Shown here: one piece after another, positions 1-62,550 of the stretch
How the letters are laid out: each line of letters opens with the position of its first letter
Numbering within the stretch: the stretch's first letter is position 1
IMG/VR virus record: IMGVR_UViG_3300042402_005680
Span: 1 to 62,550 of that record
Source of the DNA: a virus
Strand: one strand, 5' to 3'
Length of the DNA: 62,550 nt
Made by a program: the position numbers and the translations under genes
Notes under the pieces: generated by a model
The model's database searches: none
What the model saw: the letters and a program-made list of their open reading frames with translations, nothing else
Told to the model about the DNA's origin: nothing

Positions 1-434
1 CCGCCAATACCCAAGTTCCAGTTTTTGGCAAGCTATCCTCTAGTTTTAATTTTGACGGGTACTGGGGTGGACTGTTCAGTAATGCGGGAGCCGTACGAGT
101 AGTTACAAATGGGGCTAGTGGTCAACGAATTAGTACTACTGCAAACGACGTTTTACCATTAAATACCTGGAAGCTATTCACCTTTGTCTCGCGTATCTCA
201 GCTGAGGCAGGTAGTACTCGGGTATCTTTAAATGATGTAGAGATTATTAGTACCGCTCACGGCACTGACTCCTACTCAGAAAACAATCCTTTGTATTTTG
301 GATTTATCGGGGCTGGAGTAAGTTCGCTCTACTTAAATGGTCGAATTGGGGCAGCCTATTTTTACACTCGAGGGCTTAGTGCTGAAGAGATTAGCGCAAA
401 TTTTGAAGCCACTCGTGCTACCTATGGAGTGTAG
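1..434 (+). CDS. C-terminal part of a LamG/concanavalin-like structural protein (5' end outside window)
   Basis: The reading frame is open from the left edge to a TAG at 432-434. The visible 143 residues alternate short beta strands with Gly/Ser/Asn turns and contain a W-K-L-F-T-F-V segment, then NGRIGAAYFYTRGLSAEEI near the end. That layout is typical of a LamG/concanavalin A-like jelly roll. In phages such domains sit at the end of tail, fibre or head-decoration proteins and bind glycans. Attribution to a virion protein is inference, because the N-terminal part is missing. Confidence 0.7.
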   Translation, partial: ANTQVPVFGKLSSSFNFDGYWGGLFSNAGAVRVVTNGASGQRISTTANDVLPLNTWKLFTFVSRISAEAGSTRVSLNDVEIISTAHGTDSYSENNPLYFGFIGAGVSSLYLNGRIGAAYFYTRGLSAEEISANFEATRATYGV

Positions 435-443
435 GAGAACAAT

Positions 444-689
444 ATGAGTATATATACTATGAACACCTCTTGGGCGGTGTTATCTAACTCGGCTACCGTA
501 GCTTTTCAAGTTGTGGGAGCTCATCCTGTGGAGATTGGACTAGGCACGAATAATGTCGCGCCTAGTGCCGGATTCATCTATGCCCCTGGATATGGCGATC
601 GAGGTGCGATTACCACCCTGTTTCCGACGGAGAGCGGTAATACGATTTGGGGTCGATCTAGTGCTGGGTCTAGCGTCTACGTCGGTTAA
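444..689 (+). CDS. Small protein downstream of the LamG-like gene
   Basis: 81 residues, nine bases after the previous stop, with a GGAGAAC ribosome site. The sequence is rich in small and beta-forming residues (NSATVAFQVVGAHPVEIG) with no charged helix, signal peptide or membrane segment. It looks like a one-domain beta-sandwich structural or head-decoration protein, and its position after a fibre-like gene agrees. I do not recognise the family. Its end overlaps the end of the convergent gene by four bases, so there is no room for a terminator between the two strands. Confidence 0.6.
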   Translation: MSIYTMNTSWAVLSNSATVAFQVVGAHPVEIGLGTNNVAPSAGFIYAPGYGDRGAITTLFPTESGNTIWGRSSAGSSVYVG

Positions 690-925
690 GCTTCACACAG
701 CGTTCTGAGTTCTCGCAGCGTGTTGGCCGTGTCCGGTTGTGACTTCGTCACGCTGCGGGTGATCGGAGTTCCAGTGTCGGAATATCCGAGGACGGCTTCC
801 CAGACGCATTCGTGCACATTCGAGTAAATGTTGAGAGCAATCACATTGTGCTGAAACCAGCGTGCTTCCGGCAGGTCGATTTGAATTGGGGTAACGTCGA
901 GGATTGTGTGGAGTAGGGCTTTCAT
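686..925 (-). CDS. Hypothetical protein, 79 aa
   Basis: Last gene of the minus-strand unit, tail to tail with the structural gene. Its ATG overlaps the stop of the HNH gene upstream (ATGA), indicating translational coupling. Mixed composition with one Trp pair; no recognised motif. Confidence 0.6.
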   Translation of the reverse strand: MKALLHTILDVTPIQIDLPEARWFQHNVIALNIYSNVHECVWEAVLGYSDTGTPITRSVTKSQPDTANTLRELRTLCEA

Positions 926-1878
926 AGTGTTCCTGTAAAGTTGTATGAGTGGATGGCTTTTAGTTGTAGATTGTGTGCGGCACGTTGCAGTGCCGGATTA
1001 GCATTTGGGTAGGCGTCATAGAGTTCGTCTAGTGTTGCCTGCTCCTCATCTGTAAAAGTATAGACGGGTTTGTACCTTTGAATCGCAGATTCATATGCGG
1101 CTCGGGCTTGCTCTTCTGTGTCAAAGGTACCTAATTGTATTTGTTTACCTTGTATTGATATCGTAGACTGGTACTTACCTGAGTTAATTCTAAAGTTAAA
1201 ACGTTTTGCTGGTGCAGCAGCCTGGACGTTAAAACTAGAATCAGCTAATCGTAGATTCTTGATACAGTTATTGTTTTTACAGCCATCAATGTGGTCAATC
1301 TGATAGTTGACAGGGTCCACTCCGTAGTAGAGTAGCCAAGAGATTCTGTGTGCTTTATAACGAAGTCTGCATCCGTCAATACTTACCTTAACATCGACAT
1401 ATCCCCGACTATTAGTATATCCTGCTATGGTATTAGCATATCTAGCATCCCAACTCTTATTTCCCCTAGGGTTCCAAAACAGCTCTCCTGTTTTGTGGTC
1501 GTAGCGGAGCAATTCAAAACACTCTGTAGGAATTGGTTTATAACTTTGCGCCTTACCACTAGGAGCCGCACTTACTTTCGCATCTATATCATGCATCGGT
1601 ACTAGGTTAGAAATCGAGTAATCAAGCGAGTCCTTATTTACATAACGCAGCTTATCTACTTCAGTTCCGTGATACATCTTGTACAGAATATACGCCGTAG
1701 AGTAGGTTTTACCATGTATACGAAGTTCTCTAGAGAGGCTCTTATTAGCGTACCTAGCGTTAAAACCTTTCCAGGCAGGTCCATAACTCTCGTCTACCGT
1801 TTTCCAGCGAGCTTCACCTGTTTCGGGATTATAGTAAATCCTGGACTGTAAATAGCTTTGAGAAGGTAGTTTAGACAT
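922..1878 (-). CDS. HNH homing endonuclease with C-terminal AP2 domain
   Basis: 318 residues. The central part has the HNH core: HRISWLLYYG, then QIDHIDGCKNNNCIKNLRL (about residues 180-215), which supplies the His-Asp, Asn-rich and metal-binding positions. The C-terminal section (GKYQSTISIQGKQIQLGTF followed by EEQARAAYESAIQRY) is an AP2-type DNA-binding domain. The N-terminal 120 residues repeat the pattern of a degenerate HNH-associated module. Such enzymes are mobile nucleases common in large phages. No intron is visible around it, so it is probably free-standing. Confidence 0.88.
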   Translation of the reverse strand: MSKLPSQSYLQSRIYYNPETGEARWKTVDESYGPAWKGFNARYANKSLSRELRIHGKTYSTAYILYKMYHGTEVDKLRYVNKDSLDYSISNLVPMHDIDAKVSAAPSGKAQSYKPIPTECFELLRYDHKTGELFWNPRGNKSWDARYANTIAGYTNSRGYVDVKVSIDGCRLRYKAHRISWLLYYGVDPVNYQIDHIDGCKNNNCIKNLRLADSSFNVQAAAPAKRFNFRINSGKYQSTISIQGKQIQLGTFDTEEQARAAYESAIQRYKPVYTFTDEEQATLDELYDAYPNANPALQRAAHNLQLKAIHSYNFTGTL

Positions 1879-1931
1879 TAGTTAGTCCCTATTTTCAAAA
1901 GGTGTGCGATAGCCCGATGCGTTCTGGTGCG

Positions 1932-2117
1932 TCAGTCATAGTGTGCCTCCATGCACTGTACTTTCGCTGAATCTGTAGCCATCTTAGCACACGTATCCCA
2001 AGGTGTCAACGCAAAAACGGCTTGCCAGAGGACGTATCCAGCAAGCATTATCGCAGCGGCTACAGCAAACATAATTATATAAAAGAGTCCTGTTAGGACT
2101 TCACCAACGTTAAACAT
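1932..2117 (-). CDS. Small membrane protein, 61 aa
   Basis: The N-terminal half contains one long hydrophobic helix (roughly residues 8-38), followed by a short tail with Cys and charged residues. Its start overlaps the end of the preceding gene. No family recognised; the size and topology are those of a phage membrane-targeting accessory protein. Confidence 0.5.
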   Translation of the reverse strand: MFNVGEVLTGLFYIIMFAVAAAIMLAGYVLWQAVFALTPWDTCAKMATDSAKVQCMEAHYD

Positions 2118-2295
2118 TATCTAGTCCTAACAGTTTACGAGCTTCTGTAATGCGCTGGCTCCAGAGTTCGTGTGGCAGTCGTTCGCCGTGTGGGTCTTTG
2201 ACGAGACCCATCGCTTCAGCAGCCAACATACGAGCTAGGGGCTCTACCCGTTCTTCGAGCCAGTTACGATCAAATGTAGTGCTATTATCTTCCAT
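2110..2295 (-). CDS. Hypothetical protein, 61 aa
   Basis: Soluble, helical, acidic/basic mixture. It overlaps its neighbours at both ends (8 bases downstream, 11 bases upstream), so it sits in a compact early-type operon starting at the promoter near 2724-2752. No motif recognised. Confidence 0.55.
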   Translation of the reverse strand: MEDNSTTFDRNWLEERVEPLARMLAAEAMGLVKDPHGERLPHELWSQRITEARKLLGLDNV

Positions 2296-2503
2296 AGTAC
2301 TGCAACACAGCGCGCAAGTGAACCAGATCTTGCTTCCAACGTGCGATATCTTCTAGCTCCAGACGGTCATAGGCCCGCGATTCATACTCTCGTATGAGTT
2401 CTTCTGTCACCTCAATCGAGTTACGCAGTTTATCACAAATTAGCGCCTCAAGAAAGTCACTCTGCAGAAAGGCACGCACAAACTCATTGGCATTCATCAC
2501 CAC
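2285..2503 (-). CDS. Hypothetical protein, 72 aa
   Basis: Predicted all-helical soluble protein (EELIREYESRAYDRLELE). It overlaps the genes on both sides. No recognised domain. Confidence 0.55.
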   Translation of the reverse strand: MVMNANEFVRAFLQSDFLEALICDKLRNSIEVTEELIREYESRAYDRLELEDIARWKQDLVHLRAVLQYYGR

Positions 2504-2700
2504 GCACTCCTCTTAATCTCTTCACGATACTCATGAATAGGGCGCACCCAGGTTAACACTGCATCAATCGCCTCTTCGAGGCTGCCACAGCCTTCGATAA
2601 TCGCTTCAATCTCTGCGGGCGTGAGTGTTTCGACAATGATATCACAACCATCTTCTTCATAGTGGTCTACGCAAAATTGAATAACATCTCTAGCGCTCAT
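2497..2700 (-). CDS. Hypothetical acidic protein, 67 aa
   Basis: First gene of the 686-2700 unit. Its ATG follows an AGAGGAGAAC ribosome site, and the promoter at 2724-2752 lies about 24 bases upstream. Strongly acidic, helical; no recognised domain. Confidence 0.6.
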   Translation of the reverse strand: MSARDVIQFCVDHYEEDGCDIIVETLTPAEIEAIIEGCGSLEEAIDAVLTWVRPIHEYREEIKRSAW

Positions 2701-2723
2701 GGCTGTTCTCCTCTGTATGTTTT

Positions 2724-2752
2724 AATATAGTGTATTTTGAGCAACTATGCAA
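2724..2752 (-). promoter_or_regulatory. Sigma70-type promoter for the 2700-686 unit
   Basis: Reading the minus strand: TTGCAT, 17 bases, TATATT. This is the TTGC-N17-TATATT class seen repeatedly in this window. It lies just upstream of the first gene of the unit. Confidence 0.75.
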
Positions 2753-2760
2753 AAGAAAAA

Positions 2761-2782
2761 GAGGCCGCAGCGCTGCAGCCTC
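2761..2782 (-). terminator. Intrinsic terminator after the small outer-membrane-like gene
   Basis: GC-rich hairpin (GAGGC...GCCTC, inner GCAGCGCTGC palindrome) followed on the minus strand by a T-rich run (TTTTTCTTTT). It sits between the stop at 2809 and the next promoter. Confidence 0.8.
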
Positions 2783-2808
2783 TCTCTTTATTGCAATTTT
2801 TTGTACTA

Positions 2809-3189
2809 TCAGAAGTTGAGTGAAAATCCAACGAGCGTACGAGTATAGGTCCAATCTGAGTCAAAACCGGCTTCAAGATAAAGCTCGGCACCCATTGGTC
2901 CGATTGGGGGAAGTGCGTAGTCGGCTCCTAGATTGATACCCGTGAAGGCATCCCCGTTAAGGTTCAGGTTAGTGCCGTCATAGACGTTGAGGTCAGTTCC
3001 GGCCCACAGAGCCAAACCGTTCATAGGCTTGTAGACAATCTCAGGAGACACTGTCGTAGTGAAGAGTTCAGTAGCAGTGCTATACTCTCCGTCGATAGAG
3101 GTGTTAAGAGCAAGACTCGAATTGAGTTCAATAGCAGAGGCTGAAGTGGCAGTCAGCACTAGAGCTGCAGCGGCAAGAGTTGTTTTCAT
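2809..3189 (-). CDS. Secreted small outer-membrane-like protein, 126 aa
   Basis: It starts with a clear signal peptide (MKTTLAAAALVLTATSASA, cleavage near residue 19). The mature part alternates polar and hydrophobic residues, ends in an aromatic (VGFSLNF), and contains repeated beta strands (WAGTDLNVYDGTNLNL). This resembles a small beta-barrel or a fragment of one. It has its own classical promoter (3246-3274) and a terminator on each side, so it is a monocistronic unit. A role in altering the infected cell's envelope is possible but unproven. Confidence 0.65.
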   Translation of the reverse strand: MKTTLAAAALVLTATSASAIELNSSLALNTSIDGEYSTATELFTTTVSPEIVYKPMNGLALWAGTDLNVYDGTNLNLNGDAFTGINLGADYALPPIGPMGAELYLEAGFDSDWTYTRTLVGFSLNF

Positions 3190-3245
3190 GTAAGTTTCCT
3201 TTCTATATGTTGCAATCTGTTAAGGTCGATTGTTTACCTAATCTT

Positions 3246-3274
3246 AATATAACATAGAATCAGTCTCTTGTCAA
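3246..3274 (-). promoter_or_regulatory. Sigma70 promoter for the 3189 gene
   Basis: Minus strand: TTGACA, 17 bases, TATATT. Near-consensus boxes about 57 bases upstream of the start codon. Confidence 0.8.
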
Positions 3275-3294
3275 CTGCTTCTGAGATAAATTTT

Positions 3295-3322
3295 GCAGGT
3301 GTGACAAAAATGTCACACCTGC
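3295..3322 (-). terminator. Terminator after pstS
   Basis: Perfect 12-bp stem (GCAGGTGTGACA with TGTCACACCTGC) closed by a short A/T loop. It lies directly after the pstS stop and is followed by an A/T-rich tail. Confidence 0.85.
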
Positions 3323-3329
3323 AAAAGTG

Positions 3330-4337
3330 TTAGTTACCTGAGATGACTTGAAGTTGTACGTCAGCGCGCATTTCATCACTGAGAGCTACGAGACCACGCT
3401 CAGAAAGGTATCCGTCTTTTGAGAGCGCAGCATCACTCATATACTCTTCAATGAACTCTTGCAGACCGGGAATAACTCCACGATGTGCGTTCTTGACGTA
3501 GAAGTAGAGCGGGCGAGAGATAGGATACGACCCATCACCGATGCTATCAAGGCTAGGCTCTACACCGTCGATGTTAACACCCTTGAGCTTGTCAAGGTTT
3601 TCATAGAGAAATGAGTAGCCAAAGATTCCCAGAGCGTTGACATCTGCTTCGAGACGCTGAACGATAAGATTGTCATTCTCGCCGGCTTCAACAAACGCAC
3701 CGTCCTGTCTCATGCCCGAACAGTTCTCAGCAATCCAGTCCTTATCAAATTTGCCTTCTACAACATGCGGCAACTTAGCACAACCGGCATGCATTGCAAG
3801 TTCTACAAAGGCGTCACGTGTTCCTGAAGTAGGAGGCGGACCATAAACTAAAATAGGATTTGCAGGCAAAGCTGCATTAATCTCGTTCCAAGTTTTATAT
3901 GGATTTGCAACCCACTCTCCGTTTACCGGAACTTGTGCTGCCAGTGCAAGATAAACTTCTTCAAGTGTAAGATCCCAGTTAAAGTCGTTTGCTCTAGAAC
4001 CACTAATTGACAGTCCGTCATATCCAATCAGCGCTTCTGAAATATCAGTTACACCGTTTTGTGTGCAGAGTTCGGTTTCTGAACTTTTGATTGCTCTGCT
4101 GGCTCCGGTAAGATCAGGGGTATCTTGGCCAATGCCTTTGCAAAACTCTTTAAAACCACCGCCAGTTCCAGTGGACTCGACGATAGGGGCTGTATATCCA
4201 AGATTAGAGAAGTTTTCTGCTACGGCTTGGGTATAAGGAAATACGGTGCTAGATCCAACGATACGAATCTGGTCTCTAGCGTATGCAGTGCCGGCAATCA
4301 TGATTGAGGCAGCTGTAAGGGCTACTAGTGTTTTCAT
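3330..4337 (-). CDS. pstS: Periplasmic phosphate-binding protein PstS
   Basis: 335 residues with signal peptide (first 20). The mature chain begins DQIRIVGSSTVFPYT, the phosphate-binding loop of the PstS family. It also has ESTGTGGGFKEFCKG, ASRAI, and GPPPTSGTRDAF, which is the second phosphate-binding loop (SGT-R). Full length for the family. It binds inorganic phosphate in the periplasm and would deliver it to the host PstCAB transporter. Phage-borne pstS genes are known from marine cyanophages, where host PhoB regulates them. Here a Pho-box-like element (4391-4410) precedes the gene. A terminator follows. Confidence 0.95.
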   Translation of the reverse strand: MKTLVALTAASIMIAGTAYARDQIRIVGSSTVFPYTQAVAENFSNLGYTAPIVESTGTGGGFKEFCKGIGQDTPDLTGASRAIKSSETELCTQNGVTDISEALIGYDGLSISGSRANDFNWDLTLEEVYLALAAQVPVNGEWVANPYKTWNEINAALPANPILVYGPPPTSGTRDAFVELAMHAGCAKLPHVVEGKFDKDWIAENCSGMRQDGAFVEAGENDNLIVQRLEADVNALGIFGYSFLYENLDKLKGVNIDGVEPSLDSIGDGSYPISRPLYFYVKNAHRGVIPGLQEFIEEYMSDAALSKDGYLSERGLVALSDEMRADVQLQVISGN

Positions 4338-4376
4338 AAATCTCTCCTATAGGTTATCGCATCTCTGCGTATATTC

Positions 4377-4382
4377 ACTATA
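4377..4382 (-). promoter_or_regulatory. -10 box of the pstS promoter
   Basis: TATAGT on the minus strand, about 40 bases upstream of the pstS start, 8 bases downstream of the Pho-box-like repeats. There is no good -35 box, as expected for an activator-dependent promoter. Confidence 0.65.
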
Positions 4383-4390
4383 ACAGAAAT

Positions 4391-4410
4391 TTGTAACAGT
4401 TTTGTAACTA
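4391..4410 (-). promoter_or_regulatory. Pho-box-like element upstream of pstS
   Basis: Minus strand TAGTTACAAAACTGTTACAA: two direct GTTACAA repeats at a 10-11 bp period, close to the PhoB half-site CTGTCA(T/C)A pattern and placed where the -35 would be. It suggests that host PhoB activates phage pstS under phosphate limitation. Confidence 0.65.
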
Positions 4411-4440
4411 TTTTGTGTCGGAGGGCAATTATTTTTTAAT

Positions 4441-5436
4441 TTATTTTACCGGTACCAGAGCGTCTCGAAAAATATCCCAGGCTCGTTCCCAACTCCAGCG
4501 TAGACTACTTTGATATACACAAGTTCTATCTAGTAAGAGTGCTTGCTGCACTGCAAGGTCTAAAAATTCGTGCAGTACTCCTGTCACTCCATCATCTACT
4601 ACATCTAGAGGTCCTTGTACGGGATAGGCTGCTACTGGAGTGCCACAGGCCATTGCTTCAATCATAACCAACCCAAAGGTATCCCAACGACTTGGAAATA
4701 CAAACACGTCTGCTTGTTGGTAGTAATATGCTAGTTCTGCTCCACGCTTTGCTCCGACAAAGTCAACATTTGAGTACTTCTGTTTGTACTCTGCAAGCTT
4801 TGGTCCCTCTCCTACCATAATTTTCTTAGTACCTGGGCAGTCTAAGTTAAAAAATGCCTCGAGGTTCTTCTCTGCGCTCACTCGGCTAACACATAGGAGA
4901 ACTGTTTTGCTGTTGCCATTTCTAACTGCCGGCTTAAAGAGACTACGGTCTACTCCTCGAGTCCATGAAACTACGTTATCCTTAAATCCGTGGTTACGTA
5001 ACTCTGTTACCATGCTGTCAGTTGTAGTTAGTACTCTATTTGAATTTGAGTGAAACCAACGTATGAGAGGCCAGGTAATAGTTTCTGGTACTCCGAATAG
5101 CGCTTTTAACCCTTCAGGAAACTTAGTGTGGTAAGCAGTATTGTAACGATACCCACGTACTGTAAAATACCTTCGAGCAAACAGACCAAGAGGACCTTCT
5201 GTGGCGATGTGTATATAATCCGGAGCAATCGCCTCGATCTCCGCCCCCATCCCTGCGGGATAGGCAAGTTTGACTTCGTTATAGCGAGGGCAATCAACAT
5301 AGCGGTACCGCCCGGGGTGAATATAACTAACGTTATAACCATCACGAGCCGCATACGGTTCAATATTTTTGTAGGTAGTGACAACACCGTTAATCTGCGT
5401 CGGAAGATTGTCCGTGACTATCAGTATCTGTTTCAT
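4441..5436 (-). CDS. agt: GT4 glycosyltransferase, Agt-like lipid glycosyltransferase
   Basis: 331 residues, GT-B fold. The N-terminal Rossmann half starts with TDNLPTQINGVVTTY. The C-terminal half has the GEGP loop and the donor-site motif DTFGLVMIEAMACGTPVAAY. This architecture matches the glycosyltransferases that use diacylglycerol to make glucosyl or glucuronosyl glycolipids in phosphorus-starved marine bacteria (Agt). They are typically encoded beside PlcP, exactly as here, with a 47-base overlap. Alone the sequence could be any GT4 mannosyl- or glucosyltransferase, so the specific call rests on the neighbour. It is cytoplasmic or peripheral to the inner membrane. Confidence 0.8.
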   Translation of the reverse strand: MKQILIVTDNLPTQINGVVTTYKNIEPYAARDGYNVSYIHPGRYRYVDCPRYNEVKLAYPAGMGAEIEAIAPDYIHIATEGPLGLFARRYFTVRGYRYNTAYHTKFPEGLKALFGVPETITWPLIRWFHSNSNRVLTTTDSMVTELRNHGFKDNVVSWTRGVDRSLFKPAVRNGNSKTVLLCVSRVSAEKNLEAFFNLDCPGTKKIMVGEGPKLAEYKQKYSNVDFVGAKRGAELAYYYQQADVFVFPSRWDTFGLVMIEAMACGTPVAAYPVQGPLDVVDDGVTGVLHEFLDLAVQQALLLDRTCVYQSSLRWSWERAWDIFRDALVPVK

Positions 5437-6160
5437 AATAAACTAATTCCCACCTTCCATCTAAATGTTCTAAGAGTGCGGTACGACTCTCTACCCAATC
5501 GCCGTCGTTCATATAGCTTACATCATTGATGCGCTTAATCTCTGCTCGATGAATATGCCCACATATAACTCCGTTATACCCCTCACTCTTACAGTACTGT
5601 GCTAGGTGTTGCTCATACGAACTAATATACTGCAGAGCCTGTTTAGCATTCTGTTTTAAGTAGTTACTTAAACTCCAATATTCAAGTTTTAGCAGTTTAC
5701 GCAGTGAATTTAACTGTAGGTTTAGCCAGATAGAAAAATTATACAGAGAGTCGCCAACGTGCATTAACCACTTATGGTCAATCATTAGAGAGTCAAAAAA
5801 ATCGCCATGTATGACTAGATAACGGTTACCGTCTAACCCTACATAGTCATAGCGGTCTAGCAGTTTGATATTACCGAGTTCGAGTTCAAAGGGCAAAAAC
5901 TTCCGTAGAGCTTCATCATGATTACCAAGTATGTAGTAGACTGCTGTACCACGTTTTGCCGCAGTTAGAATACGTCTAACTACGTTAGAATGCGATTGAG
6001 GCCAGTACCAACGTTGTTTCAGTCTCCAACCGTCAACAATATCTCCCACTAGGAATAAGTTGTCACAGGTGTATGTTTTTAAAAAAGCGCAGAGAGCGTC
6101 TGCGCTGCAACCTCGAGTACCGAGGTGAACATCTGAAATAAAGATACTCTTAACTTTCAC
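5390..6160 (-). CDS. plcP: PlcP-like phospholipase C (metallophosphoesterase, LpxH-related family)
   Basis: 256 residues from a GTG at 6160. This start is preferred because it overlaps the stop of the small gene upstream (GTGAAAGTTAA) and gives the family's normal N terminus, KSIFISDVHLGTRG. Upstream ATG 6247 is possible but adds an unlike segment. Metal-site motifs in order: SDVHLG, VGDIVDG, LGNHDE, VIHGDFFD, GHIHRAE. The family is often annotated UDP-2,3-diacylglucosamine pyrophosphatase. Members paired with a GT4 enzyme are the Mn-dependent PlcP that strips head groups from phospholipids to give diacylglycerol during phosphate starvation. Its gene overlaps agt, the enzyme that would use that diacylglycerol. 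Confidence 0.82.
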   Translation of the reverse strand: MKVKSIFISDVHLGTRGCSADALCAFLKTYTCDNLFLVGDIVDGWRLKQRWYWPQSHSNVVRRILTAAKRGTAVYYILGNHDEALRKFLPFELELGNIKLLDRYDYVGLDGNRYLVIHGDFFDSLMIDHKWLMHVGDSLYNFSIWLNLQLNSLRKLLKLEYWSLSNYLKQNAKQALQYISSYEQHLAQYCKSEGYNGVICGHIHRAEIKRINDVSYMNDGDWVESRTALLEHLDGRWELVYYETDTDSHGQSSDAD

Positions 6161-6284
6161 GAGGCGGTTTCTCTTTTTGCTCTCGAACACGCTTATCTTT
6201 TTGCTCACACAAACAGTGGTCGCAAAAGGCAGAACCGTATTCCGCACAGCGCTTGCAAGGTGGGCGTTCTTTTTCTACTGACAT
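6150..6284 (-). CDS. Tiny zinc-ribbon-like protein, 44 aa
   Basis: ATG at 6284, TAA at 6150-6152. The sequence has a CKRC pair followed by CDHCLC, enough Cys/His for one zinc site, and a highly charged C-terminal tail. It overlaps the upstream 31-aa gene by 10 bases and the plcP start by 11 bases, so it forms part of that operon. No family recognised. Confidence 0.55.
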   Translation of the reverse strand: MSVEKERPPCKRCAEYGSAFCDHCLCEQKDKRVREQKEKPPRES

Positions 6285-6370
6285 AAATCTTCATACCGAG
6301 TAGTATACACTCTGTGAGTGCTAAGGTCTTTATGAGTTTTTTTAAATAGCGCTTCTAACAGTGTTTTCAT
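6275..6370 (-). CDS. Putative 31-aa peptide
   Basis: ATG at 6370 preceded by AGAGGAATAAA, a good ribosome site, just downstream of the tmRNA coding piece. The peptide begins MKTLLEALFKKTHKDLSTHR. The overlap with the next gene supports translation. Function unknown. Confidence 0.4.
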   Translation of the reverse strand: MKTLLEALFKKTHKDLSTHRVYTTRYEDLCQ

Positions 6371-6389
6371 TTTATTCCTCTAAGTGCCC

Positions 6390-6681
6390 CACTTCTGTTG
6401 CTAGGCAGGGGCCTCCCCCTTACATTAGGCTGCTAGAGCCTGTGCAGAAGGTGCAAAGTTATCGTTTGCAGTTGTTGGTTTCTTGCGGTTACAGTCGCTT
6501 GCGCACTGGCTCCTAGTTTCCTTTTTCACACCTGTCGATCCCATTTCGGCCCCATCAAAGATACACTGTCATTACCACCATGCTCCCCCGCTTTACAGGG
6601 GCTATGTCTGTTCAGTTTATCTATGGTGGAGCCGTCGGCTTCGAAGCCGAGTCCAGCCTGTGTCTGATTTACGTCATCAGA
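6390..6681 (-). ncRNA. ssrA: Transfer-messenger RNA, circularly permuted two-piece type
   Basis: Reading the minus strand, an acceptor piece comes first. It has a T-arm-like TCGGC-TTCGAA-GCCGA, then CGGCTCC and ACCA ending at 6624. After about 70 bases holding a CCCC/GGGG hairpin, the coding piece begins at 6553 with GGGGCCG, which pairs with CGGCTCC to rebuild a 7-bp acceptor stem. It continues with ATGGGATCGACAGG, the usual tmRNA 5' sequence. Near 6470-6428 it carries a tag frame encoding ANDNFAPSAQALAA followed by TAA. The acceptor-first order is that of alphaproteobacterial permuted ssrA. The product rescues stalled ribosomes and tags nascent chains for proteolysis. Ends are approximate. 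Confidence 0.9.
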
Positions 6682-7322
6682 GCTTGTACTTTTTCTTTTT
6701 GCAGTAATTCTGAGTGCATACCTTGATGTATTTCTCTGTGGCAATTAGCACACACGATTATACATTTGAGTAGCTCTTCCATTAAAATATGTTTTTCTGA
6801 GTGCCTCAAGTCAGATATTTTATACTCTTTTTTATCGGGGTCAAGATGATGAAAATCTAGTGCTGCTTTACATCTATCATACCCGCATATTTTACAAGAA
6901 TAGTAACCCAATATTTTTAAAACAATCTCATATTTTTTAGTAGCTTCATTAGTAGCTATGCACTGGCGACAATGTGCTCTGTAAAGTCTTTTTCCGTTAC
7001 GGCTATGACCCGCGGTATAAAAACTGTCAAGAGGGAGTTCTTTTTTACAAGTGTTGCAGGTTTTTAAAGTATCAACCTCTACACCTAATATAGTTTTACG
7101 ATACTGTTTCATAAAGTACGTGTTAAACGACGTAGCCACCGACTTATCAGACGGTTTTCCAAATATAGCTATAAGACCTCTACTAACTGCTTTACTGTCA
7201 ATTTTATCTATTAAATAAGTACTAGGAGAGACATCTGTTTGTAGCACTGCTTCTAATACTAATTCATAATTTTTTACATCTTTACGTTTAACTTTAGATA
7301 GCACAAATTCTTCATATGTCAT
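6669..7322 (-). CDS. HNH endonuclease with zinc-ribbon modules
   Basis: 217 residues. A first CNTCKKELPLDSF zinc knuckle and HCRQC pair are followed by CKICGYDRCKAALDFHHLDP and CANCHREIHQG, which together make an HNH/treble-clef nuclease. Its stop codon lies inside the 5' end of the tmRNA gene, so it looks like a mobile nuclease lodged against the tmRNA. It has its own promoter at 7340-7368. A/T content is higher than that of its neighbours. Confidence 0.88.
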   Translation of the reverse strand: MTYEEFVLSKVKRKDVKNYELVLEAVLQTDVSPSTYLIDKIDSKAVSRGLIAIFGKPSDKSVATSFNTYFMKQYRKTILGVEVDTLKTCNTCKKELPLDSFYTAGHSRNGKRLYRAHCRQCIATNEATKKYEIVLKILGYYSCKICGYDRCKAALDFHHLDPDKKEYKISDLRHSEKHILMEELLKCIIVCANCHREIHQGMHSELLQKEKVQALMT

Positions 7323-7339
7323 GGTATTTTTCTTAATAT

Positions 7340-7368
7340 ATTATGACACTTAGACCCCTAAAAGTCAA
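7340..7368 (-). promoter_or_regulatory. Promoter for the HNH gene and probably tmRNA
   Basis: Minus strand TTGACT, 17 bases, CATAAT, about 18 bases before the HNH start. No other promoter is obvious before the tmRNA, so the RNA may be processed from this transcript. Confidence 0.6.
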
Positions 7369-7375
7369 GCTTTTT

Positions 7376-7558
7376 TTACATATAAGTTCGGAGATCCACT
7401 AGAGATATTTCAAAGCGCGGGCGAACGTCAATATTCAATCCGTATACGCCAACCCAGAGAGAGAACCATAGCACAGAGTGGTATGACGCTTTTTCTCCAA
7501 GGTGCCCTACAGAGATAAATCCTTTGAGATACTCTGTAACATTAATTTCATCTTCCAT
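7376..7558 (-). CDS. Hypothetical protein, 60 aa
   Basis: Overlaps the AbrB-like gene by 11 bases. Contains aromatic residues (HSVLWFSLWVGVYGLN) that could form a beta hairpin. No family recognised. Confidence 0.45.
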   Translation of the reverse strand: MEDEINVTEYLKGFISVGHLGEKASYHSVLWFSLWVGVYGLNIDVRPRFEISLVDLRTYM

Positions 7559-7730
7559 CTTTATTCCTTACTGCACGCAATACAACTTCGTTGTTTCTCA
7601 GTTCGATCTCAATTTGCGAACCTTCCTCTAGTCCGAGTGCTTCCACAATCTCTGGCGGGATGCTCATTAGCACGTTATCATCATTGTACGGGTCGTCGAA
7701 AAAGATCTCGTCATAGGAGTAGGTTTTCAC
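7548..7730 (-). CDS. SpoVT/AbrB-like (MazE-type) DNA-binding protein, 60 aa
   Basis: The segment VLMSIPPEIVEALGLEEGSQ followed by IEIELRNNEVVLRAV is the swapped-hairpin AbrB/MazE fold: I-P-x-E, then L-G-L-x-x-G, then an E-I-x-x-x-x-x-V strand. Such proteins bind DNA as dimers and act as transition-state regulators or antitoxins. No MazF-like toxin is next to it, so a regulatory role in the phage operon is more likely than a toxin-antitoxin pair. Its start shares one base with the previous stop. Confidence 0.8.
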   Translation of the reverse strand: MKTYSYDEIFFDDPYNDDNVLMSIPPEIVEALGLEEGSQIEIELRNNEVVLRAVRNKDGR

Positions 7731-7912
7731 TAGACGCTCCTGTTAATTGTCACAATCTCGTGCTCTTCAATCGTTGTTATCACATGTCCGTAGTCACTCT
7801 CAAAGCTATGCTCTAATTCATCAATCATTTGATCGAGTTCATCAGGGTCGAGCCGATCTTCGGTTTCAAGCTTTAAGATGACGGTCATTGCGACTGTATG
7901 TTTATAACTCAT
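7730..7912 (-). CDS. Hypothetical protein, 60 aa
   Basis: Very acidic middle (EDRLDPDELDQMIDELEHSF) flanked by beta strands. Overlaps both neighbours by 1-4 bases. Family not recognised. Confidence 0.5.
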   Translation of the reverse strand: MSYKHTVAMTVILKLETEDRLDPDELDQMIDELEHSFESDYGHVITTIEEHEIVTINRSV

Positions 7913-9159
7913 TGTAATGTTCTCCTATGTTCTTCTAGTTCTTTCAGCAGCGTGCCGAGTCTCCAATTTTCGCTCATGTCTACAGGCTCTAGTGTAAAAA
8001 ACTCACTAGAGATAGCGTGCTTGATGCAGTTCCGGGTGAATGCCAGAGGATATCGAACGCCTGAAGCATTCATGCCCGTGTTGACTAAGTAGACATTACA
8101 ACGGTGCTGCTGTATTCGGTTCATCAGCAGGTTGCTATACTCGTGAATAGGACGCGGCATAAACGGCGAGCCATAGCACGGTGAGAACACCTTTTTGACT
8201 TCGCGCAATCCAGCTTCTGTGCCCGGCATTAGGCTGGTATAGCCGGTCTCGAACAGCAAGCGGATAGTCTCACCGCGCACCTGACTAATCGGAGGAAGGA
8301 TGCCCTCTGCATCCATTGCAAGAAAGAAGATGTTGTGAGGGCTTTTAAAGGCAAATGGTGTGTGCGCATACGCGTTTTCGACCATCTTCAGCGGATAGCT
8401 CAATCGAGCATTTGCCTCGTCGGGATTTTCAACTACAAGACAACCTTCGCTCCTAGCCAGTTCGACAGCATTGAAGATAGTCGGATGCGTCTCAGGTGAC
8501 AGCCCCTCGCTCTTGGCATAGCAACCGGACTCGACCATATGTATTCCATTGTCGCTCCAGTACACCTCGTCGTCGCTAATCAATTGAAAATCTGGGTCAG
8601 AGCTCAGAGTCGTCTTACCAGTTCCACTAAGACCGAACATCAGGTTGTTCTGTCCGTTATAGGTAAACGCACTACAGTGCATTGGTAAAGTGTTACGACG
8701 AGGCAGTTCGAAACCGAGGATGCCGAACACGCCCTTCTTGATTTCACCTAAGTAGGTTGTACCAGCAATCAGCATCTCTCGAGCATCAAGATGAACGTAG
8801 ATGCGTGGATGAGGAACTTCAACCTTCACACTATGAATGATTACCCAGTCTACCTGGTCGAAAGGAGCTGGGTAATCATAAGAAAGAACACTAAACATAT
8901 TACGAACAAACTGAGCATGAACGTCGCTGTCTGTCAATACTAGAAAAAGGATTCCACCGCTGTAGAAATATAGACGATGCGGGTATGCGTCTGAAATAGG
9001 AATACCCATCTTTAGACGGAGAGCAGTAAACTGCCCTTCTGTGCCGACCTTACAGTACTGCGGTCGATGAGTACAGAGCTCTCGCGTCGCCTCTCCAAAG
9101 AAGACTTTGTGTTCTGGACTACGACCAGAGGGAACGGTTGTTATGTTATAGTTAGGCAT
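7909..9159 (-). CDS. pckA: ATP-type phosphoenolpyruvate carboxykinase-like protein, short form
   Basis: 416 residues from the ATG at 9159, which has an AAGGAAC ribosome site; a GTG at 9177 is the alternative. The PckA signature elements are present in order: YLGEIKKGVFG (metal-binding Lys), LPMHCSAF (metal-binding His), P-loop GLSGTGKTTLS, and LISDDEVYW (metal-binding Asp). The ribosomal PEPCKs are about 530 residues; here roughly 110 N-terminal residues, which contribute to the substrate site, are missing or replaced. The family converts oxaloacetate and ATP to PEP, CO2 and ADP. Whether this short form keeps that activity is open. Confidence 0.85.
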   Translation of the reverse strand: MPNYNITTVPSGRSPEHKVFFGEATRELCTHRPQYCKVGTEGQFTALRLKMGIPISDAYPHRLYFYSGGILFLVLTDSDVHAQFVRNMFSVLSYDYPAPFDQVDWVIIHSVKVEVPHPRIYVHLDAREMLIAGTTYLGEIKKGVFGILGFELPRRNTLPMHCSAFTYNGQNNLMFGLSGTGKTTLSSDPDFQLISDDEVYWSDNGIHMVESGCYAKSEGLSPETHPTIFNAVELARSEGCLVVENPDEANARLSYPLKMVENAYAHTPFAFKSPHNIFFLAMDAEGILPPISQVRGETIRLLFETGYTSLMPGTEAGLREVKKVFSPCYGSPFMPRPIHEYSNLLMNRIQQHRCNVYLVNTGMNASGVRYPLAFTRNCIKHAISSEFFTLEPVDMSENWRLGTLLKELEEHRRTLQ

Positions 9160-9376
9160 TGCGATGTTCCTTCGCACGCTGTTCTAGCAGCGCAATAATT
9201 TCTTGTGCAAGAGTCCAGTTCGGAACTCCGCAGTATTCAGGAACCTTATAGCGATCTAGTGTCACTATAAGGTCCTGTAGTAGTTGGTGACGACTACGCA
9301 CGATTGTCTTGCCAACTATCGAGATACCGAATCTTTTGTTCTGTGGTCCAGCCTCGAAGATAGGAGTTATCTTCAT
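9152..9376 (-). CDS. Hypothetical protein, 74 aa
   Basis: ATG at 9376. Basic N-terminal half (IVGKTIVRSRHQLLQDLIV) and helical C terminus. Overlaps pckA by 8 bases and the previous gene by about 80 bases. No recognised motif. Confidence 0.45.
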   Translation of the reverse strand: MKITPIFEAGPQNKRFGISIVGKTIVRSRHQLLQDLIVTLDRYKVPEYCGVPNWTLAQEIIALLEQRAKEHRNA

Positions 9377-9605
9377 CAAAGAGTTGCAGGGTCTCTTCTT
9401 GTGTCATAATCCTAGAGTCTATAATTTGCTCTCCAAGGTGTTCTTGTGAGAGCTCTTTCACTTCCTCCATTGTGACTTCGTCACGGGCCCACTCCAGCAG
9501 GTCAGAGTTAGTAGCCTCAACCTCTAAATTAAGACGCCGCAGTTCTTCCACTGGAATGCAATAGCGATGCCGAAAAGTCTGAACAGTTGTAACGACTACA
9601 TACAT
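9294..9605 (-). CDS. Hypothetical protein, 103 aa
   Basis: Begins MYVVVTTVQTFRHRYCIPVE, a beta-strand start, then an acidic helical region. It abuts the metallophosphoesterase gene upstream with no gap. It overlaps the 9152-9376 gene by more than 80 bases in another frame, which is unusual even here, so one of the two starts may be wrong. Confidence 0.5.
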   Translation of the reverse strand: MYVVVTTVQTFRHRYCIPVEELRRLNLEVEATNSDLLEWARDEVTMEEVKELSQEHLGEQIIDSRIMTQEETLQLFDEDNSYLRGWTTEQKIRYLDSWQDNRA

Positions 9606-10250
9606 TTAAATCTCCAAATCTAGATAGTCAAGTTCGCCAATGCACTGAAAGAGAGTGGTTTCGGTCTGCAGTTGAGTAGTAAAATGCCAGTGCCCGAATA
9701 TCCACTGCTGAGGCTGATGTGCCTCATAAAACTTATCCAGCCAATCAGCGGTGCGATTACGATACGTAGGACCGTGCAGCTTACCACTTTTCCAAAACAT
9801 CTCATAGGAGATGCTGGCAGGGCAATCGTGCGTAATGAGAATGCGCGGCTTTGCAGACGTATAGGCGTCTAGCATAGCCTCGAATTGCTCATCACTGCAC
9901 TCTTCGTCTGGCCACCAGTCATACATAGGAGTACGACGATACCAGCCGGGCGGCGCGTTTGGATTGTCAATACTCCACGCTCCACCAATGAACATGATGT
10001 CACCCTCAATCGTCCCGTCCGCAATATAGTTTGGGGCGGCACGACATGTCGCAGGATTGTCGTGGTTGCCGCGGATGAAACGGTGCTGCGGATGACGAGA
10101 CTGCCATCCGAGAATATAGTCGTCTACTTCTTCACAGCCCGAGAAACCCAGACCATAGTCACCAATCTGGATACTCGGTCCGTCCCAGTCTTGCAGTAGA
10201 GCGCGGTAGGGAGTGTGAAGACCGTGAATATCACCAATCAAGCGTAGCAT
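9606..10250 (-). CDS. Calcineurin-like metallophosphoesterase, 214 aa
   Basis: Contains the dimetal phosphoesterase motifs: LIGDIHG (residues 4-10), IGDYGLG, RGNHDNP, ITHDCP and FGHWHF. The arrangement resembles the small phage and bacterial Ser/Thr phosphatase-like or Ap4A-hydrolase-like family. Substrate unknown. The ATG overlaps the end of a 49-aa membrane protein gene. Confidence 0.85.
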   Translation of the reverse strand: MLRLIGDIHGLHTPYRALLQDWDGPSIQIGDYGLGFSGCEEVDDYILGWQSRHPQHRFIRGNHDNPATCRAAPNYIADGTIEGDIMFIGGAWSIDNPNAPPGWYRRTPMYDWWPDEECSDEQFEAMLDAYTSAKPRILITHDCPASISYEMFWKSGKLHGPTYRNRTADWLDKFYEAHQPQQWIFGHWHFTTQLQTETTLFQCIGELDYLDLEI

Positions 10251-10380
10251 TTTGTGTACTCCAAAGGTTATAGTAGAGATATGCGTTAGCGCCGGCTAAG
10301 AAGGCTACAAGCAGGGAAGGAGATGCCAAAGCGACGGCTGCGATATGCGTAAGAAAAAGCGCTTGACAGACTATTTTCAT
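10231..10380 (-). CDS. Small membrane protein, 49 aa
   Basis: ATG at 10380 after a strong CAGGAGGTTCT ribosome site; stop inside the metallophosphoesterase start. Nearly the whole chain is hydrophobic (ALFLTHIAAVALASPSLLVA, then AFLAGANAYLYYNL), giving two short membrane helices. Function unknown. Confidence 0.6.
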   Translation of the reverse strand: MKIVCQALFLTHIAAVALASPSLLVAFLAGANAYLYYNLWSTQNATLDW

Positions 10381-10487
10381 AGAACCTCCTGTAGGGTGAG
10401 TAAAAAGCGTTGCAGCAGTTCGATAAAGGCTGGCAGAATAGCGATAGTGGCGTAGAGACTTAGAATCCAGAAACCGAGACGTATCAT
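10377..10487 (-). CDS. Single-span membrane peptide, 36 aa
   Basis: ATG at 10487 overlaps the stop of the gene upstream, and its own stop overlaps the next ATG. Sequence LGFWILSLYATIAILPAF forms one membrane helix. The tight coupling on both sides is the main support. Confidence 0.5.
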   Translation of the reverse strand: MIRLGFWILSLYATIAILPAFIELLQRFLLTLQEVL

Positions 10488-10786
10488 CTTTTTTTCAAGT
10501 AGCTCCGCACATCAAAGTTATAGTTGTCCAGTATTTGTTTGAACTCTTCTGAGTCCTCAAAACGTTCTGAATATCCAAGATAGCTTTCAACTGTTTCGAG
10601 TTGTTGAGGCTGCGGCGTCTTTTGCCGTTTTTTCTTCTTCTTTTTGTGCACTACAGGTTCTTCTTCTACTTGGGCCTCTGCCCAATGGTAGACGCCACGA
10701 GTCACTGTTGACGTAAAGCTAAAGATAGCAATCGCCGGCAACAGAATAACAAAGACAAAAACGAAGAATCCAAGTAGTATTTCCAT
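10484..10786 (-). CDS. Membrane-anchored protein with Lys-rich cytoplasmic part, 100 aa
   Basis: An N-terminal membrane helix (FFVFVFVILLPAIAIFSF) is followed by a KKKKKKRQK stretch and an acidic tail. The Lys-rich stretch suggests contact with nucleic acid or anionic lipid. It has its own promoter at 10795-10823. Family not recognised. Confidence 0.6.
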   Translation of the reverse strand: MEILLGFFVFVFVILLPAIAIFSFTSTVTRGVYHWAEAQVEEEPVVHKKKKKKRQKTPQPQQLETVESYLGYSERFEDSEEFKQILDNYNFDVRSYLKKR

Positions 10787-10794
10787 GACAACTC

Positions 10795-10823
10795 AACATA
10801 GCATAGTTTTAGCACTAGAGCAA
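10795..10823 (-). promoter_or_regulatory. Promoter for the 10786-7376 unit
   Basis: Minus strand TTGCTC, 17 bases, TATGTT, 9 bases before the start of the 10484-10786 gene. Confidence 0.6.
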
Positions 10824-10838
10824 GAAAAAAATGAAAAA

Positions 10839-10862
10839 GGCTAGAGCGTTTCCACTCTAGCC
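10839..10862 (-). terminator. Terminator after the BMP-family gene
   Basis: 8-bp stem GGCTAGAG/CTCTAGCC with T-rich sequence on its minus-strand 3' side. It shares its GGCTAGAG arm with the hairpin at 12012-12041, so the BMP gene is bracketed by two near-identical terminators. Confidence 0.8.
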
Positions 10863-10887
10863 AGTTTGTTCCCAGTAGTTTTACAAC

Positions 10888-11982
10888 TTACTGAGGAATA
10901 TCACCCTGAATACCTTCTACATAAAAGTTCATGCTTAGTAGGTCACCATCAGGAGCAGTCACACCATCCTCTAGCCAGACCGAGCCATCTTGACGGCGAA
11001 TCGGACCTGTAAAGGGATGGTAGGTACCGGCAGCAATCGCATCACGTAGAGCTTCCGCTTCTGCCTTCACATCCGCAGGCACTACGTCTGTAATAACGCC
11101 AATCTCAACCTCGCCTTCACGAATTCCAGCCCAGGTGTCTGTAGAGGTCCAAGTTCCCTCAAGTACTTCTCCTACTCGCTTAACATAGTAAGGAGCCCAG
11201 TTATCGATGATAGAAGAAATGCGAGGGCTTGGAGCATAGTCAAGCATGTCAGATGCTTGTCCAAATCCTAGTACTGCTTCTCCAGCCTTAGCAGCTTCTG
11301 CAAGTGGAGCTGTAGAATCAGTATGTGAAGCAATAATGTCTACACCTTGGTCAATGAGTGCTCTAGCTGCATCAGCTTCTTTAGCAGGGTCAAACCAAGT
11401 GAATGCCCACACTACAGACAGCTCAACGTCTGGATTTACTCGCTTTGCGTGTAGGTAGTAGGCGTTAATGCCCATAACTACTTCGGGAATTGGGAAAGAA
11501 GCAATATATCCAATCTTATTAGTTTTGGTTAGTCGACCTGCCATAGTTCCTTGTACGGCACGCCCTTCATAGAATCGAGCATTGTAGATTGCAACATTCT
11601 CATGGTCACGCTTATAGCCGGTTGCGTGCTCAAAGCGTACATCTGGAAATTGAGCCGCTACAGTATTAGTAGCATCCATATATCCGAATGAAGTGGTAAA
11701 GATAATATTACAGCCTGACAAGGCCATTTGAGTTAAAACTCGTTCGGCATCAGCTCCTTCTGGAACACTCTCCTGCCACGCAATCTCAACTCGGTCACCA
11801 TACGCCTCTTTAACAGCAAGAGCGCCTTGGTGATGTTGGTAGGACCAACCTAAGTCTCCAATCGGACCTACATACACAAAACAGGCTTTAGCCTTTTCTA
11901 GGGGTTGTGCAGCAGCTGCACTAGTAAACATACCGAGACTCATAGCAGCCGCGGCCAATAGACTATTAGACAAAAATTTCAA
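10888..11982 (-). CDS. BMP-family (PnrA/Med-like) periplasmic solute-binding protein
   Basis: 364 residues. Signal peptide about 1-24, then KACFVYVGPIGDLGWSYQHH, the BMP-family N terminus (VGPxxDxGW). Further family features: DAERVLTQMALSGCNIIFTT, YFHATGY-like FEHATGYKR, GRLTKTNKIGYIASFPIPEV and ALIDQGVDIIASHTDS. These proteins bind nucleosides or related molecules in the periplasm and feed an ABC importer. No permease or ATPase genes follow, so like PstS it would work with a host transporter. The composition is more G+C-rich and bacterial-like than its neighbours, which suggests capture from a host. It is bracketed by terminators and may be expressed by read-through from the ncRNA region. 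Confidence 0.9.
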   Translation of the reverse strand: MKFLSNSLLAAAAMSLGMFTSAAAAQPLEKAKACFVYVGPIGDLGWSYQHHQGALAVKEAYGDRVEIAWQESVPEGADAERVLTQMALSGCNIIFTTSFGYMDATNTVAAQFPDVRFEHATGYKRDHENVAIYNARFYEGRAVQGTMAGRLTKTNKIGYIASFPIPEVVMGINAYYLHAKRVNPDVELSVVWAFTWFDPAKEADAARALIDQGVDIIASHTDSTAPLAEAAKAGEAVLGFGQASDMLDYAPSPRISSIIDNWAPYYVKRVGEVLEGTWTSTDTWAGIREGEVEIGVITDVVPADVKAEAEALRDAIAAGTYHPFTGPIRRQDGSVWLEDGVTAPDGDLLSMNFYVEGIQGDIPQ

Positions 11983-12011
11983 TGTGTGCTCCTAACTTAA
12001 AATGAAAAATT

Positions 12012-12041
12012 AAAGGCTAGAACATCGCTGCTCTAGCCTTT
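12012..12041 (-). terminator. Terminator between the ncRNA block and the BMP gene
   Basis: 10-bp stem AAAGGCTAGA/TCTAGCCTTT followed on the minus strand by AATTTTTCATTTT. A second small hairpin, GCAACT-loop-AGTTGC, lies at 12042-12057. This is the probable 3' end of the large noncoding transcript. Confidence 0.75.
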
Positions 12042-12042
12042 G

Positions 12043-13645
12043 CAACTGTTTAGTTGCTATTCACACTCTGAGTTCATCCTTTTACGTTGTGCAGCGCTAC
12101 ACATGAATATAACGAGTTATCGCAGAGTGCGCCTATTGGGTCCGCCCTATACCCACCGCTACGCAGAAGGCATTTGATTTCGTCTCGAGCCGACGGACAA
12201 CATCGAGCATAGACTGTTACTGCAGAGTTGATTCTCTGTCAGAGTGTGTGCCAACAGCCTAATTTGCACACTCCTATCACCCCCTATACGGGATGAGATA
12301 CGTCATTAAAATACAACGTGGTTAACCAACTGCTAGCGTGCAGCTGCCTTCTTAGGGCACGGAGGACCGACGACTTTTATTATAGAGAGTTTGGCTCCAC
12401 AGCTATCAGACTTCTCTCTAGGGGGTTAACCCAACTGTTTCCAGTTGCTGGACATATCCCTTAATTCCAGTGACTCTAAGGCTTGCCTAAATTGCAAGGA
12501 AAGGAGGTTTTTTGCTTAGAGTATTCTACAGGATTGCGTTGTTGTTTTAATAACCAATATTAAACATTTTTAGTTGCTGCAACAATCCTAATTGACAAGT
12601 GAAACCGGGGTATTGCGTATCTCTAGCTGCGGCGCCACACTAGAGAACTTTTGGCTTGTGCTTTCGTTACCTACTCACTTTCCCCACGCCAAGCACGCTA
12701 ACGACTTCACTAAAACTGTAGACAGGCTCTAAATGGGGTGTCTCCCTTGGTCTAAACCGTAAAGAGCTGTGAACGTCCTGTCTACAGATTAAGTGAAGTT
12801 GCCAGTTACTTCCTTCTGGCAGTATCTCTTTCGTGGATACAGGTTAGTGGGTTGGACGAGTGTTTACGGACATATTTTAAGGCTGTCTCACCTATCTCCC
12901 TACACAATCACACTAGTTGGGCAGGGTAGCGTAACTAGAACCCATCTCTGTTACGCATATTGCGCTACTCTTAAGTGCAGGATTCACACCTGCGTGGCCC
13001 CGTCTACCAGGGCATCTTAGTTTGTTTGTGCCTTGCACTTCTAGATCAACTTAAGGTAGTCACGGAGAGGTGTTTTGCTACGCGGGCACAACCTCAACAA
13101 AGCCTGCAGCAGTTGACGTTAAAACGAGTAATACCCCCGCATTAAGACAACTGTAACCTACGGAACACCAAGAACGGTCATCTCTTGCTTTAACGGCTCC
13201 ATACACCGCACAGTCATTAAATCCCTCGTACGTCAGACTGCGAATTGAGTACGAAGAAGTAGAGACACTGCTCAGACAGCTTCTACATATTTATCACCTA
13301 GCCCACACTCGGTTTCCCGCAAGGTCTAAGGCTGAGAAAAGCTAGCATCCGCACGCATAGATGCTACGACTACCATTTAGCGAGGTCTCAGTTTCACTGG
13401 AATCTATACACAGACGCAATTGCTTGCCGACGGGTTACTCCGAAGAAACCTATTGAACACTAGGTAGTTAAATACGGCAGATTGTTCAGGGCACAATCTG
13501 CAAGGCCCAACTTACTACCTCCCCGCAGGGTAGAGTTCAGTATATCAACTAGAAGAACTGAGTCCTCCTAGTGACGAGCGAACAGTGAAATAACCGTCTT
13601 AGACTTACAGCCTACGACCTGGGCTAGTCCGCTGTTTCGCTCTGT
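12043..13645 (-). ncRNA. Candidate giant structured noncoding RNA (GOLLD/ROOL-like setting), about 1.6 kb
   Basis: No convincing coding frame occurs on either strand, yet the DNA is dense in inverted repeats. A promoter (13653-13681) ends just before it and a terminator (12012-12041) closes it. Examples: a 5' stem GAGCGAA-ACAG with CTGTTCGCTC near 13640/13570; a perfect 9-bp hairpin at 13477-13501; and a nested long stem joining 12704-12711 with 12792-12799 and 12716-12726 with 12777-12787 (11 bp). Giant ornate phage RNAs such as GOLLD and ROOL lie next to tRNA genes as here, but I cannot confirm membership in a known family. It may be two RNAs. Confidence 0.7.
12531..12588 (-). ncRNA. Small-RNA family member A (inside the large noncoding block)
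   Basis: 58 bases closed by GGATTGT/GCAATCC (7 pairs, one wobble). Next to the stem comes TGCAGCAACTAA, the conserved strand shared with members B (25182-25247) and C (25418-25478). An internal hairpin GTTTAATA/TATTAAAAC follows. 21 bases here (12570-12590) match member B at 20 positions although the loci are 12.6 kb apart. Confidence 0.55.
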
Positions 13646-13652
13646 ATAATTT

Positions 13653-13681
13653 AATATACGCAATTTTTAAGGAACAAGCAA
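13653..13681 (-). promoter_or_regulatory. Promoter for the giant noncoding RNA
   Basis: Minus strand TTGCTT, 17 bases, TATATT, the recurrent class. Transcription would begin about 13645 and enter the structured block. Confidence 0.75.
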
Positions 13682-13835
13682 GCGTAAAATGGATTGGAGG
13701 GAGCACGTAGCAAGGATAAAAACTGCAATCAATTACTCGAGATACTCAATTGCAAGAGTCTTCATCCACCCATCTTCCTACATCGCGTAGGCTGTGTTAC
13801 TAGTTGCGCGACTAGTTATTACACCACTCCAAACT
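13682..13835 (-). other. Noncoding spacer with hairpins between tRNA-fMet and the giant RNA promoter
   Basis: No supported gene. Contains the hairpin ACTAGT-6-ACTAGT at 13799-13816 flanked by GTGT/ACAC, and a TTGCAATT...AATTGATTGCA stem. Probably the 3' part of the transcript from 14311-14339. Confidence 0.4.
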
Positions 13836-13912
13836 TGGTTGCGGAAGGGGAGGACTCGAACCTCCGATCTTCTGGTTATGAGCCAGACGAGATGCCGCTT
13901 CTCTACCCCGCA
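13836..13912 (-). tRNA. tRNA-fMet-like (CAT)
   Basis: Cloverleaf with anticodon loop CTCATAA and CCA encoded. TGCGGGGTAGAGAAGCGGCA at the 5' end and CTCGTCTGG before the anticodon resemble initiator tRNAs. It lies isolated from the tRNA cluster, inside the noncoding region. Confidence 0.85.
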
Positions 13913-13916
13913 AAAG

Positions 13917-14305
13917 TTCTACTCTCAGCTGCACTGCATCTACTATTAAGCCCGATACGCTGGCGCACTTAGTGCAGGTGAGAGTAGAAGCGGGAGATGG
14001 CCTCTAGGCCTAGGACCATCTCCCATGTGACTACAACTGGTAAGGTTGCTTTTTATAGACTTAATCACTCAGTCCCGCGAGAGTCAAACCACCCGCTCGG
14101 TTCTGTTGACATACTCTACAACAGCATAGAGTCACCTTGTTACTCTTGGTGCCAGAGATGTGATGAATTAGTAGCTACCAGGAACCATTCATCATATTTC
14201 GCATCAATACGCAGCCCCCAACCCGCCCGTATCGTGACCGCTCCATTTTCCGCCCAAACCGTCGAAACGGGCTAAACGTCTAACATGCGGCCTTCCTTAT
14301 TTCTG
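13917..14305 (-). ncRNA. Second candidate structured ncRNA, about 390 nt
   Basis: Starts right after the promoter at 14311-14339. Contains GCCC-GTTTCGACGGTTT-GGGC near its 5' end, the strong stem at 13992-14024, and a long 3' stem pairing CTACTCTCA-GC-TGCAC with GTGCA-GG-TGAGAGTAG (about 13920-13990). Open frames here are short and unlike proteins. The tRNA-fMet follows by a few bases, so it may be co-transcribed and released by processing. Confidence 0.55.
13992..14024 (-). terminator. Strong hairpin, terminator-like or structural
   Basis: 9-bp perfect stem GGGAGATGG/CCATCTCCC with a CTCTAGGCCTAGGA interior that can extend it. No clear T tract follows on the minus strand, so it may be an internal stem of the ncRNA. 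Confidence 0.4.
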
Positions 14306-14310
14306 TATTT

Positions 14311-14339
14311 AATATAACTCAAAAAATAGCAAGGGGCAA
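14311..14339 (-). promoter_or_regulatory. Promoter for the second noncoding RNA
   Basis: Minus strand TTGCCC, 17 bases, TATATT. No ribosome site or start codon follows. Confidence 0.75.
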
Positions 14340-14356
14340 GTGTAAAATTACTACAA

Positions 14357-14650
14357 TTACAGTATTACCCCCGCACGCATCGCATCTACTAGTCTCTGCG
14401 TTGCTGCCTCCGAAAGAACTCCGTTCTTCCATCGACAAGCCTTCCAACCGCGCGACCGAGTCCAGATAGCAAAGGCTCGACCACGAAGATAAGGAATAGC
14501 CTCTTCCTTAGTATAGAGGTCATAGTCGTATGGCAGATTCTTCATGGCACTAGCATATCCGCGCTGAAACGCCTCAACACGAGATAGACTTTGCGCAAGC
14601 CTTAGTGGTGATACAAAAACTCCGCCAGTATTGTGCTTACGTTCAATCAT
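14357..14650 (-). CDS. Hypothetical protein, 97 aa
   Basis: Ribosome site AGAGGAGACAAGC and promoter 14675-14703 directly upstream. Basic protein with aromatic patches (YLRGRAFAIWTRSRGWKA). Fits a small DNA- or RNA-binding protein, but the family is not recognised. Confidence 0.6.
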   Translation of the reverse strand: MIERKHNTGGVFVSPLRLAQSLSRVEAFQRGYASAMKNLPYDYDLYTKEEAIPYLRGRAFAIWTRSRGWKACRWKNGVLSEAATQRLVDAMRAGVIL

Positions 14651-14674
14651 GCTTGTCTCCTCTATCTATATTTT

Positions 14675-14703
14675 ATATTAGCGTATTTTTAGGAAACAAG
14701 CAA
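14675..14703 (-). promoter_or_regulatory. Promoter for the 14650 gene
   Basis: Minus strand TTGCTT, 17 bases, TAATAT. Its -35 and spacer (GTTTCCTAAAAATACGC) closely resemble those of the giant-RNA promoter at 13653. Confidence 0.75.
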
Positions 14704-14711
14704 GAACATTT

Positions 14712-14960
14712 TTACGCTGCCGACTGCTGTGACTCTGGTGAATGTTCAAGTAAGCTGTCCCAACGGAACGACCGCCATTCATCTTTGTCTACATCCCAAA
14801 CACACTGAACGTGCTCCGGGCCGCGTGCGATACTATACGTATCAATCCCAATCAAGTCAGGAACAAGCGTAGCACGCATGTCTCGAATACTACCATCACG
14901 TTTCCGAAAACGTAGACTCACGATTCCGGTTTCCAGCAGACTGATTAGATCTTTGTTCAA
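14712..14960 (-). CDS. SH3-barrel-like protein (DUF2693-type), 82 aa
   Basis: The pattern LRFRKRDGSIRDMRATLVP...VCVWDVDKDEWRSFRWDSL resembles the small SH3-like beta-barrel proteins of T4-type phages (DUF2693). In those a K/R-x-D/N-G hairpin is followed by V-x-V-x-D-x-x-x-x-x-W-R-S. Role unknown. Overlaps the next gene upstream by 65 bases. Confidence 0.6.
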   Translation of the reverse strand: MNKDLISLLETGIVSLRFRKRDGSIRDMRATLVPDLIGIDTYSIARGPEHVQCVWDVDKDEWRSFRWDSLLEHSPESQQSAA

Positions 14961-15096
14961 CTAGTTCTCCATATTCATGTTGCAAAACAGTGGCAAGGTG
15001 TGAAAGGTCTTGTAGAGCACTAACAGTATTTTCTGCGGACTCTACATAGGTGCACATATAGTCATAGAGTTTAAGATATTGCACAGACGGTTTCAT
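14896..15096 (-). CDS. Hypothetical protein, 66 aa
   Basis: First gene after the promoter at 15116-15144, with AAAGAGGAAAAC before the ATG. Helical, soluble, with repeated Glu/Gln. The C-terminal third overlaps the start of the SH3-like gene. Confidence 0.55.
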   Translation of the reverse strand: MKPSVQYLKLYDYMCTYVESAENTVSALQDLSHLATVLQHEYGELVEQRSNQSAGNRNRESTFSET

Positions 15097-15115
15097 GTTT
15101 TCCTCTTTATAATTT

Positions 15116-15144
15116 AATATAGCTCAAACTTTAGTAAGAGTCAA
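15116..15144 (-). promoter_or_regulatory. Promoter for the 15096 gene
   Basis: Minus strand TTGACT, 17 bases, TATATT. Confidence 0.75.
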
Positions 15145-15169
15145 GACCTATTTTAATGTAACTAGGCAC

Positions 15170-15700
15170 TTAAACTAGCAATAGCTTTCGTAACTTACTT
15201 GCTTCTGTCTCATGCAAACGCTTCATTAGAGTAGTTACGTTCATACGCAGCTCTTCTAGACTACCATTATTATCAATCGTAAAGTCTGTCATCCACGGTT
15301 CAATACTAATCGAGGTAGACGGTTCTGGAGGTAGATGGTCACTGCGGTCTACCCAAATAGAATAGTCGAAGCTTCCTGAGTTGCGTAGCGCGTGAAACTC
15401 TGCTTTGTTACGCAGTCCACAGTAGATATCATATCGTTCGTAGAGTGCTCGTCCAAGTCGAGAAGCGTCAGGCCGATTGAAGGCCCGAATGAGTTCGTAC
15501 CACTCTTGACGGTGATTATGCCTATCTTCAAAACACTGCTCTAGTGAAGAGTATCCGTATTTGCTCTTTAGTGCATCATAGATAAACAGTTCCGCACAAA
15601 ACATTGAGGAACTTTGAAAGCTGTAACGATACAGTGTGCGAAGCAGCTCACACACTGTATCTTTACCGTGCCTAGCGTATCCGACTACCATTAGTCGCAT
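15170..15700 (-). CDS. Deoxynucleoside monophosphate kinase-like P-loop protein
   Basis: 176 residues. The P-loop GYARHGKDTVCELL (residues 7-20) is of the G-x-x-x-x-G-K-D-T type found in phage dNMP kinases and adenylate-kinase relatives. RHNHRQEWYELIRAF and RLGRALYERYDIYCGLRN supply the LID/Arg segment. It would phosphorylate dNMPs from degraded host DNA for phage synthesis. The gene overlaps its upstream neighbour by 10 bases. Confidence 0.75.
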   Translation of the reverse strand: MRLMVVGYARHGKDTVCELLRTLYRYSFQSSSMFCAELFIYDALKSKYGYSSLEQCFEDRHNHRQEWYELIRAFNRPDASRLGRALYERYDIYCGLRNKAEFHALRNSGSFDYSIWVDRSDHLPPEPSTSISIEPWMTDFTIDNNGSLEELRMNVTTLMKRLHETEASKLRKLLLV

Positions 15701-15873
15701 TTTAAAATATCCTTTCCATAAAGTTGATGCAGTGCACGCACAAGATCACGTACATCTACAGCAACTCCTTCATACGGATTGCCTGCATAGTGAATACCTA
15801 CCTTGTGGCGATTATAACTCTCGCGCTGTACGACTACAGGAGCGTGCTTATCACTAATGAGTATTTTTGTCAT
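15691..15873 (-). CDS. Hypothetical protein, 60 aa
   Basis: Beta-rich N terminus (KILISDKHAPVVVQRESYNR) and helical end (RDLVRALHQLYG). Overlaps both neighbours. Unrecognised. Confidence 0.5.
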   Translation of the reverse strand: MTKILISDKHAPVVVQRESYNRHKVGIHYAGNPYEGVAVDVRDLVRALHQLYGKDILKCD

Positions 15874-15967
15874 AGACTCGGCTTTCGTCTTCCACAGGCT
15901 TTTTCACTTCGTGAATTACCCAAAGCGCTAGAGGCAGATAGGAAACTCCCAGCACAATTGCCAGCAT
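15854..15967 (-). CDS. Single-span membrane protein, 37 aa
   Basis: The start at 15967 is chosen because AGGAGAGG lies 7 bases upstream; a longer frame to 16036 lacks a site. One membrane helix (MLAIVLGVSYLPLALWVIHE), then a charged tail. Confidence 0.5.
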   Translation of the reverse strand: MLAIVLGVSYLPLALWVIHEVKKPVEDESRVYDKNTH

Positions 15968-16020
15968 CAATAGTCCTCTCCTAAGGAACCCGAAGGGTTT
16001 CGATATGCACAGGCGTATAG

Positions 16021-16095
16021 TCAGTTTGCTCCACACAAACGCAGAATGTTAGCGTGTCCGAAGTGTGTATCTGATGTAACCCATATATCACGCAT
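16021..16095 (-). pseudogene. N-terminal remnant of a metallophosphoesterase
   Basis: Directly after a promoter and an AAAGGAGC site, an ATG opens a 24-codon frame, RDIWVTSDTHFGHANILRL..., ending in TGA. SDTHFGHANI is the metal-binding first motif of phage calcineurin-like phosphoesterases. The remaining motifs are absent from all frames downstream, so this is a decayed gene start. It could still serve as a leader peptide for the genes below. Confidence 0.65.
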
Positions 16096-16116
16096 GTCTC
16101 GCTCCTTTTATGATTT

Positions 16117-16145
16117 AATATACCTTAAAAAGAGTGAGACTGCAA
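16117..16145 (-). promoter_or_regulatory. Promoter for the 16095-15170 unit
   Basis: Minus strand TTGCAG, 17 bases, TATATT. It overlaps the end region of the o-spanin-like gene (stop at 16154). Confidence 0.75.
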
Positions 16146-16153
16146 GACGCAAC

Positions 16154-16630
16154 TTAATTTCCTGGGACGACTCGTTGCAACCAAGAGCTGTTTTCTTGAG
16201 ACTCTGCGTTCGCAAGAGTAGCCTGAGTGGCTTGACTACGAATCTGTGCGTTAGCCTGATCTAAGGCTGCGGCACTCTCTTTGTAGTAGTTCTCGTAGGC
16301 TAGTATGATAGCTTGTTGCTGTTGAACTAGTGCACGAATATCACTAAAGTTTAGACCTAGATTGCCATATCCATCTCCCGTAAGAGCATAGAGAGCAAAG
16401 GCTTGACCTTGAGTTTCTAGTCTAGATTTGACTGCATCAATATTATCTTTATTAATCACAATCCACTCTACCTTACGTAAGTTAAGTTCGTCTACCGGAG
16501 GTAGAGTAAGTGGCGGCTTTTCCACAGGCTTTGCACTAATTTCAATTGCCCGGGGCGGAGGTGTTGAGCAAGCCACGAGACTTATAGCTATCATAGAGCC
16601 AAGGACACTCTTTGTTAAAAGCTGTCGCAT
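16154..16630 (-). CDS. Lipoprotein, probable outer-membrane spanin subunit
   Basis: 158 residues from the ATG at 16630. Signal sequence ending in the lipobox SLVACS, then a Pro-rich stretch and a long helical Gln/Ala-rich region. Last gene of the lysis cassette. Its start lies within the preceding membrane-anchored coiled-coil gene (89-base overlap), the arrangement of Rz/Rz1 spanin pairs. It is longer than classical Rz1. Spanins fuse inner and outer membranes in the final step of lysis. Confidence 0.65.
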   Translation of the reverse strand: MRQLLTKSVLGSMIAISLVACSTPPPRAIEISAKPVEKPPLTLPPVDELNLRKVEWIVINKDNIDAVKSRLETQGQAFALYALTGDGYGNLGLNFSDIRALVQQQQAIILAYENYYKESAAALDQANAQIRSQATQATLANAESQENSSWLQRVVPGN

Positions 16631-17036
16631 TTTCTGCATTCCTTTCTGCATCTGTTAGTTCTGCTCCTGAAAGAAGCTCAAAACATCTACCGGCGTTTTC
16701 TGTACCGCGATTTACTGCACGTTCGATACCTTCGGCATTTGCTAGAGCGGCGGCAGTAAGGTCGATTTGCTGCAGCTTTGTTGCAAGTTGCTGGTTTTGA
16801 CGACGAATATTTTGATAGGCGGCGTTGAGAGTATTTAGCTCTGTCTGTGCTGCGGCATAGCTCTCTTGCAGTGAGTTAATAGTTTCTTCATTCATCTGCA
16901 CTGCAGTCTCTAACTTTGCGGCATTTTCTACTAGAACTGCCATACGCTTCTGAGTGTCTTGATAATAGAGGTAAAATCCTCCAGCCATAGTAGCCATAAT
17001 AGCGCCCATGACCATCATTCCTTTGAGTCCTAACAT
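16542..17036 (-). CDS. Membrane-anchored coiled-coil protein, probable inner-membrane spanin
   Basis: 164 residues: a short N-terminal membrane helix (MVMGAIMATMAGGFYLYY), then about 80 residues of heptad-like coiled coil (ETINSLQESYAAAQTELNTL), then a Cys-containing C-terminal part. It lies between the endolysin and a lipoprotein gene that overlaps it, which is the i-spanin (Rz-like) position. Confidence 0.7.
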   Translation of the reverse strand: MLGLKGMMVMGAIMATMAGGFYLYYQDTQKRMAVLVENAAKLETAVQMNEETINSLQESYAAAQTELNTLNAAYQNIRRQNQQLATKLQQIDLTAAALANAEGIERAVNRGTENAGRCFELLSGAELTDAERNAENATAFNKECPWLYDSYKSRGLLNTSAPGN

Positions 17037-17064
17037 AGAGCTGACTCCTTTTAGCGGGGCTATA

Positions 17065-17089
17065 CTAGCAAAGCTTAAAACTTTGCTAG
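17065..17089 (-). terminator. Hairpin between endolysin and spanin genes
   Basis: 9-bp stem CTAGCAAAG/CTTTGCTAG. The T tract is weak on the minus strand, so partial termination or mRNA protection is more likely than a full stop. Confidence 0.4.
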
Positions 17090-17119
17090 CAGCAATCTTA
17101 ATGCCTAACGGCGGGTATT

Positions 17120-17989
17120 TTATTTTAGGAGCTTGGCGAGGGTTTTTGGCCCGGCGACTCCGTCTGCGACTAATCCATTTTTTGACTGCCAGGATTTCAA
17201 GGCTTTTTCGGTTCCAGGGCCAAAGGAGCCGTCGGATGTAAGGCCAAGCGCCCGCTGTAGCGCTTCGACGACGGGGCCGCTCGACCCTTTGCGGAGGGTT
17301 TGGGATAGGTTCAGAGCGCTCGGGTTCGGGGGCGGAGCGCTCGGAGTAAAATTTCCACCAAGTACCTGCAGTGCGTGTTCAAATCGCTGTTTGCGGTCAG
17401 CTAAACCAATGTCCCCACCATTGATTATCTTAGTCATCTTTACTATGTCTTTAGCGTCTGCGACGGCATTAAGCTTCTTTGCATTCCAGAACCAGCAGGC
17501 ACTCTCAATTGCACCTTTTTCTGTCGCAACATACGCTGCAGCCTCATCTGCAGTCATGCCCACAGTCGATCCAAAAGCTCCATAGTTATTACGCCCCGTG
17601 AGCTGCTTTAATCCACGACCACGAAACTTCCATCCGTCTCCAGGCTGCACATTACCTAGTGCTCCTTTAGCAGACCGGTTTTCATCCATATAGACATAGT
17701 TAGCAATTTTTTCTGGATTACGTGCGTACTCTGCGGCGTTCCGCTTGCCTGGTCCAAAATACTTTGGAAAAACTCGTAGTAGCGTTTCTTCCCGATAGTT
17801 TAAGTTCTCTTCGAGTGTTTTAAAATTATTAGACTCGTGTGCGCATTGGGCTAGAAAGCCGGCGACACGAGCCTCAGTAGTAATATCATATTTTGGAAAA
17901 ATAGAGACACAAGCCTCATACCAACGGTCTGAGTCTGGATTGCCTCGTAGAATTTCTCTTAGTTGTTCCTTTGTAAAGTTAAATTTCAA
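17120..17989 (-). CDS. GH19 endolysin with C-terminal peptidoglycan-binding domain
   Basis: 289 residues. The catalytic GH19 (chitinase-like) domain spans about 1-200: FLAQCAHESNNFKTLEENLN with the catalytic Glu, then GDGWKFRGRGLKQLTGRNNY. A Pro-rich linker (SAPPPNPSALN) leads to one PG_binding_1 repeat: LRKGSSGPVVEALQRALGL then DGSFGPGTEKALKSWQ. It cleaves the peptidoglycan glycan chain at lysis. Spanin-type genes follow on the same strand. Confidence 0.92.
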   Translation of the reverse strand: MKFNFTKEQLREILRGNPDSDRWYEACVSIFPKYDITTEARVAGFLAQCAHESNNFKTLEENLNYREETLLRVFPKYFGPGKRNAAEYARNPEKIANYVYMDENRSAKGALGNVQPGDGWKFRGRGLKQLTGRNNYGAFGSTVGMTADEAAAYVATEKGAIESACWFWNAKKLNAVADAKDIVKMTKIINGGDIGLADRKQRFEHALQVLGGNFTPSAPPPNPSALNLSQTLRKGSSGPVVEALQRALGLTSDGSFGPGTEKALKSWQSKNGLVADGVAGPKTLAKLLK

Positions 17990-18007
17990 TAACTTTCTCC
18001 TTTCTGT

Positions 18008-18649
18008 CTAGTTCCAGAGGGCTTCATAGTACTTGCCGAACAGCCGGAATCCGTTGTTCATACGTGCTTGATGAGCACGTTCGCCCTCACGGTCATATTT
18101 ACCTTCTTTTTTCAGTTTAAACTCACGATTACCGTCCTCATCTGGCTCTGAGCTAAATTCAAACTCTGCGTGCTCAATGATGTAGTCCTCTTCCCACCAA
18201 GCACGAGTCTTCTGCTCAAATGCCCAAATCATCTCATTGAGAACCCAATCCCAACGAGCGTGAACATTACCGTCCTCGTGCCACTTCTCGACAGGAGGCG
18301 ACTCAGTGCTACGAAGATGCTCAGGAACGTCATCATCATCGACGTTCGGAGAGCCGTGCTTAGTCGTTTTAAGTTGCTTCAGCATAGGAAGAATAATATG
18401 GGCAAGAGTATGGTCCATACTCCAAGTATCCCAACGGTCGAGCTTTACGACAATGCGACGTTCTTTTTTGTCCAGATAGCGATTAATCGTAGCATTGTAA
18501 AAAGATTGAAGACCGTTCTCAATTTTTTCAAGAGTATTGTCAATCCAGTCTTTATTATCCTGCCACTCATTACCATATCGCCGAGTCATGTGACGTTCGT
18601 GAACTCGACTAATCCAGCGGTCAATGTACGGACCAATATATACTTTCAT
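18008..18649 (-). CDS. Hypothetical protein common in T4-like marine phages, 213 aa
   Basis: Starts MKVYIGPYIDRW, an opening I associate with a conserved uncharacterised family of large phages. Rich in Trp, Asp and Glu, predicted mixed alpha/beta, with an acidic segment NVDDDDVPEHL. No catalytic motif seen. Confidence 0.7.
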   Translation of the reverse strand: MKVYIGPYIDRWISRVHERHMTRRYGNEWQDNKDWIDNTLEKIENGLQSFYNATINRYLDKKERRIVVKLDRWDTWSMDHTLAHIILPMLKQLKTTKHGSPNVDDDDVPEHLRSTESPPVEKWHEDGNVHARWDWVLNEMIWAFEQKTRAWWEEDYIIEHAEFEFSSEPDEDGNREFKLKKEGKYDREGERAHQARMNNGFRLFGKYYEALWN

Positions 18650-18812
18650 CTTTGTCCTCTTCTACAATCTTATAGGCTTTCCAAGCACGTGCAGCTGCAA
18701 GTGCATCTTCCCAAGTTTGAAAAGATGCACGCTCTTCTTGATTTTTCATTACATAGAGAAAACCATCCTCAAATGGAACTAGTATGTAGTAAAGTTTATC
18801 CGCAATAGTCAA
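18621..18812 (-). CDS. Hypothetical protein, 63 aa
   Basis: Begins with a beta hairpin (KLYYILVPFEDGFLYVM) followed by a helix with Trp. Overlaps both neighbours by 17-29 bases. Unrecognised. Confidence 0.5.
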   Translation of the reverse strand: MTIADKLYYILVPFEDGFLYVMKNQEERASFQTWEDALAAARAWKAYKIVEEDKDESIYWSVH

Positions 18813-19446
18813 CTGTACGCTCCGCCCACTGGCTCAAGTCAGCTATGTCATCCATATTTACATTGCACCACGGGTCGGTAATGACAAGTACCTCTCCCCG
18901 CAACATAAAGTTGCCACGGTGCATATCAAGACGACGACCCTCACAATCGTCATCATCATCCTGTTCATTCTCACAATAGGTATTAGTGCCCATACCAAAA
19001 GGACGCCCGCTCTTTGCGTGAGTAGTATTTTCCTTAATGGCATTAACTACTTCTAGCAACTGCTGAGGATTAGGAACTCGAGTCGGATAGGTATCAAGAA
19101 ACTCCTGAGCTTCCTCATCTGAGTGATAGCCAAGCACGTAGTCACGGATAAAATCCGTAAGCGATTCGTCACTGTAGGTAGTAGGAGCCAGACGTTCCAT
19201 CGTACACACATAGAACTCATTAGCAGAGTCGCTATAGAACGAGTGAATGTGCGGCACATGCGGGTTATTGGAATAAGCGTCAATGACCAGCCCACGATAG
19301 TCCAACCACGGGTCATCCATATTAGTGCCAATCTTAATGGCAACATCTGAGTTGCTACGAGTAGCCAAAGCGGCGCTGTAGCAGCCAACCCCGAGAACAG
19401 CGTTACCTTGACGAGTGAGATTTCGGATGATGCGGTGGCCAGTCAT
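18796..19446 (-). CDS. Protein-kinase-like fold protein, 216 aa
   Basis: The N-terminal GVGCYSAALATRSNSDVAIKIG looks like a kinase glycine-rich loop and a VAIK lysine strand. MHRGNFMLRGEVLVITDPW near residue 180 looks like a catalytic loop (HRGN) followed by a DPW metal motif in place of DFG. The length between them is short. This is consistent with an atypical phage kinase or kinase-fold antirestriction protein. Activity is inference. First gene after the promoter 19471-19499. Confidence 0.6.
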   Translation of the reverse strand: MTGHRIIRNLTRQGNAVLGVGCYSAALATRSNSDVAIKIGTNMDDPWLDYRGLVIDAYSNNPHVPHIHSFYSDSANEFYVCTMERLAPTTYSDESLTDFIRDYVLGYHSDEEAQEFLDTYPTRVPNPQQLLEVVNAIKENTTHAKSGRPFGMGTNTYCENEQDDDDDCEGRRLDMHRGNFMLRGEVLVITDPWCNVNMDDIADLSQWAERTVDYCG

Positions 19447-19470
19447 AGTTATCTCCGTTGCTGATAACTA

Positions 19471-19499
19471 AATATAACCTATCCAAGAGCTTAGAGCAA
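19471..19499 (-). promoter_or_regulatory. Promoter for the kinase-like gene
   Basis: Minus strand TTGCTC, 17 bases, TATATT, then CAACGGAGATAACT as ribosome site. Confidence 0.75.
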
Positions 19500-19512
19500 G
19501 TGTACAGTAACT

Positions 19513-19764
19513 TTAACGTTGTAGGTATTCTACAACGGATTCACGATAGTCGAGACTCCTCGCATACAATACTACGAGAATAGCAGCTACAACTGCTACA
19601 AATCTGATACCAATTCCAAGCACTTCTAGCGGTGGCACTGTCAAAGGAATCCAGAAGATAAAGTGTAATGTCAGGGCAGCTGCAATAATAATAACTGTGC
19701 TCATTATATAGGCTACAGTATAAGCAGACGCTAAAATATAGAGGTGTGCTAACACTTTTTTCAA
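19513..19764 (-). CDS. Two-span membrane protein, 83 aa
   Basis: TTG start at 19764 overlaps the stop of the previous gene and follows GGAGAG. Two hydrophobic helices (YIMSTVIIIAAALTLHFIFW and VAVVAAILVVLYA) separated by a Pro-rich turn. Possible holin-like topology but not next to the lysis genes. Confidence 0.5.
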   Translation of the reverse strand: MKKVLAHLYILASAYTVAYIMSTVIIIAAALTLHFIFWIPLTVPPLEVLGIGIRFVAVVAAILVVLYARSLDYRESVVEYLQR

Positions 19765-20150
19765 GTTACTCTCCGCACAGTGATACCCGCAGTTTCTGCA
19801 ATTTCACACATCATTTCAGTTCCACGACCTCCTGGAAACGCAATAACAATATCAGGTTTACCCTCTTCTAGCATTTGAGTATTACGTCGATATCCTGCAG
19901 ACTTGCCGTATTGCTTCCAGTTAGCTGGAAAACTAAGGGTCATGACTTTATTTCGAATGGCCCAATCTTTAGCTAGGGTATCTGCTCCGCGCGCCTCTCC
20001 CTGAATAATAACTAAATCGGTAAACTCAGTTTTAAGACTATCTAAGATAGTGTTTAAATAACTAACTTCATCAGTATTAATAACTGTATATCCTTCTTCA
20101 GTTACCCGAGTGCCATACTCGCGACCGCCACATACCAACACTCTAGTCAT
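19761..20150 (-). CDS. YspA/DUF2493-type SLOG-superfamily protein, 129 aa
   Basis: Contains VLVCGGREY (residues 4-12), the family's Rossmann start; VIIQGEARGADTLAKDWA; a W-x-x-Y-G-K-S-A-G-x-x-R-N segment; and VIAFPGGRGTEMM near the end. These are the nucleotide or ligand-binding loops of DUF2493. Such proteins are thought to sense or process nucleotide-derived ligands. Common in phages; exact role unknown. Confidence 0.82.
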   Translation of the reverse strand: MTRVLVCGGREYGTRVTEEGYTVINTDEVSYLNTILDSLKTEFTDLVIIQGEARGADTLAKDWAIRNKVMTLSFPANWKQYGKSAGYRRNTQMLEEGKPDIVIAFPGGRGTEMMCEIAETAGITVRRVT

Positions 20151-20517
20151 TTTTTAACTTCACCATAGTAGTTTCAACTTCAATACCTTTAGAGGCTAGC
20201 TCACGGTCACGAAGTTCTCGCATCTCTTCGTGAGTGTAGATTGCATTATGCAGCTCTAGATACCCACATTCCATTCCCTGAACATACATGCCTGGACCAA
20301 ATCCAAACACATTATACAGGACATAGCGATAAGATCCACGCTCTTTGATCTCGCCTTGATAGATACGTTTTACAACTGCGTAAAACGCATCTTCACGCTC
20401 AGTCTCGGTAAGAGAGTTCCACCAAGCGTCGTTCTTGACCTCATACTCCTTAACAGCTTCTTCCCATTCTCTTGAGGCATTTGAGAGCGCTTCAAGCAAG
20501 TTAGATTTGTTGCTCAT
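20143..20517 (-). CDS. Hypothetical protein, 124 aa
   Basis: Overlaps the DUF2493 gene by 8 bases. Helical and acidic with a central aromatic part (RYVLYNVFGFGPGMYV). No known family. Confidence 0.55.
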   Translation of the reverse strand: MSNKSNLLEALSNASREWEEAVKEYEVKNDAWWNSLTETEREDAFYAVVKRIYQGEIKERGSYRYVLYNVFGFGPGMYVQGMECGYLELHNAIYTHEEMRELRDRELASKGIEVETTMVKLKND

Positions 20518-20526
20518 TTTTAATAC

Positions 20527-20739
20527 TCAAAATAAGGTTGTTTGCATAGGACAGTACGAATTATAGCATTTATAGTTCATAGCTCCCTTCCATTCCATAC
20601 CACATTTCCCACATTTTATAGTTTGCGAATCTAGCTTTATGGGATGGATGGGAGGAACAGCTCTAATTTGCATTTCAATATCGTCTAGCCGTTTCAGCAC
20701 TTGTCTAAGTAAATCACTAAGACTAGGCTCATGTTCCAT
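20527..20739 (-). CDS. Small protein with C-terminal zinc ribbon, 70 aa
   Basis: ATG at 20739 follows GGGGAGGCTCGC. An N-terminal helix (LLRQVLKRLDDIEMQI) precedes CGKCGMEWKG and CYNSYCP, a four-Cys zinc site. Likely nucleic-acid or protein-binding. Confidence 0.6.
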   Translation of the reverse strand: MEHEPSLSDLLRQVLKRLDDIEMQIRAVPPIHPIKLDSQTIKCGKCGMEWKGAMNYKCYNSYCPMQTTLF

Positions 20740-20968
20740 GCGAGCCTCCCCAAGTAGGTTTAACAACTTGTGACACACTTTTGGTTGCTATCTCAATTTT
20801 AGGATGAGCTGAGATAACTTCTTCAATCTTCGGTTCATAGGTCACTCGAATCTTACGACCCAATTCATACAAAGTATCTTTATCCGGGTTGTATCCGTGC
20901 TGCTCCAGTTCGTCAAGAGACTTGAGCAGATAAGCACGGTCTAGCAGTAGTACATATTTATAATTCAT
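20729..20968 (-). CDS. Hypothetical protein, 79 aa
   Basis: Soluble alpha/beta, Lys/Glu-rich; overlaps the zinc-ribbon gene by 11 bases. Unrecognised. Confidence 0.5.
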   Translation of the reverse strand: MNYKYVLLLDRAYLLKSLDELEQHGYNPDKDTLYELGRKIRVTYEPKIEEVISAHPKIEIATKSVSQVVKPTWGGSHGT

Positions 20969-20977
20969 TTTATCCTC

Positions 20978-21601
20978 TTAGAAAAAAGCGTGTAGCAATT
21001 CACGTTCGCGTTCGACGTCCTCACGACTACGTGGGACAACACCAAATTCTAGCTGCATCATGTTTGCTGTATCAATGCGTAGATGTTTGCATCCATCTTT
21101 AAAATGCTTCCAAGTCAAACCATCATTATAGTCTGGAATGATAGCATGAGCCTTCGCATCTATATCTTCAATCCACGGTACAGAATAATTATTAATAGCG
21201 GCAATAGAACTATCATCATCTACAATGAGATAGTTATCGCCGTCTCGACCGTAGTCCTCAACCCACAAACCAACGTTATGCAGTTTGTTAGAAGTAAGAC
21301 GGAACGGAGTTACTGGATGACTATGATACTGAAAGTTTAAATCGTTACTCGCCATGATATGCTTGACAAACTCAACTGCGCGTTCACTGCGAAAAGCCCA
21401 AGTAGTGCTGAACACAATCTGCGCAGATGAGTAGGTAGACCAGAGCTGAAACATGCGCACAGCAACCGGGTCAAAATAAGGTACAAGCCCATCAGGCGAA
21501 CCAGCCATAAAATCTGCAACAGCTTTGCGGTTACGGTCAAAGAGGTGCATCTTGCCTGGCAGGAGCACTCCGTCGATATCCACAAAGATAATATTACGCA
21601 T
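20978..21601 (-). CDS. HAD-fold phosphatase-like protein, 207 aa
   Basis: ATG at 21601 with GAGG upstream is preferred over a TTG at 21616. The first strand reads NIIFVDIDGVLLPGK, giving the HAD nucleophile pair DID. FSTTWAF is motif II, and NYLIVDDDSSI the acidic motif IV. The arrangement is similar to HAD domains of phage and RNA-repair polynucleotide phosphatases. Substrate unknown. Confidence 0.75.
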   Translation of the reverse strand: MRNIIFVDIDGVLLPGKMHLFDRNRKAVADFMAGSPDGLVPYFDPVAVRMFQLWSTYSSAQIVFSTTWAFRSERAVEFVKHIMASNDLNFQYHSHPVTPFRLTSNKLHNVGLWVEDYGRDGDNYLIVDDDSSIAAINNYSVPWIEDIDAKAHAIIPDYNDGLTWKHFKDGCKHLRIDTANMMQLEFGVVPRSREDVERERELLHAFF

Positions 21602-21758
21602 TTTTCTGTTCCTCAACAGCCGCTACATACAAATCAGTTTGACGAGCTTTTTGATAAGCAATCACTAGTGCAGACATCAACCCGTCAGCTAAAAAAGTAT
21701 AGGTTTGTGAGTGCTCAAAAGTAGTTGGGTGGTGTAGATAAGCTAGAAATTTTTTCAA
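21594..21758 (-). CDS. Hypothetical protein, 54 aa, TTG start
   Basis: TTG at 21758, three bases after the previous stop. The chain reads as a plausible helical protein (ADGLMSALVIAYQKARQTDL), and its stop overlaps the HAD gene start. The start choice is uncertain. Confidence 0.45.
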   Translation of the reverse strand: MKKFLAYLHHPTTFEHSQTYTFLADGLMSALVIAYQKARQTDLYVAAVEEQKNA

Positions 21759-21763
21759 CGCAC

Positions 21764-21997
21764 TCAGCTTTCAGATTCAGCTACAATTTTTCTCAGTTGT
21801 TCGGCTGCATTAACAATGAGGTCGAGTTCCTCAAAACTCAAACGCACTTGCTGCATACCGCGGTTTTCAGTTTCTTGAGTCAGAGTGAGAAAGTATCCTT
21901 CATTGTCATCTTCCAACCTAACACGAGTTAGATTGTCTCCAAACATTAGGTTAGCACCTTCCAGGTGCACGGCAAGTTCTGTAATGCTAATTTTCAT
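21764..21997 (-). CDS. Hypothetical protein, 77 aa
   Basis: ATG at 21997 preceded by AAGGAGATTAAA. Beta strands in the middle (RVRLEDDNEGYFLTLTQE), then a helix. Unrecognised. Confidence 0.6.
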   Translation of the reverse strand: MKISITELAVHLEGANLMFGDNLTRVRLEDDNEGYFLTLTQETENRGMQQVRLSFEELDLIVNAAEQLRKIVAESES

Positions 21998-21998
21998 T

Positions 21999-22265
21999 TT
22001 AATCTCCTTCATAGCTAATAGTTTTGTCGGTCTTTTCATAGACTTGTTCCCAAGCGCAACCGTATGCTGGGCAGATGCGAACAAACTGAGGTAACTCATT
22101 AGCATCTGTCTCGCCGTGTCCACCAGTAAGAAAGTAGACTCCAGTCATCTCTGGGTGTGCGTGACGAAAACGAGCACGCTCACGCTCATAGAGATCGAGC
22201 GCTCTACGAAGATGTACAATTTGCTCAATTAACTGTTCGCGGGTCATGCCCTCTAAATCAGTCAT
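21999..22265 (-). CDS. Hypothetical protein, 88 aa
   Basis: ATG at 22265 preceded by CAGGAGACTTGC. N-terminal coiled-coil-like helix (REQLIEQIVHLRRALDLYER), then a two-Cys segment (CPAYGCAW). First gene after promoter 22289-22317. Confidence 0.6.
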   Translation of the reverse strand: MTDLEGMTREQLIEQIVHLRRALDLYERERARFRHAHPEMTGVYFLTGGHGETDANELPQFVRICPAYGCAWEQVYEKTDKTISYEGD

Positions 22266-22288
22266 GCAAGTCTCCTGTTTCATACTAT

Positions 22289-22317
22289 AATATAGCAAAA
22301 GAAAAAGCGGCTGTCAA
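22289..22317 (-). promoter_or_regulatory. Promoter overlapping a terminator
   Basis: Minus strand TTGACA, 17 bases, TATATT. The -35 box lies in the loop and the spacer in the arm of the terminator at 22302-22327. Confidence 0.75.
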
Positions 22318-22327
22318 GCCGCTTTTT
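22302..22327 (-). terminator. Terminator after the cytidylyltransferase gene
   Basis: AGCGGCT-GTCA-AGCCGCT stem with A and T runs on both sides. It stops transcripts from the 25163-22354 unit. Confidence 0.85.
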
Positions 22328-22353
22328 TGAATTTTTTACCTGCTTTAGAAGTA

Positions 22354-30285: not shown

Positions 30286-31397
30286 AAGGAATTTTAAAAA
30301 CATTAGCAATTATGATTACAATGGCTTGGGCTACGGTAGCGCAGGCCGGTATATTAGATGGTAAGTTTGGTACAGGTCAAATGTTTGACGTCCAGTACTA
30401 CTGGAGCGGAAACGATTTAGTTGCCAGTAGCTTCACGCGAGTGTTCTCTAGCACAGGCCAGTTAACTGTGCAGGACTATACAGATATGGATGCGAATAAT
30501 AGATACTTTGCATTTTTTAACTCAACTACACATCCAGGTGAGTACGGATTGGCTGTATATAATAGCGATGGTACAGTGAATAGAACACTTCATACTAGAG
30601 GAACTATTACTGCGATAGGTAATGATGCTATCTTTTATCTAGGCAGCGGATTTTATGGTACCGTGATACCGACAACTCAAGGATACGCTTTTGGAGACAG
30701 TGCTACGTTTACAGGGATGAACCAGTCGCCCACAGCCAGTGAGATAAGCAACTATAATGCAGGTACCACACCTCTTGCACCTGGTCAAAGCGGTGGTGGT
30801 GGGCCTACCCCCGTCTACATAAGTTCAATTACTACAGCTCAAACTACTACAAAAACTGCTGCTCTTGCAACTACTACAGGCAATAACGCTAACATTACTA
30901 TACTAGGAAACGATAACGAAGTGGATATTAGACAGTTAACAAATGGTAATTATTTAGATCTCAGTATAGACGGAGACGAGAATATTGTAGACATAGAACA
31001 AACTAGCACTACTCTAGCAAGACACTTCGCTGAGATAGATTTAATAGGAGATAATAACGAGTACACTATGCTACAAAGCGGAACTGCTAAAACAGCTTTT
31101 ATCTCTTCTGACGGCAATGAGAATATACTTAGCATTATCCAAAAAGACGGTGGAGAACACTACCTTAGCCTAAACAATATTGGAAATGAAGCTGAGATTA
31201 CAATTTTACAAGAGGGTGCAGGAAATCATAGTGCAACTCTAGAGCTTGAGAATGGCGGCGGAAACTGGGTATTTAACCTAACACAAAGTGGAGCTACTAA
31301 CTACTTATATAGCTTACCGCATAACCTTACCGACAATACAGTAGTTACGGGAATCTGTTATACTGGCACTTGTAGTATGACGATTGTACAACAATGA
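30282..31397 (+). CDS. Large curlin-repeat protein, 371 aa
   Basis: Signal peptide (first 22), a non-repeat domain to about residue 190 with aromatic strands, a Gly-rich linker (QSGGGGPTP), then five or six curlin repeats: ITILGNDNEVDIRQL, LSIDGDENIVDIEQT, NEYTMLQSGTAK, ENILSIIQKDGGEHYL, EAEITILQEGAGNHSATLEL and FNLTQSG. A single C-terminal Cys pair matches that of the smaller protein. Longer than CsgA (151 aa); the N-terminal domain may be an anchor or adhesin. Overlaps fecR by 4 bases. Confidence 0.83.
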   Translation: MKGILKTLAIMITMAWATVAQAGILDGKFGTGQMFDVQYYWSGNDLVASSFTRVFSSTGQLTVQDYTDMDANNRYFAFFNSTTHPGEYGLAVYNSDGTVNRTLHTRGTITAIGNDAIFYLGSGFYGTVIPTTQGYAFGDSATFTGMNQSPTASEISNYNAGTTPLAPGQSGGGGPTPVYISSITTAQTTTKTAALATTTGNNANITILGNDNEVDIRQLTNGNYLDLSIDGDENIVDIEQTSTTLARHFAEIDLIGDNNEYTMLQSGTAKTAFISSDGNENILSIIQKDGGEHYLSLNNIGNEAEITILQEGAGNHSATLELENGGGNWVFNLTQSGATNYLYSLPHNLTDNTVVTGICYTGTCSMTIVQQ

Positions 31398-31732
31398 ATT
31401 TTTTACTTAGTTTAGCTACTACTATGCATTTAGGTTTTGAGGGTGAGTACAATAGTATTCACCCTCATACTCGTTTTGAGAGTAATGATTATGCTATTGG
31501 TGCTTACTTAAACAGTGAAAATAATATTAGCCCTTACATCTCGTACAGCCTAAAAATGCAATCTTATAGTTTAGAATTAGGTTTAGTAGGAGGATATAAC
31601 ATTCCTGCAGTTCCCTTACTACGTTTAGGCAAATCTCTCTCTAAAGACGTAGATATTTTTATTACGCCAGGATTTGAGAATAACACAGAAAACCCCAAAA
31701 TAGTTTTGGGACTTGAATTTACATTGAGGTAA
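31394..31732 (+). CDS. Outer-membrane-like beta protein, 112 aa
   Basis: Alternating hydrophobic strands with HLGFEGEYNSIHPHTRFE, AIGAYLNSENNISPYISYSL and LELGLVGGYNIPAVPLLRLG. The terminal LGLEFTLR could be a barrel end. This family occurs in other phages and bacteria near surface-polymer genes. No clear signal peptide beyond a weak hydrophobic start. Not CsgE by sequence. Confidence 0.6.
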   Translation: MNFLLSLATTMHLGFEGEYNSIHPHTRFESNDYAIGAYLNSENNISPYISYSLKMQSYSLELGLVGGYNIPAVPLLRLGKSLSKDVDIFITPGFENNTENPKIVLGLEFTLR

Positions 31733-31734
31733 AG

Positions 31735-33768
31735 ATGATACAAAAAATACTAACCAGCGCCATTTGGAGTATCGTTACTCTAGCATTAATGGTCGGAATA
31801 GCCTATCTGAATCCGTCATTTATTGAAAGCGTAAAACTCCGATATTTTGACACTCTAATTACGTCAACTCCCAAAATAGAAAATAATATCTATACCGTAA
31901 ACATAGATGAAGCAGCTATTGAACAGTACGGTCAGTGGCCTTGGTCAAGAGATATATATGCCAATATTATAGAAGAACTTTACGCTAGAGAAGCTGGTTT
32001 AGTAGTTTGGAATATATTAATGTCCGAATACGACAGAAGCGGTAAAGATTCTTACTTAGGGGATACTTTAGCGCAGTATCCGGTAATACTAAATATACTA
32101 GGTGCAGAAGAATCTAAAAATTCTGCAATAAATCCCGGGGCTGCAATAATTAATTCTGAGTACCAAGATTTAATACTCTCCTATCCAGGAATTATTGCAA
32201 ATATTCCTGAGTTAGAAAACCTAGCTTCGGGTAGTGGTATTGTTAATACGCTACCAGAAATTGACGGGGTCACACGTCGTGTGCCGATGGTAATCTCCAG
32301 TGGGGGCACTCTGTATCCTAACCTTACTCTAGAAACACTTCGAGTTCTTGCTGGAGACCCAAGTTTTCAGATTAAGCTTTCTCCCCTTGGAGTTGACCGA
32401 CTGCGTATTCCTCAGTTTGGAGAAATACCAACTGACGAACTCGGACGCGTATGGGTCGATTGGAGTCAAAGTAGTAAAAGTGTTTCTCTCACTAATCTTC
32501 CTGATAGTTTTGGAGGTGCGATAGTTTATATAGCGCCCACTGCAGCAGGATTAAATAATCCTATTGCAACTGCTGCTGGAGGTGTTTGGCCTCATGAATT
32601 GCAGGCTGCACTTCTAGGTACAGTTTTTAATCAGAGTAATATTGAGCGTCCCGCTTGGGCATCAGGCGCAGAACTAATTTCATTAGTACTCGGGGGTATT
32701 CTCTTAATCTTCTCAGCACGCTGGACCTATTTAGGATTAGGAGTTTTTGTACTACTGCTTGCTAGCACTGTAGGCGGTAGCTGGTATGTTTTTGTGGAAT
32801 ATAAGTGGCTACTCGATGGTGTTACGCTTACGGCATCGTTCATTCTAATCGGTCTTGTACGATATGCTGTGAAGTTTATTTCAGAGTACCTACAAAAGTT
32901 AAAAATTAAAAAGCAGTTTGGCGGATATGTCTCTCCGCTTGTCATTGAACAGTTACAAAAAAACCCCGAGCTTGTCAGCCGGGGCATTAAACGCGATGTT
33001 TCTATTGTAATGACAGACTTACGAGGTTTTACACCACTAGGAGAGTCATATGGGGATGACGTCCACGGTCTCACACAGATTATGAATGACTATATGACTG
33101 CTATTTCACAACCTGTACTTGACGATGGAGGCACTATTATCAAGTATATTGGCGATGCAACTCTACACATTCATGGAGCGCCTCTCACTGATGAGCATCA
33201 TGCAAAGCACGCCGTTGCAACTACGTTGCGAATGATTAAAGCGGTCGAAGAGTTTAACACTGAGCTAGATGCTATCGGTAAACCACGAGTAGCAATGGGA
33301 GCAGGTATCAATACTGGCCCTGCTGTTATTGGCAATATCGGTTCTAAGACTCGATTTGGGTATGATATACTAGGAGATAGTGTTTCTACCGCGGCTCGAT
33401 TAGAGGGTCAGAGCAAGCCCTACGGAGTCAAGATTGTTATTGGTGAGAGCACCGCAGAGCTAGTACGAGATGACTATATCTTATTAGAACTCGATAAAAT
33501 TGCGGTAAAAGGCAAGACAATTGGACTACGCATGTATACCGTAGTTGCTGAAGGTAGTCCTGAAGCTGTTCAAAAGCACGAAGAGATGTTACAGCTCTAT
33601 CGCGCACGTGAGTTTAGCAAAGCTAGTGTCGCGTGTGTGCTGCTCAAAAATGAGTTTGGCGGTGAAATGCGTGACTACTATAAAATGTGGATGTCTCGCT
33701 GTGAAGAAATGCGAAACTCTAGTCTTCCCGAAGACTGGGATGGAATTTATCGAGCCACTTCTAAATAG
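31735..33768 (+). CDS. CHASE2-domain class III adenylate cyclase, membrane-bound
   Basis: 677 residues. A membrane helix at 8-26, then an extracytoplasmic CHASE2 sensor (about 30-310, with NIYTVNIDEAAIEQYGQWPW), then three membrane helices (about 312-385), then a class III cyclase domain from about 420. Catalytic metal residues are in VMTDLRGFTPLG and YIGDATLHIHG; substrate and transition-state segments in GYDILGDSVSTAARLEGQSK. The C-terminal helical part has MLQLYRAREFSKA. Full-length for the chromosomal family. It makes cAMP (or cGMP) in response to a periplasmic signal. The stop is followed directly by a convergent tRNA gene. Confidence 0.92.
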   Translation: MIQKILTSAIWSIVTLALMVGIAYLNPSFIESVKLRYFDTLITSTPKIENNIYTVNIDEAAIEQYGQWPWSRDIYANIIEELYAREAGLVVWNILMSEYDRSGKDSYLGDTLAQYPVILNILGAEESKNSAINPGAAIINSEYQDLILSYPGIIANIPELENLASGSGIVNTLPEIDGVTRRVPMVISSGGTLYPNLTLETLRVLAGDPSFQIKLSPLGVDRLRIPQFGEIPTDELGRVWVDWSQSSKSVSLTNLPDSFGGAIVYIAPTAAGLNNPIATAAGGVWPHELQAALLGTVFNQSNIERPAWASGAELISLVLGGILLIFSARWTYLGLGVFVLLLASTVGGSWYVFVEYKWLLDGVTLTASFILIGLVRYAVKFISEYLQKLKIKKQFGGYVSPLVIEQLQKNPELVSRGIKRDVSIVMTDLRGFTPLGESYGDDVHGLTQIMNDYMTAISQPVLDDGGTIIKYIGDATLHIHGAPLTDEHHAKHAVATTLRMIKAVEEFNTELDAIGKPRVAMGAGINTGPAVIGNIGSKTRFGYDILGDSVSTAARLEGQSKPYGVKIVIGESTAELVRDDYILLELDKIAVKGKTIGLRMYTVVAEGSPEAVQKHEEMLQLYRAREFSKASVACVLLKNEFGGEMRDYYKMWMSRCEEMRNSSLPEDWDGIYRATSK

Positions 33769-33845
33769 TGGAGCCTCTGGCAGGATTCGAACCCACAACC
33801 CTCGCGTTCGAAGCGCGATGCTCTATCCAGTTGAGCTACAGAGGC
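33769..33845 (-). tRNA. tRNA-Arg (TCG)
   Basis: Anticodon loop CTTCGAA in a CGCG stem, T loop TTCGAAT, CCA encoded. Its 3' end touches the stop of the cyclase gene. Confidence 0.94.
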
Positions 33846-33849
33846 AATT

Positions 33850-33927
33850 TGGTAGGGCATACGGGTTTCGAACCCGTTATCTCCGCCTTGAAAGGGCGGC
33901 GACCATCGCCAAGTAGTCCTATGCCCC
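33850..33927 (-). tRNA. tRNA-Glu (TTC)
   Basis: Anticodon loop CTTTCAA, T arm CGGG-TTTCGAAA-like, acceptor GGGGCAT/ATGCCCT, CCA encoded. Confidence 0.92.
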
Positions 33928-33932
33928 AAAAT

Positions 33933-34010
33933 TGGTTGTCCCTGATAGATTCGAACTATCGACCCCAGTCTTATCAGGACTGTGCTCTAACCAACTGAGC
34001 TAAGGGACAA
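33933..34010 (-). tRNA. tRNA-Ile (GAT)
   Basis: Anticodon loop CTGATAA in CAGTC/GACTG, acceptor TTGTCCC/GGGACAA, CCA encoded. Confidence 0.94.
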
Positions 34011-34014
34011 TATG

Positions 34015-34090
34015 TGGTGCCTGAGGTTTGAATCGAACGAACATCTCCTGCTCTTCAGGCAGGCGCTAAGACCACATCAGCTACTCAGGC
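34015..34090 (-). tRNA. tRNA-Phe (GAA)
   Basis: Anticodon loop CTGAAGA in CCTGC/GCAGG, acceptor GCCTGAG/CTCAGGC, CCA encoded. Confidence 0.92.
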
Positions 34091-34095
34091 GTTAT

Positions 34096-34171
34096 TGGTG
34101 AACCGGGTGGGAGTCGAACCCACGTTGACACGGATTAAAAGTCCATCGCTAAACCGCTCAGCTACCGGTCC
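34096..34171 (-). tRNA. tRNA-Lys (TTT)
   Basis: Anticodon loop CTTTTAA, acceptor GGACCGG/CCGGTTC, CCA encoded. Its first base is the last base of the upstream gene's stop. Confidence 0.93.
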
Positions 34172-34392
34172 TAAAAAGGAATTTCTTCGTCTTCGGGCTG
34201 ATCACCATACAACTCATCCCACTCTTCGTCGGTCATACCCGTCAAGATAAACTCTCTAGCACTGGCCGAGAGCTGGGGAAAGGCATATTGAATTAGCACC
34301 CCGCTTTTCCAAGCATCAATCTGTTCCTGGGTGATAGGCAAATCACGTCCACGAGTTTCACCAGTAAACGGAGAGGTACGAACAACAATCAT
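34171..34392 (-). CDS. Conserved hypothetical protein, 73 aa
   Basis: Reads TSPFTGETRGRDLPITQEQI...FPQLSASAREFILTGMTDEEWDELYG, a pattern I associate with a widespread small phage/bacterial protein of unknown function. Acidic C terminus. Stop directly abuts tRNA-Lys; start overlaps the previous gene by four bases. Confidence 0.7.
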   Translation of the reverse strand: MIVVRTSPFTGETRGRDLPITQEQIDAWKSGVLIQYAFPQLSASAREFILTGMTDEEWDELYGDQPEDEEIPF

Positions 34393-34643
34393 TTCTGATA
34401 TCCTACATTTTTGAGCATACGAGAGGTGGAAGTGTTAAGAAGGATTTCTGCACGAGGATAGAAGCACTCTTTTAAAGTAGACGATGACTGGATGAGTTTG
34501 CGTTTATACTGTCGCTTAAACCGAGCGTTCCAATCTAGCACAGTTTGCTTATCTTCATGTTTATAAACGAGCCACCACCACTCTCGACGAGTGTTTGGAA
34601 TTTCATCACAGTCAGTTCCGTGCGTTTCGTATAAGTAGTACAT
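34389..34643 (-). CDS. Hypothetical protein, 84 aa
   Basis: Trp-rich N-terminal half (RREWWWLVYKHEDK), then a basic stretch (RFKRQYKRKLI). No family recognised. Confidence 0.55.
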   Translation of the reverse strand: MYYLYETHGTDCDEIPNTRREWWWLVYKHEDKQTVLDWNARFKRQYKRKLIQSSSTLKECFYPRAEILLNTSTSRMLKNVGYQK

Positions 34644-34658
34644 CTATACCTCATAGTT

Positions 34659-34742
34659 TGGTGGGAGTGAAGGGAATCGAACCCAACATGAGTTTCCTCG
34701 ACGGAGTTACAGTCCGCTGCCTCACCTTGAGGCGTCACTCCC
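34659..34742 (-). tRNA. tRNA-Tyr (GTA)
   Basis: Class II tRNA with long variable arm, anticodon loop CTGTAAC, acceptor GGGAGTG/CACTCCC, CCA encoded. Confidence 0.93.
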
Positions 34743-34750
34743 AATAAGCT

Positions 34751-34779
34751 AATATCGCATATTACTAAGTATTGAGCAA
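34751..34779 (-). promoter_or_regulatory. Promoter in front of tRNA-Tyr
   Basis: Minus strand TTGCTC, 17 bases, GATATT, between tRNA-Met and tRNA-Tyr. Confidence 0.6.
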
Positions 34780-34788
34780 GGCTGATGT

Positions 34789-34863
34789 TGGTAGTGCTAG
34801 TAGGACTCGAACCTACGACTTACAGAATATGAGTCTGCTGTTCTACCAGCTGAACTATAGCAC
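34789..34863 (-). tRNA. tRNA-Met (CAT), elongator-like
   Basis: Anticodon loop CTCATAT, acceptor GTGCTAT/GTAGCAC-type stem, T loop TTCGAGT, CCA encoded. Overlaps the stop of the 34855-35274 gene. Confidence 0.88.
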
Positions 34864-35274
34864 TCCGAGAACCTCGTATCCGTCTAACTGAGATTTGTAG
34901 TGTTGATGTGGACCAAGATAGTAATAATCAAATCCACGAGACTTATAAAGCGCACACTCGTGATAGTTAGCAATCCACCCTAACTGAAGGCTAGGATTGT
35001 GATAGGTCCAGGCGAATTGATACCCCCGCACACTGTTACTGTCTAGAAGCTGTACTAGAGTGAAAGCTTCTAGCACTCCATCATCGTAGTATCCAACTGT
35101 CTCCGCGTTATCAATATCAAAGTCAAAAAGTGGTTCCACTGAAAGAAACTGTTTATGCGCACAGTATCTAGCATAGATGTCTCGTAACTGTGACTTATTT
35201 GGGTTAGTGATGATTCGAGCCTGTGAGTAGAGAGGATAGTTTGTGCGGCTCAGCACTACTCTACCGTACTTCAT
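34855..35274 (-). CDS. GNAT-like acyltransferase, 139 aa
   Basis: The C-terminal half (HECALYKSRGFDYYYLGPHQ then YKSQLDGYE) matches the acyl-CoA-binding end of GNAT folds such as arginyl-tRNA-protein transferase-like and acetyltransferase-like enzymes. The middle has YYDDGVLEAFTLVQLL, a central strand. Substrate unknown. Neighbouring sugar and methyl-transfer genes make glycan or small-molecule acylation possible. Confidence 0.55.
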   Translation of the reverse strand: MKYGRVVLSRTNYPLYSQARIITNPNKSQLRDIYARYCAHKQFLSVEPLFDFDIDNAETVGYYDDGVLEAFTLVQLLDSNSVRGYQFAWTYHNPSLQLGWIANYHECALYKSRGFDYYYLGPHQHYKSQLDGYEVLGVL

Positions 35275-35939
35275 CGTACGAAGAACCCAAGTCTAACTTC
35301 GTTAGAATACGGATTAACGTCAGACATATCAGTAGAATTTGGAATAAATCGATAACCTTTAGTGTATAGATTTATTAGTTGTTGTCCATCAGATTTCCAG
35401 ACTGGAATATACTCATTGTATTGTGAGTAGATGGACCCATCAGGATTGCCCGATGCACGTAGATGAATCTCTATTGGCTTATCACCTTTAAACTCAATAT
35501 TTATATATCGTACGTCTGAGAGTACGTTTAATATAGCAGGAACCGGTGGAACATACTCACTACGAGTCCAGCGAGTAAACTTAGTTAAATTCTCGGTAGA
35601 GTTTGTTCCCTGCCAACAAGAAAGAGGTTTCCAAAGTGGCCGAACACCATGATAAAACTCATACGTGGCGCTATAGTGAGGCGCGTCAAAGTACTCACAC
35701 CAAAAATATCCCGGAGGGACGGAACTACGATCTCCCGCTTCAATATATTGCAGCCGAGCCCCTAGACCCATACCAGCTAAGTTATAAATCGGACGAACAA
35801 TATAGTTATCACTGCGAGGAGGAGGATAACCTCCTGGACCACATAGGTAGTTAAGACAATTAGCTAGATAGAGTTTATTAAACCAAAGTCTGTGTTGAGG
35901 ATATCTATCCCAAAGCTCCCACTCGTCTAAGTCTTCCAA
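35271..35939 (-). CDS. Conserved phage protein, 222 aa
   Basis: Contains VRPIYNLAGMGLGARLQYIE and PPGYFWCEYFDAPHYSATYE, a pattern seen in uncharacterised proteins of T4-like marine phages; some relatives have an ATP-grasp-like layout. Overlaps the GNAT-like gene by four bases, so the two may act together. Confidence 0.6.
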   Translation of the reverse strand: MEDLDEWELWDRYPQHRLWFNKLYLANCLNYLCGPGGYPPPRSDNYIVRPIYNLAGMGLGARLQYIEAGDRSSVPPGYFWCEYFDAPHYSATYEFYHGVRPLWKPLSCWQGTNSTENLTKFTRWTRSEYVPPVPAILNVLSDVRYINIEFKGDKPIEIHLRASGNPDGSIYSQYNEYIPVWKSDGQQLINLYTKGYRFIPNSTDMSDVNPYSNEVRLGFFVR

Positions 35940-35953
35940 ACATACTCTCCTTT

Positions 35954-36037
35954 TGGAGGTCGGTGCGTGAATCGAACACGCTACTTTTCAGTGCTATGGA
36001 GTTGCAGTCCATCCCCTTACCATCCGGGCCACCGACC
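35954..36037 (-). tRNA. tRNA-Cys (GCA)
   Basis: Anticodon loop CTGCAAC in TGGA/TCCA, acceptor GGTCGGT/ACCGACC, CCA encoded. The variable region is enlarged for Cys. Confidence 0.9.
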
Positions 36038-36043
36038 ATGAAA

Positions 36044-36073
36044 AAACCCCTCCAGTGATACTGAGAGGGGTTT
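36044..36073 (-). terminator. Terminator within the tRNA cluster
   Basis: 9-bp stem AAACCCCTC/GAGGGGTTT followed on the minus strand by TTTTTTC. It ends transcripts arriving from tRNA-Val and the 15-codon frame. Confidence 0.85.
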
Positions 36074-36175
36074 AGCGTTTGCATAAACAATACTAAACTG
36101 CTCCCAGCCCTAATAGCTGTGATACATCTCAATAAAAGTTTTGCAAATAGTACGCATTGTTTTCTCTCTATACTA

Positions 36176-36250
36176 TGGTGCGCAGGGAGGGACTCGAACC
36201 CCCGACAGCTTGCGTGTAAAGCAAGAGTTCTACCGCTGAACTACCCGCGC
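36176..36250 (-). tRNA. tRNA-Val (TAC)
   Basis: Anticodon loop TTTACAC in CTTGC/GCAAG, acceptor GCGCGGG/CCTGCGC-type, CCA encoded. Confidence 0.93.
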
Positions 36251-36256
36251 AAAAAA

Positions 36257-36333
36257 TGGCGACCTATGCCGGGCTCGAACCGGCGATTTCCTGCGTGACA
36301 GGCAGGCGTCTTAAACCACTCGACTAATAGGCC
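36257..36333 (-). tRNA. tRN​A-Asp (GTC)
   Basis: Anticodon loop CTGTCAC in CCTGC/GCAGG, acceptor GGCCTAT/ATAGGTC, CCA encoded. Confidence 0.93.
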
Positions 36334-36465
36334 TTACTTTAACATTCCAGCTGCAGCCCCTATGAATACGGCTGCAGCTCCTGATACTAGTACTGGGTCA
36401 GACTGTACTAACTTACGTTCTTCCGCGCAACCGGCTAAAGCCAAAAGCACTAATAGCGCTCTCAT
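36334..36465 (-). CDS. Small lipoprotein, 43 aa
   Basis: ATG at 36465 overlaps the stop of the gene upstream. Lipobox LVLLALAGCAEE (Cys at residue 13), then a Gly/Ala-rich helix (SGAAAVFIGAAAGML). A typical small entericidin-like or spanin-like outer-membrane lipoprotein; function unknown. Confidence 0.65.
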   Translation of the reverse strand: MRALLVLLALAGCAEERKLVQSDPVLVSGAAAVFIGAAAGMLK

Positions 36466-36902
36466 TTTACAAAATCAACGTTATAGCGTTTACCGTCAAT
36501 CCTAAAAGAGGCAGTTGAATGGCTATACTGCTGTACGCGTTCGTCTCTATATCGAACAACTTCAGAACATTGACGCTCGGTACGATAACCTACAATTTCA
36601 TTACGCGTGCTGCGAGAGGCAGCATCCGCACCTGCAATCGCGCCGAGAACGGTCATTGCGTCTTTGCCTTTACCCTCTCCAAACTGATTACCTAAAAGAC
36701 CGCCAATAATAGCGCCAGCTACAGCATCACCTGTTGAAGCAGGTTTTTGAGCATAGACGGGAACCTCTACATTCTGACACTCTGTTGCACTAACAGGAAT
36801 AGAAACTGTTTTTGTGGTATAGTGGTCTGTAATTGTAGCAGTAATTGATTGACTATCAGCAATAGTTGGAAAGAACATTGCAAAGACAATTACATATTTC
36901 AC
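36462..36902 (-). CDS. Glycine-zipper 2TM-domain envelope protein, 146 aa
   Basis: Signal peptide at the start. The central GDAVAGAIIGGLLGNQFGEG...AMTVLGAIAGADA is the glycine-zipper pair of the 17-kDa/SlyB-like family. Flanking Cys (ECQ, RQC) could form a disulfide. Followed by a coupled lipoprotein gene, so it is an envelope pair. Confidence 0.8.
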   Translation of the reverse strand: MKYVIVFAMFFPTIADSQSITATITDHYTTKTVSIPVSATECQNVEVPVYAQKPASTGDAVAGAIIGGLLGNQFGEGKGKDAMTVLGAIAGADAASRSTRNEIVGYRTERQCSEVVRYRDERVQQYSHSTASFRIDGKRYNVDFVK

Positions 36903-36921
36903 GGCATTTCTCCAGTATGGG

Positions 36922-37012
36922 TGGCGGAACGTATTGGATTCGAACCAATGGTACCCTATTCAGGTACGACGGTTTAGCAAACCGCTGCCTTAAACCTCTC
37001 GGCCAACGCTCC
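36922..37012 (-). tRNA. tRNA-Ser (GCT)
   Basis: Class II with long variable arm (GTACC...GGTAC), anticodon loop TTGCTAA, CCA encoded. Confidence 0.93.
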
Positions 37013-37573
37013 TTATTTCTTAGCTAGAATACTCAAACCCCAATTATGTGTAAAGTGTTCTTTTAAATACCAGTCAGGATTTGTTTCTAAGAATTCTAGA
37101 ACAGCTGGACCTAATCCCTTGTATCTAACTCCGTTAGCATCGTATTTTTGGCCGTGCATATCTTCTCCAAACTCTTGAAAAAATTCAGTGTCGTGAAGAA
37201 CGATATACTTACGAACCTTAGAACCATGAAGTGCAAGCTCTTGTTTTAGCTGGTCATAGTAGTGTGCTGTGTCAATAAAGAGTAGGTCAGTTTCTTCAAT
37301 GGAGACATCTAACACATCAGCTTTAATAAAAGTTAGCTCTACATTATGAGCCTTGGCATACTCTTGTGCTTGTGTCAACCTATCTACAGGAGGGTCGGCA
37401 ATATCATAGAGAACTAATTTTTGTGGGTAGGATTCTAGCCAAGCCCACACCGAAACTACGTTTCGCACTCCCATCTCTGTAATATGCTTACAGTGTTTAG
37501 CATAGTCATGCATAACTTGCAAGTGTTCGTTAATATCACCGGGAGTTGAGATTAAAAGTTTAAGTTCTGACAT
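37013..37573 (-). CDS. SAM-dependent methyltransferase-like (Methyltransf_24 type), 186 aa
   Basis: Class I fold in compact form: TEMGVRNVVSVWAWL replaces the usual E-x-G-x-x-x-G-x-S motif I, then KLVLYDIADP, LTFIKADVLDV, LLFIDTAHYYDQLKQEL (acidic D-x-x-H-x-Y motif of cephalosporin-hydroxylase/macrocin-O-methyltransferase relatives), and YIVLHDTEFF. It would methylate a sugar or antibiotic-like substrate. Abuts tRNA-Ser. Confidence 0.75.
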   Translation of the reverse strand: MSELKLLISTPGDINEHLQVMHDYAKHCKHITEMGVRNVVSVWAWLESYPQKLVLYDIADPPVDRLTQAQEYAKAHNVELTFIKADVLDVSIEETDLLFIDTAHYYDQLKQELALHGSKVRKYIVLHDTEFFQEFGEDMHGQKYDANGVRYKGLGPAVLEFLETNPDWYLKEHFTHNWGLSILAKK

Positions 37574-37590
37574 ATGGGTTCCTATCTTTA

Positions 37591-37682
37591 TGGCGGGCAG
37601 AGAGGGATTCGAACCCCCGGAACGCTCTCACGTTCGTCGGTTTTCAAGACCGATGTAATAAACCAGACTCTACCATCTACCC
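37591..37682 (-). tRNA. tRNA-Ser (TGA)
   Basis: Class II, anticodon loop CTTGAAA in TCGGT/ACCGA, variable arm AACG..CGTT, acceptor GGGTAGA/TCTGCCC, CCA encoded. D arm is atypical. Confidence 0.88.
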
Positions 37683-37970
37683 TTTATTTTGCATTTTAGC
37701 AAGTTGTTTTTGAAGTCTGCCAATGGTAGCTAGCAACTTCAATTTTTCCTGTTGTAGCACAAAGTTTTTTACTTGTAAATTAATAGTGCTAGCCAGGCAT
37801 ACAATATCTTTATTCTCGTGTGACGCTTTTAGAAACCCTTTATATACCGCTACAGCTAAAGTTTTATAAACCTCGTCTTCGTCAACCTCTATCATACCAA
37901 AATCTGTGGGTTCTATATCAGCAGCTCTAGCTAGATTAATCAGTTGTTCAAGAGTTAGTTTTGTAGTCAC
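37677..37970 (-). CDS. Hypothetical protein, 97 aa
   Basis: Soluble helical protein with a C-terminal coiled-coil segment (LQQEKLKLLATIGRLQKQLA). Its stop lies in the first bases of tRNA-Ser(TGA). Confidence 0.55.
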   Translation of the reverse strand: MTTKLTLEQLINLARAADIEPTDFGMIEVDEDEVYKTLAVAVYKGFLKASHENKDIVCLASTINLQVKNFVLQQEKLKLLATIGRLQKQLAKMQNKG

Positions 37971-37986
37971 ACAAATTCTCCTTTTT

Positions 37987-38063
37987 TGGCTCCCCCGGCT
38001 GGACTCGAACCAGCGACACTCTGATTAACAGTCAGATGCTACTACCAACTGAGCTACAGGGGA
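37987..38063 (-). tRNA. tRNA-Asn (GTT)
   Basis: Anticodon loop CTGTTAA in TCTGA/TCAGA, T loop TTCGAGT, CCA encoded. Confidence 0.94.
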
Positions 38064-38236
38064 ACTGTATTTTTACGATAATCTTCATATGTGAGGTAGA
38101 TAAACATGCCAATAAATAACCCTAACATATTAAACTGCAGCAGTCCAGCAGAAATTAAATCTGCACAGAGGGCGCACGCTAAATAGTCGTACCATTTTAG
38201 AGGTTGTCCATGCGGAGAAATATGTGGTTTTTCCAT
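38054..38236 (-). CDS. Membrane protein, 60 aa
   Basis: Two membrane helices (YLACALCADLISAGLL and MLGLFIGMFIYLTY). Its end runs 10 bases into tRNA-Asn and its start overlaps the wall hydrolase gene by 40 bases. Confidence 0.5.
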   Translation of the reverse strand: MEKPHISPHGQPLKWYDYLACALCADLISAGLLQFNMLGLFIGMFIYLTYEDYRKNTVPL

Positions 38237-38658
38237 GTTCCTACCTCTTCGTATTGCCTAGCCCAACGAGGCTTATGAGACACGAGTTTTGGATTATAGT
38301 AATGTGTAGCTCCCATATTGTAGAGAGGAAGACTACCCTCAAGTAATCCCCACGCTATCATACGGGCCATAAGCCACGAGTACTCGTCTCTCGGCGTATG
38401 GTCATCTATTAAATGCGTCCAGGAAAACTGATAGGGTTGATATACAACACCACAAACAGAATTTGGAAACTCGTCTAGACGCACTCGATTTAATGTTACT
38501 TCCCCTACTAGTTGCATACCTTGAAAGCCTTGATTGCGAGCTTCGTGATACATATTTAGAGCAAGTGCGCGTACTTGGCTGTCAAAGTTACAGGCACCGC
38601 CTTTGGCCCCTGTCGCACCTGCAATTAGTAGTAGGGCTACTAATACAGTCACTATCAT
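38197..38658 (-). CDS. Cell-wall hydrolase, SleB/Hydrolase_2 family, 153 aa
   Basis: Signal peptide (first 19), then NMYHEARNQGFQGMQLVGEV, TLNRV, and FSWTHL, which are the hallmarks of the SleB lytic-transglycosylase-like domain (catalytic Glu in YHEAR). It would act on peptidoglycan in the periplasm, perhaps at infection or lysis. Separate from the main lysis cassette. Confidence 0.85.
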   Translation of the reverse strand: MIVTVLVALLLIAGATGAKGGACNFDSQVRALALNMYHEARNQGFQGMQLVGEVTLNRVRLDEFPNSVCGVVYQPYQFSWTHLIDDHTPRDEYSWLMARMIAWGLLEGSLPLYNMGATHYYNPKLVSHKPRWARQYEEVGTWKNHIFLRMDNL

Positions 38659-38670
38659 TCATTTTCCTTT

Positions 38671-38754
38671 TGGTGCGGGTAGAGGGACTTGAACCCCCAC
38701 GCTAAAAGCGTCAGAACCTAAATCTGATGCGTCTACCTGTTTCGCCATACCCGC
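38671..38754 (-). tRNA. tRNA-Leu (TAG)
   Basis: Class II; anticodon loop TTTAGGT in TCAGA/TCTGA; variable arm ACGCTTTTAGCGT; CCA encoded. Confidence 0.92.
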
Positions 38755-38760
38755 GAAATG

Positions 38761-39381
38761 TTATTGGTATTTTAAGAAGTTTTCTCTATGTCGCCTATAA
38801 TAGAGTAAGCCCTCTTGATGGTAGGAAAGCGTAGCACCTCGCTTACGCATTTGATTCCATAAGTACCAGTCTTCGTTTGGTTGTTCTGTGCCGTATCGTT
38901 CAGGCTGATAACCAATTTCTTGTCCAAGTCGCGTACGATAGAGCATCGAACCATGATGCGCAGCAGTTCGCTTCCAGTATAAATCACCTTGTAGAGGAGT
39001 CAAGTTAGGAGACTCTAGTTTAGGAGGGGCAATGCCTTTTAATTCTCCAGTTACAACAATATCATAAGTAACTATATCAGTAACTGGAGGGCTAAGAACT
39101 TCAAGTGCGTCAGACCTAAGCCAGTTATCGGCCCCAAGAAACATGACGTACTCTGATTGCACTCTCATTAACATATCTTGAAAGTTGTTAACAGTACCAA
39201 GATTACGATCTCGGAGCACGTATTCTACTTCTGGATACAGCGCTGGAAGATGAGTGCAGTCACCTATACCATCATCTACAAATAGTATGCGCTCAGGAGA
39301 CTTTGTCTGACTAAGAATAGATTCTATACAGTGGGCAGCTAAGTGTCCATAACGATAAGAGGCTATAACAACTGTAATCAT
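38761..39381 (-). CDS. GT2 glycosyltransferase, 206 aa
   Basis: GT-A start MITVVIASYRYGHLAAHCIE, SILSQTKSPERILFVDDG (nucleotide-binding Asp pair), YVMFLGADNWL in the DXD position, and PNEDWYLWNQ, the catalytic ED-x-x-x-W region. Coupled by 4-base overlap to a polysaccharide deacetylase, which is coupled to a methyltransferase. Confidence 0.88.
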   Translation of the reverse strand: MITVVIASYRYGHLAAHCIESILSQTKSPERILFVDDGIGDCTHLPALYPEVEYVLRDRNLGTVNNFQDMLMRVQSEYVMFLGADNWLRSDALEVLSPPVTDIVTYDIVVTGELKGIAPPKLESPNLTPLQGDLYWKRTAAHHGSMLYRTRLGQEIGYQPERYGTEQPNEDWYLWNQMRKRGATLSYHQEGLLYYRRHRENFLKYQ

Positions 39382-39902
39382 TCAAACCAAGCCACGTAAT
39401 CTCTATAAATTTTAAATTGCCAGTCTGGAACAGAAGTGTCAAGAGTGCCTTGACGCACGCTCCACGCACGTTCATACCCAGCATTCTTCACCGCCTGTAC
39501 AACTTCGTTGTTATAGGCTCCGTATGGATAGGCAAAATATCTACAAGGAAACGGTGGAGTAATTTCTTGAATTAACTGCTGACGAGACACTTTAGTAAGG
39601 TCTGGATGGTTCCAGGTGTGCCAACCAATCTCAAAATTATACTCGTTACAAATCTCTTGTACCTGCTCTAGCGTGCAGTAGCGCTCTAGTGCTGGCACAT
39701 ATTCAAGGTCAAAAGAGTTGTCTCGACCTAGATAGTTACCCATTACAAACATAATACCAGACTTACCGGCTAGTATATCACGATTTTCGTACACATTGAG
39801 ATAGATACCGTCAAAACCTATTTCGTCGTGACAAGCAGCTATCTCTTCTCGAGTATGGTAGTTCGAATGTTTGTGTGTTCCAATATTATGGGCTAACTTC
39901 AT
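39378..39902 (-). CDS. Polysaccharide deacetylase (NodB-like), 174 aa
   Basis: NodB-homology motifs in reduced form: the C-terminal FEIGWHTWNHPDLTKVSRQQ gives the H-x-x-x-H zinc pair, and FPCRYFAYPYGAYN the R-x-x-x-x-P-Y-G motif. The first Asp motif appears as EIGFDGIYLNVYE or is weak. It would remove acetyl groups from an N-acetylated sugar chain. It lies between a GT2 enzyme and a NodS-like methyltransferase. Confidence 0.82.
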   Translation of the reverse strand: MKLAHNIGTHKHSNYHTREEIAACHDEIGFDGIYLNVYENRDILAGKSGIMFVMGNYLGRDNSFDLEYVPALERYCTLEQVQEICNEYNFEIGWHTWNHPDLTKVSRQQLIQEITPPFPCRYFAYPYGAYNNEVVQAVKNAGYERAWSVRQGTLDTSVPDWQFKIYRDYVAWFE

Positions 39903-40371
39903 AAAGAGTCAATTCTTGGTGTAGGGTGTCACGATAACTAAAGTTACATTGTGTTAGTATAGTTCCAAAACTATATGGAAGCAACCAATCTTTAATGCCA
40001 GATACTAGCACAAGTCGAGAAGCACTAGCCCGTATCCAAGAAGCGATTAGTACATGGTCATATTCTCGATAGAGTGTACCAGTAGTGATGACAAGGTCGT
40101 AGCGACCGTCAGGAACTTGCACCCGACGAATATTAGATGCTAGTCGCGCGGCAGCCTTGTCAGATATCTCTATGCCATCAATACTAGCTGCGGGAAGGTC
40201 TTCTGTAATATACCCTTCACCACAACCAATATCGAGAGCACGCTGAAAAGGTGCGTATGGTTGTAGGGTCTGAAGTATAGTTAGTTTACGATGGGCATCA
40301 TCAGGAGTACTGCGATAGCCCCAAGGGTCTTCTTTAAGATACCAAGCTTCAAACCAACTTTTTTCAAACAT
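39886..40371 (-). CDS. NodS-like SAM-dependent methyltransferase, 161 aa
   Basis: SWFEAWYLKEDPWGYRSTPD at the start and RALDIGCGEGYITEDLP (SAM motif I) match the NodS/NodU-associated methyltransferase pattern. YDLVITTGTLYRE is motif IV. It could N-methylate a deacetylated amino sugar made by the preceding two enzymes. Confidence 0.82.
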   Translation of the reverse strand: MFEKSWFEAWYLKEDPWGYRSTPDDAHRKLTILQTLQPYAPFQRALDIGCGEGYITEDLPAASIDGIEISDKAAARLASNIRRVQVPDGRYDLVITTGTLYREYDHVLIASWIRASASRLVLVSGIKDWLLPYSFGTILTQCNFSYRDTLHQELTLYEVSP

Positions 40372-40382
40372 GCTTTATCCTT

Positions 40383-40458
40383 TGGCTGGGAATCAGGGAT
40401 TCGAACCCCAAACCTGCGGTACCAAAAACCGTTGCTCTGCCAATTGAGCTAATTCCCA
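40383..40458 (-). tRNA. tRNA-Gln (TTG)
   Basis: Anticodon loop TTTTGGT, acceptor TGGGAAT/ATTCCCA, CCA encoded. Confidence 0.93.
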
Positions 40459-40459
40459 G

Positions 40460-40533
40460 TGGTGCCGCTAGAGAGAATCGAACTCCCGTCGGCGCATTAC
40501 TAATGCGCTGCTAAACCACTCAGCTATAGCGGC
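40460..40533 (-). tRNA. tRNA-Thr (AGT)
   Basis: Anticodon loop TTAGTAA in GCGCA/TGCGC, so A is at position 34; acceptor GCCGCTA/TAGCGGC; CCA encoded. A second Thr tRNA (TGT) is at 42893. Confidence 0.88.
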
Positions 40534-40538
40534 AATCT

Positions 40539-40613
40539 TGGAGCGGGTAGCCGGCATCGAACCGGTCCTCTCTAGCTTGGAAGGCTAGGGCACATCCTCT
40601 ATACCATACCCGC
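40539..40613 (-). tRNA. tRNA-Gly (TCC)
   Basis: Anticodon loop CTTCCAA in CTAGC/GCTAG, acceptor GCGGGTA/TACCCGC, CCA encoded. First gene after promoter 40627-40655. Confidence 0.93.
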
Positions 40614-40626
40614 TTAATTCTTTTCA

Positions 40627-40655
40627 AGAATAACACAAATAATACGTGATAGCAA
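40627..40655 (-). promoter_or_regulatory. Promoter for the Gly/Thr/Gln tRNAs and sugar genes
   Basis: Minus strand TTGCTA, 17 bases, TATTCT, 13 bases upstream of tRNA-Gly(TCC). Confidence 0.65.
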
Positions 40656-40663
40656 GAAAAAAA

Positions 40664-41194
40664 TTATGCTAAGCTCTCATCGAGCTGAAGCCATTGAGAC
40701 CAACTGTCGTGACGCAGATTAAAGGGTAACTGTTTACGCTTGCGCACTAACTCGTAGTATCCAGGCTTGTACGGAGCATAATTTGGCTTCATACCAAGAC
40801 TGTTACCTTTTCGCATATTGCAAGGAGAACACGCGGTAACAATGTTTTCCCAGTTAGTACGTCCACCCCGTGATAATGGCAGTACGTGGTCAAGCGTACC
40901 GCTGTTATTATTTACTGCGGTTCCGCAATACAGACAGTGATACTGGTCCCGCAAAAAGACATTCGTCTTTGAGAATCTAACCTCTGTTGCTCTACGTAAA
41001 TAGTCTTTTAACATGATGACGGCAGGCACACGAGTTTCCCAATGCGCACTATGCACAACCCAATTGTCGTACCATTCCATAACATCACACTTGTCATGAT
41101 ACATATAGAGAATGGCTTCTTTCCAAGAGACTACACTAAGAGGTACGACGCTCACCGGTAGCCCATCTGCGTTAATTACTAGCGTGTCTGACAT
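40664..41194 (-). CDS. HNH endonuclease, 176 aa
   Basis: The core is YHCLYCGTAVNNNSGTLDHV, LPLSRGGRTNWENIVTACSP and CNMRKGN: two CxxC pairs plus the DH...N...N/H active site. The N-terminal 60 residues (LVINADGLPVSVVPLSVVSW) are the usual lead of this bacterial HNH family. It is probably a free-standing nuclease rather than intron-borne. Confidence 0.9.
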   Translation of the reverse strand: MSDTLVINADGLPVSVVPLSVVSWKEAILYMYHDKCDVMEWYDNWVVHSAHWETRVPAVIMLKDYLRRATEVRFSKTNVFLRDQYHCLYCGTAVNNNSGTLDHVLPLSRGGRTNWENIVTACSPCNMRKGNSLGMKPNYAPYKPGYYELVRKRKQLPFNLRHDSWSQWLQLDESLA

Positions 41195-41201
41195 GATAAT
41201 T

Positions 41202-41369
41202 CTATGAGGGCTTTTTCATACTTTTTGCAGCTAAATACGTTGGATAGTGCATTGCCGCTAATACAGATAAGTAAACACTCGCTTCGTCGGTTTTTCGAGC
41301 GACTAGAGAGCGTATATATAGACGCTTATAGTGCTCTAGTAAATCAACTAAGATGTTTGCGGTTTCCAT
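41202..41369 (-). CDS. Hypothetical protein, 55 aa
   Basis: ATG at 41369 overlaps the end of the DUF1289 gene. Helical, basic (ILVDLLEHYKRLYIRSLVAR). Unknown family. Confidence 0.5.
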   Translation of the reverse strand: METANILVDLLEHYKRLYIRSLVARKTDEASVYLSVLAAMHYPTYLAAKSMKKPS

Positions 41370-41508
41370 TAATTCTCTCTAATACACCTAGTTTTTCTAG
41401 GTCACTCATTCCTAACCAGCGTGATATCTCATCACGCGTACGGTAACACCCTACACAAATATCACGACTATTAAGGTGACAAACTTTAATACAAGGGCTA
41501 GAAATCAA
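41344..41508 (-). CDS. DUF1289 cysteine-rich protein, 54 aa, TTG start
   Basis: SSPCIKVCHLNSRDICVGCY followed by RTRDEISRWLGMSDLEKLGV is the DUF1289 signature (CxxxC...C-x-G-C, then E-I-x-x-W). TTG at 41508 is used because it overlaps the HAD gene stop and gives the family's normal short N terminus. It probably binds a metal or Fe-S centre. Confidence 0.75.
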   Translation of the reverse strand: MISSPCIKVCHLNSRDICVGCYRTRDEISRWLGMSDLEKLGVLERINGNRKHLS

Positions 41509-41953
41509 CTGAGGTGGGCGTTTGTTTCGGCGCAACTTGAAATACCTGTAATCCAGCCTCTCGCCACATTTCAACGGAGAGTGGATTGTCCTCAAAAACT
41601 GCTTCGGGAGAATATCCATCACGACGAATGCAGTCAAGTAGTATACGTTTAATCTGATAGTTGCGTAGATACTCTTCACTACGCTGACGCATATACAAAT
41701 CGTGAGCCGGAATACTTTGACTCTGAAGCCACTGAATTGTCAAGTTACGGCATCGCTCTGGACGCCCCGTACAAAGTACGATACGGTGACCTGCTGCATC
41801 AAGGGCTTTAAGAATAGCGACCGCAGAAGCAATAGGAGGGTCTTCTACTAAGAGGCTATAGTAAAGCTCCCAATCCTTATGAGGACCATGAATAAGGTGT
41901 TCTCTATGTGAACTATTACTAAGTGTATCGTCTATATCGAATATATAGTCCAT
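41498..41953 (-). CDS. HAD-family polynucleotide 3'-phosphatase-like, 151 aa
   Basis: MDYIFDIDDTLSNSSHREHL carries the HAD nucleophile DIDDT. IVLCTGRPERCRNLTIQWL (motif II) and KRILLDCIRRDGYSPEAVFE followed by DNPLSVEMW (motifs III/IV) match the phosphatase half of T4-type polynucleotide kinase. The kinase half is absent. It may remove 3' phosphates from nucleic acid ends. Confidence 0.82.
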   Translation of the reverse strand: MDYIFDIDDTLSNSSHREHLIHGPHKDWELYYSLLVEDPPIASAVAILKALDAAGHRIVLCTGRPERCRNLTIQWLQSQSIPAHDLYMRQRSEEYLRNYQIKRILLDCIRRDGYSPEAVFEDNPLSVEMWREAGLQVFQVAPKQTPTSVDF

Positions 41954-41986
41954 GTGAGACTCTAAAAAGTTAAGGAAATAGAAAGT

Positions 41987-42062
41987 TGGTGGACCCGAGG
42001 AGACTTGAACTCCTAGCCGCTTGCTTGCAGGGCAAATGCTCTCCCAGTTGAGCTACGGGCCC
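41987..42062 (-). tRNA. tRNA-Ala (TGC)
   Basis: Anticodon loop CCTGCAA in a TTGC/GCAA stem, acceptor GGGCCCG/CGGGTCC, CCA encoded. Confidence 0.93.
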
Positions 42063-42083
42063 TCTGTATAAAAAATGCGGCAG

Positions 42084-42199
42084 GTGCGGTATCTGGCGTT
42101 TTATGAGAACGCTTGCCCATGCTCCTTTTACAGTTTGGCCAAACTGCTCTAAACATATGCCTATGATCACTTGGCTTGTCCAGACTTTCCTTACCGCAC
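42084..42199 (-). ncRNA. Candidate 116-nt structured RNA between tRNA-Trp and tRNA-Ala
   Basis: Minus strand: an 8-bp closing stem GTGCGGTA/TACCGCAC, a 7-base bulge AGGAAAG, then TCTGG/CCAGA. Inside are the perfect palindrome CAGTTTGGCCAAACTG (42131-42146) and GCGTT/AACGC. No tRNA fold and no credible gene. AGGAAAGTCTGG resembles the conserved RNase P RNA strand GGAAAGTCCGG, but the other P RNA elements are not seen. Confidence 0.5.
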
Positions 42200-42202
42200 T
42201 AT

Positions 42203-42277
42203 TGGCATCAGTGGAAGGAATCGAACCCTCTACGCGCGGTTTTGGAGACCGCCGCTCTACCATTGAGCTACACTGAT
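42203..42277 (-). tRNA. tRNA-Trp (CCA)
   Basis: Anticodon loop CTCCAAA in GCGGT/ACCGC, acceptor ATCAGTG/CACTGAT, CCA encoded. Confidence 0.94.
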
Positions 42278-42278
42278 A

Positions 42279-42641
42279 TTAACCAGCGCTACGAGTGATG
42301 AAGTTGACTCGAACCTTCTTAGGGTTGAAGTACTTACGAATGAGATCCTCTGCAATCTTCACATCAACAGTCTTACAAGAGAAGATGTCAATGTAGGCAT
42401 CACCATTTATATCGACAAAGTGGGCAGTAATGCTGCTAGTCTCAATCAACTGAGTAGCGGTAATACCAGCTTTATCCGGCTCGTGAGTAGCAAAGTGTTG
42501 GATTTGCGGCTCTCCGAATGCTATCATGTCGATAGCCGGGACGAGTTCTTTAATAAAATTATAAACGTTTTCTTCACTTGTGACTTTTTCGATATCGCAA
42601 GCAGCGCAATCAAACATTGCGTGGTATCCCCAGTATGACAT
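42279..42641 (-). CDS. speD: S-adenosylmethionine decarboxylase-like protein, 120 aa
   Basis: Begins YWGYHAMFDCAACD, as in short SpeD proteins. The region LIETSSITAHFVDINGDAYI followed by DIFSCKTVDVKIAEDLIRKYF matches the self-cleaving site (E-S-x-x-x-x-H) and the C-terminal strand-helix. Here the Ser of the usual ES is second after a Thr (ETSS). Active SpeD makes decarboxylated SAM for spermidine. speD-like genes are known in marine phages. Starts next to tRNA-Trp. Confidence 0.78.
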   Translation of the reverse strand: MSYWGYHAMFDCAACDIEKVTSEENVYNFIKELVPAIDMIAFGEPQIQHFATHEPDKAGITATQLIETSSITAHFVDINGDAYIDIFSCKTVDVKIAEDLIRKYFNPKKVRVNFITRSAG

Positions 42642-42642
42642 A

Positions 42643-42843
42643 TTAAATACTCCTAAGTTGTTTTAAATTCCACGCTTCTTCAAACCCATCCTCGTGGTAG
42701 ACGGCTTCGTGATTACCCCATAGCCTAAAAAAATAGGACTTATGCATATCAACGATAGATTGTTCACTCCAGCTATCAGGAATTAGATGGCCTTTTACAA
42801 TCCAGTGTAGGCGATTAGCTTCTTTTAGTTCTTCTGTACTCAT
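42643..42843 (-). CDS. Hypothetical protein, 66 aa, possibly leaderless
   Basis: The -10 box of promoter 42849-42877 ends only five bases before the ATG, so the message would start at or near the start codon. Charged, Trp-containing soluble protein. No family. Confidence 0.55.
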   Translation of the reverse strand: MSTEELKEANRLHWIVKGHLIPDSWSEQSIVDMHKSYFFRLWGNHEAVYHEDGFEEAWNLKQLRSI

Positions 42844-42848
42844 AGCTT

Positions 42849-42877
42849 ATATTAACACAAGTAGAGTTCTGTGTCAA
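42849..42877 (-). promoter_or_regulatory. Promoter for the speD unit
   Basis: Minus strand TTGACA, 17 bases, TAATAT. Confidence 0.75.
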
Positions 42878-42892
42878 ACAAAAAATTAAAAG

Positions 42893-42969
42893 TGGTGCCC
42901 CAGGAGAGATTCGAACTCCCGACTTTCGGTTTACAAAACCGCTACTCTGGCCAGCTGAGTTACTAGGGC
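42893..42969 (-). tRNA. tRNA-Thr (TGT)
   Basis: Anticodon loop TTTGTAA, acceptor GCCCTAG/CTGGGGC-type, T loop TTCGAAT, CCA encoded. Confidence 0.92.
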
Positions 42970-42976
42970 AAAATTA

Positions 42977-43051
42977 TGGTAGGAGCATAAGGAATTGAAC
43001 CTCATCTTTAAGCGTTATGAGCGCCACGTGCAACCTTCACACCCTACTCCC
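42977..43051 (-). tRNA. tRNA with CAT anticodon (Ile2- or Met-type)
   Basis: Anticodon loop CTCATAA, T arm GAGG-TTCAATT-CCTT, CCA encoded. The acceptor GGGAGTA/TGCTCCT contains wobbles and the D arm is odd. It is the third CAT tRNA after the initiator-like and elongator-like ones, so an AUA-reading Ile2 (lysidine) role is plausible. Confidence 0.75.
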
Positions 43052-43663
43052 TTTACTAACGTTACAACTTCTGCATAATAATTGAATGTTATCTACAGTA
43101 GTTGTTCCCCCTTTAGAAAAAGGGATAATATGGTCTAAATGTAAATTTTGACCATAATCAATGTTGTGGTCTAAATTATCGTAACCACAATATACACATT
43201 TGTTACCGAACTTATTAAAAATAAACTCTATTTCTGATTGAGATAAGCTTCTGTCTAACTTTCTATCTCTTTTTCGCACTCTAGAATTTTGAGCTTCTGG
43301 AGTTCTGTCATAGTAATTTTTTTGCTCTTTATTGTGACAAACTCTACAAGACCCCATAAGTCCGTCTAAATTTGTATTATTAACGCCAAAATCACTTATA
43401 TCTTTTACGCAATCACATTTTTTACAATACTTTTTATTTATAGATCGTAAAAGGTACGATATAAAATTTTGTCTATCTCTTCTATCTGGAAATAACTTTT
43501 TTACTAGACTAGTAGTTTTTGTCGGGCTTAGAACTAAGTTATCTGACAATTTTCCCGGTTGTAGCAACGCTTCAACAAATAAAAGTTTAGAAAACGGCAT
43601 ATCTAAAAAACAAATGTTTTCTAGTGCTAACAATAAATGTTTTTTTAGCTCAGCCTCATTCAT
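43037..43663 (-). CDS. HNH endonuclease, 208 aa
   Basis: Zinc knuckles CKKCDCVKDISDFGV and CRVCHNK, then CVYCGYDNLDH, LHLDHIIPFSKGGTTTVDNI and LLCRSCNVSKGSR: the HNH core with both CxxC pairs. A/T-rich compared with its neighbours. The gene is lodged among tRNAs: its stop is inside the CAT tRNA, and a 5' half-tRNA fragment precedes its start. This looks like a mobile nuclease inserted in tRNA sequence. Confidence 0.9.
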   Translation of the reverse strand: MNEAELKKHLLLALENICFLDMPFSKLLFVEALLQPGKLSDNLVLSPTKTTSLVKKLFPDRRDRQNFISYLLRSINKKYCKKCDCVKDISDFGVNNTNLDGLMGSCRVCHNKEQKNYYDRTPEAQNSRVRKRDRKLDRSLSQSEIEFIFNKFGNKCVYCGYDNLDHNIDYGQNLHLDHIIPFSKGGTTTVDNIQLLCRSCNVSKGSRV

Positions 43664-43673
43664 GGTATATTTT

Positions 43674-43706
43674 TACGCTCTGCATTAACCGTTATGCTAC
43701 AGGCCC
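43674..43706 (-). pseudogene. 5' half of a tRNA, cut at the anticodon stem
   Basis: Minus strand GGGCCTGTAGCATAACGGTT, then AATGCAGAGCGT: acceptor 5' strand, D arm and the first bases of an anticodon stem. After that the HNH leader begins. No matching 3' half with CAGGCCC was found nearby. Confidence 0.65.
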
Positions 43707-43853
43707 TCATTTACTTTTTAGTTCATAGAGACGGTCTGGTATCCAACGCATTACAGACAGCTCATCGTCAGTTGGATCTTTTAGAGTTTTTAAATATTGC
43801 AACGTGAGTTGCAATCCAGCGATTTCAGCATAGTCTAAACTAGTTTTGCACAT
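43707..43853 (-). CDS. Hypothetical protein, 48 aa
   Basis: ATG at 43853 after AGAGAGGTTTAA. Helical (SLDYAEIAGLQLTLQYLKTL) with an acidic middle. Ends immediately before the half-tRNA. Confidence 0.6.
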   Translation of the reverse strand: MCKTSLDYAEIAGLQLTLQYLKTLKDPTDDELSVMRWIPDRLYELKSK

Positions 43854-43869
43854 TTAAACCTCTCTAAAA

Positions 43870-43963
43870 TGGTAGTCCTGGTAGGATTCGAACCTACGAC
43901 GCTCTCTAATCTGGAGACGATGCCGAGTATAAGCCGGGTGTTTTACCACTAAACTACAGGACC
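43870..43963 (-). tRNA. tRNA, apparent Ile (TAT), with long variable arm
   Basis: Acceptor GGTCCTG/CAGGACT, T arm GTAGG-TTCGAAT-CCTAC, CCA encoded. Anticodon loop CTTATAC on a CCGG/TCGG stem, giving TAT. An extra hairpin TCTC-CAGATTA-GAGA lies in the variable region, which is unusual for Ile; identity is uncertain. Confidence 0.7.
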
Positions 43964-43968
43964 GAATT

Positions 43969-44051
43969 TGGTGCCCGCAGCCGGACTCGAACCGGCACGC
44001 ACCAGCGAGGGTTTTTAAGACCCTTGTGTCTACCTATTCCACCATGCGGGC
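43969..44051 (-). tRNA. tRNA-Leu (TAA)
   Basis: Class II, anticodon loop CTTAAAA in AGGGT/ACCCT, acceptor GCCCGCA/TGCGGGC, CCA encoded. Confidence 0.93.
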
Positions 44052-44057
44052 AATCTG

Positions 44058-44134
44058 TGGTCGGAGTGACAGGATTTGAACCCACGACATCCTGGTCCCA
44101 AACCAGGCGCTCTACCAAGCTGAGCTACACTCCG
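44058..44134 (-). tRNA. tRNA-Pro (TGG)
   Basis: Anticodon loop TTTGGGA in CCTGG/CCAGG, acceptor CGGAGTG/CACTCCG, CCA encoded. Confidence 0.94.
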
Positions 44135-44140
44135 AATCTA

Positions 44141-44272
44141 TTATTTTTTGGTGTCCCACTTTCTCCAGCCGTACACTCCAGCACGGCGAGCCATTTTAGG
44201 GTTACACCTGCGCAACCGCAAATCTTCACAGTCTTTACGACTAGCGTAGTATAATGCGGGCCATTTTTTCAT
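44141..44272 (-). CDS. Small basic protein, 43 aa
   Basis: ATG at 44272 with GGAGAATGAT upstream. Arg/Lys-rich with four Trp (RRAGVYGWRKWDTKK). Resembles small ribosome- or nucleic-acid-binding peptides; lies between tRNA-Arg and tRNA-Pro. Confidence 0.6.
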   Translation of the reverse strand: MKKWPALYYASRKDCEDLRLRRCNPKMARRAGVYGWRKWDTKK

Positions 44273-44289
44273 ATCATTCTCCATAACTC

Positions 44290-44365
44290 TGGCGCTCCCG
44301 GCAGGACTCGAACCTGCGGCCTGCCGCTTAGAAGGCGGTTGCTCTATCCGCTGAGCTACGGAAGC
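44290..44365 (-). tRNA. tRNA-Arg (TCT)
   Basis: Anticodon loop CTTCTAA in a CCGC/GCGG stem, acceptor GCTTCCG/CGGGAGC, CCA encoded. First of the large tRNA cluster on this strand. Confidence 0.93.
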
Positions 44366-44577
44366 TATTTCTTAGCTGCAAACACAAACGCTACTACAAA
44401 AGCAACAATAAAAGAAATTGCTGCCGGAATCCAGATTGGGCTTAGCACCCACCACCAACTCCAAGCAATTGTGCCTGTCAGCTTAAGGTAGATGAAGAGC
44501 AGCGCCAAGGCCGGCAGAAAAACTCCGTTTTTATCTATATTTATAGTATATGTCAGTTTGTTGAGATTGTCAAACAT
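44365..44577 (-). CDS. Membrane protein, 70 aa
   Basis: Two membrane helices (LALLFIYLKLTGTIAWSWWW and AAISFIVAFVVAFVFAA), basic end. Start shares one base with the previous stop; stop touches tRNA-Arg. Confidence 0.6.
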   Translation of the reverse strand: MFDNLNKLTYTINIDKNGVFLPALALLFIYLKLTGTIAWSWWWVLSPIWIPAAISFIVAFVVAFVFAAKK

Positions 44578-44819
44578 TAATTTACCTCAAGTATCTTCAG
44601 AGACAGTGGTTGAACTTGCTTTCCGACGAACTCAAACCCCCAAGCCCCAGATTCAAGTTCCTTGAAAGCTCGAACAAGGTCTTGATGCTTACAAGGATTG
44701 CGCGCGGGACACGAGCATCGCTTACCGCTCACTCGATAGACTGCAATAGGCTCTCGATAATCGTCATCAAAGTTTGAGACTTGAAATACGTCTTTGAATA
44801 TCTCACGCACGGTATACAT
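44577..44819 (-). CDS. SWIM-type zinc-finger protein, 80 aa
   Basis: SGKRCSCPARNPCKHQDLVR is a C-x-C-x(n)-C-x-H SWIM zinc finger, a motif that binds DNA or protein. N-terminal beta strands (DVFQVSNFDDDYREPIAVYR) complete the usual SWIM domain. First gene after promoter 44843-44871. Confidence 0.78.
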   Translation of the reverse strand: MYTVREIFKDVFQVSNFDDDYREPIAVYRVSGKRCSCPARNPCKHQDLVRAFKELESGAWGFEFVGKQVQPLSLKILEVN

Positions 44820-44842
44820 CTATTGCCCTCTGTTGATAATCT

Positions 44843-44871
44843 ATATTACGATAAAACACAGAATAGTGCAA
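44843..44871 (-). promoter_or_regulatory. Promoter for the SWIM gene and tRNA cluster
   Basis: Minus strand TTGCAC, 17 bases, TAATAT. The terminator at 44881-44911 lies just upstream. Confidence 0.7.
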
Positions 44872-44880
44872 GAGAAAAAT

Positions 44881-44911
44881 AAAGGTGTGAGCACCGAGTA
44901 CTCACACCTTT
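44881..44911 (-). terminator. Terminator of the 45.0-kb noncoding transcript
   Basis: Perfect 11-bp stem AAAGGTGTGAG/CTCACACCTTT followed on the minus strand by ATTTTTCTC. Confidence 0.85.
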
Positions 44912-45159
44912 ATGGTTGTGCCTACTGCACAGTAGGACTTCATCAGAGGTCAACCACTTCTCCTAAAACTACTTTAGTGCTGGGTGAGTTTAGCGACCCT
45001 GAGCAGTTTTGCTGTTTACCTGATTACTGCTAACAGGCCCCTCACACTTAGCCTTGCTAAGCCTAGAGAGTTGAGTGTAAAAGCTGCCCCGCCCATCCGC
45101 ACTTTTACGAGACTGTTCACACGCGCTAGCATTATTAACAGTCTTACCAATCCACAAAC
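44912..45159 (-). ncRNA. Candidate structured ncRNA or long 3' UTR, about 250 nt
   Basis: No gene on either strand. Minus-strand stems in order: GACTGTT...AACAGTC, TAAAAG-TGC...GCA-GCTTTTA, TTAGC-AAG-GCTAA, GCAGT...ACTGC and CCTACTG-TG-CAGTAGG, ending in the terminator at 44881-44911. It follows directly the stop of the 45160-45486 gene, so it may be processed from that message. No known family recognised. Confidence 0.5.
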
Positions 45160-45486
45160 CTAAGCCTGTGAATCGTCATGAGTCTTTAGATACACTATCA
45201 GAGAAGACAGTGCTTCTTTGGTAGACCCACTAAAACCAGTAGTATCAAACCCTACTAAGGACTGGAGTGTATTAAGCATTTCTTTTTTAGAAGTACCATT
45301 CTTACGATCTTGCGGTTTTGGCGCAGGAACGTAAACACCCTCTCGAACTAGTTTTGAGCGGACTGAACGTACCGGTTTTTGAAGCTGCTCAGCAATCTGG
45401 TCAAGACCGTCAGTGCCAAGCTGCGCATAGAGATTAAGTAGTTGCTGTGTTTGTTCTTCAGTGTAGTTTTGTTGTGCAGCGTTCAT
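45160..45486 (-). CDS. Helix-turn-helix-like DNA-binding protein, 108 aa
   Basis: NYTEEQTQQLLNLYAQLGTD, then LDQIAEQLQKPVRSVRSKLV is a Myb/SANT-like or sigma-region-like HTH, typical of a small regulator family in marine T4-like phages. A basic linker and a helical C terminus follow. Own promoter at 45515-45543. Confidence 0.75.
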   Translation of the reverse strand: MNAAQQNYTEEQTQQLLNLYAQLGTDGLDQIAEQLQKPVRSVRSKLVREGVYVPAPKPQDRKNGTSKKEMLNTLQSLVGFDTTGFSGSTKEALSSLIVYLKTHDDSQA

Positions 45487-45514
45487 AGATTCCTCATTGG
45501 CAATTTATACATAT

Positions 45515-45543
45515 ACTATAGCGCACTATAGAGGATGTGGCAA
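45515..45543 (-). promoter_or_regulatory. Promoter for the HTH gene
   Basis: Minus strand TTGCCA, 17 bases, TATAGT. Confidence 0.7.
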
Positions 45544-45569
45544 GAAGAATTTTATTTAACTTTTGGTCG

Positions 45570-45809
45570 TTACTCTGCCCAGTCTCTGTCTCTTCGAACA
45601 TAGAGAGGAGCTGTGCTACCATCTTGAAACTCTAAGAAGGTTTCGACACCTTCTCCTGAAATAGCACGTTCTTTTCCCGAGGTCTCAAAGACTAGCTCAG
45701 TAGCGTCTCTATTTACAACTCTTTTAGATACCAAGCGTAAGCCTTGAGTTTCACAGTGTTCTAGTGTTTCTTCTACATGAGCGGGACTACAGGTGACTCT
45801 TACTAACAT
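45570..45809 (-). CDS. Hypothetical protein, 79 aa
   Basis: Beta/alpha/beta layout (LVRVTCSPAHVEETLEHCET, then LRLVSKRVVNRDATELVFET), suggesting a ferredoxin-like small fold. Overlaps its neighbour. Unrecognised. Confidence 0.55.
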   Translation of the reverse strand: MLVRVTCSPAHVEETLEHCETQGLRLVSKRVVNRDATELVFETSGKERAISGEGVETFLEFQDGSTAPLYVRRDRDWAE

Positions 45810-45948
45810 TGAGGAGTCTCTTTTTGTCTCTGCGTCGTAACTTGCGTTTTTCTCGTTTCCATTCTTCTTTGTCTCCCTTAAAATTGATAATTCCTTTTTC
45901 TAAGGCCTGGGTTTTAGTGTCGCAATATAGTTTATCTAATTCGGACAC
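45787..45948 (-). CDS. Small basic protein, 53 aa, GTG start
   Basis: GTG at 45948 with AAGGAGACTCCGC upstream. Strongly Lys/Arg-rich end (EEWKREKRKLRRRDKKRLL). Likely nucleic-acid binding. Overlaps the next gene by 23 bases. Confidence 0.6.
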   Translation of the reverse strand: MSELDKLYCDTKTQALEKGIINFKGDKEEWKREKRKLRRRDKKRLLNVSKSHL

Positions 45949-45968
45949 GCGGAGTCTCCTTCTTCAGG

Positions 45969-46232
45969 CTACCCTACGACAGCTCCTTTCAGCTTGTCTA
46001 GAATAATCTGACTAGGATGGCTCTCGCCTTGAGAGCGATGAGCCATGCCTCTCATTAAGAATTGAATAGTAGCAATATCAAATGCAATAGCTGGGTCTTC
46101 TAGGTTGACGTCGTGATGCGCAAGATTGCTCATATAGTCTAGCGTAAAGGCATCAAGTATACCTTGCGTGACGTTAGCTTTAATAACGGCTTGCCTCTTT
46201 GCCGCAAAGTCTTGAAAGTTAATAACACTCAT
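45969..46232 (-). CDS. Hypothetical protein, 87 aa
   Basis: Helical; DIATIQFLMRGMAHRSQGES is a pattern found in small T4-like phage proteins of unknown role. ATG overlaps the ligase stop by one base. Confidence 0.6.
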   Translation of the reverse strand: MSVINFQDFAAKRQAVIKANVTQGILDAFTLDYMSNLAHHDVNLEDPAIAFDIATIQFLMRGMAHRSQGESHPSQIILDKLKGAVVG

Positions 46233-47935
46233 TAAAACATTCCTTTGAGCACAATCGCTCGATTATTCCAATAGTTGATTACCGGGATACCATACTTTTG
46301 CGCTTGTTTTGTCTTAGTCGATTCTTCTCCCGAAGAAATTAGCGCATAGCAGTCTTTGGTAAGTGCATCACTAAGTTCGAATCCGAACTTGGAGAGATGA
46401 GCCCCTAGTTCTGATTTAGTCATGTCCAGTTTTCCAGTAACACATACTTTGCGATACTCTACCTTATCTTCAGGAGTAGAGGTTTCGACCTCTAATCTAT
46501 AAGGCAGTCGTTCTACCCAATCTGCATTAACCTCCAACCAGCTTAAGATGTTTTCTACGGTAGTAGGCCCAATCCCATGAATCTGTAGCTCCCCAATACG
46601 TGAGAGATTTTCAAAAGCAGGAATGTGTTTACAGATAAGTTGAGCTGTAGATTTACCTACGCCAGGAATACCCAAGGATGCAAGTACTGTCGGATAGTCT
46701 TTCGGACGAGAAATCTCTTCTCGAATTTTATCTCCATTTTTACCAAGAATGCTCCACGGCACATCACCATAGAGTTCAGAGGGATGCGAGATTTCAAGCT
46801 TCTCAATAGAAGATGGGCCTAGACCTTTAATACCGAGTGTTTTAACATAGTGCTCTACTAAGCGCTGACCATTCTCCGCATCAACATAAATCTTTGGCCC
46901 CCGACGCTCTAGAGACACTCCTAGAGCTCGCTCTGCGTCTGCGAGAGAAAACGGAGCGTAGTTAGAGTGCTCAAGAACTCGCACAAACTGAGGGGTAATT
47001 CTGCGTTCAATGAGAATAGAATCTCCGGGACGGAGATTGTTTTCCAGTACAAATTCAAGATTATGCAGAATAACTCGGGTAACTGTAGCCCCATCAAGCA
47101 CTACGGGGTCCACCAAGCCAACAGGAGTTACGACTCCACTACGGCCTACAGTCCAGATAATATCTTTAAGATTAGTAGCTGCGCTATAGTGCTCTTTTTG
47201 TTTCAGCGCTACTGCAAATCGCGGATGCTTAGAAGTATGACCCAGCTCTTGCTCTCGAGCATAGGAGTTTACTCGATAGACTTTACCATCTTGCGGATAC
47301 TGAGTATAGGCATCATCGAGTACAGTTTTGAAACCCGCTTTTTTAGCCAGTTTCAACCTATCAAGATAGTCTGCCTCTACACCGAGTACGTCGTGAACAA
47401 TAAAGCGCAGGTTACGCTCTTGTGCTTCTTTAGCACTCTTGAGTCCGAGAGCACCTGCAACATAGTTACGAAAGTTTTCTACATTAGGATTGTCTGTAAC
47501 TACCTCGCCGACAAAAGTAGCGCTTTGGGCTACTGTTGGTGGAACTCCTTTGATAACCTTAGACAGGTGAATAACATTTTCACCATACTCACCATCACCC
47601 CGAGTAAGAAGAGTACGTAGAGCACCCGACTCATAGGTTGCAGACAGATTTACTCCATCAAGTTTAGGAGTAAGAACTGAAAATTCAGCCTCTACCTCTT
47701 CTTCACTGTACACCTTTTTCAGAGAATAGAGCTGATGCGGATGTTTGATTTTACCGCCAAGAGAGCTAATACGCACAGTAGGGCTGTCAGGGTCTTTCCA
47801 ACCCTGCAGCCGTTCCATTTCTACAAGTTGGTCATAGAGACCGTCATATTCTGAGTCTGAGAGAACAGGCTTACCTAGATCGTAGTAAAGCTTATCGTGA
47901 TGCAGAACAATACTTTTAAGTGATTTATAGTCCAT
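46232..47935 (-). CDS. ligA: NAD-dependent DNA ligase without zinc finger
   Basis: 567 residues. Adenylation domain with LTPKLDGVNLSATY (catalytic Lys of KxDG near 95) and TRGDGEYGENV; VGRSGVVTPVGLVDPV begins the OB fold. Two helix-hairpin-helix motifs (LGIKGLGPSSIEKL, LGIPGVGKSTAQLI) and a C-terminal BRCT (KVCVTGKLDMTKSELGAHLS) follow. The usual four-Cys zinc finger between OB and HhH is absent, which accounts for much of the difference from about 670 residues. The Ia domain is short but YYDLGKPVLSDSEYDGLYDQ is kept, so NAD+ use is likely. It seals nicks in phage DNA. Confidence 0.95.
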   Translation of the reverse strand: MDYKSLKSIVLHHDKLYYDLGKPVLSDSEYDGLYDQLVEMERLQGWKDPDSPTVRISSLGGKIKHPHQLYSLKKVYSEEEVEAEFSVLTPKLDGVNLSATYESGALRTLLTRGDGEYGENVIHLSKVIKGVPPTVAQSATFVGEVVTDNPNVENFRNYVAGALGLKSAKEAQERNLRFIVHDVLGVEADYLDRLKLAKKAGFKTVLDDAYTQYPQDGKVYRVNSYAREQELGHTSKHPRFAVALKQKEHYSAATNLKDIIWTVGRSGVVTPVGLVDPVVLDGATVTRVILHNLEFVLENNLRPGDSILIERRITPQFVRVLEHSNYAPFSLADAERALGVSLERRGPKIYVDAENGQRLVEHYVKTLGIKGLGPSSIEKLEISHPSELYGDVPWSILGKNGDKIREEISRPKDYPTVLASLGIPGVGKSTAQLICKHIPAFENLSRIGELQIHGIGPTTVENILSWLEVNADWVERLPYRLEVETSTPEDKVEYRKVCVTGKLDMTKSELGAHLSKFGFELSDALTKDCYALISSGEESTKTKQAQKYGIPVINYWNNRAIVLKGMF

Positions 47936-48152
47936 CTGAGTCCTCTTTTTTATCTTCTTCTAGAATATACTCCATAAAATTAGCATTTATCAAGAGAGAA
48001 TTAAGAATGCGACGAGTATCACGATAATGTGAATGCATTGTGTATGCATCAATTGCTATTAGCAACATTCCCGTAAAAAGAAGTAGTGGTGTGACATACT
48101 GAAGAATAAAAAGAACTATGAATACAACTCCTAGCAGTCCGTAACTTTTCAT
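47925..48152 (-). CDS. Membrane protein, 75 aa
   Basis: Two close membrane helices (GLLGVVFIVLFILQYVTPLL, FTGMLLIAIDAYTM) then a charged C terminus. Overlaps the ligase start by 11 bases and the SprT gene by four. Confidence 0.55.
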   Translation of the reverse strand: MKSYGLLGVVFIVLFILQYVTPLLLFTGMLLIAIDAYTMHSHYRDTRRILNSLLINANFMEYILEEDKKEDSDGL

Positions 48153-48655
48153 TGCAACACGCTAGAAACATATTCGTTATATAGTTTTTTCATTTCAACC
48201 TGATTTGGTAGCTTATGGTTAAATACAGCCTTACGTAATTGAGCGTAGGGTTGTTTAAAAGATTTACCGTGTGCTTTATCTACTGACATATTTAACACTT
48301 TTTTACGATAGAACTGGACCGCGTGTGCCATTTCATGGCAAACAATCATACCAGTAGCTAAGTTACGGTCAGTAGCATAGAATCCACCAATAACTGAATC
48401 AGCATCAAAACTGGCGTACTCGTACATTCTAAAAATAGTTCCGCGGTTTCGAGACAATAACCACATTGCGAGGTTAATTCCCGGACCGCTAGCATACCAA
48501 CCGCCTTTATGAGCTGTTCGAGTGGTTGCCCAATCTAAACGACAGTGGTGTAGTTCAAAAGAACTACAATCACTCCAACACTTAATTTCCTGCTCACATA
48601 GAGAAATCCAGTGATACACACTCTTCTCTAGGAGAATTTTACTAGGAGCGTCCAA
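48149..48655 (-). CDS. SprT-like zinc metalloprotease, 168 aa
   Basis: GMIVCHEMAHAVQF contains the HExxH zinc-protease motif, and KAHGKSFKQPYAQLRKAV gives the third His (H-G-x-x-F). This spacing is that of SprT/Spartan-type domains, which cleave DNA-bound proteins. The upstream gene encodes a zinc-binding protein that could be a partner. Confidence 0.82.
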   Translation of the reverse strand: MDAPSKILLEKSVYHWISLCEQEIKCWSDCSSFELHHCRLDWATTRTAHKGGWYASGPGINLAMWLLSRNRGTIFRMYEYASFDADSVIGGFYATDRNLATGMIVCHEMAHAVQFYRKKVLNMSVDKAHGKSFKQPYAQLRKAVFNHKLPNQVEMKKLYNEYVSSVLQ

Positions 48656-48827
48656 TGTCTATTACCTCTCGACGAGTAATAAGTTGATAGGCGCCTTTGT
48701 TAAAAGCAGGAGCGACAGTAAATTGCTTTGGCTTACCACCGTGCTGCAAACAAGTGCTATAGCCAAGGCGCGCTCGCGCTTCGCTAAAGTCTTCTCCACA
48801 AACAGAACACTTACACCATTCGTACAT
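48642..48827 (-). CDS. Small zinc-binding protein, 61 aa
   Basis: CKCSVCGEDFSEARARLGYS followed by C-x-x-H and the end AFNKGAYQLI is a pattern I know from short zinc proteins of marine podo- and myoviruses. The Cys/His set supports one zinc site. Start overlaps SprT by 14 bases. Confidence 0.7.
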   Translation of the reverse strand: MYEWCKCSVCGEDFSEARARLGYSTCLQHGGKPKQFTVAPAFNKGAYQLITRREVIDIGRS

Positions 48828-48888
48828 AGTTTACCTCTAAGATTATACTTAAAGATAGCATATAGTTAAGCACGTGTCTATAGATAAC

Positions 48889-49356
48889 TTAAATTCGTCG
48901 GGACCACTCTTGAATAAACTGTGAACTACTCTGAGTCTTCTTACCGCCAACATTAAAAAGCAGTAGAATACCGAGCTCCATACAGAGGTCTATCTCAGCC
49001 TGACTAACATTAGTAGGAGTACGGTCTCCACCATTAGCAAAGAATAGATTACCTCTACCCCCAACTCCGTTCGTTAGTAGGTGCTTAGAAGTGTAAAACT
49101 GTTGAATGGCTCCACAAGCAGTGCCGTCACTATCATCCCAGCCAGTTTGTACCTCGCTGACATGCTTACAGTGTTTTAAGATTGCAACTCGTTCACTAAG
49201 AGGTTGAAAAGGAGCACCCTTTTTTCGTGTCAACCAATTATCCGAGTTAGGTGCTACTACTAGAGTTCCTATATGAGCAGCTTGCTCCATTGCCGCAAGA
49301 TGACCCGAATGAATAGGGTCAAAGCCGCCTGTAAATAGTATATAATTCACAGACAC
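48889..49356 (-). CDS. Cytidylyltransferase-fold nucleotidyltransferase (RfaE/HldE-like), 155 aa
   Basis: NYILFTGGFDPIHSGHLAAM gives the T/HxGH nucleotide-binding site. LVVAPNSDNWLTRKKGAPFQ and LSERVAILKHCKHV match ADP-heptose or CDP-alcohol synthase type enzymes; SQFIQEWSR is near the end. It activates a sugar or alcohol phosphate; substrate unknown. Second enzyme of this fold in the window (cf. 22354). Confidence 0.85.
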   Translation of the reverse strand: MSVNYILFTGGFDPIHSGHLAAMEQAAHIGTLVVAPNSDNWLTRKKGAPFQPLSERVAILKHCKHVSEVQTGWDDSDGTACGAIQQFYTSKHLLTNGVGGRGNLFFANGGDRTPTNVSQAEIDLCMELGILLLFNVGGKKTQSSSQFIQEWSRRI

Positions 49357-49610
49357 AGATCTACCAGCTCTTGAATACGCTTAGTCTTTTCATCGAGTTC
49401 GTCAATGTTCTGCTTTTTCAGAGCCGTAGCAGCCGCTCGTACGTCAGCTACTGGAAGCCCGTATGTCTCTTTTAGATACTTAAGCTTATCACTAATCATA
49501 TCACGAGACGCATCTACCGATTCCATTAGACTGACAATTGTATGAATAGTTTTTGCTACGTCTTCCGGATTAATTGCATTAATCTGTTTCGGTTCTTTTT
49601 TCGGTGCCAT
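49347..49610 (-). CDS. Hypothetical protein, 87 aa
   Basis: Lys/Glu-rich helices with coiled-coil character (TKRIQELVDLCL, SDKLKYLKETYG). Overlaps neighbours by 10 and 32 bases. Unrecognised. Confidence 0.55.
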   Translation of the reverse strand: MAPKKEPKQINAINPEDVAKTIHTIVSLMESVDASRDMISDKLKYLKETYGLPVADVRAAATALKKQNIDELDEKTKRIQELVDLCL

Positions 49611-49950
49611 TTTGAGCCTTTACTTGAGAAATTAAATGTTGGAGAATTGTTCTGCTTCTTAGAGGAAGCGTTGTATTGTTCGGGTCTTGATGCTTAAAAC
49701 AAATAGCGAGTGTATGATGACCATTTACTGAATTTGCTACTAGTTGAATATCGTGGTCACTCATTGAGAGTACATCTAGAGGATATGGCAGTCTCATAAC
49801 ATACTCACCCCAGTACTGGTCTTCATGTGCTATGTCAGAGTCTAGACGTAATTCAGGAATCCACTTTGTTAAGTCGCGGAAAAACTTACGACCAACAAGT
49901 TCATTTGTTGGGATATCGCGAGGTAGTTCATAAATAATTGCTGAGTCCAT
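49579..49950 (-). CDS. Hypothetical protein, 123 aa
   Basis: Alpha/beta; RKFFRDLTKWIPELRLDSDI and LVANSVNGHHTLAICFKHQD. No recognised motif. Directly follows the GT2 gene (1-base gap). Confidence 0.55.
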   Translation of the reverse strand: MDSAIIYELPRDIPTNELVGRKFFRDLTKWIPELRLDSDIAHEDQYWGEYVMRLPYPLDVLSMSDHDIQLVANSVNGHHTLAICFKHQDPNNTTLPLRSRTILQHLISQVKAQNGTEKRTETD

Positions 49951-49951
49951 G

Positions 49952-50722
49952 CTATAGTCCTACTGTTTTAAATCTATCATATTCAACTTCACTTGGGAAG
50001 CGTGAAGTAGTTTTAAGTGCTGGATATGCTATGTCTATTCTGCGACTTTTAGGTACGTAGTCTACAGGTACAAGCTCATCGAACGGAGTTCGATATTCAA
50101 ATGGAGGCTGAGAGTCTCTACGAGCAACTTCACTTGGATGAATACTCTTTCCCCACTTCCACTGAAGGTACTCTCTATTATAGAGTACGCGATTCATAGA
50201 GGGATTACGTTTAACTGTCAGGCTCTTATTTGAGCCTGCAGAGGGAACCATTAGAGAATTAAGAACTATTCCTTGTAACATACAGCGTTGCTTATAATCA
50301 GCGTCTTCACTATACACATAGATAAAATTTTCATCAAAAGCGCCTACCTGTTTCCAGGTATCTCTATGAATTGCAAAACAGCTAAACTCAAAGTATGGTT
50401 GAAATACGCCAGTTAAACAAGTAGCAGAAGTCTCAGCTAGTGCGTCTTCTATTTGTTCTTCTGTATAGCACGCGTCGTCCTGCGTAATAATAATCTTTTC
50501 TAAATTTAAATAGTCAAAAGCTATACGACAAATAAGATTCCAGCCGCCAGCACAGCCAAGGTTAGTGCTAGTAGTATAGGTAGTACAGGTAAAAGTTGCA
50601 TCATAGCTTTGGTTTCCATTGTCTATAAAATAAAAAGTGGAGCCAGGGAAGTCTTTAACACTAATAGTATTAAAGAAGTCCTGGGCTCCACAATAACTTA
50701 GTACAAAAATGTGATTAGTCAT
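49952..50722 (-). CDS. GT2-like glycosyltransferase, 256 aa
   Basis: ATG at 50722 is preferred (overlaps the previous stop); a longer frame runs to 50755. MTNHIFVLSYCGAQDFFNTI, TTSTNLGCAGGWNLICRIAF (acceptor-side G-G-W-N), IIITQDDACYTEEQ in the DXD position and FIYVYSEDADYKQRC (catalytic E-D) are GT-A/GT2 features. Together with the sugar-nucleotide genes upstream it may decorate phage DNA, virion or host surface. Confidence 0.85.
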   Translation of the reverse strand: MTNHIFVLSYCGAQDFFNTISVKDFPGSTFYFIDNGNQSYDATFTCTTYTTSTNLGCAGGWNLICRIAFDYLNLEKIIITQDDACYTEEQIEDALAETSATCLTGVFQPYFEFSCFAIHRDTWKQVGAFDENFIYVYSEDADYKQRCMLQGIVLNSLMVPSAGSNKSLTVKRNPSMNRVLYNREYLQWKWGKSIHPSEVARRDSQPPFEYRTPFDELVPVDYVPKSRRIDIAYPALKTTSRFPSEVEYDRFKTVGL

Positions 50723-51473
50723 CTCTAATCGTGTTATTATAATCCACTGCAGCACGCAAGATCGAAAGATCTAAATCTAATTCAGTGCTAGAGGTATGAA
50801 GAAGAGCTGCGGTATCCTTAGGAAAGCAATAACCGCCAAATCCTCTAGAGTCCTCAAACACAAAAGTATGGCTAGGTCCTATTCTAGAATCTAGCGCAAT
50901 GCCTTCTCTAACATATCTATAGTCAATACCTAGACGCTCACAGAAGTCGTATATCTGATTAAAGAACGCAACTTTTGTAGCTAAAAAAGAGTTTCTAAAG
51001 TATTTTACTGTGATGGCCTCTTCGGGTCGCATCTCATATATTTCTATATTAGGAAAGGCTCGTTGGTAAAGTCTTTTCCAAAATAGTACATCTCCACCAG
51101 CAACAATAGCACTACTAGTAGCTTGTACATCTTCTATTGCAGTATCTGCACGTAAAAATTCAGGACTAAAAGTAATTTGGTGTTTTGAAAATCTTTTTTT
51201 AAGTTTTTTCCAACCCTCTAGACTAATAGTGCTCTTAATCATAATAGGTATGGAATCTGAACACTCACTAATTACAGATTCAACATAACTAGTATCACAG
51301 CTACCATCACTAGATTCTGGGGTAGGTACACATACAATTATGCCTTTTGCGCTTGGAAAATCTTGAATCTTTTTATAGGTATACTTTGGATCTACTACTG
51401 ATACCTCGTGAGTTCTTTTAAGTGTTTCATAGTAGGCTTTACCAACAAAGCCAAAACCAGCAATAATAATCAT
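50715..51473 (-). CDS. Nucleotide-sugar 6-dehydrogenase-like protein, truncated, 252 aa
   Basis: MIIIAGFGFVGKAYYETLKR is the NAD-binding start. VCVPTPESSDGSCDTSYVES, STISLEGWKKL, ITFSPEFLRAD, AITVKYFRNSFLATKVAFFN and RGFGGYCFPKDTAALL (catalytic Cys) follow the UDP-glucose/GDP-mannose dehydrogenase family. The C-terminal UDP-binding domain (about 130 residues) is missing, so substrate binding may come from a partner or the activity may differ. Confidence 0.9.
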   Translation of the reverse strand: MIIIAGFGFVGKAYYETLKRTHEVSVVDPKYTYKKIQDFPSAKGIIVCVPTPESSDGSCDTSYVESVISECSDSIPIMIKSTISLEGWKKLKKRFSKHQITFSPEFLRADTAIEDVQATSSAIVAGGDVLFWKRLYQRAFPNIEIYEMRPEEAITVKYFRNSFLATKVAFFNQIYDFCERLGIDYRYVREGIALDSRIGPSHTFVFEDSRGFGGYCFPKDTAALLHTSSTELDLDLSILRAAVDYNNTIRDD

Positions 51474-52183
51474 ATAGAAGCTTTCATAACAGACAATATT
51501 TTATATGTATTTTCCCAACCCTTAACAGTAAAACATTCACCTCTAGATTCTGTTTCAATAGCTACTTTTAATGGGTAGTCATTACCCCCGGGTTCCATTT
51601 TATCACCAAAAAAGAAAAGCCTGTCTTTAACTGAGAAGTCTTTAATAATCTGGCTTTTGTCATGACCTTTTGGAAAAATATCAATACCCGTATCGCCACC
51701 AACTCTAGCAGATAGGGTAGGAAATTTATGATTAAACTGAAGAGCTATACGTTCGCGCTCTTTGTTCTCCTCATCGTAATCTACGTATATTTGGCGCTGA
51801 CTTAGAGAAGCTAATCTACCTACCACAGAAAAATTAACGCAGCCTGGACGCTCTTCTAAATGTTTCCCGGCACGAATTGCAAAGTTACTGAGGTCTAGTT
51901 CTCTAGCTAACCATTCTTTTGCTTCAAGAGAAATTTTCCAGGGGCTAGTATAAATATTGTTATCTTGCTCCCACACATCATTGCCAGAGCAGTTATAAAC
52001 TCTTTTAGAAGCGTTAACAATATCTAACCCAAGCTGTTCAATTGTTTTAGGTCTGTCAGATCCAGTAATTAAATATACGGGGTAAGACTGACAAAAATCT
52101 AAAAAGAAGGTAGAAAAAGAAGAATCAATACGTTGACGGCTAGGGGTTAGAGTACCGTCAACGTCAAAAATAAATCGATACAT
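51470..52183 (-). CDS. Eukaryotic-type phosphomannomutase-like HAD protein, 237 aa
   Basis: RFIFDVDGTLTPSRQRID supplies the HAD nucleophiles. RPGCVNFSVVGRLASLSQRQ, ALQFNHKFPTLSARVGGDTG, IDIFPKGHDKSQII and FFGDKMEPGGNDYPL match the PMM1/PMM2-like family (NFSPIGR, F-P-K-G-x-D-K, FGDKxxPGGNDY) closely. The family interconverts mannose-6-P and mannose-1-P for GDP-mannose. Bacteria mostly use the unrelated alpha-D-phosphohexomutase type. It is coupled by 4-base overlap to the sugar dehydrogenase gene. Confidence 0.88.
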   Translation of the reverse strand: MYRFIFDVDGTLTPSRQRIDSSFSTFFLDFCQSYPVYLITGSDRPKTIEQLGLDIVNASKRVYNCSGNDVWEQDNNIYTSPWKISLEAKEWLARELDLSNFAIRAGKHLEERPGCVNFSVVGRLASLSQRQIYVDYDEENKERERIALQFNHKFPTLSARVGGDTGIDIFPKGHDKSQIIKDFSVKDRLFFFGDKMEPGGNDYPLKVAIETESRGECFTVKGWENTYKILSVMKASI

Positions 52184-52186
52184 AAT

Positions 52187-52540
52187 TTAGTTATTAGTTA
52201 TCCCAAAAAATGTCGGAGTCGGTGCTTCACTCGATTCTTGAAACGAGTTTTGGGGTTCCTCCGTGACAGGCGTACTTACAGATTCTGCGGGAATCTCTAC
52301 TAACTCAGGGGCAACGTCAATAGGTACATCAGGGGCAGCGTCAAAAAGTGCAATAGGATTTTGAATAACAATAACATCCGAACTAAAAAGAGCCTCAATC
52401 TCAGAAGAGGTCCAAGAGCTAATAGGCTTCCAGTCGGACTGAGGAACGTCTACTTTAGTCTTACTACCATCTTCTGAAACGCGCACCCATCGGTATACAT
52501 TTTTACTATTATTATCTATTACAGGGGTAAATTTAGGCAT
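52187..52540 (-). CDS. Hypothetical protein, 117 aa
   Basis: N-terminal half with Trp-rich beta strands (KNVYRWVRVSEDGSKTKVDV, PQSDWKPISSWTSSEIEAL), C-terminal half acidic, Pro/Glu-rich and probably disordered. Possibly a small structural or adaptor protein. Confidence 0.55.
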   Translation of the reverse strand: MPKFTPVIDNNSKNVYRWVRVSEDGSKTKVDVPQSDWKPISSWTSSEIEALFSSDVIVIQNPIALFDAAPDVPIDVAPELVEIPAESVSTPVTEEPQNSFQESSEAPTPTFFGITNN

Positions 52541-52550
52541 TATATTTCTC

Positions 52551-53633
52551 CTAGAGTGTTAAAACTTGTAGAGTTTCTCCAGCGTACTGTTCTTCTTCTT
52601 TGATATAGGCATAAAACTGCTGAACAGCTTGTTCTTTGTTTTTTGCTTCAATATCAAAGTCTGCATATTGCAGCATTGGAACAGTAAGTGCGAGAAGTTC
52701 TTCGTCCCACAGTAGCTCTGCATGAGCATTAGGCTTCATCCAGTATTCTTCATTCTCTAAAGGAAACGGATGACTAGTATGAAATAGAGGACGAACCTCT
52801 TTCCAAGTTTTAACAGATTCAATAAACCACGGATGGTTTACGGTAATGTGCTCTACATCTCGATTTTTTTGGTTAACAACCGTTCCTGCAGAATTCTTTA
52901 CTTTGTCGGTTTTAGTCATGAGATGGCAAGCATAGTGATGAGTATCTAATGTAGCACGAGTAGGAATACGAGCACAAAGCTCTAGTACGTGTTCGATGCC
53001 GTAACCAGATTTTGCTTTATCTTCGTTTTCAACAGCTAGACATTGCTGAGCATAGTCTGAGAGATATTGAAAATTAGTAGCAAAGCGGTTAATACCGTCA
53101 ATATGTTTTCCGCCATACAAACCTTGCAGGTGAATATTCATAGTAAAATCACGAGCAGGCAAATTCATAAGCTTACCATAGAGAGCATGGTACTCTAGGT
53201 CACGAATAGAATTTTGAACTACATCAGAACTGCTAGAACCTAGAACAGTATATTGTCCAGGATGAACACTGACACGAATTTCGTATTTGCGAGCAATTTC
53301 CCCAGCCTGTGCTAGAATAGTAGAAATCTTTGGCATAATTTCATCATACCAAGGTTTAGTAAAATCTAGTGTGTAGCAAGGAAAGAGTTCAGATGAGATA
53401 CGAAAACTACGAAGATTGCGAGGTTGGTCGTTGAAATACGTAGATAGGGAGTCTAGAAGCTTACGACAATTTTCAAGTGCTTTAGACTGTACTTTTTGTT
53501 TGCCTTCTGCTTTAAGAGCGTAAGTTTTTGTAGTAGTTCCAAAGTTATAGCGTTTTGCTTTAGCTGCGTCAATCCACTGACAACACTGAGAAATACGCCA
53601 ATCAGTACGAGTTTTGTTAAAATAGCTGGTCAT
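52551..53633 (-). CDS. uvdE: UV-damage endonuclease UvdE/UvsE
   Basis: 360 residues. TIM-barrel features of UVDE: FRISSELFPCYTLDFTKPWY, IRVSVHPGQYTVLGSSSSDV (metal His), MNIHLQGLYGGK, LAVENEDKAKSGYGIEHVLE and ATLDTHHYACH (metal Asp/His). It nicks DNA 5' of UV photoproducts and other lesions. T4-like marine phages often carry a uvsE-like gene. Classical promoter at 53661-53689. Confidence 0.93.
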   Translation of the reverse strand: MTSYFNKTRTDWRISQCCQWIDAAKAKRYNFGTTTKTYALKAEGKQKVQSKALENCRKLLDSLSTYFNDQPRNLRSFRISSELFPCYTLDFTKPWYDEIMPKISTILAQAGEIARKYEIRVSVHPGQYTVLGSSSSDVVQNSIRDLEYHALYGKLMNLPARDFTMNIHLQGLYGGKHIDGINRFATNFQYLSDYAQQCLAVENEDKAKSGYGIEHVLELCARIPTRATLDTHHYACHLMTKTDKVKNSAGTVVNQKNRDVEHITVNHPWFIESVKTWKEVRPLFHTSHPFPLENEEYWMKPNAHAELLWDEELLALTVPMLQYADFDIEAKNKEQAVQQFYAYIKEEEQYAGETLQVLTL

Positions 53634-53660
53634 AGTAATCCTATAGTTAAGTTACAGATT

Positions 53661-53689
53661 ACTATACGAGTTTAAATACTGAATGTCAA
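53661..53689 (-). promoter_or_regulatory. Consensus sigma70 promoter for uvdE
   Basis: Minus strand TTGACA, 17 bases, TATAGT. Confidence 0.85.
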
Positions 53690-53696
53690 CTAAAAA

Positions 53697-54371
53697 TTAA
53701 CTTTCAGGGGTGAGTACAATTCGGAAAGTTCCGTTTTCTAGCATGTCATTTTCACCCCCTTCCTCTTCATCTTCTTCTTCGTCGTCGCCTTCGTCGTTTT
53801 CAGGCATACCTGCTAACTGCCTAAATTTAGCCATGTGTACATCATTAATATAAGAGTGCTCTTCTGCTAAGCCCATACGCTCTGCATTATCCATAATAAG
53901 TTCCGCAAACTCTTCTGCTTTTTCGTATTCTTCTTCGTCAATAGAACCCATTGCAATTGCCTGTTTTTCTAGTCTAAAGAATAAATCTTGAAGCATCATA
54001 GTCTCTACAATAAGATGAATCATATCAGTTTTACCGCGAATATTACTGTATAGAGCCTGTGCTGAGGGACAGATATCGAAATGTCTAGTAGTATAATCAC
54101 CAATAGTTATTTGCTGAGAGTTAGTAGAATCACTATTTTCGGATTCCATCATCTCTCCCATTTCTTCCATCTCTTTTTCTTCGCTAGACTCTTCATCATC
54201 GCTAAACTTATAGTAACCATAAATAGACTCGATATAGTGGTCTATATCGTTAATCTTGTTTTGCACCCAAGGCTCTAACTCGTCAGTAGGCTTAATCATA
54301 CCTAAGAGCTCTGTGGAGTATGCGATAGCTTTTTTTAAGCTGCTACGTGCCATTTTACCTTCATAACTCAT
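53697..54371 (-). CDS. Conserved phage protein with acidic low-complexity segments, 224 aa
   Basis: The start ARSSLKKAIAYSTELLGMIK...WVQNKINDIDHYIESIYGYY is a helical module seen in many T4-like phages, often near structural or assembly genes. It is followed by two very acidic stretches (EESSEEKEMEEMGEMMES and GDDEEEDEEEGGE). Role unknown. A possible internal ATG (MARSSL) lies six codons in. Confidence 0.65.
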   Translation of the reverse strand: MSYEGKMARSSLKKAIAYSTELLGMIKPTDELEPWVQNKINDIDHYIESIYGYYKFSDDEESSEEKEMEEMGEMMESENSDSTNSQQITIGDYTTRHFDICPSAQALYSNIRGKTDMIHLIVETMMLQDLFFRLEKQAIAMGSIDEEEYEKAEEFAELIMDNAERMGLAEEHSYINDVHMAKFRQLAGMPENDEGDDEEEDEEEGGENDMLENGTFRIVLTPES

Positions 54372-55252
54372 TTTTTCATCTCACTTACTCGGTCACATAA
54401 TAATTTTTTTATATAATTTTTATCATATATAGTACTTGTAGCTATAAAAAAACACACTCTATTGAGTTTTTTATTTATTTCTATTTTATTTTTAGTTGTT
54501 TCTGGTCTTAAACTACCATCTAGTTCTATATACAAGTCTAGGTCTTTTAAATACCAATCATATAATAAAGTATCGTAAGGATAAGGATATTTGGGTTCTA
54601 CTTCATATGCATATTGATTATGTAAATACTCATCACAAAAATAAGCCTCAGCAGAACTCCTGTATAAAACTCCGTCTAAACCCTTAGTAATATTACCATA
54701 ACCGTTTTTTGTTGTAATAGGTAAATTAGCTTTTGCTATAGCATTATTCCAGGATTTAAAGTATTTATTAATTATATGACTATTTGGGTATTTTAACGTA
54801 TTTGCTCTAAAATCTTTAGACGTAGGTACTCTTTTGTATTGATGATAGAAATCAGTAATAGCTTGAATTATTAAGTTTTCTGTCCAAATAATTTTTTTTG
54901 ACCCGACTAAATTATATATTTCTTCCCAATTTGTAAAGTATCTTTTTATTGTTGTAAAGGATGGAGCATTTTCTGAACTACTATTAGGAAATTTATTGTA
55001 TTTGTTTATATACTCTTTAGTATAGTTCATTATAGAATTTCTACACCAGGTATTATTTTTAACTTGTCTTGTGTTTTTTGGTATTCCGGCTTTTTCTAAT
55101 CCCACATTCCAGCTACCGAATCTATCTACAACTACCCAGCCACTTATGTATCCATTAGCTTTTGAAAATTCGTGTTTAGTCGGACTTCTACCATTTTTAT
55201 GATAAAAATCAGACAAATGAGAAAGTATTTCTTCATCCGTGTATCTTGTCAT
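54368..55252 (-). CDS. Homing-nuclease-like protein: HNH-repeat DNA-binding domain plus PD-(D/E)XK-like nuclease, 294 aa
   Basis: Three repeats of the homing-endonuclease-associated unit (EEILSHLSDFYHKNGRSPTK...FGSWNVGLEKAG; IIQAITDFYHQYKRVPTSKD...FKSWNNAIAKA). A C-terminal domain follows with RSSAEAYFCDEYL, YPYDTLLYDWYLKDLDLYIE and LDG, as in EDxHD/Vsr-like group I intron nucleases. Very A/T-rich compared with neighbours, indicating recent arrival. It overlaps the genes on each side by four bases, so it sits between two conserved small-protein genes without breaking them. Confidence 0.8.
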   Translation of the reverse strand: MTRYTDEEILSHLSDFYHKNGRSPTKHEFSKANGYISGWVVVDRFGSWNVGLEKAGIPKNTRQVKNNTWCRNSIMNYTKEYINKYNKFPNSSSENAPSFTTIKRYFTNWEEIYNLVGSKKIIWTENLIIQAITDFYHQYKRVPTSKDFRANTLKYPNSHIINKYFKSWNNAIAKANLPITTKNGYGNITKGLDGVLYRSSAEAYFCDEYLHNQYAYEVEPKYPYPYDTLLYDWYLKDLDLYIELDGSLRPETTKNKIEINKKLNRVCFFIATSTIYDKNYIKKLLCDRVSEMKK

Positions 55253-55590
55253 TTGGGAGGAGTCTTTTTACTTCCTGTAGGGCTCCAAAGACGTCTACGT
55301 GCCCAATAGTTAGCACTAAACTTATCATCTTTAGTTAAATTACCGGATTCATCACGAATACCTGCGCTACGTGCTAAATAGTTTTTACGTGCTTCGGCAC
55401 TATAGTTGTGTCCGTATTCACGGTGACCGTAGCGTACAACTTTAATCTCATCGCCTTTTTTAGCAAGAACTACTTCTTTATGCTGAGATCCTGAAGTATT
55501 GCGTTTAGGTTTGTTAAAACCTGCAAAACGTTCTCCACGATACTCAATACCCCCACTAGGTAGTCTTTTTACGTCTTTTGTTGTTGCCAT
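55249..55590 (-). CDS. Basic conserved phage protein, 113 aa
   Basis: Lys/Arg/Gly-rich: RGERFAGFNKPKRNTSGSQH, VVRYGHREYGHNYSAEARKN, NYLARSAGI and SANYWARRRLW. The order is familiar from unassigned proteins of large phages. First of a run of short basic proteins from here to 57320. Possibly DNA- or virion-associated. Confidence 0.65.
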   Translation of the reverse strand: MATTKDVKRLPSGGIEYRGERFAGFNKPKRNTSGSQHKEVVLAKKGDEIKVVRYGHREYGHNYSAEARKNYLARSAGIRDESGNLTKDDKFSANYWARRRLWSPTGSKKTPPK

Positions 55591-55684
55591 CTTTCTTTAC
55601 CTCAACAGTCTTTGGTTTTTTAGGGCGAGCTTTTGAGGGCTTCTGCCCTAAAAAAGTTGACTGAAAACTAGGAGCGATACTCAT
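55556..55684 (-). CDS. Short Lys-rich protein, 42 aa
   Basis: ATG at 55684 overlaps the previous stop (ATGA). KPSKARPKKPKTVEVKKDG, then an Arg/Lys end. Overlaps the next gene by 35 bases in a different frame. Part of the basic-protein run. Confidence 0.5.
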   Translation of the reverse strand: MSIAPSFQSTFLGQKPSKARPKKPKTVEVKKDGNNKRRKKTT

Positions 55685-55938
55685 TTCATTTTCCTGTAAG
55701 GACGTACTTTTTTAGCTATCTTTTCAGGCTGAGAAACAAACTGCTTTCCTTCTTTTGTGCCTTCTCGTTTTGCACGATTAGTAGCAGCTTTCTCTCCTGA
55801 AGAAAGAGCTTTCCACGCACGCTCTGGCAGATATCTACCTCTCTCTGTCCGTGGCTTATCTCCTTCTTTTTCAGACGAGTACTGCCATTTTTGCTCTGTC
55901 CAACGCTTTAATGAACGCTGACTGGGTTTCAGAGCCAT
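55681..55938 (-). CDS. Basic phage protein, 85 aa
   Basis: LKRWTEQKWQYSSEKEGDKP, GRYLPERAWKALSSGEKAAT and NRAKREGTKEGKQFVSQPEK form a pattern seen in small basic proteins of large marine phages; net charge is strongly positive. Unknown function. Confidence 0.65.
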   Translation of the reverse strand: MALKPSQRSLKRWTEQKWQYSSEKEGDKPRTERGRYLPERAWKALSSGEKAATNRAKREGTKEGKQFVSQPEKIAKKVRPYRKMK

Positions 55939-55939
55939 T

Positions 55940-56092
55940 TTACTTCTTCTTTTTCTTTAAAATCGCAGCTTGAAGTGCAGGAGGTAGTTTTTTCTGACCG
56001 GCAGTAAGACCGTTAGTTGGCTTCTCTTCTTTACCGTTCATCATTTCTTTCTTACCATTTTTTCCGTTTTTACCATTTGGATGCATTGCCAT
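55940..56092 (-). CDS. Short Lys/Asn/Gly-rich protein, 50 aa
   Basis: ATG at 56092 with AAAGGAGAAATACA upstream. NGKNGKNGKKEMMNGKEEKP and a KKKKK end. Probably disordered and nucleic-acid binding. Confidence 0.6.
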   Translation of the reverse strand: MAMHPNGKNGKNGKKEMMNGKEEKPTNGLTAGQKKLPPALQAAILKKKKK

Positions 56093-56104
56093 TGTATTTC
56101 TCCT

Positions 56105-56263
56105 TTATGATTTGCCTCGGTGGCCTAAATCAATCTTTTTACCTTTATGAGGACCAGATTTTCGTGCTATTAACCCTCGAGCCACGAGTCTAGCTCTATT
56201 GGTAGAACCAATAGGCTTTCCTTCTTTATGTTTTTTTAGCAGCTCAGAATAGTTAATTTTCAT
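56105..56263 (-). CDS. Short basic protein, 52 aa
   Basis: ATG at 56263 overlaps the stop of the DUF5872-like gene (TAATGA). NYSELLKKHKEGKPIGSTNR, ARLVARGLIARKSGPHKGKK. A longer frame to 56332 is only an overlap artefact of the gene upstream. Confidence 0.6.
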   Translation of the reverse strand: MKINYSELLKKHKEGKPIGSTNRARLVARGLIARKSGPHKGKKIDLGHRGKS

Positions 56264-56439
56264 TATTTTTTGTAACCGCCACCTGCGCGTTTGTATTCGC
56301 TCGCGAGCAGCTGCGCTTTTCTCGCGCTCCACTGACCGGGAGCACCGCCTTTATCGCCAGCTTTTATACGCTCAAAAATCTGCTTACGTAGAGTTGGTTT
56401 AGTGTAAACTCCAGCCTCATTTACCGTAGATTTCTTCAT
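56263..56439 (-). CDS. DUF5872-like basic protein, 58 aa
   Basis: ATG at 56439. KPTLRKQIFERIKAGDKGGA and PGQWSARKAQLLASEYKRAG are the DUF5872 signature seen in jumbo phages and other large DNA viruses. Small, basic; likely nucleic-acid associated. Confidence 0.7.
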   Translation of the reverse strand: MKKSTVNEAGVYTKPTLRKQIFERIKAGDKGGAPGQWSARKAQLLASEYKRAGGGYKK

Positions 56440-56566
56440 TCTTTACAACTCCATGCATTAGCGCTTTAGGCGTTTTCTGTATTTTATGCTTATTAGTAGA
56501 GCCTGCGTTTACGGGTGGAATTTTTTTTAGTTTTTTGCTAGTTACTGGTTTGATAATCTTTCCCAT
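56417..56566 (-). CDS. Short basic protein, 49 aa
   Basis: ATG at 56566. KIIKPVTSKKLKKIPPVNAG, then a short Lys-containing tail. Overlaps the DUF5872-like start by 23 bases. Confidence 0.5.
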   Translation of the reverse strand: MGKIIKPVTSKKLKKIPPVNAGSTNKHKIQKTPKALMHGVVKNEEIYGK

Positions 56567-56569
56567 AGC

Positions 56570-56794
56570 TTACTTCTTCCTAGCAGCGCGGGCTTTCATC
56601 ATTGCAGCAGCTGCTACTCTAGCACCTGCTTCTTCACTGCCATACTGTTCAGCCGCAGAAGCAGCTATCTTAGAGAATTGCTTTCCCTTTTTACCAATAT
56701 CTTTTCCGGCTACAGCCCGTTTGGCTAAAGAACTTCGTTCTTTTTTAGTAAGCATTTCCATGCCTGGGTGCTTAGAAGGTACTTTTTTTGCCAT
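56570..56794 (-). CDS. Lys/Ala-rich basic protein, 74 aa
   Basis: MAKKVPSKHPGMEMLTKKER, then AAASAAEQ-type helix and an AAAAMMKARAARKK end, reminiscent of histone H1-like or virion-packaged peptides. Part of the basic run. Confidence 0.6.
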   Translation of the reverse strand: MAKKVPSKHPGMEMLTKKERSSLAKRAVAGKDIGKKGKQFSKIAASAAEQYGSEEAGARVAAAAMMKARAARKK

Positions 56795-56796
56795 GC

Positions 56797-57117
56797 TTAA
56801 CTCCTACTCATATATGCACTAGATCCAAAGAATGTAGCTACTACACCTGCTTGTGCTATATAAAACATCTGCAGTAGGTTATCTAACGCACTAACACGTT
56901 CTGTGCTGATAAACGGAAGAAAGAGAATGATAGTAAAAACAACCATACTCATCATCGCTACCCACGCCATTTGACGTAGTTGGTCTTCTTTTGCGTCTTT
57001 ATTTTCTAATTCAAGTATTTTTTCGGCGTTAGTCATTTCTTCATCAGAAACAATTCCATCACCGTCTGAGTCAAATTGATTGTACTTGCTATCAGCTTCT
57101 AGTTTTTTACCGGCCAA
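56797..57117 (-). CDS. EF-hand membrane protein, 106 aa
   Basis: One canonical calcium-binding loop at about residues 16-27 (DSDGDGIVSDEE) on a helix-loop-helix. A hydrophilic helix and two membrane helices (AMMSMVVFTIILFLPF and MFYIAQAGVVATFFGSSAYM) follow. Similar EF-hand membrane proteins occur in marine T4-like phages. Calcium sensing at the membrane, or a holin-like role, is conjecture. Confidence 0.8.
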   Translation of the reverse strand: MAGKKLEADSKYNQFDSDGDGIVSDEEMTNAEKILELENKDAKEDQLRQMAWVAMMSMVVFTIILFLPFISTERVSALDNLLQMFYIAQAGVVATFFGSSAYMSRS

Positions 57118-57128
57118 TAGGTCTCTCC

Positions 57129-57320
57129 TTACTTTTTAGATTTACCTGCGGCAGAAAGGGCAATAGCAATAGCTTGTTTACGTTGTGCTTCACTTTTTGA
57201 AATGCCTTCTTCCTTAGCTAGGGTAGATACGGCTTTACGTCTGGTCTTGCCAGGTTTTTTCATTAATTCTTTTATGTTAGCGCTAATAGTGCGCTGACTA
57301 GAGCCACGTTTTAGAGGCAT
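57129..57320 (-). CDS. Basic helical protein, 63 aa
   Basis: KELMKKPGKTRRKAVSTLAK and SKSEAQRKQAIAIALSAAG: a Lys-rich helical pair, as in many phage small proteins with unknown role (DUF6496-like layout). End of the basic run. Confidence 0.6.
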   Translation of the reverse strand: MPLKRGSSQRTISANIKELMKKPGKTRRKAVSTLAKEEGISKSEAQRKQAIAIALSAAGKSKK

Positions 57321-57324
57321 TAGC

Positions 57325-57522
57325 TTACTCCCGTTCTAAGAACTCATAAGGTAAGTACTTTTGATATAGAGACCAGAAAAGCAGGTATTTAGGAAGAGTT
57401 AGCAGAGGATAGCTACGCTGAGCTCGAATTAAGCTGATAACTTTCTTCCTGTCCGTTTCCGATAAAGGCTGGTCTAATAATCGCTGAAATTGGCTTCTCG
57501 AGAGCCGTCTTACTTTTATCAT
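57325..57522 (-). CDS. Hypothetical protein, 65 aa
   Basis: Basic N-terminal half (RRLSRSQFQRLLDQPLSETD), then an aromatic stretch (YLLFWSLYQKYLPYEFLE). Overlaps the end of phoH by 110 bases in another frame, which lowers confidence. Confidence 0.45.
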   Translation of the reverse strand: MIKVRRLSRSQFQRLLDQPLSETDRKKVISLIRAQRSYPLLTLPKYLLFWSLYQKYLPYEFLERE

Positions 57523-58153
57523 CTGAATCTATGTATTTTAAAATATCTCTAACAAGAGCACTACGAACTACGTCAGAATTGTTATAACGAATAATATGCA
57601 CACTCTCACACAGCTTTAGCTTTTCAATAGCCCACTGTAATCCGTTAGTGCCTTTTATATCGCTTTGAGTTAAGTCACCAGTAATTACTACTTTAACGTT
57701 TTCACCGAAACGAGTTAAAAACATTCGCATCTGTTCGATAGTAGTATTTTGCGCTTCGTCTAAGATAATAAAGGCGTCTGAAAAAGTGCGACCACGCATA
57801 AAGGCTAAAGGTGCAATCTCTATTTCGCCTGTTTGAGTAAGGTCTTGAACTCTTCTAGGGTTGCTAAGACTAATAAAAGCATCCATAAGAGGTAATAAGT
57901 ATGGGTCTAGTTTTTCTTTTATATCGCCTGGCAGAAACCCGATATCTTCGGTAGCAACTACAGGGCGTACAATAATAATTCTATCTACAAATGCGAATTC
58001 TAAGTATTCTAGTGCTTTAGCTGCTGCTAAGAAAGTTTTTCCGCTTCCCGCAGCTCCTGTAGCAAAGATAACATTTTTTTCTGTTACTGCGCTAATAAAC
58101 TCACGCTGTTTTTTATTCTTTGGTTCGACGACAATGCTTTTTTTCTTGTTCAT
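57413..58153 (-). CDS. phoH: PhoH-like P-loop ATPase
   Basis: 246 residues. FATGAAGSGKTFLAAAKALE (Walker A, about 33-45), RIIIVRPVVATEDIGFLPGD, FIILDEAQNTTIEQMRMFLT (Walker B), and VVITGDLTQSDIKGTNGLQW are the full PhoH set. PhoH is common in marine phages and is often listed as a phosphate-starvation gene, although its role, probably an RNA-related ATPase/helicase, is not settled. Full length for phage members. Confidence 0.94.
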   Translation of the reverse strand: MNKKKSIVVEPKNKKQREFISAVTEKNVIFATGAAGSGKTFLAAAKALEYLEFAFVDRIIIVRPVVATEDIGFLPGDIKEKLDPYLLPLMDAFISLSNPRRVQDLTQTGEIEIAPLAFMRGRTFSDAFIILDEAQNTTIEQMRMFLTRFGENVKVVITGDLTQSDIKGTNGLQWAIEKLKLCESVHIIRYNNSDVVRSALVRDILKYIDSDDKSKTALEKPISAIIRPAFIGNGQEESYQLNSSSA

Positions 58154-58156
58154 TAA

Positions 58157-58861
58157 TTACCTATCCACCGGGAAACATAAAAAGTTTTCGGTTAACGTCT
58201 CTCTAATCTCGTATCCTAGACTCTCTATTTGTCTTCGCAGTCTAGGCACATCAGATTTTAAAAACTCAATAAATATGATAGGCTTACATCTTTTAATTGT
58301 TTCTATGGCTCCCAAAAGAACTTTTTCCTCCATGCCTTCAACATCTATCTTAAGCAAGTCTAGCCTCTCAAAGTTTAGAGAATCTAATTTTCTTACCGGA
58401 ACTGCTTCGTATGTAGAAGTTGTTTGGCCGATGTACTCTTTGTTATTTTTTTGTGGATCAATCTCCACTCCACCATAGTTTGATACTAAAGAATAGTCAA
58501 AAATAGGTACAGGAATCACTGAATCTTCGTTACCTATAGCTAACTGATGACAGAACATATTCGAAAAACAATTTAACGCTATAGAACCACATACCATGTA
58601 GTACAGTGCTCTCTGCGGTTCAAAAGAGATAACAGTGCTATTAGGGTTAGCGTGCTTTAACTCAAAAGAAAACCATCCTAAGTTTGCGCCAACATCTACT
58701 ATAACAGGAGCTGGCATGTCCCTAACAATTGCACTTAATCTATCTAAATGAGACTGGTCTATATGTTTTCTATGTTCTTTATAATAGAGACCTTGATTAG
58801 TATCAGTATTTAGTATAATGAGCTTGCCAAAATGAGTCTCAAGTATTTCTGTGTAGTGCAT
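58157..58861 (-). CDS. FkbM-family SAM methyltransferase, 234 aa
   Basis: PVIVDVGANLGWFSFELKHA (SAM motif I, V-D-V-G-A-N-x-G), STVISFEPQRALYYMVCGSI (acidic F-E-P), and LDLLKIDVEGMEEKVLLGA (K-I-D-V-E-G) are the FkbM hallmarks. It transfers methyl to a hydroxyl, often on a sugar or lipid. It overlaps the nuclease gene upstream by 23 bases. Confidence 0.92.
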   Translation of the reverse strand: MHYTEILETHFGKLIILNTDTNQGLYYKEHRKHIDQSHLDRLSAIVRDMPAPVIVDVGANLGWFSFELKHANPNSTVISFEPQRALYYMVCGSIALNCFSNMFCHQLAIGNEDSVIPVPIFDYSLVSNYGGVEIDPQKNNKEYIGQTTSTYEAVPVRKLDSLNFERLDLLKIDVEGMEEKVLLGAIETIKRCKPIIFIEFLKSDVPRLRRQIESLGYEIRETLTENFLCFPVDR

Positions 58862-59537
58862 AATAACTCTTTATTCTATATTTTAATTCGGGTAAATAAT
58901 GATGCGGACTTCCCGTAAACACGGTGGAAGACCCATCTTCAACAGCCATAAGTATATAAAATCTATCTACTTGGGTATTAAATAACTTATTATGCGCGGT
59001 ACAATAAAAAGTAGCTTGTAAATAGTAGTCTTTTATCTGGCTAACTGTTTTCTTTTTTCTAGAAGTTTTGTAGTCTATTACAACTAACTTATCATTCCAG
59101 TAACCAACCCCGTCACACCTACCAGCTATTTTAAGTTCTGAATCCCATACCACAAATTCCTGTGATACTGAACGAAAATTATTGGCAAGTAGATGTTTTA
59201 TTAGCTCTACGGTCATAGTTCTAATAAAGGGTTTTTCTTCATTAAGTCCAGAAGAAGCTATAAAACTTTTGGCTTGCTCTTTGGTGGGACAGTCATACTC
59301 TTCGTATAAACGCTCTAGGTAATTGTGAAGTATCGTACCACGCTCTGCGGCAGCCTCTTTTATTCTGTTAGCCTCTTCTTCTCCTATACTATCAATCCAC
59401 CGTTGTAACCAAGTTTTATTTGCGGTAGCTCCTAGCATAGTTGTAATGCTAGGAAAGGTTCCTTCGGGAGTAGTGTACACTCGACCAGAAGGAGAGTCTA
59501 TGTTAATTATTTCTCTACACTGATTATATGTTAGCAT
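58839..59537 (-). CDS. PD-(D/E)XK exonuclease (RecB/Cas4-like), 232 aa
   Basis: ATG at 59537 (MLTYNQC) is chosen; the frame continues to 59576. EEEANRIKEAAAERGTILHN has the motif I helix with the conserved His; ELKIAGRCDGVGYWND and LVVIDYKTSRKK give the G-x-x-D...D-x-K core; DYYLQATFYC is the Q-x-x-x-Y motif. This is the RecB-like exonuclease family used in phage recombination or host DNA degradation. Confidence 0.88.
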   Translation of the reverse strand: MLTYNQCREIINIDSPSGRVYTTPEGTFPSITTMLGATANKTWLQRWIDSIGEEEANRIKEAAAERGTILHNYLERLYEEYDCPTKEQAKSFIASSGLNEEKPFIRTMTVELIKHLLANNFRSVSQEFVVWDSELKIAGRCDGVGYWNDKLVVIDYKTSRKKKTVSQIKDYYLQATFYCTAHNKLFNTQVDRFYILMAVEDGSSTVFTGSPHHYLPELKYRIKSYYALHRNT

Positions 59538-59570
59538 AATATTTATACTTTGGCAATCAAAAAATTTAAA

Positions 59571-59600
59571 AACCAAAGAGAACGTTAGCTCTCTTTGGTT
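59571..59600 (-). terminator. Terminator after the 27-aa gene
   Basis: 11-bp stem AACCAAAGAGA/TCTCTTTGGTT followed on the minus strand by TTTAAATTTTTT. Confidence 0.85.
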
Positions 59601-59604
59601 TATC

Positions 59605-59688
59605 TTACTTATTAGCTATTATTTTCTTATACGCTAAGAGCGGTTTTTCAAATAATTCGTAGGCCTCTTCATCGGTATAGGGCCACAT
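59605..59688 (-). CDS. Short phage protein, 27 aa
   Basis: ATG at 59688, stop TAA; reads MWPYTDEEAYELFEKPLLAY, like the tiny MWPYT-type peptides of T4-like phages. Weak ribosome site. Directly before a terminator. Confidence 0.5.
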   Translation of the reverse strand: MWPYTDEEAYELFEKPLLAYKKIIANK

Positions 59689-59692
59689 GGTG

Positions 59693-59920
59693 TTACTCTT
59701 TTTTGTCCTTGGTAGAAATAAAAGAATACATATCTATAGCCTTTTTCATCATATCATCAAAAGAGTATGGCTGAAAAGCTTTCATGTATTCATCAATCTG
59801 TATCTTACCAAGAGCTTGCATTTTTTCTGCATAAATCATATTCATTTCAGCTTGCTTATCCATATATTCCTTGGCAAGTTGAAGAATTTCTCCGCGAATC
59901 TCAAAAGGGTTCTTGTTCAT
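59693..59920 (-). CDS. Helical conserved phage protein, 75 aa
   Basis: NPFEIRGEILQLAKEYMDKQ, then EMNMIYAEKMQALGKIQIDE; this pattern recurs in marine T4-like phages with unknown role. Overlaps the previous gene by four bases. Confidence 0.65.
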   Translation of the reverse strand: MNKNPFEIRGEILQLAKEYMDKQAEMNMIYAEKMQALGKIQIDEYMKAFQPYSFDDMMKKAIDMYSFISTKDKKE

Positions 59921-60123
59921 TTCATCGCCCTAGCCATAGCTTCACCAGTTGCGTTAGAATAAGCAGCAATAGACTTCATTGCGATTTTAGTAAATTGTGT
60001 TTGTGCGGCAATAAAATCATGGAGAGGCTTACTAATTTCTTTGTCTTTGACCCAAGTGTTTACCCATGAAGTTTTTGCATTCTGGATTGTATCAATCCAC
60101 ATATTTGTCATATATTCATTCAT
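59917..60123 (-). CDS. Helical protein, phasin-like composition, 68 aa
   Basis: TIQNAKTSWVNTWVKDKEIS, then AQTQFTKIAMKSIAAYSNAT. The amphipathic helices recall phasins, but it is too short for a firm call. Coupled to the 59693-59920 gene. Confidence 0.55.
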   Translation of the reverse strand: MNEYMTNMWIDTIQNAKTSWVNTWVKDKEISKPLHDFIAAQTQFTKIAMKSIAAYSNATGEAMARAMK

Positions 60124-60145
60124 ATTAATTCTCCTGTGTTGTGTG

Positions 60146-60610
60146 TTAGTTTAATAGCCAATAGTTATAATTGAGTAAGGAGGCAAAACTTACCCAAGCA
60201 AGATAAGGTATAAACATTAAGCTAGCGGTACGATTTACTTTCCAAGCCACTACTACATAGCTAACAATAGATAGCCAGAGAGCAACTATATAGTAAAATG
60301 CTGCTTCAAGATTTTCAGCGCCTGAGAATACAGGAGTCCAGATAGTGTTGAGACCCATTTGTAAAGCCCAGAGAGAAATAGCTAGTGCGGTATATTTGTG
60401 AGGACTACTATGCAATAGTTTCCATGCACTAGTTGCTATTAAAAGATATAGAATAGTCCATACAGGTCCAAATAGCCAATTAGGGGGAGAAAAAGAGGGA
60501 CTAACTAAACTAGTATACCAAACGTTAGCGTCTCCCAGCGGGAACACAAAACTAGCAGAACTGGCTACTACAGTGCATAAGTATAGTATTACCCAAATTA
60601 AATATTTCAT
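60146..60610 (-). CDS. tspO: TspO/MBR-family membrane protein
   Basis: 154 residues, five membrane helices. WYTSLVSPSFSPPNWLFGPV is the TspO signature (P-x-x-P-P-x-W-x-F-G-P-V-W), followed by WTILYLLIATSAWKLL, WALQMGLNTIWTPVFSGAEN and YLAWVSFASLLNYNYWLLN. TspO binds tetrapyrroles and in Rhodobacter tunes stress and photopigment genes. Phage tspO genes are reported from marine viruses. Here it is followed by a DUF1127 and an Hsp20 gene upstream, a stress-like group. Confidence 0.94.
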   Translation of the reverse strand: MKYLIWVILYLCTVVASSASFVFPLGDANVWYTSLVSPSFSPPNWLFGPVWTILYLLIATSAWKLLHSSPHKYTALAISLWALQMGLNTIWTPVFSGAENLEAAFYYIVALWLSIVSYVVVAWKVNRTASLMFIPYLAWVSFASLLNYNYWLLN

Positions 60611-60629
60611 TTAGACCTCAAGAAAAAAC

Positions 60630-62550: not shown

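Follow-up and report, generated by a model that had tools for sequence, protein, structure and literature searches.

Does the minus strand around positions 6383-6730 of the IMG/VR virus record IMGVR_UViG_3300042402_005680 (positions 1 to 62,550, hereafter the window) encode a genuine circularly permuted tmRNA, and what could a phage gain from carrying one? The initial annotation had proposed a permuted, two-piece tmRNA in a phage, naming no strand. The Rfam model tmRNA_permuted (RF04321, cut-off 47) matches the minus strand at 6425-6684 over its full length (model positions 1-213) with 104.5 bits (E 2.6e-19). The alpha_tmRNA model, which had been suggested as a check (RF01849, cut-off 50), matches the same strand at 6383-6730 with 71.4 bits (E 1.7e-17). 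These two matches above cut-off, together with the order of the pieces, bear out the proposal. Judging from its sequence, this locus (minus strand 6383-6730, core 6425-6684) harbours a circularly permuted tmRNA (ssrA) gene in intact form. ARAGORN, the usual tool and the other check that had been suggested, called no tmRNA in the window, and the short T-loop of the gene (6 nt, see below) is the likely cause of this miss. Because ARAGORN was also silent at 13 of 40 other phage loci called tmRNA by Rfam, such genes are overlooked and the phage tmRNA counts in print are probably low.

The phage that carries the gene is large and has a curli module. Phage-type genes of the window include those for an endolysin, a NAD ligase, PhoH and a DUF2828 protein, the latter being common in T4-like phages. 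Beside them lies a curli (type VIII secretion) module (27339-33768) encoding CsgF, CsgG, a FecR protein, a curlin-repeat protein and a CHASE2-adenylate cyclase, which matches descriptions from pelagiphages. The curli module and its adenylate cyclase move between phage families (PMC9599517). The tmRNA gene is housed in a same-strand gene run. No annotated phage gave a DNA match to window positions 1-25000, and no plasmid matched the tmRNA. ARAGORN counts 27 tRNA genes in the window; a further one at 42980-43051, which it missed, was detected by Rfam (40.7 bits), giving 28. Genes of metabolic or transport type were also noticed near the tmRNA, namely those for a PBP-like binding protein (3330-4337), an ATP-type PEP carboxykinase (7909-9177) and a PnrA-like binding protein (10888-11982). 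A conserved position of the tmRNA beside a phosphoesterase gene was considered and rejected, as the two lie more than 20 kb apart in G026 and G038, large phages that have both.

Read 5' to 3' on the minus strand, the gene consists of an acceptor piece, an intervening segment and a coding piece. The acceptor piece (6624-6684, within the RF04321 match) contains the 3' strand of helix 2 (GCUCU, 6683-6679, paired with GGAGC at 6513-6509), a T arm with a 5-bp stem and a 6-nt loop (UCGGC-UUCGAA-GCCGA, 6635-6650), the 3' strand of the acceptor stem (CGGCUCC, 6628-6634) and an encoded ACCA (6627-6624). It is followed by an intervening segment of 70 nt (6554-6623), expected to be removed on maturation, whose ends form an imperfect helix with 9 of 12 positions paired. 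The coding, mRNA-like piece (6383-6553, within the RF01849 match at 6383-6730) opens with the 5' strand of the acceptor stem (GGGGCCG, 6547-6553, G1 at 6553), with the D region AAAUGGGAUCGAC on its 3' side. A PK1-like region (6485-6508 in the RF04321 alignment) has a CAGU/ACUG stem and possibly a second helix, GCG/CGC, read by eye. Near the 3' end, the motif at 6393-6401 agrees with the alpha_tmRNA consensus GCAACAGAA. With the ACCA ending at 6624 and the coding piece starting at 6553, the acceptor piece does precede the coding piece as initially described. The acceptor stem said to be re-formed by CGGCTCC and GGGGCCG is restored with seven of seven pairs, at probabilities of 0.967-1.0 when the two pieces were co-folded unconstrained, and includes the alanine-identity pair G3:U70 (G at 6551, U at 6630). 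The RNA is predicted to fold in the permuted arrangement, with RF04321 matched from end to end, and no sequence part of a permuted tmRNA is missing or fails to pair as expected.

The tag frame (6425-6469, minus strand) begins with a GCA resume codon at 6469 and runs for 14 open codons to an ALAA end and a UAA stop (6427-6425), the same UAA at which the RF04321 model ends. It encodes ANDNFAPSAQALAA, exactly as first read. The accompanying remark that this tag is longer than most holds against the tmRNA database, in which 79 unique phage sequences are listed and the commonest tag length is 10 aa (PMC11915505); it does not hold among related alpha-type phage tmRNAs, where 14 aa is usual. A search of 84,980 bacterial and archaeal species genomes with the tag pattern, which fixes the spacing and was run there without a positive control, gave no match. 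The phage may set its own degradation tag, as had been suggested.

For comparison, permuted tmRNAs were extracted from six isolate phages (Rhodobacter phage RcXuper, the roseobacter phages vB_RpoS-V10, DSS3_MAL1 and RpAliso, Phaeobacter phage MD18 and Erythrobacter phage XM05) and from IMG/VR contigs, in which dozens more turned up. A 7-pair acceptor stem with G3:U70 occurs in every extracted phage tmRNA, a result that is partly selected, since extraction required at least 6 pairs. Two other tests are independent of this selection. The helix that joins the ends of the intervening segment, between CCA and G1, has 91% of its cells paired across 35 distinct phage tmRNAs, with many pair types, compared with 59% (SD 2.6%, maximum 68% in 2000 trials) when the 3' halves are re-dealt; shared ancestry inflates this comparison but, in our judgement, not by that much. 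The second test uses the tertiary pair 18-55 of the tRNA elbow, whose two residues switch in step: 20 distinct phage tmRNAs combine G18 with U55, 19 combine A18 with G55, and one, with an 8-nt loop, is ambiguous. With G18 and U55, the window has a self-consistent elbow even though its T-loop is one base short. The usual, non-defining 7-nt T-loop is replaced in the window by the 6-nt UUCGAA, in which UUCGA itself is kept. T-loop sequence varies widely among the phage members and most alpha-type relatives have GGC(G/A)GUA, unlike the window, yet no 6-nt loop was found among the other distinct phage tmRNAs extracted. Such a loop could weaken SmpB binding or charging.

Taken together, we consider it very probable that the window carries a complete permuted alpha-type ssrA gene whose product works as a tmRNA with host AlaRS and SmpB, keeping ribosomes free during infection and adding an LAA-type degron of the phage's choosing. 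By analogy with known tmRNAs, a single precursor would be cut at the ACCA and at G1 by host tRNA-processing enzymes, and the acceptor stem and helix 2 would keep the two resulting RNAs joined. Host AlaRS would charge the molecule with alanine through G3:U70, and host SmpB and EF-Tu would bring it to ribosomes that have stalled on broken mRNAs. The ribosome would then move to the tag frame, append ANDNFAPSAQALAA and terminate. As the ALAA end resembles a Clp-type degron, the tagged product should be passed to the Clp protease of the host. For a lytic phage faced with many broken mRNAs, the likely gain would be the recycling of ribosomes, so that these and amino acids are available during mRNA degradation, with a tag independent of that of the host. 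Since no SmpB gene was found in any of the 38 virus records searched (the window, itself a fragment, and 37 others), this function would presumably depend on host SmpB.

Other readings of the locus have to be weighed against a working tmRNA. The silence of ARAGORN might be taken as a sign of a chance match or an artefact of the covariance models, but the E-values given above were obtained for the whole window with two models, and the tag and the order of the pieces were read independently; the probability of an artefact is negligible in our view. It is also unlikely, if less so, that the RNA is a tmRNA-derived decoy, which would fold and perhaps be charged while mainly titrating SmpB or disturbing host trans-translation. 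There is a precedent in the RNA of phage DS6A, which has only a tRNA-like domain and acts in this way in E. coli (PMC4131195, PMC11915505), and the odd 6-nt T-loop of the window would be compatible with such a role. However, in DS6A the tag part of the RNA is missing, whereas the window keeps it whole, with tag frame, stop, PK1-like stem and the GCAACAGAA motif at the 3' end, which makes a decoy less likely. Nor would a decoy need the protein-level conservation seen in the long tags of other phages, described below.

A host tmRNA gene acquired by chance and carried as an unused passenger is very unlikely as well. It would be consistent with the restricted occurrence of the exact sequence, found only in the window and in two other contigs, whose identical copies carry no rate information. 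Against it, every structural element is intact and the gene sits within the same-strand run. Moreover, permuted tmRNAs above cut-off recur in 34 of the 78 contigs that share the cyclase of the window, indicating that phages keep such genes, and the absence of the tag pattern from the species genomes scanned argues against a gene recently copied from a host in that set.

The suggestion that a permuted tmRNA points to an alphaproteobacterial host has to be divided into ancestry and host. The alpha model gives the window copy 71.4 bits and the beta model, with a cut-off of 84, gives it 46.2 bits. Almost every other alpha-type copy from phages has a higher alpha score (79-160 bits versus 71). In a tree of 43 tmRNAs, all from phages, it falls with moderate support on the side of alphaproteobacterial phages, in the company of tmRNAs from Rhodobacter, Ruegeria, Phaeobacter and Erythrobacter phages. 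These sequence affinities support an alphaproteobacterial descent of the RNA. The identity of the host does not follow from it, because the permuted tmRNAs of cyclase-sharing phages are mostly beta-type and because phage Melnitz has an alpha-type tmRNA and a gammaproteobacterial host (PMC9004378).

Some phages sharing the cyclase have much longer tags, of 21-30 aa, several of which were called independently by ARAGORN (e.g. AEKANTNGVAKVSMGRGFRFGSRTDAAVLA). Tags of 28-30 aa with the core KVSMGRGFRF are encoded by the permuted tmRNAs of L127, L130, L132, L136, L141, L183, L186, L189-L191, L194, L196 and L198, and some of them end in VLA or TFA rather than AA. Within the core, the third codon positions vary at 6 of 10 sites and the first and second positions at 0 of 20. 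The search pattern behind part of this set prescribes the peptide itself, but L127 and L130 were reached via the cyclase gene and already differ from each other at all six variable sites. The core gave no tblastn match in phages, and the idea that it forms the end of a phage protein as well was rejected. Other long tags, of 21-25 aa, occur in L119, L120, L125, L133 and L135 (e.g. AKANTFEFFQVPVSISANDEFALAA and AKANTKFEFYTVDGIFDAIAA). Given the length of these tags and the lack of matches to the window tag among the species genomes, one may speculate that phage tmRNAs are reprogrammed rather than mere copies of those of the host, that their tags have left the bacterial repertoire, and that the phage thereby decides what becomes of unfinished proteins after rescue; we regard this broader proposal as doubtful at present.

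The gene adjoining the tmRNA encodes an HNH endonuclease of 217 aa (6669-7322, minus strand; phrog_2255, E 5.1e-32). It ends within the 5' end of the tmRNA, as had been noted, its stop lying 16 nt inside the RF04321 match. An HNH ORF of 101 aa with a GGAGG ribosome-binding site occurs within the intervening segment of other permuted tmRNAs (L143:1125-1764, and also L144 and L147), nested in the helix that closes this segment. It belongs to the same family as the HNH protein of the window, with 45% identity over 56 residues. L143 and L147 come from G012 and L144 from G015, contigs sharing the cyclase with about 62% identity, and G013 shows this pair of hits too. Homing genes in tmRNA have been reported for group I introns, and permuted intervening segments have been reported with a tRNA gene and a repeat inside (PMC11915505); we found no report in the open-access literature of an HNH gene inside a permuted intervening segment. 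The family is not specific to tmRNA, an idea rejected after seven more distant homologues were located among tRNA genes with no tmRNA in their 2.5-kb flanks. In the window, the gene probably encodes a homing endonuclease of the free-standing type, with a tendency to insert next to genes for tmRNA and tRNA.

Permuted phage tmRNAs have been in print since 2022 (PMC9004378), and the window gene is not novel in kind. The claim that phage tmRNAs are rare stands as a proportion, 402 of 18,146 phage genomes having one, but two-piece forms are already catalogued: they make up 53 of the 133 unique structures, 50 of these 53 being from marine or aquatic phages (PMC9004378). Some huge phages are also known to carry tmRNA, and even SmpB (PMC7162821). 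The window thus adds one more well-formed case, set apart mainly by its shortened T-loop, its own degradation tag and the adjoining nuclease gene. Less ordinary are two by-products of the analysis, an HNH family whose genes adjoin permuted tmRNA genes or lie within them, and the long, protein-conserved tags of cyclase-sharing phages.

Among described systems, Methylophilales phage Melnitz resembles the window in having a permuted alpha-type ssrA in a curli-carrying phage (PMC9004378), as judged from its description. In Melnitz, a glutamine riboswitch is linked to the gene, whereas a gathering-threshold Rfam scan found no riboswitch in the window; the 6-nt T-loop and the overlapping HNH gene also distinguish the window. 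The Ruegeria, Phaeobacter and Rhodobacter phages DSS3_MAL1 (whose record annotates its tmRNA as ssrA), vB_RpoS-V10, MD18 and RcXuper share with the window the GGGGCCG/CGGCTCC stem, the permuted alpha type and 14-aa tags. They differ from it in their T-loop (GGCGGUA with A18, versus UUCGAA with G18 in the window) and in their longer intervening segments (98-111 nt versus 70). Alphaproteobacterial permuted tmRNAs (RF01849) have the same piece order, resume region CUGCAAACGA, GCAACAGAA motif and tag start ANDN, and the window differs from them in its T-loop and in a tag ending absent from the scanned species genomes.

Several other oddities were observed around phage tmRNAs. In three roseobacter phages (L009, L010 and L011), the permuted tmRNA is closely preceded by a GOLLD RNA. 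In Erythrobacter phage XM05 (L012:2536-2982), an annotated HslV-family peptidase gene lies about 0.5 kb downstream of the unannotated permuted tmRNA. ARAGORN calls a tRNA with a CTA anticodon (amber-reading, called tRNA-Pyl) in L119 (2574-2649) and L135 (2712-2786), about 0.8-0.9 kb from the tmRNA, and stop codons may be recoded in these phages. Finally, small and mostly hydrophobic ORFs fill the intervening segments of L016, L020, L025, L125, L190 and L198. Those of L020 and L025 encode related 38-aa peptides, with 28 base differences distributed as 9, 5 and 14 over codon positions 1, 2 and 3, and L023 and L186 have alignable open frames in this segment (score 93, versus a shuffle maximum of 48).

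Follow-up and report, generated by a model that had tools for sequence, protein, structure and literature searches.

Results

The window, by which we mean the whole 62,550-nucleotide stretch of IMG/VR virus record IMGVR_UViG_3300042402_005680, holds about 1.6 kb for which an earlier note, made from the sequence letters, had proposed a giant structured noncoding RNA. The features of the locus are given below with their counterparts in two relatives from IMG/VR, G001 (L118 and L161) and G002 (L127 and L160), which were found via the Ro-like gene; R1 is a covariance model built from 13 copies of module A, the window copy among them.

12005–13645, minus strand: composite noncoding RNA gene of about 1640 nt; ORF-free, with motifs for a promoter and a terminator; fold z −6.0
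13841–13912, minus strand: tRNA-Met(CAT), the upstream neighbour gene; about 90% identical tRNA in G001 and G002
13653–13681, minus strand: promoter motif TTGCTT-17-TATATT, aligning with other sites of the contig
13572–13642, minus strand: 5' terminal hairpin GAGCGAA..UUCGCUC, fold z −3.4
13474–13548, minus strand: module C, homologous to the ~200-nt RNA of G001 (L161 1930–2136)
12958–13060, minus strand: TLS, a class-II-tRNA-like domain, homologous to L118 1978–2085
12826–12957, minus strand: extension on the 3' side of the TLS, weakly conserved (blastn to L118 up to 2220, 59% identity)
12704–12799, minus strand: hairpin of nested 8-bp and 11-bp perfect stems, z −5.0
12525–12594, minus strand: module A, Ro-associated element with 7-bp stem, CAGCAA and CCTGT; R1 54.9 bits, E 4e-14
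12061–12132, minus strand: module B, homologous to L160 2560–2632
12012–12041, minus strand: intrinsic terminator, stem plus AATTTTT, found by scan
23739–25178, minus strand: Ro60-like protein gene (DUF2828 and DUF7788, phrog_850)
25176–25253, minus strand: second copy of module A in the leader of the Ro-like gene; R1 18.3 bits, E 0.18, a weak score

The statement that the 1.6 kb lacks a credible gene held up. The longest ORF in the six frames has 75 codons, a length reached by 57% of shuffled sequences (shuffled median 78.5); none of the alternative stop-codon readings tried across the region opens a frame, the ORFs of the region give no match to PHROG at E≤1, and codon scoring leaves 11983–14356 empty apart from the tRNA-Met. 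A hidden or recoded gene is thus ruled out by ORF length, stop reassignment and the PHROG search. The same DNA is present, identical, in two further IMG/VR contigs, and the region is therefore not a one-off assembly error.

The sense strand is the minus strand. The terminator claimed in the note was found at 12041–12012, and a promoter motif lies where a strong promoter had been proposed, at 13681–13653; its strength, however, found no support. The −35 box agrees with sigma-70 at only three of six positions, which is why the consensus scan missed it. The motif can be aligned with comparable sites at 2760, 14704 and 15145(−), with additional look-alikes at 14345 and 16165, and this repetition across the contig makes it look like a member of a phage promoter family. 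Similar promoters precede both noncoding RNAs of G001, the ~200-nt RNA of which also closes with a similar terminator. A long structured noncoding RNA gene with promoter and terminator motifs of its own, beside a Met tRNA, is thus supported. Bacterial initiator tRNAs usually have a C1-A72 mismatch, and the neighbouring gene, called an initiator tRNA in the note, is a tRNA-Met(CAT) of initiator-like sequence, yet with a U at position 1 and hence a U1-A72 pair, as in G001 and G002. ARAGORN and Rfam call no tRNA within the RNA itself, the tRNA-Met outside it being the only one. Further upstream, 13913–14300 on the minus strand is a second ORF-free, transcript-like stretch, which has the promoter motif at 14345 and runs into the tRNA-Met; no relatives were found for its 5' part.

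Folded as a whole, the RNA departs from shuffled sequences with a z of −6.0 on the minus strand and −2.1 on the plus strand; because two coding controls reach −4.3 and −1.9, folding energy alone is supportive, not decisive, and 400-nt windows taken from the middle are indistinguishable from shuffles. The many perfect stems are real: seven arms reach at least 8 bp, where 2.9 were expected (3.7% of shuffles), and one reaches 11 bp, where the expectation is 0.04 and 4% of shuffles contain such an arm. Stems of 11 bp and 8 bp do enclose 12704–12799 as a nested pair, and this hairpin alone gives a z of −5.0; no relative of it was found.

Over the whole window, an Rfam cmscan at gathering thresholds returned only tRNAs and a circularly permuted tmRNA; the latter (6383–6730, minus strand; RF04321 104 bits, alpha_tmRNA 71 bits) was not called by ARAGORN and points to an alphaproteobacterial-type host or origin. 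Within 11950–14400, no giant-RNA family appeared at E≤10. The ROOL model (RF03087) has no match at E≤10, and likewise none in control genomes, and the sole match to the GOLLD model (RF02032, for the conserved 3' region), of 6.3 bits at 42553, lies outside the region and is at chance level. For GOLLD, ROOL and all other Rfam families the region thus has no match over threshold.

Among GenBank phages, no DNA relatives of the region were found. The IMG/VR relative G001 keeps the synteny on either side, with ordered counterparts of the window genes at 14.7–15.7 kb and 9.3–10.6 kb. Between these flanks come a promoter-to-terminator RNA of ~600 nt, a tRNA array and the Ro-like gene, then further tRNAs, the same tRNA-Met among them, and a second promoter-to-terminator RNA, of ~200 nt. 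The counterpart in G002 is a ~200-nt element within a tRNA array; the same array holds a tRNA with a CTA anticodon (L127 15343–15420), possibly an amber suppressor. The window RNA consists of parts of both G001 RNAs and elements of the G002 tRNA array: modules C, TLS, A and B have homologs in the two relatives and together cover about 320 of 1640 nt, while the full 1.6 kb was found in neither and about 1300 nt are without a confirmed homolog. The relatives, in other words, carry the modules as separate short RNAs, and there is no one conserved giant RNA. The note had named conserved codons, or a lack of covariation, as signs against its proposal: we saw no conserved codons, and covariation is clear for the modules only, not for the 1.6-kb whole.

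These comparisons bear on the nature of the transcript. A single giant, ornate RNA of the GOLLD or ROOL kind, forming a large RNA-only assembly, would agree with the length, the tRNA neighbourhood, the phage origin and the strand-specific folding excess, and one GOLLD has been described downstream of a Met-tRNA and ROOL near tRNA islands (PMC12286853); we nevertheless consider it very unlikely, given that the GOLLD, ROOL and other Rfam models give no match, the middle parts equal shuffles and the whole RNA is conserved in no relative. The kinship with these RNAs suggested in the note was accordingly dropped. A second alternative is a precursor that is cut like a tRNA operon and of which only the small products, such as the module A RNA and the tRNA-like RNA, function. 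The modules are solitary in the relatives, have closing stems of their own and lie between tRNA genes or in tandem, and both G001 RNAs are short; against this, the window modules share one promoter and one terminator, and the RNA has no internal tRNA whose processing could free them. We regard such a precursor as possible, with the balance of probability clearly against it.

When IMG/VR was scanned with exact patterns for the TLS and modules C and B, the matches came from this phage, G001 or G002 (for module C, this phage and G001), apart from L258, where the match lies inside a gene and was rejected. The TLS pattern was absent from a collection of bacterial and archaeal genome contigs, and none of the 79 loci reached via the neighbouring kinase gene had a confident TLS match or a module A. 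The gene at 10888–11982 (minus strand) encodes a Bmp/PnrA-like periplasmic-type substrate-binding protein with relatives of about 52% identity in many IMG/VR contigs, and in the relatives reached through this gene no such RNA lies next to it. A second such protein, PBP_like_2, is encoded at 3330–4337 (minus strand). The phage contig also carries an ATP-type phosphoenolpyruvate carboxykinase (7909–9177, minus strand; PF01293, E 4e-87) and a protein with CHASE2 and adenylate/guanylate cyclase domains (31735–33768, plus strand; 139 relatives confirmed in IMG/VR contigs).

Module C matches the first part of G001's ~200-nt promoter-to-terminator RNA at 72% identity. The TLS has a long closing stem, an extra arm and a T-arm-like GCAGG/CCTGC hairpin, and lacks a CCA; between the window and G001, all 17 pairs are kept, six of them changed on both sides and none broken, and about 130 nt past the domain align weakly. 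The TLS model, R2, matches at E<0.1 only the window, the G001 copy and, as third-best and weakly (24.6 bits, E 0.085), a tRNA-Ser-like tRNA of L128, which suggests, again weakly, that the TLS descends from a class II tRNA. Of the 15 module B pairs, all are kept in G002 and five are changed on both sides. In that relative (L160), an RNA of the module A type (z −6.3), with the stem of module A, a D-like hairpin and a T arm, has module B as the end of its acceptor-like arm, so that the two modules are combined in a single molecule elsewhere.

It could be argued that the locus is a decaying tRNA island, its modules being relics without function as a unit, left after the tRNA genes moved to 33–44 kb. 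The syntenic place in G001 does hold tRNA arrays and the Ro gene, and the TLS looks like a tRNA stripped of its anticodon arm and CCA. The double changes in the TLS without a broken pair, with modules A and B behaving likewise, and the intact promoter and terminator motifs nevertheless make this explanation unlikely.

That the region contains a small-RNA element, as the note had said, is also supported. Module A was discovered by comparing the window with G001 and G002, followed by a pattern search. Its stem of 7 bp is followed by CAGCAA and a variable middle part, with CCTGT at and after the 3' arm. Folded alone, the window copy does no better than shuffles. R1 gives 93 matches at E≤1, which come from 35 sources. 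The family occurs in phages of Vibrio, Cronobacter, Listeria, E. coli, Aeromonas, Stenotrophomonas and Synechococcus. Across 77 distinct sequences 98.6% of the stem positions are paired, a figure that leans upward because the alignment was fitted to the model, against 28–45% when the partner is slid by 1–3 columns in the same alignment; all seven pairs show double changes somewhere in the family. Some module-A-type RNAs contain tRNA-like inserts in permuted order, the T arm before the D arm (L160 2490–2702, L128 9369–9490 and L143 1633–1764). A tRNA-like module occurs in long family members and separately as the TLS of the window, and is absent within the window's module A.

The family keeps company with genes for Ro60-like proteins. 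For the protein of the window, a profile search against PDB sequences returned no Ro60, whereas fold comparison did: the four best PDB matches of its AlphaFold model (mean pLDDT 75) are Ro60 structures, including 2i91, 1yvr and 1yvp (E 3e-6 to 3e-5). At 26 bits or more, a threshold set after the scores had been seen, R1 matches 13 of 14 held-out Ro-encoding records (nine cultured phages and G012, G019, G021, G039 and G040) and none of 21 Ro-less records, some of the records being related to each other (Fisher p 9e-9). The sole Ro-encoding record below the threshold is Mycobacterium phage Nicholas (17.9 bits), and the best score among the Ro-less records is 23.7. Tandem arrays of module A often stand directly before the Ro-like gene, and in Listeria phage LP-124 a module A lies just before it; in Serratia phage BF, the matches (best 26.7) are about 200 kb from its own Ro gene. 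The leader copy in the window shares its position with many relatives, and suggests feedback on the translation of the Ro gene. In Listeria phage CKA15, RNA-seq revealed abundant noncoding RNA within the 2 kb that precede the Ro-like gene; the authors of that study propose that it may consist of Y RNAs (PMC12282133).

Discussion

We lean slightly towards a modular, Y-RNA-like transcript that either links the phage's Ro-like protein with further RNA domains or is cleaved into several small RNAs. One minus-strand RNA gene would be transcribed as a single RNA from the putative phage promoter, near 13646, to the terminator at 12012, and the resulting transcript of about 1640 nt would string together elements that the relatives keep separately in or beside their tRNA islands. 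Module A would serve as the Y-RNA-like recognition element, most likely bound, judging by its association, by the phage Ro60-like protein; the TLS, modules B and C and the 12704–12799 hairpin would then be effector or substrate domains delivered to that protein. The tethering is modelled on bacterial Y RNAs, which join Rsr to PNPase (summarised in PMC12282133). Alternatively, cleavage may free the domains as separate small RNAs, and in either case an effect on host or phage RNA may follow.

In a bolder version, the whole is a single giant Ro ribonucleoprotein scaffold, the CAGCAA element is a general phage-Ro element, and the Class I RNAs of Dictyostelium are its unrecognised relative; we consider this combination improbable. 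If there is such a scaffold, one transcript would unite a Ro-binding element, a tRNA mimic and other effector domains. For phage Ro60-like proteins at large, which are encoded by hundreds of cultured phages (681 records), the RNA partners are mostly unnamed, and the module A family provides a concrete, covarying candidate partner, here built into a predicted 1.6-kb transcript. As the family is present in cultured phages, its binding to Ro is testable in laboratory phages.

Among known systems, GOLLD and ROOL are, like the window RNA, phage-encoded, noncoding, large and near tRNAs; the window RNA differs from them in giving no match to a sequence or structure model, in having separable modules, and in size: it spans 1.6 kb, whereas one ROOL measures 659 nt and many GOLLD exceed 800 nt (PMC12286853). 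The TLS shares its closing stem, extra arm and T-arm-like hairpin with class II tRNAs of the Ser/Leu type, but has neither CCA nor anticodon arm, and its T loop is UGUGAAU.

The Class I RNAs of Dictyostelium (RF01414) resemble module A in their short terminal stem, the conserved motif beside the 5' arm and the variable middle. The best sub-threshold matches to RF01414 sit on module A in most of the Ro-encoding phages tested, among them W02, W04, W05, W09, G020 and G040, with 21.6 bits at 12529–12588 in the window, below gathering; in 20 records, none passed the cut-off (best 33.4 against 41.5 bits). Class I RNAs are reported to be unique to dictyostelids, with none found outside (PMC7919456). 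Because control genomes match weakly too, we treat the likeness as a lead only, common descent being unproven.

A further comparison is with Y RNAs. In module A we saw no GGUCCGA-type site like the one that Ro60 has on vertebrate Y RNAs (PMC11277228). Against the model of the bacterial YrlA RNAs (RF02553), the region has no match, the best of the window being 23.5 bits, below gathering, at a tRNA junction, and the window element has a CAGCAA motif, unlike YrlA, and accounts for little of the predicted 1.6-kb transcript. That model thus gives no support to reading module A as a plain YrlA RNA. To our knowledge, the predicted transcript far exceeds any known Y RNA in size. Chen 2014 reportedly defined bacterial and mycobacteriophage Y RNAs, and its phage RNAs may include the module A family. 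Like the bacterial Y RNAs, however, the members of this family are small stem-closed RNAs beside a Ro60-like gene: the genetic link to a Ro60/Rsr-like gene by which bacterial Y RNAs are judged is present. The terminal stem of module A is conserved and covarying, and is a candidate for the Ro-binding role. In L098, L132 and L137, the YrlA model has matches below threshold that are adjacent to arrays of module A or fall inside them, and the long members of the family carry permuted-tRNA-like inserts, an arrangement also seen in YrlA RNAs.
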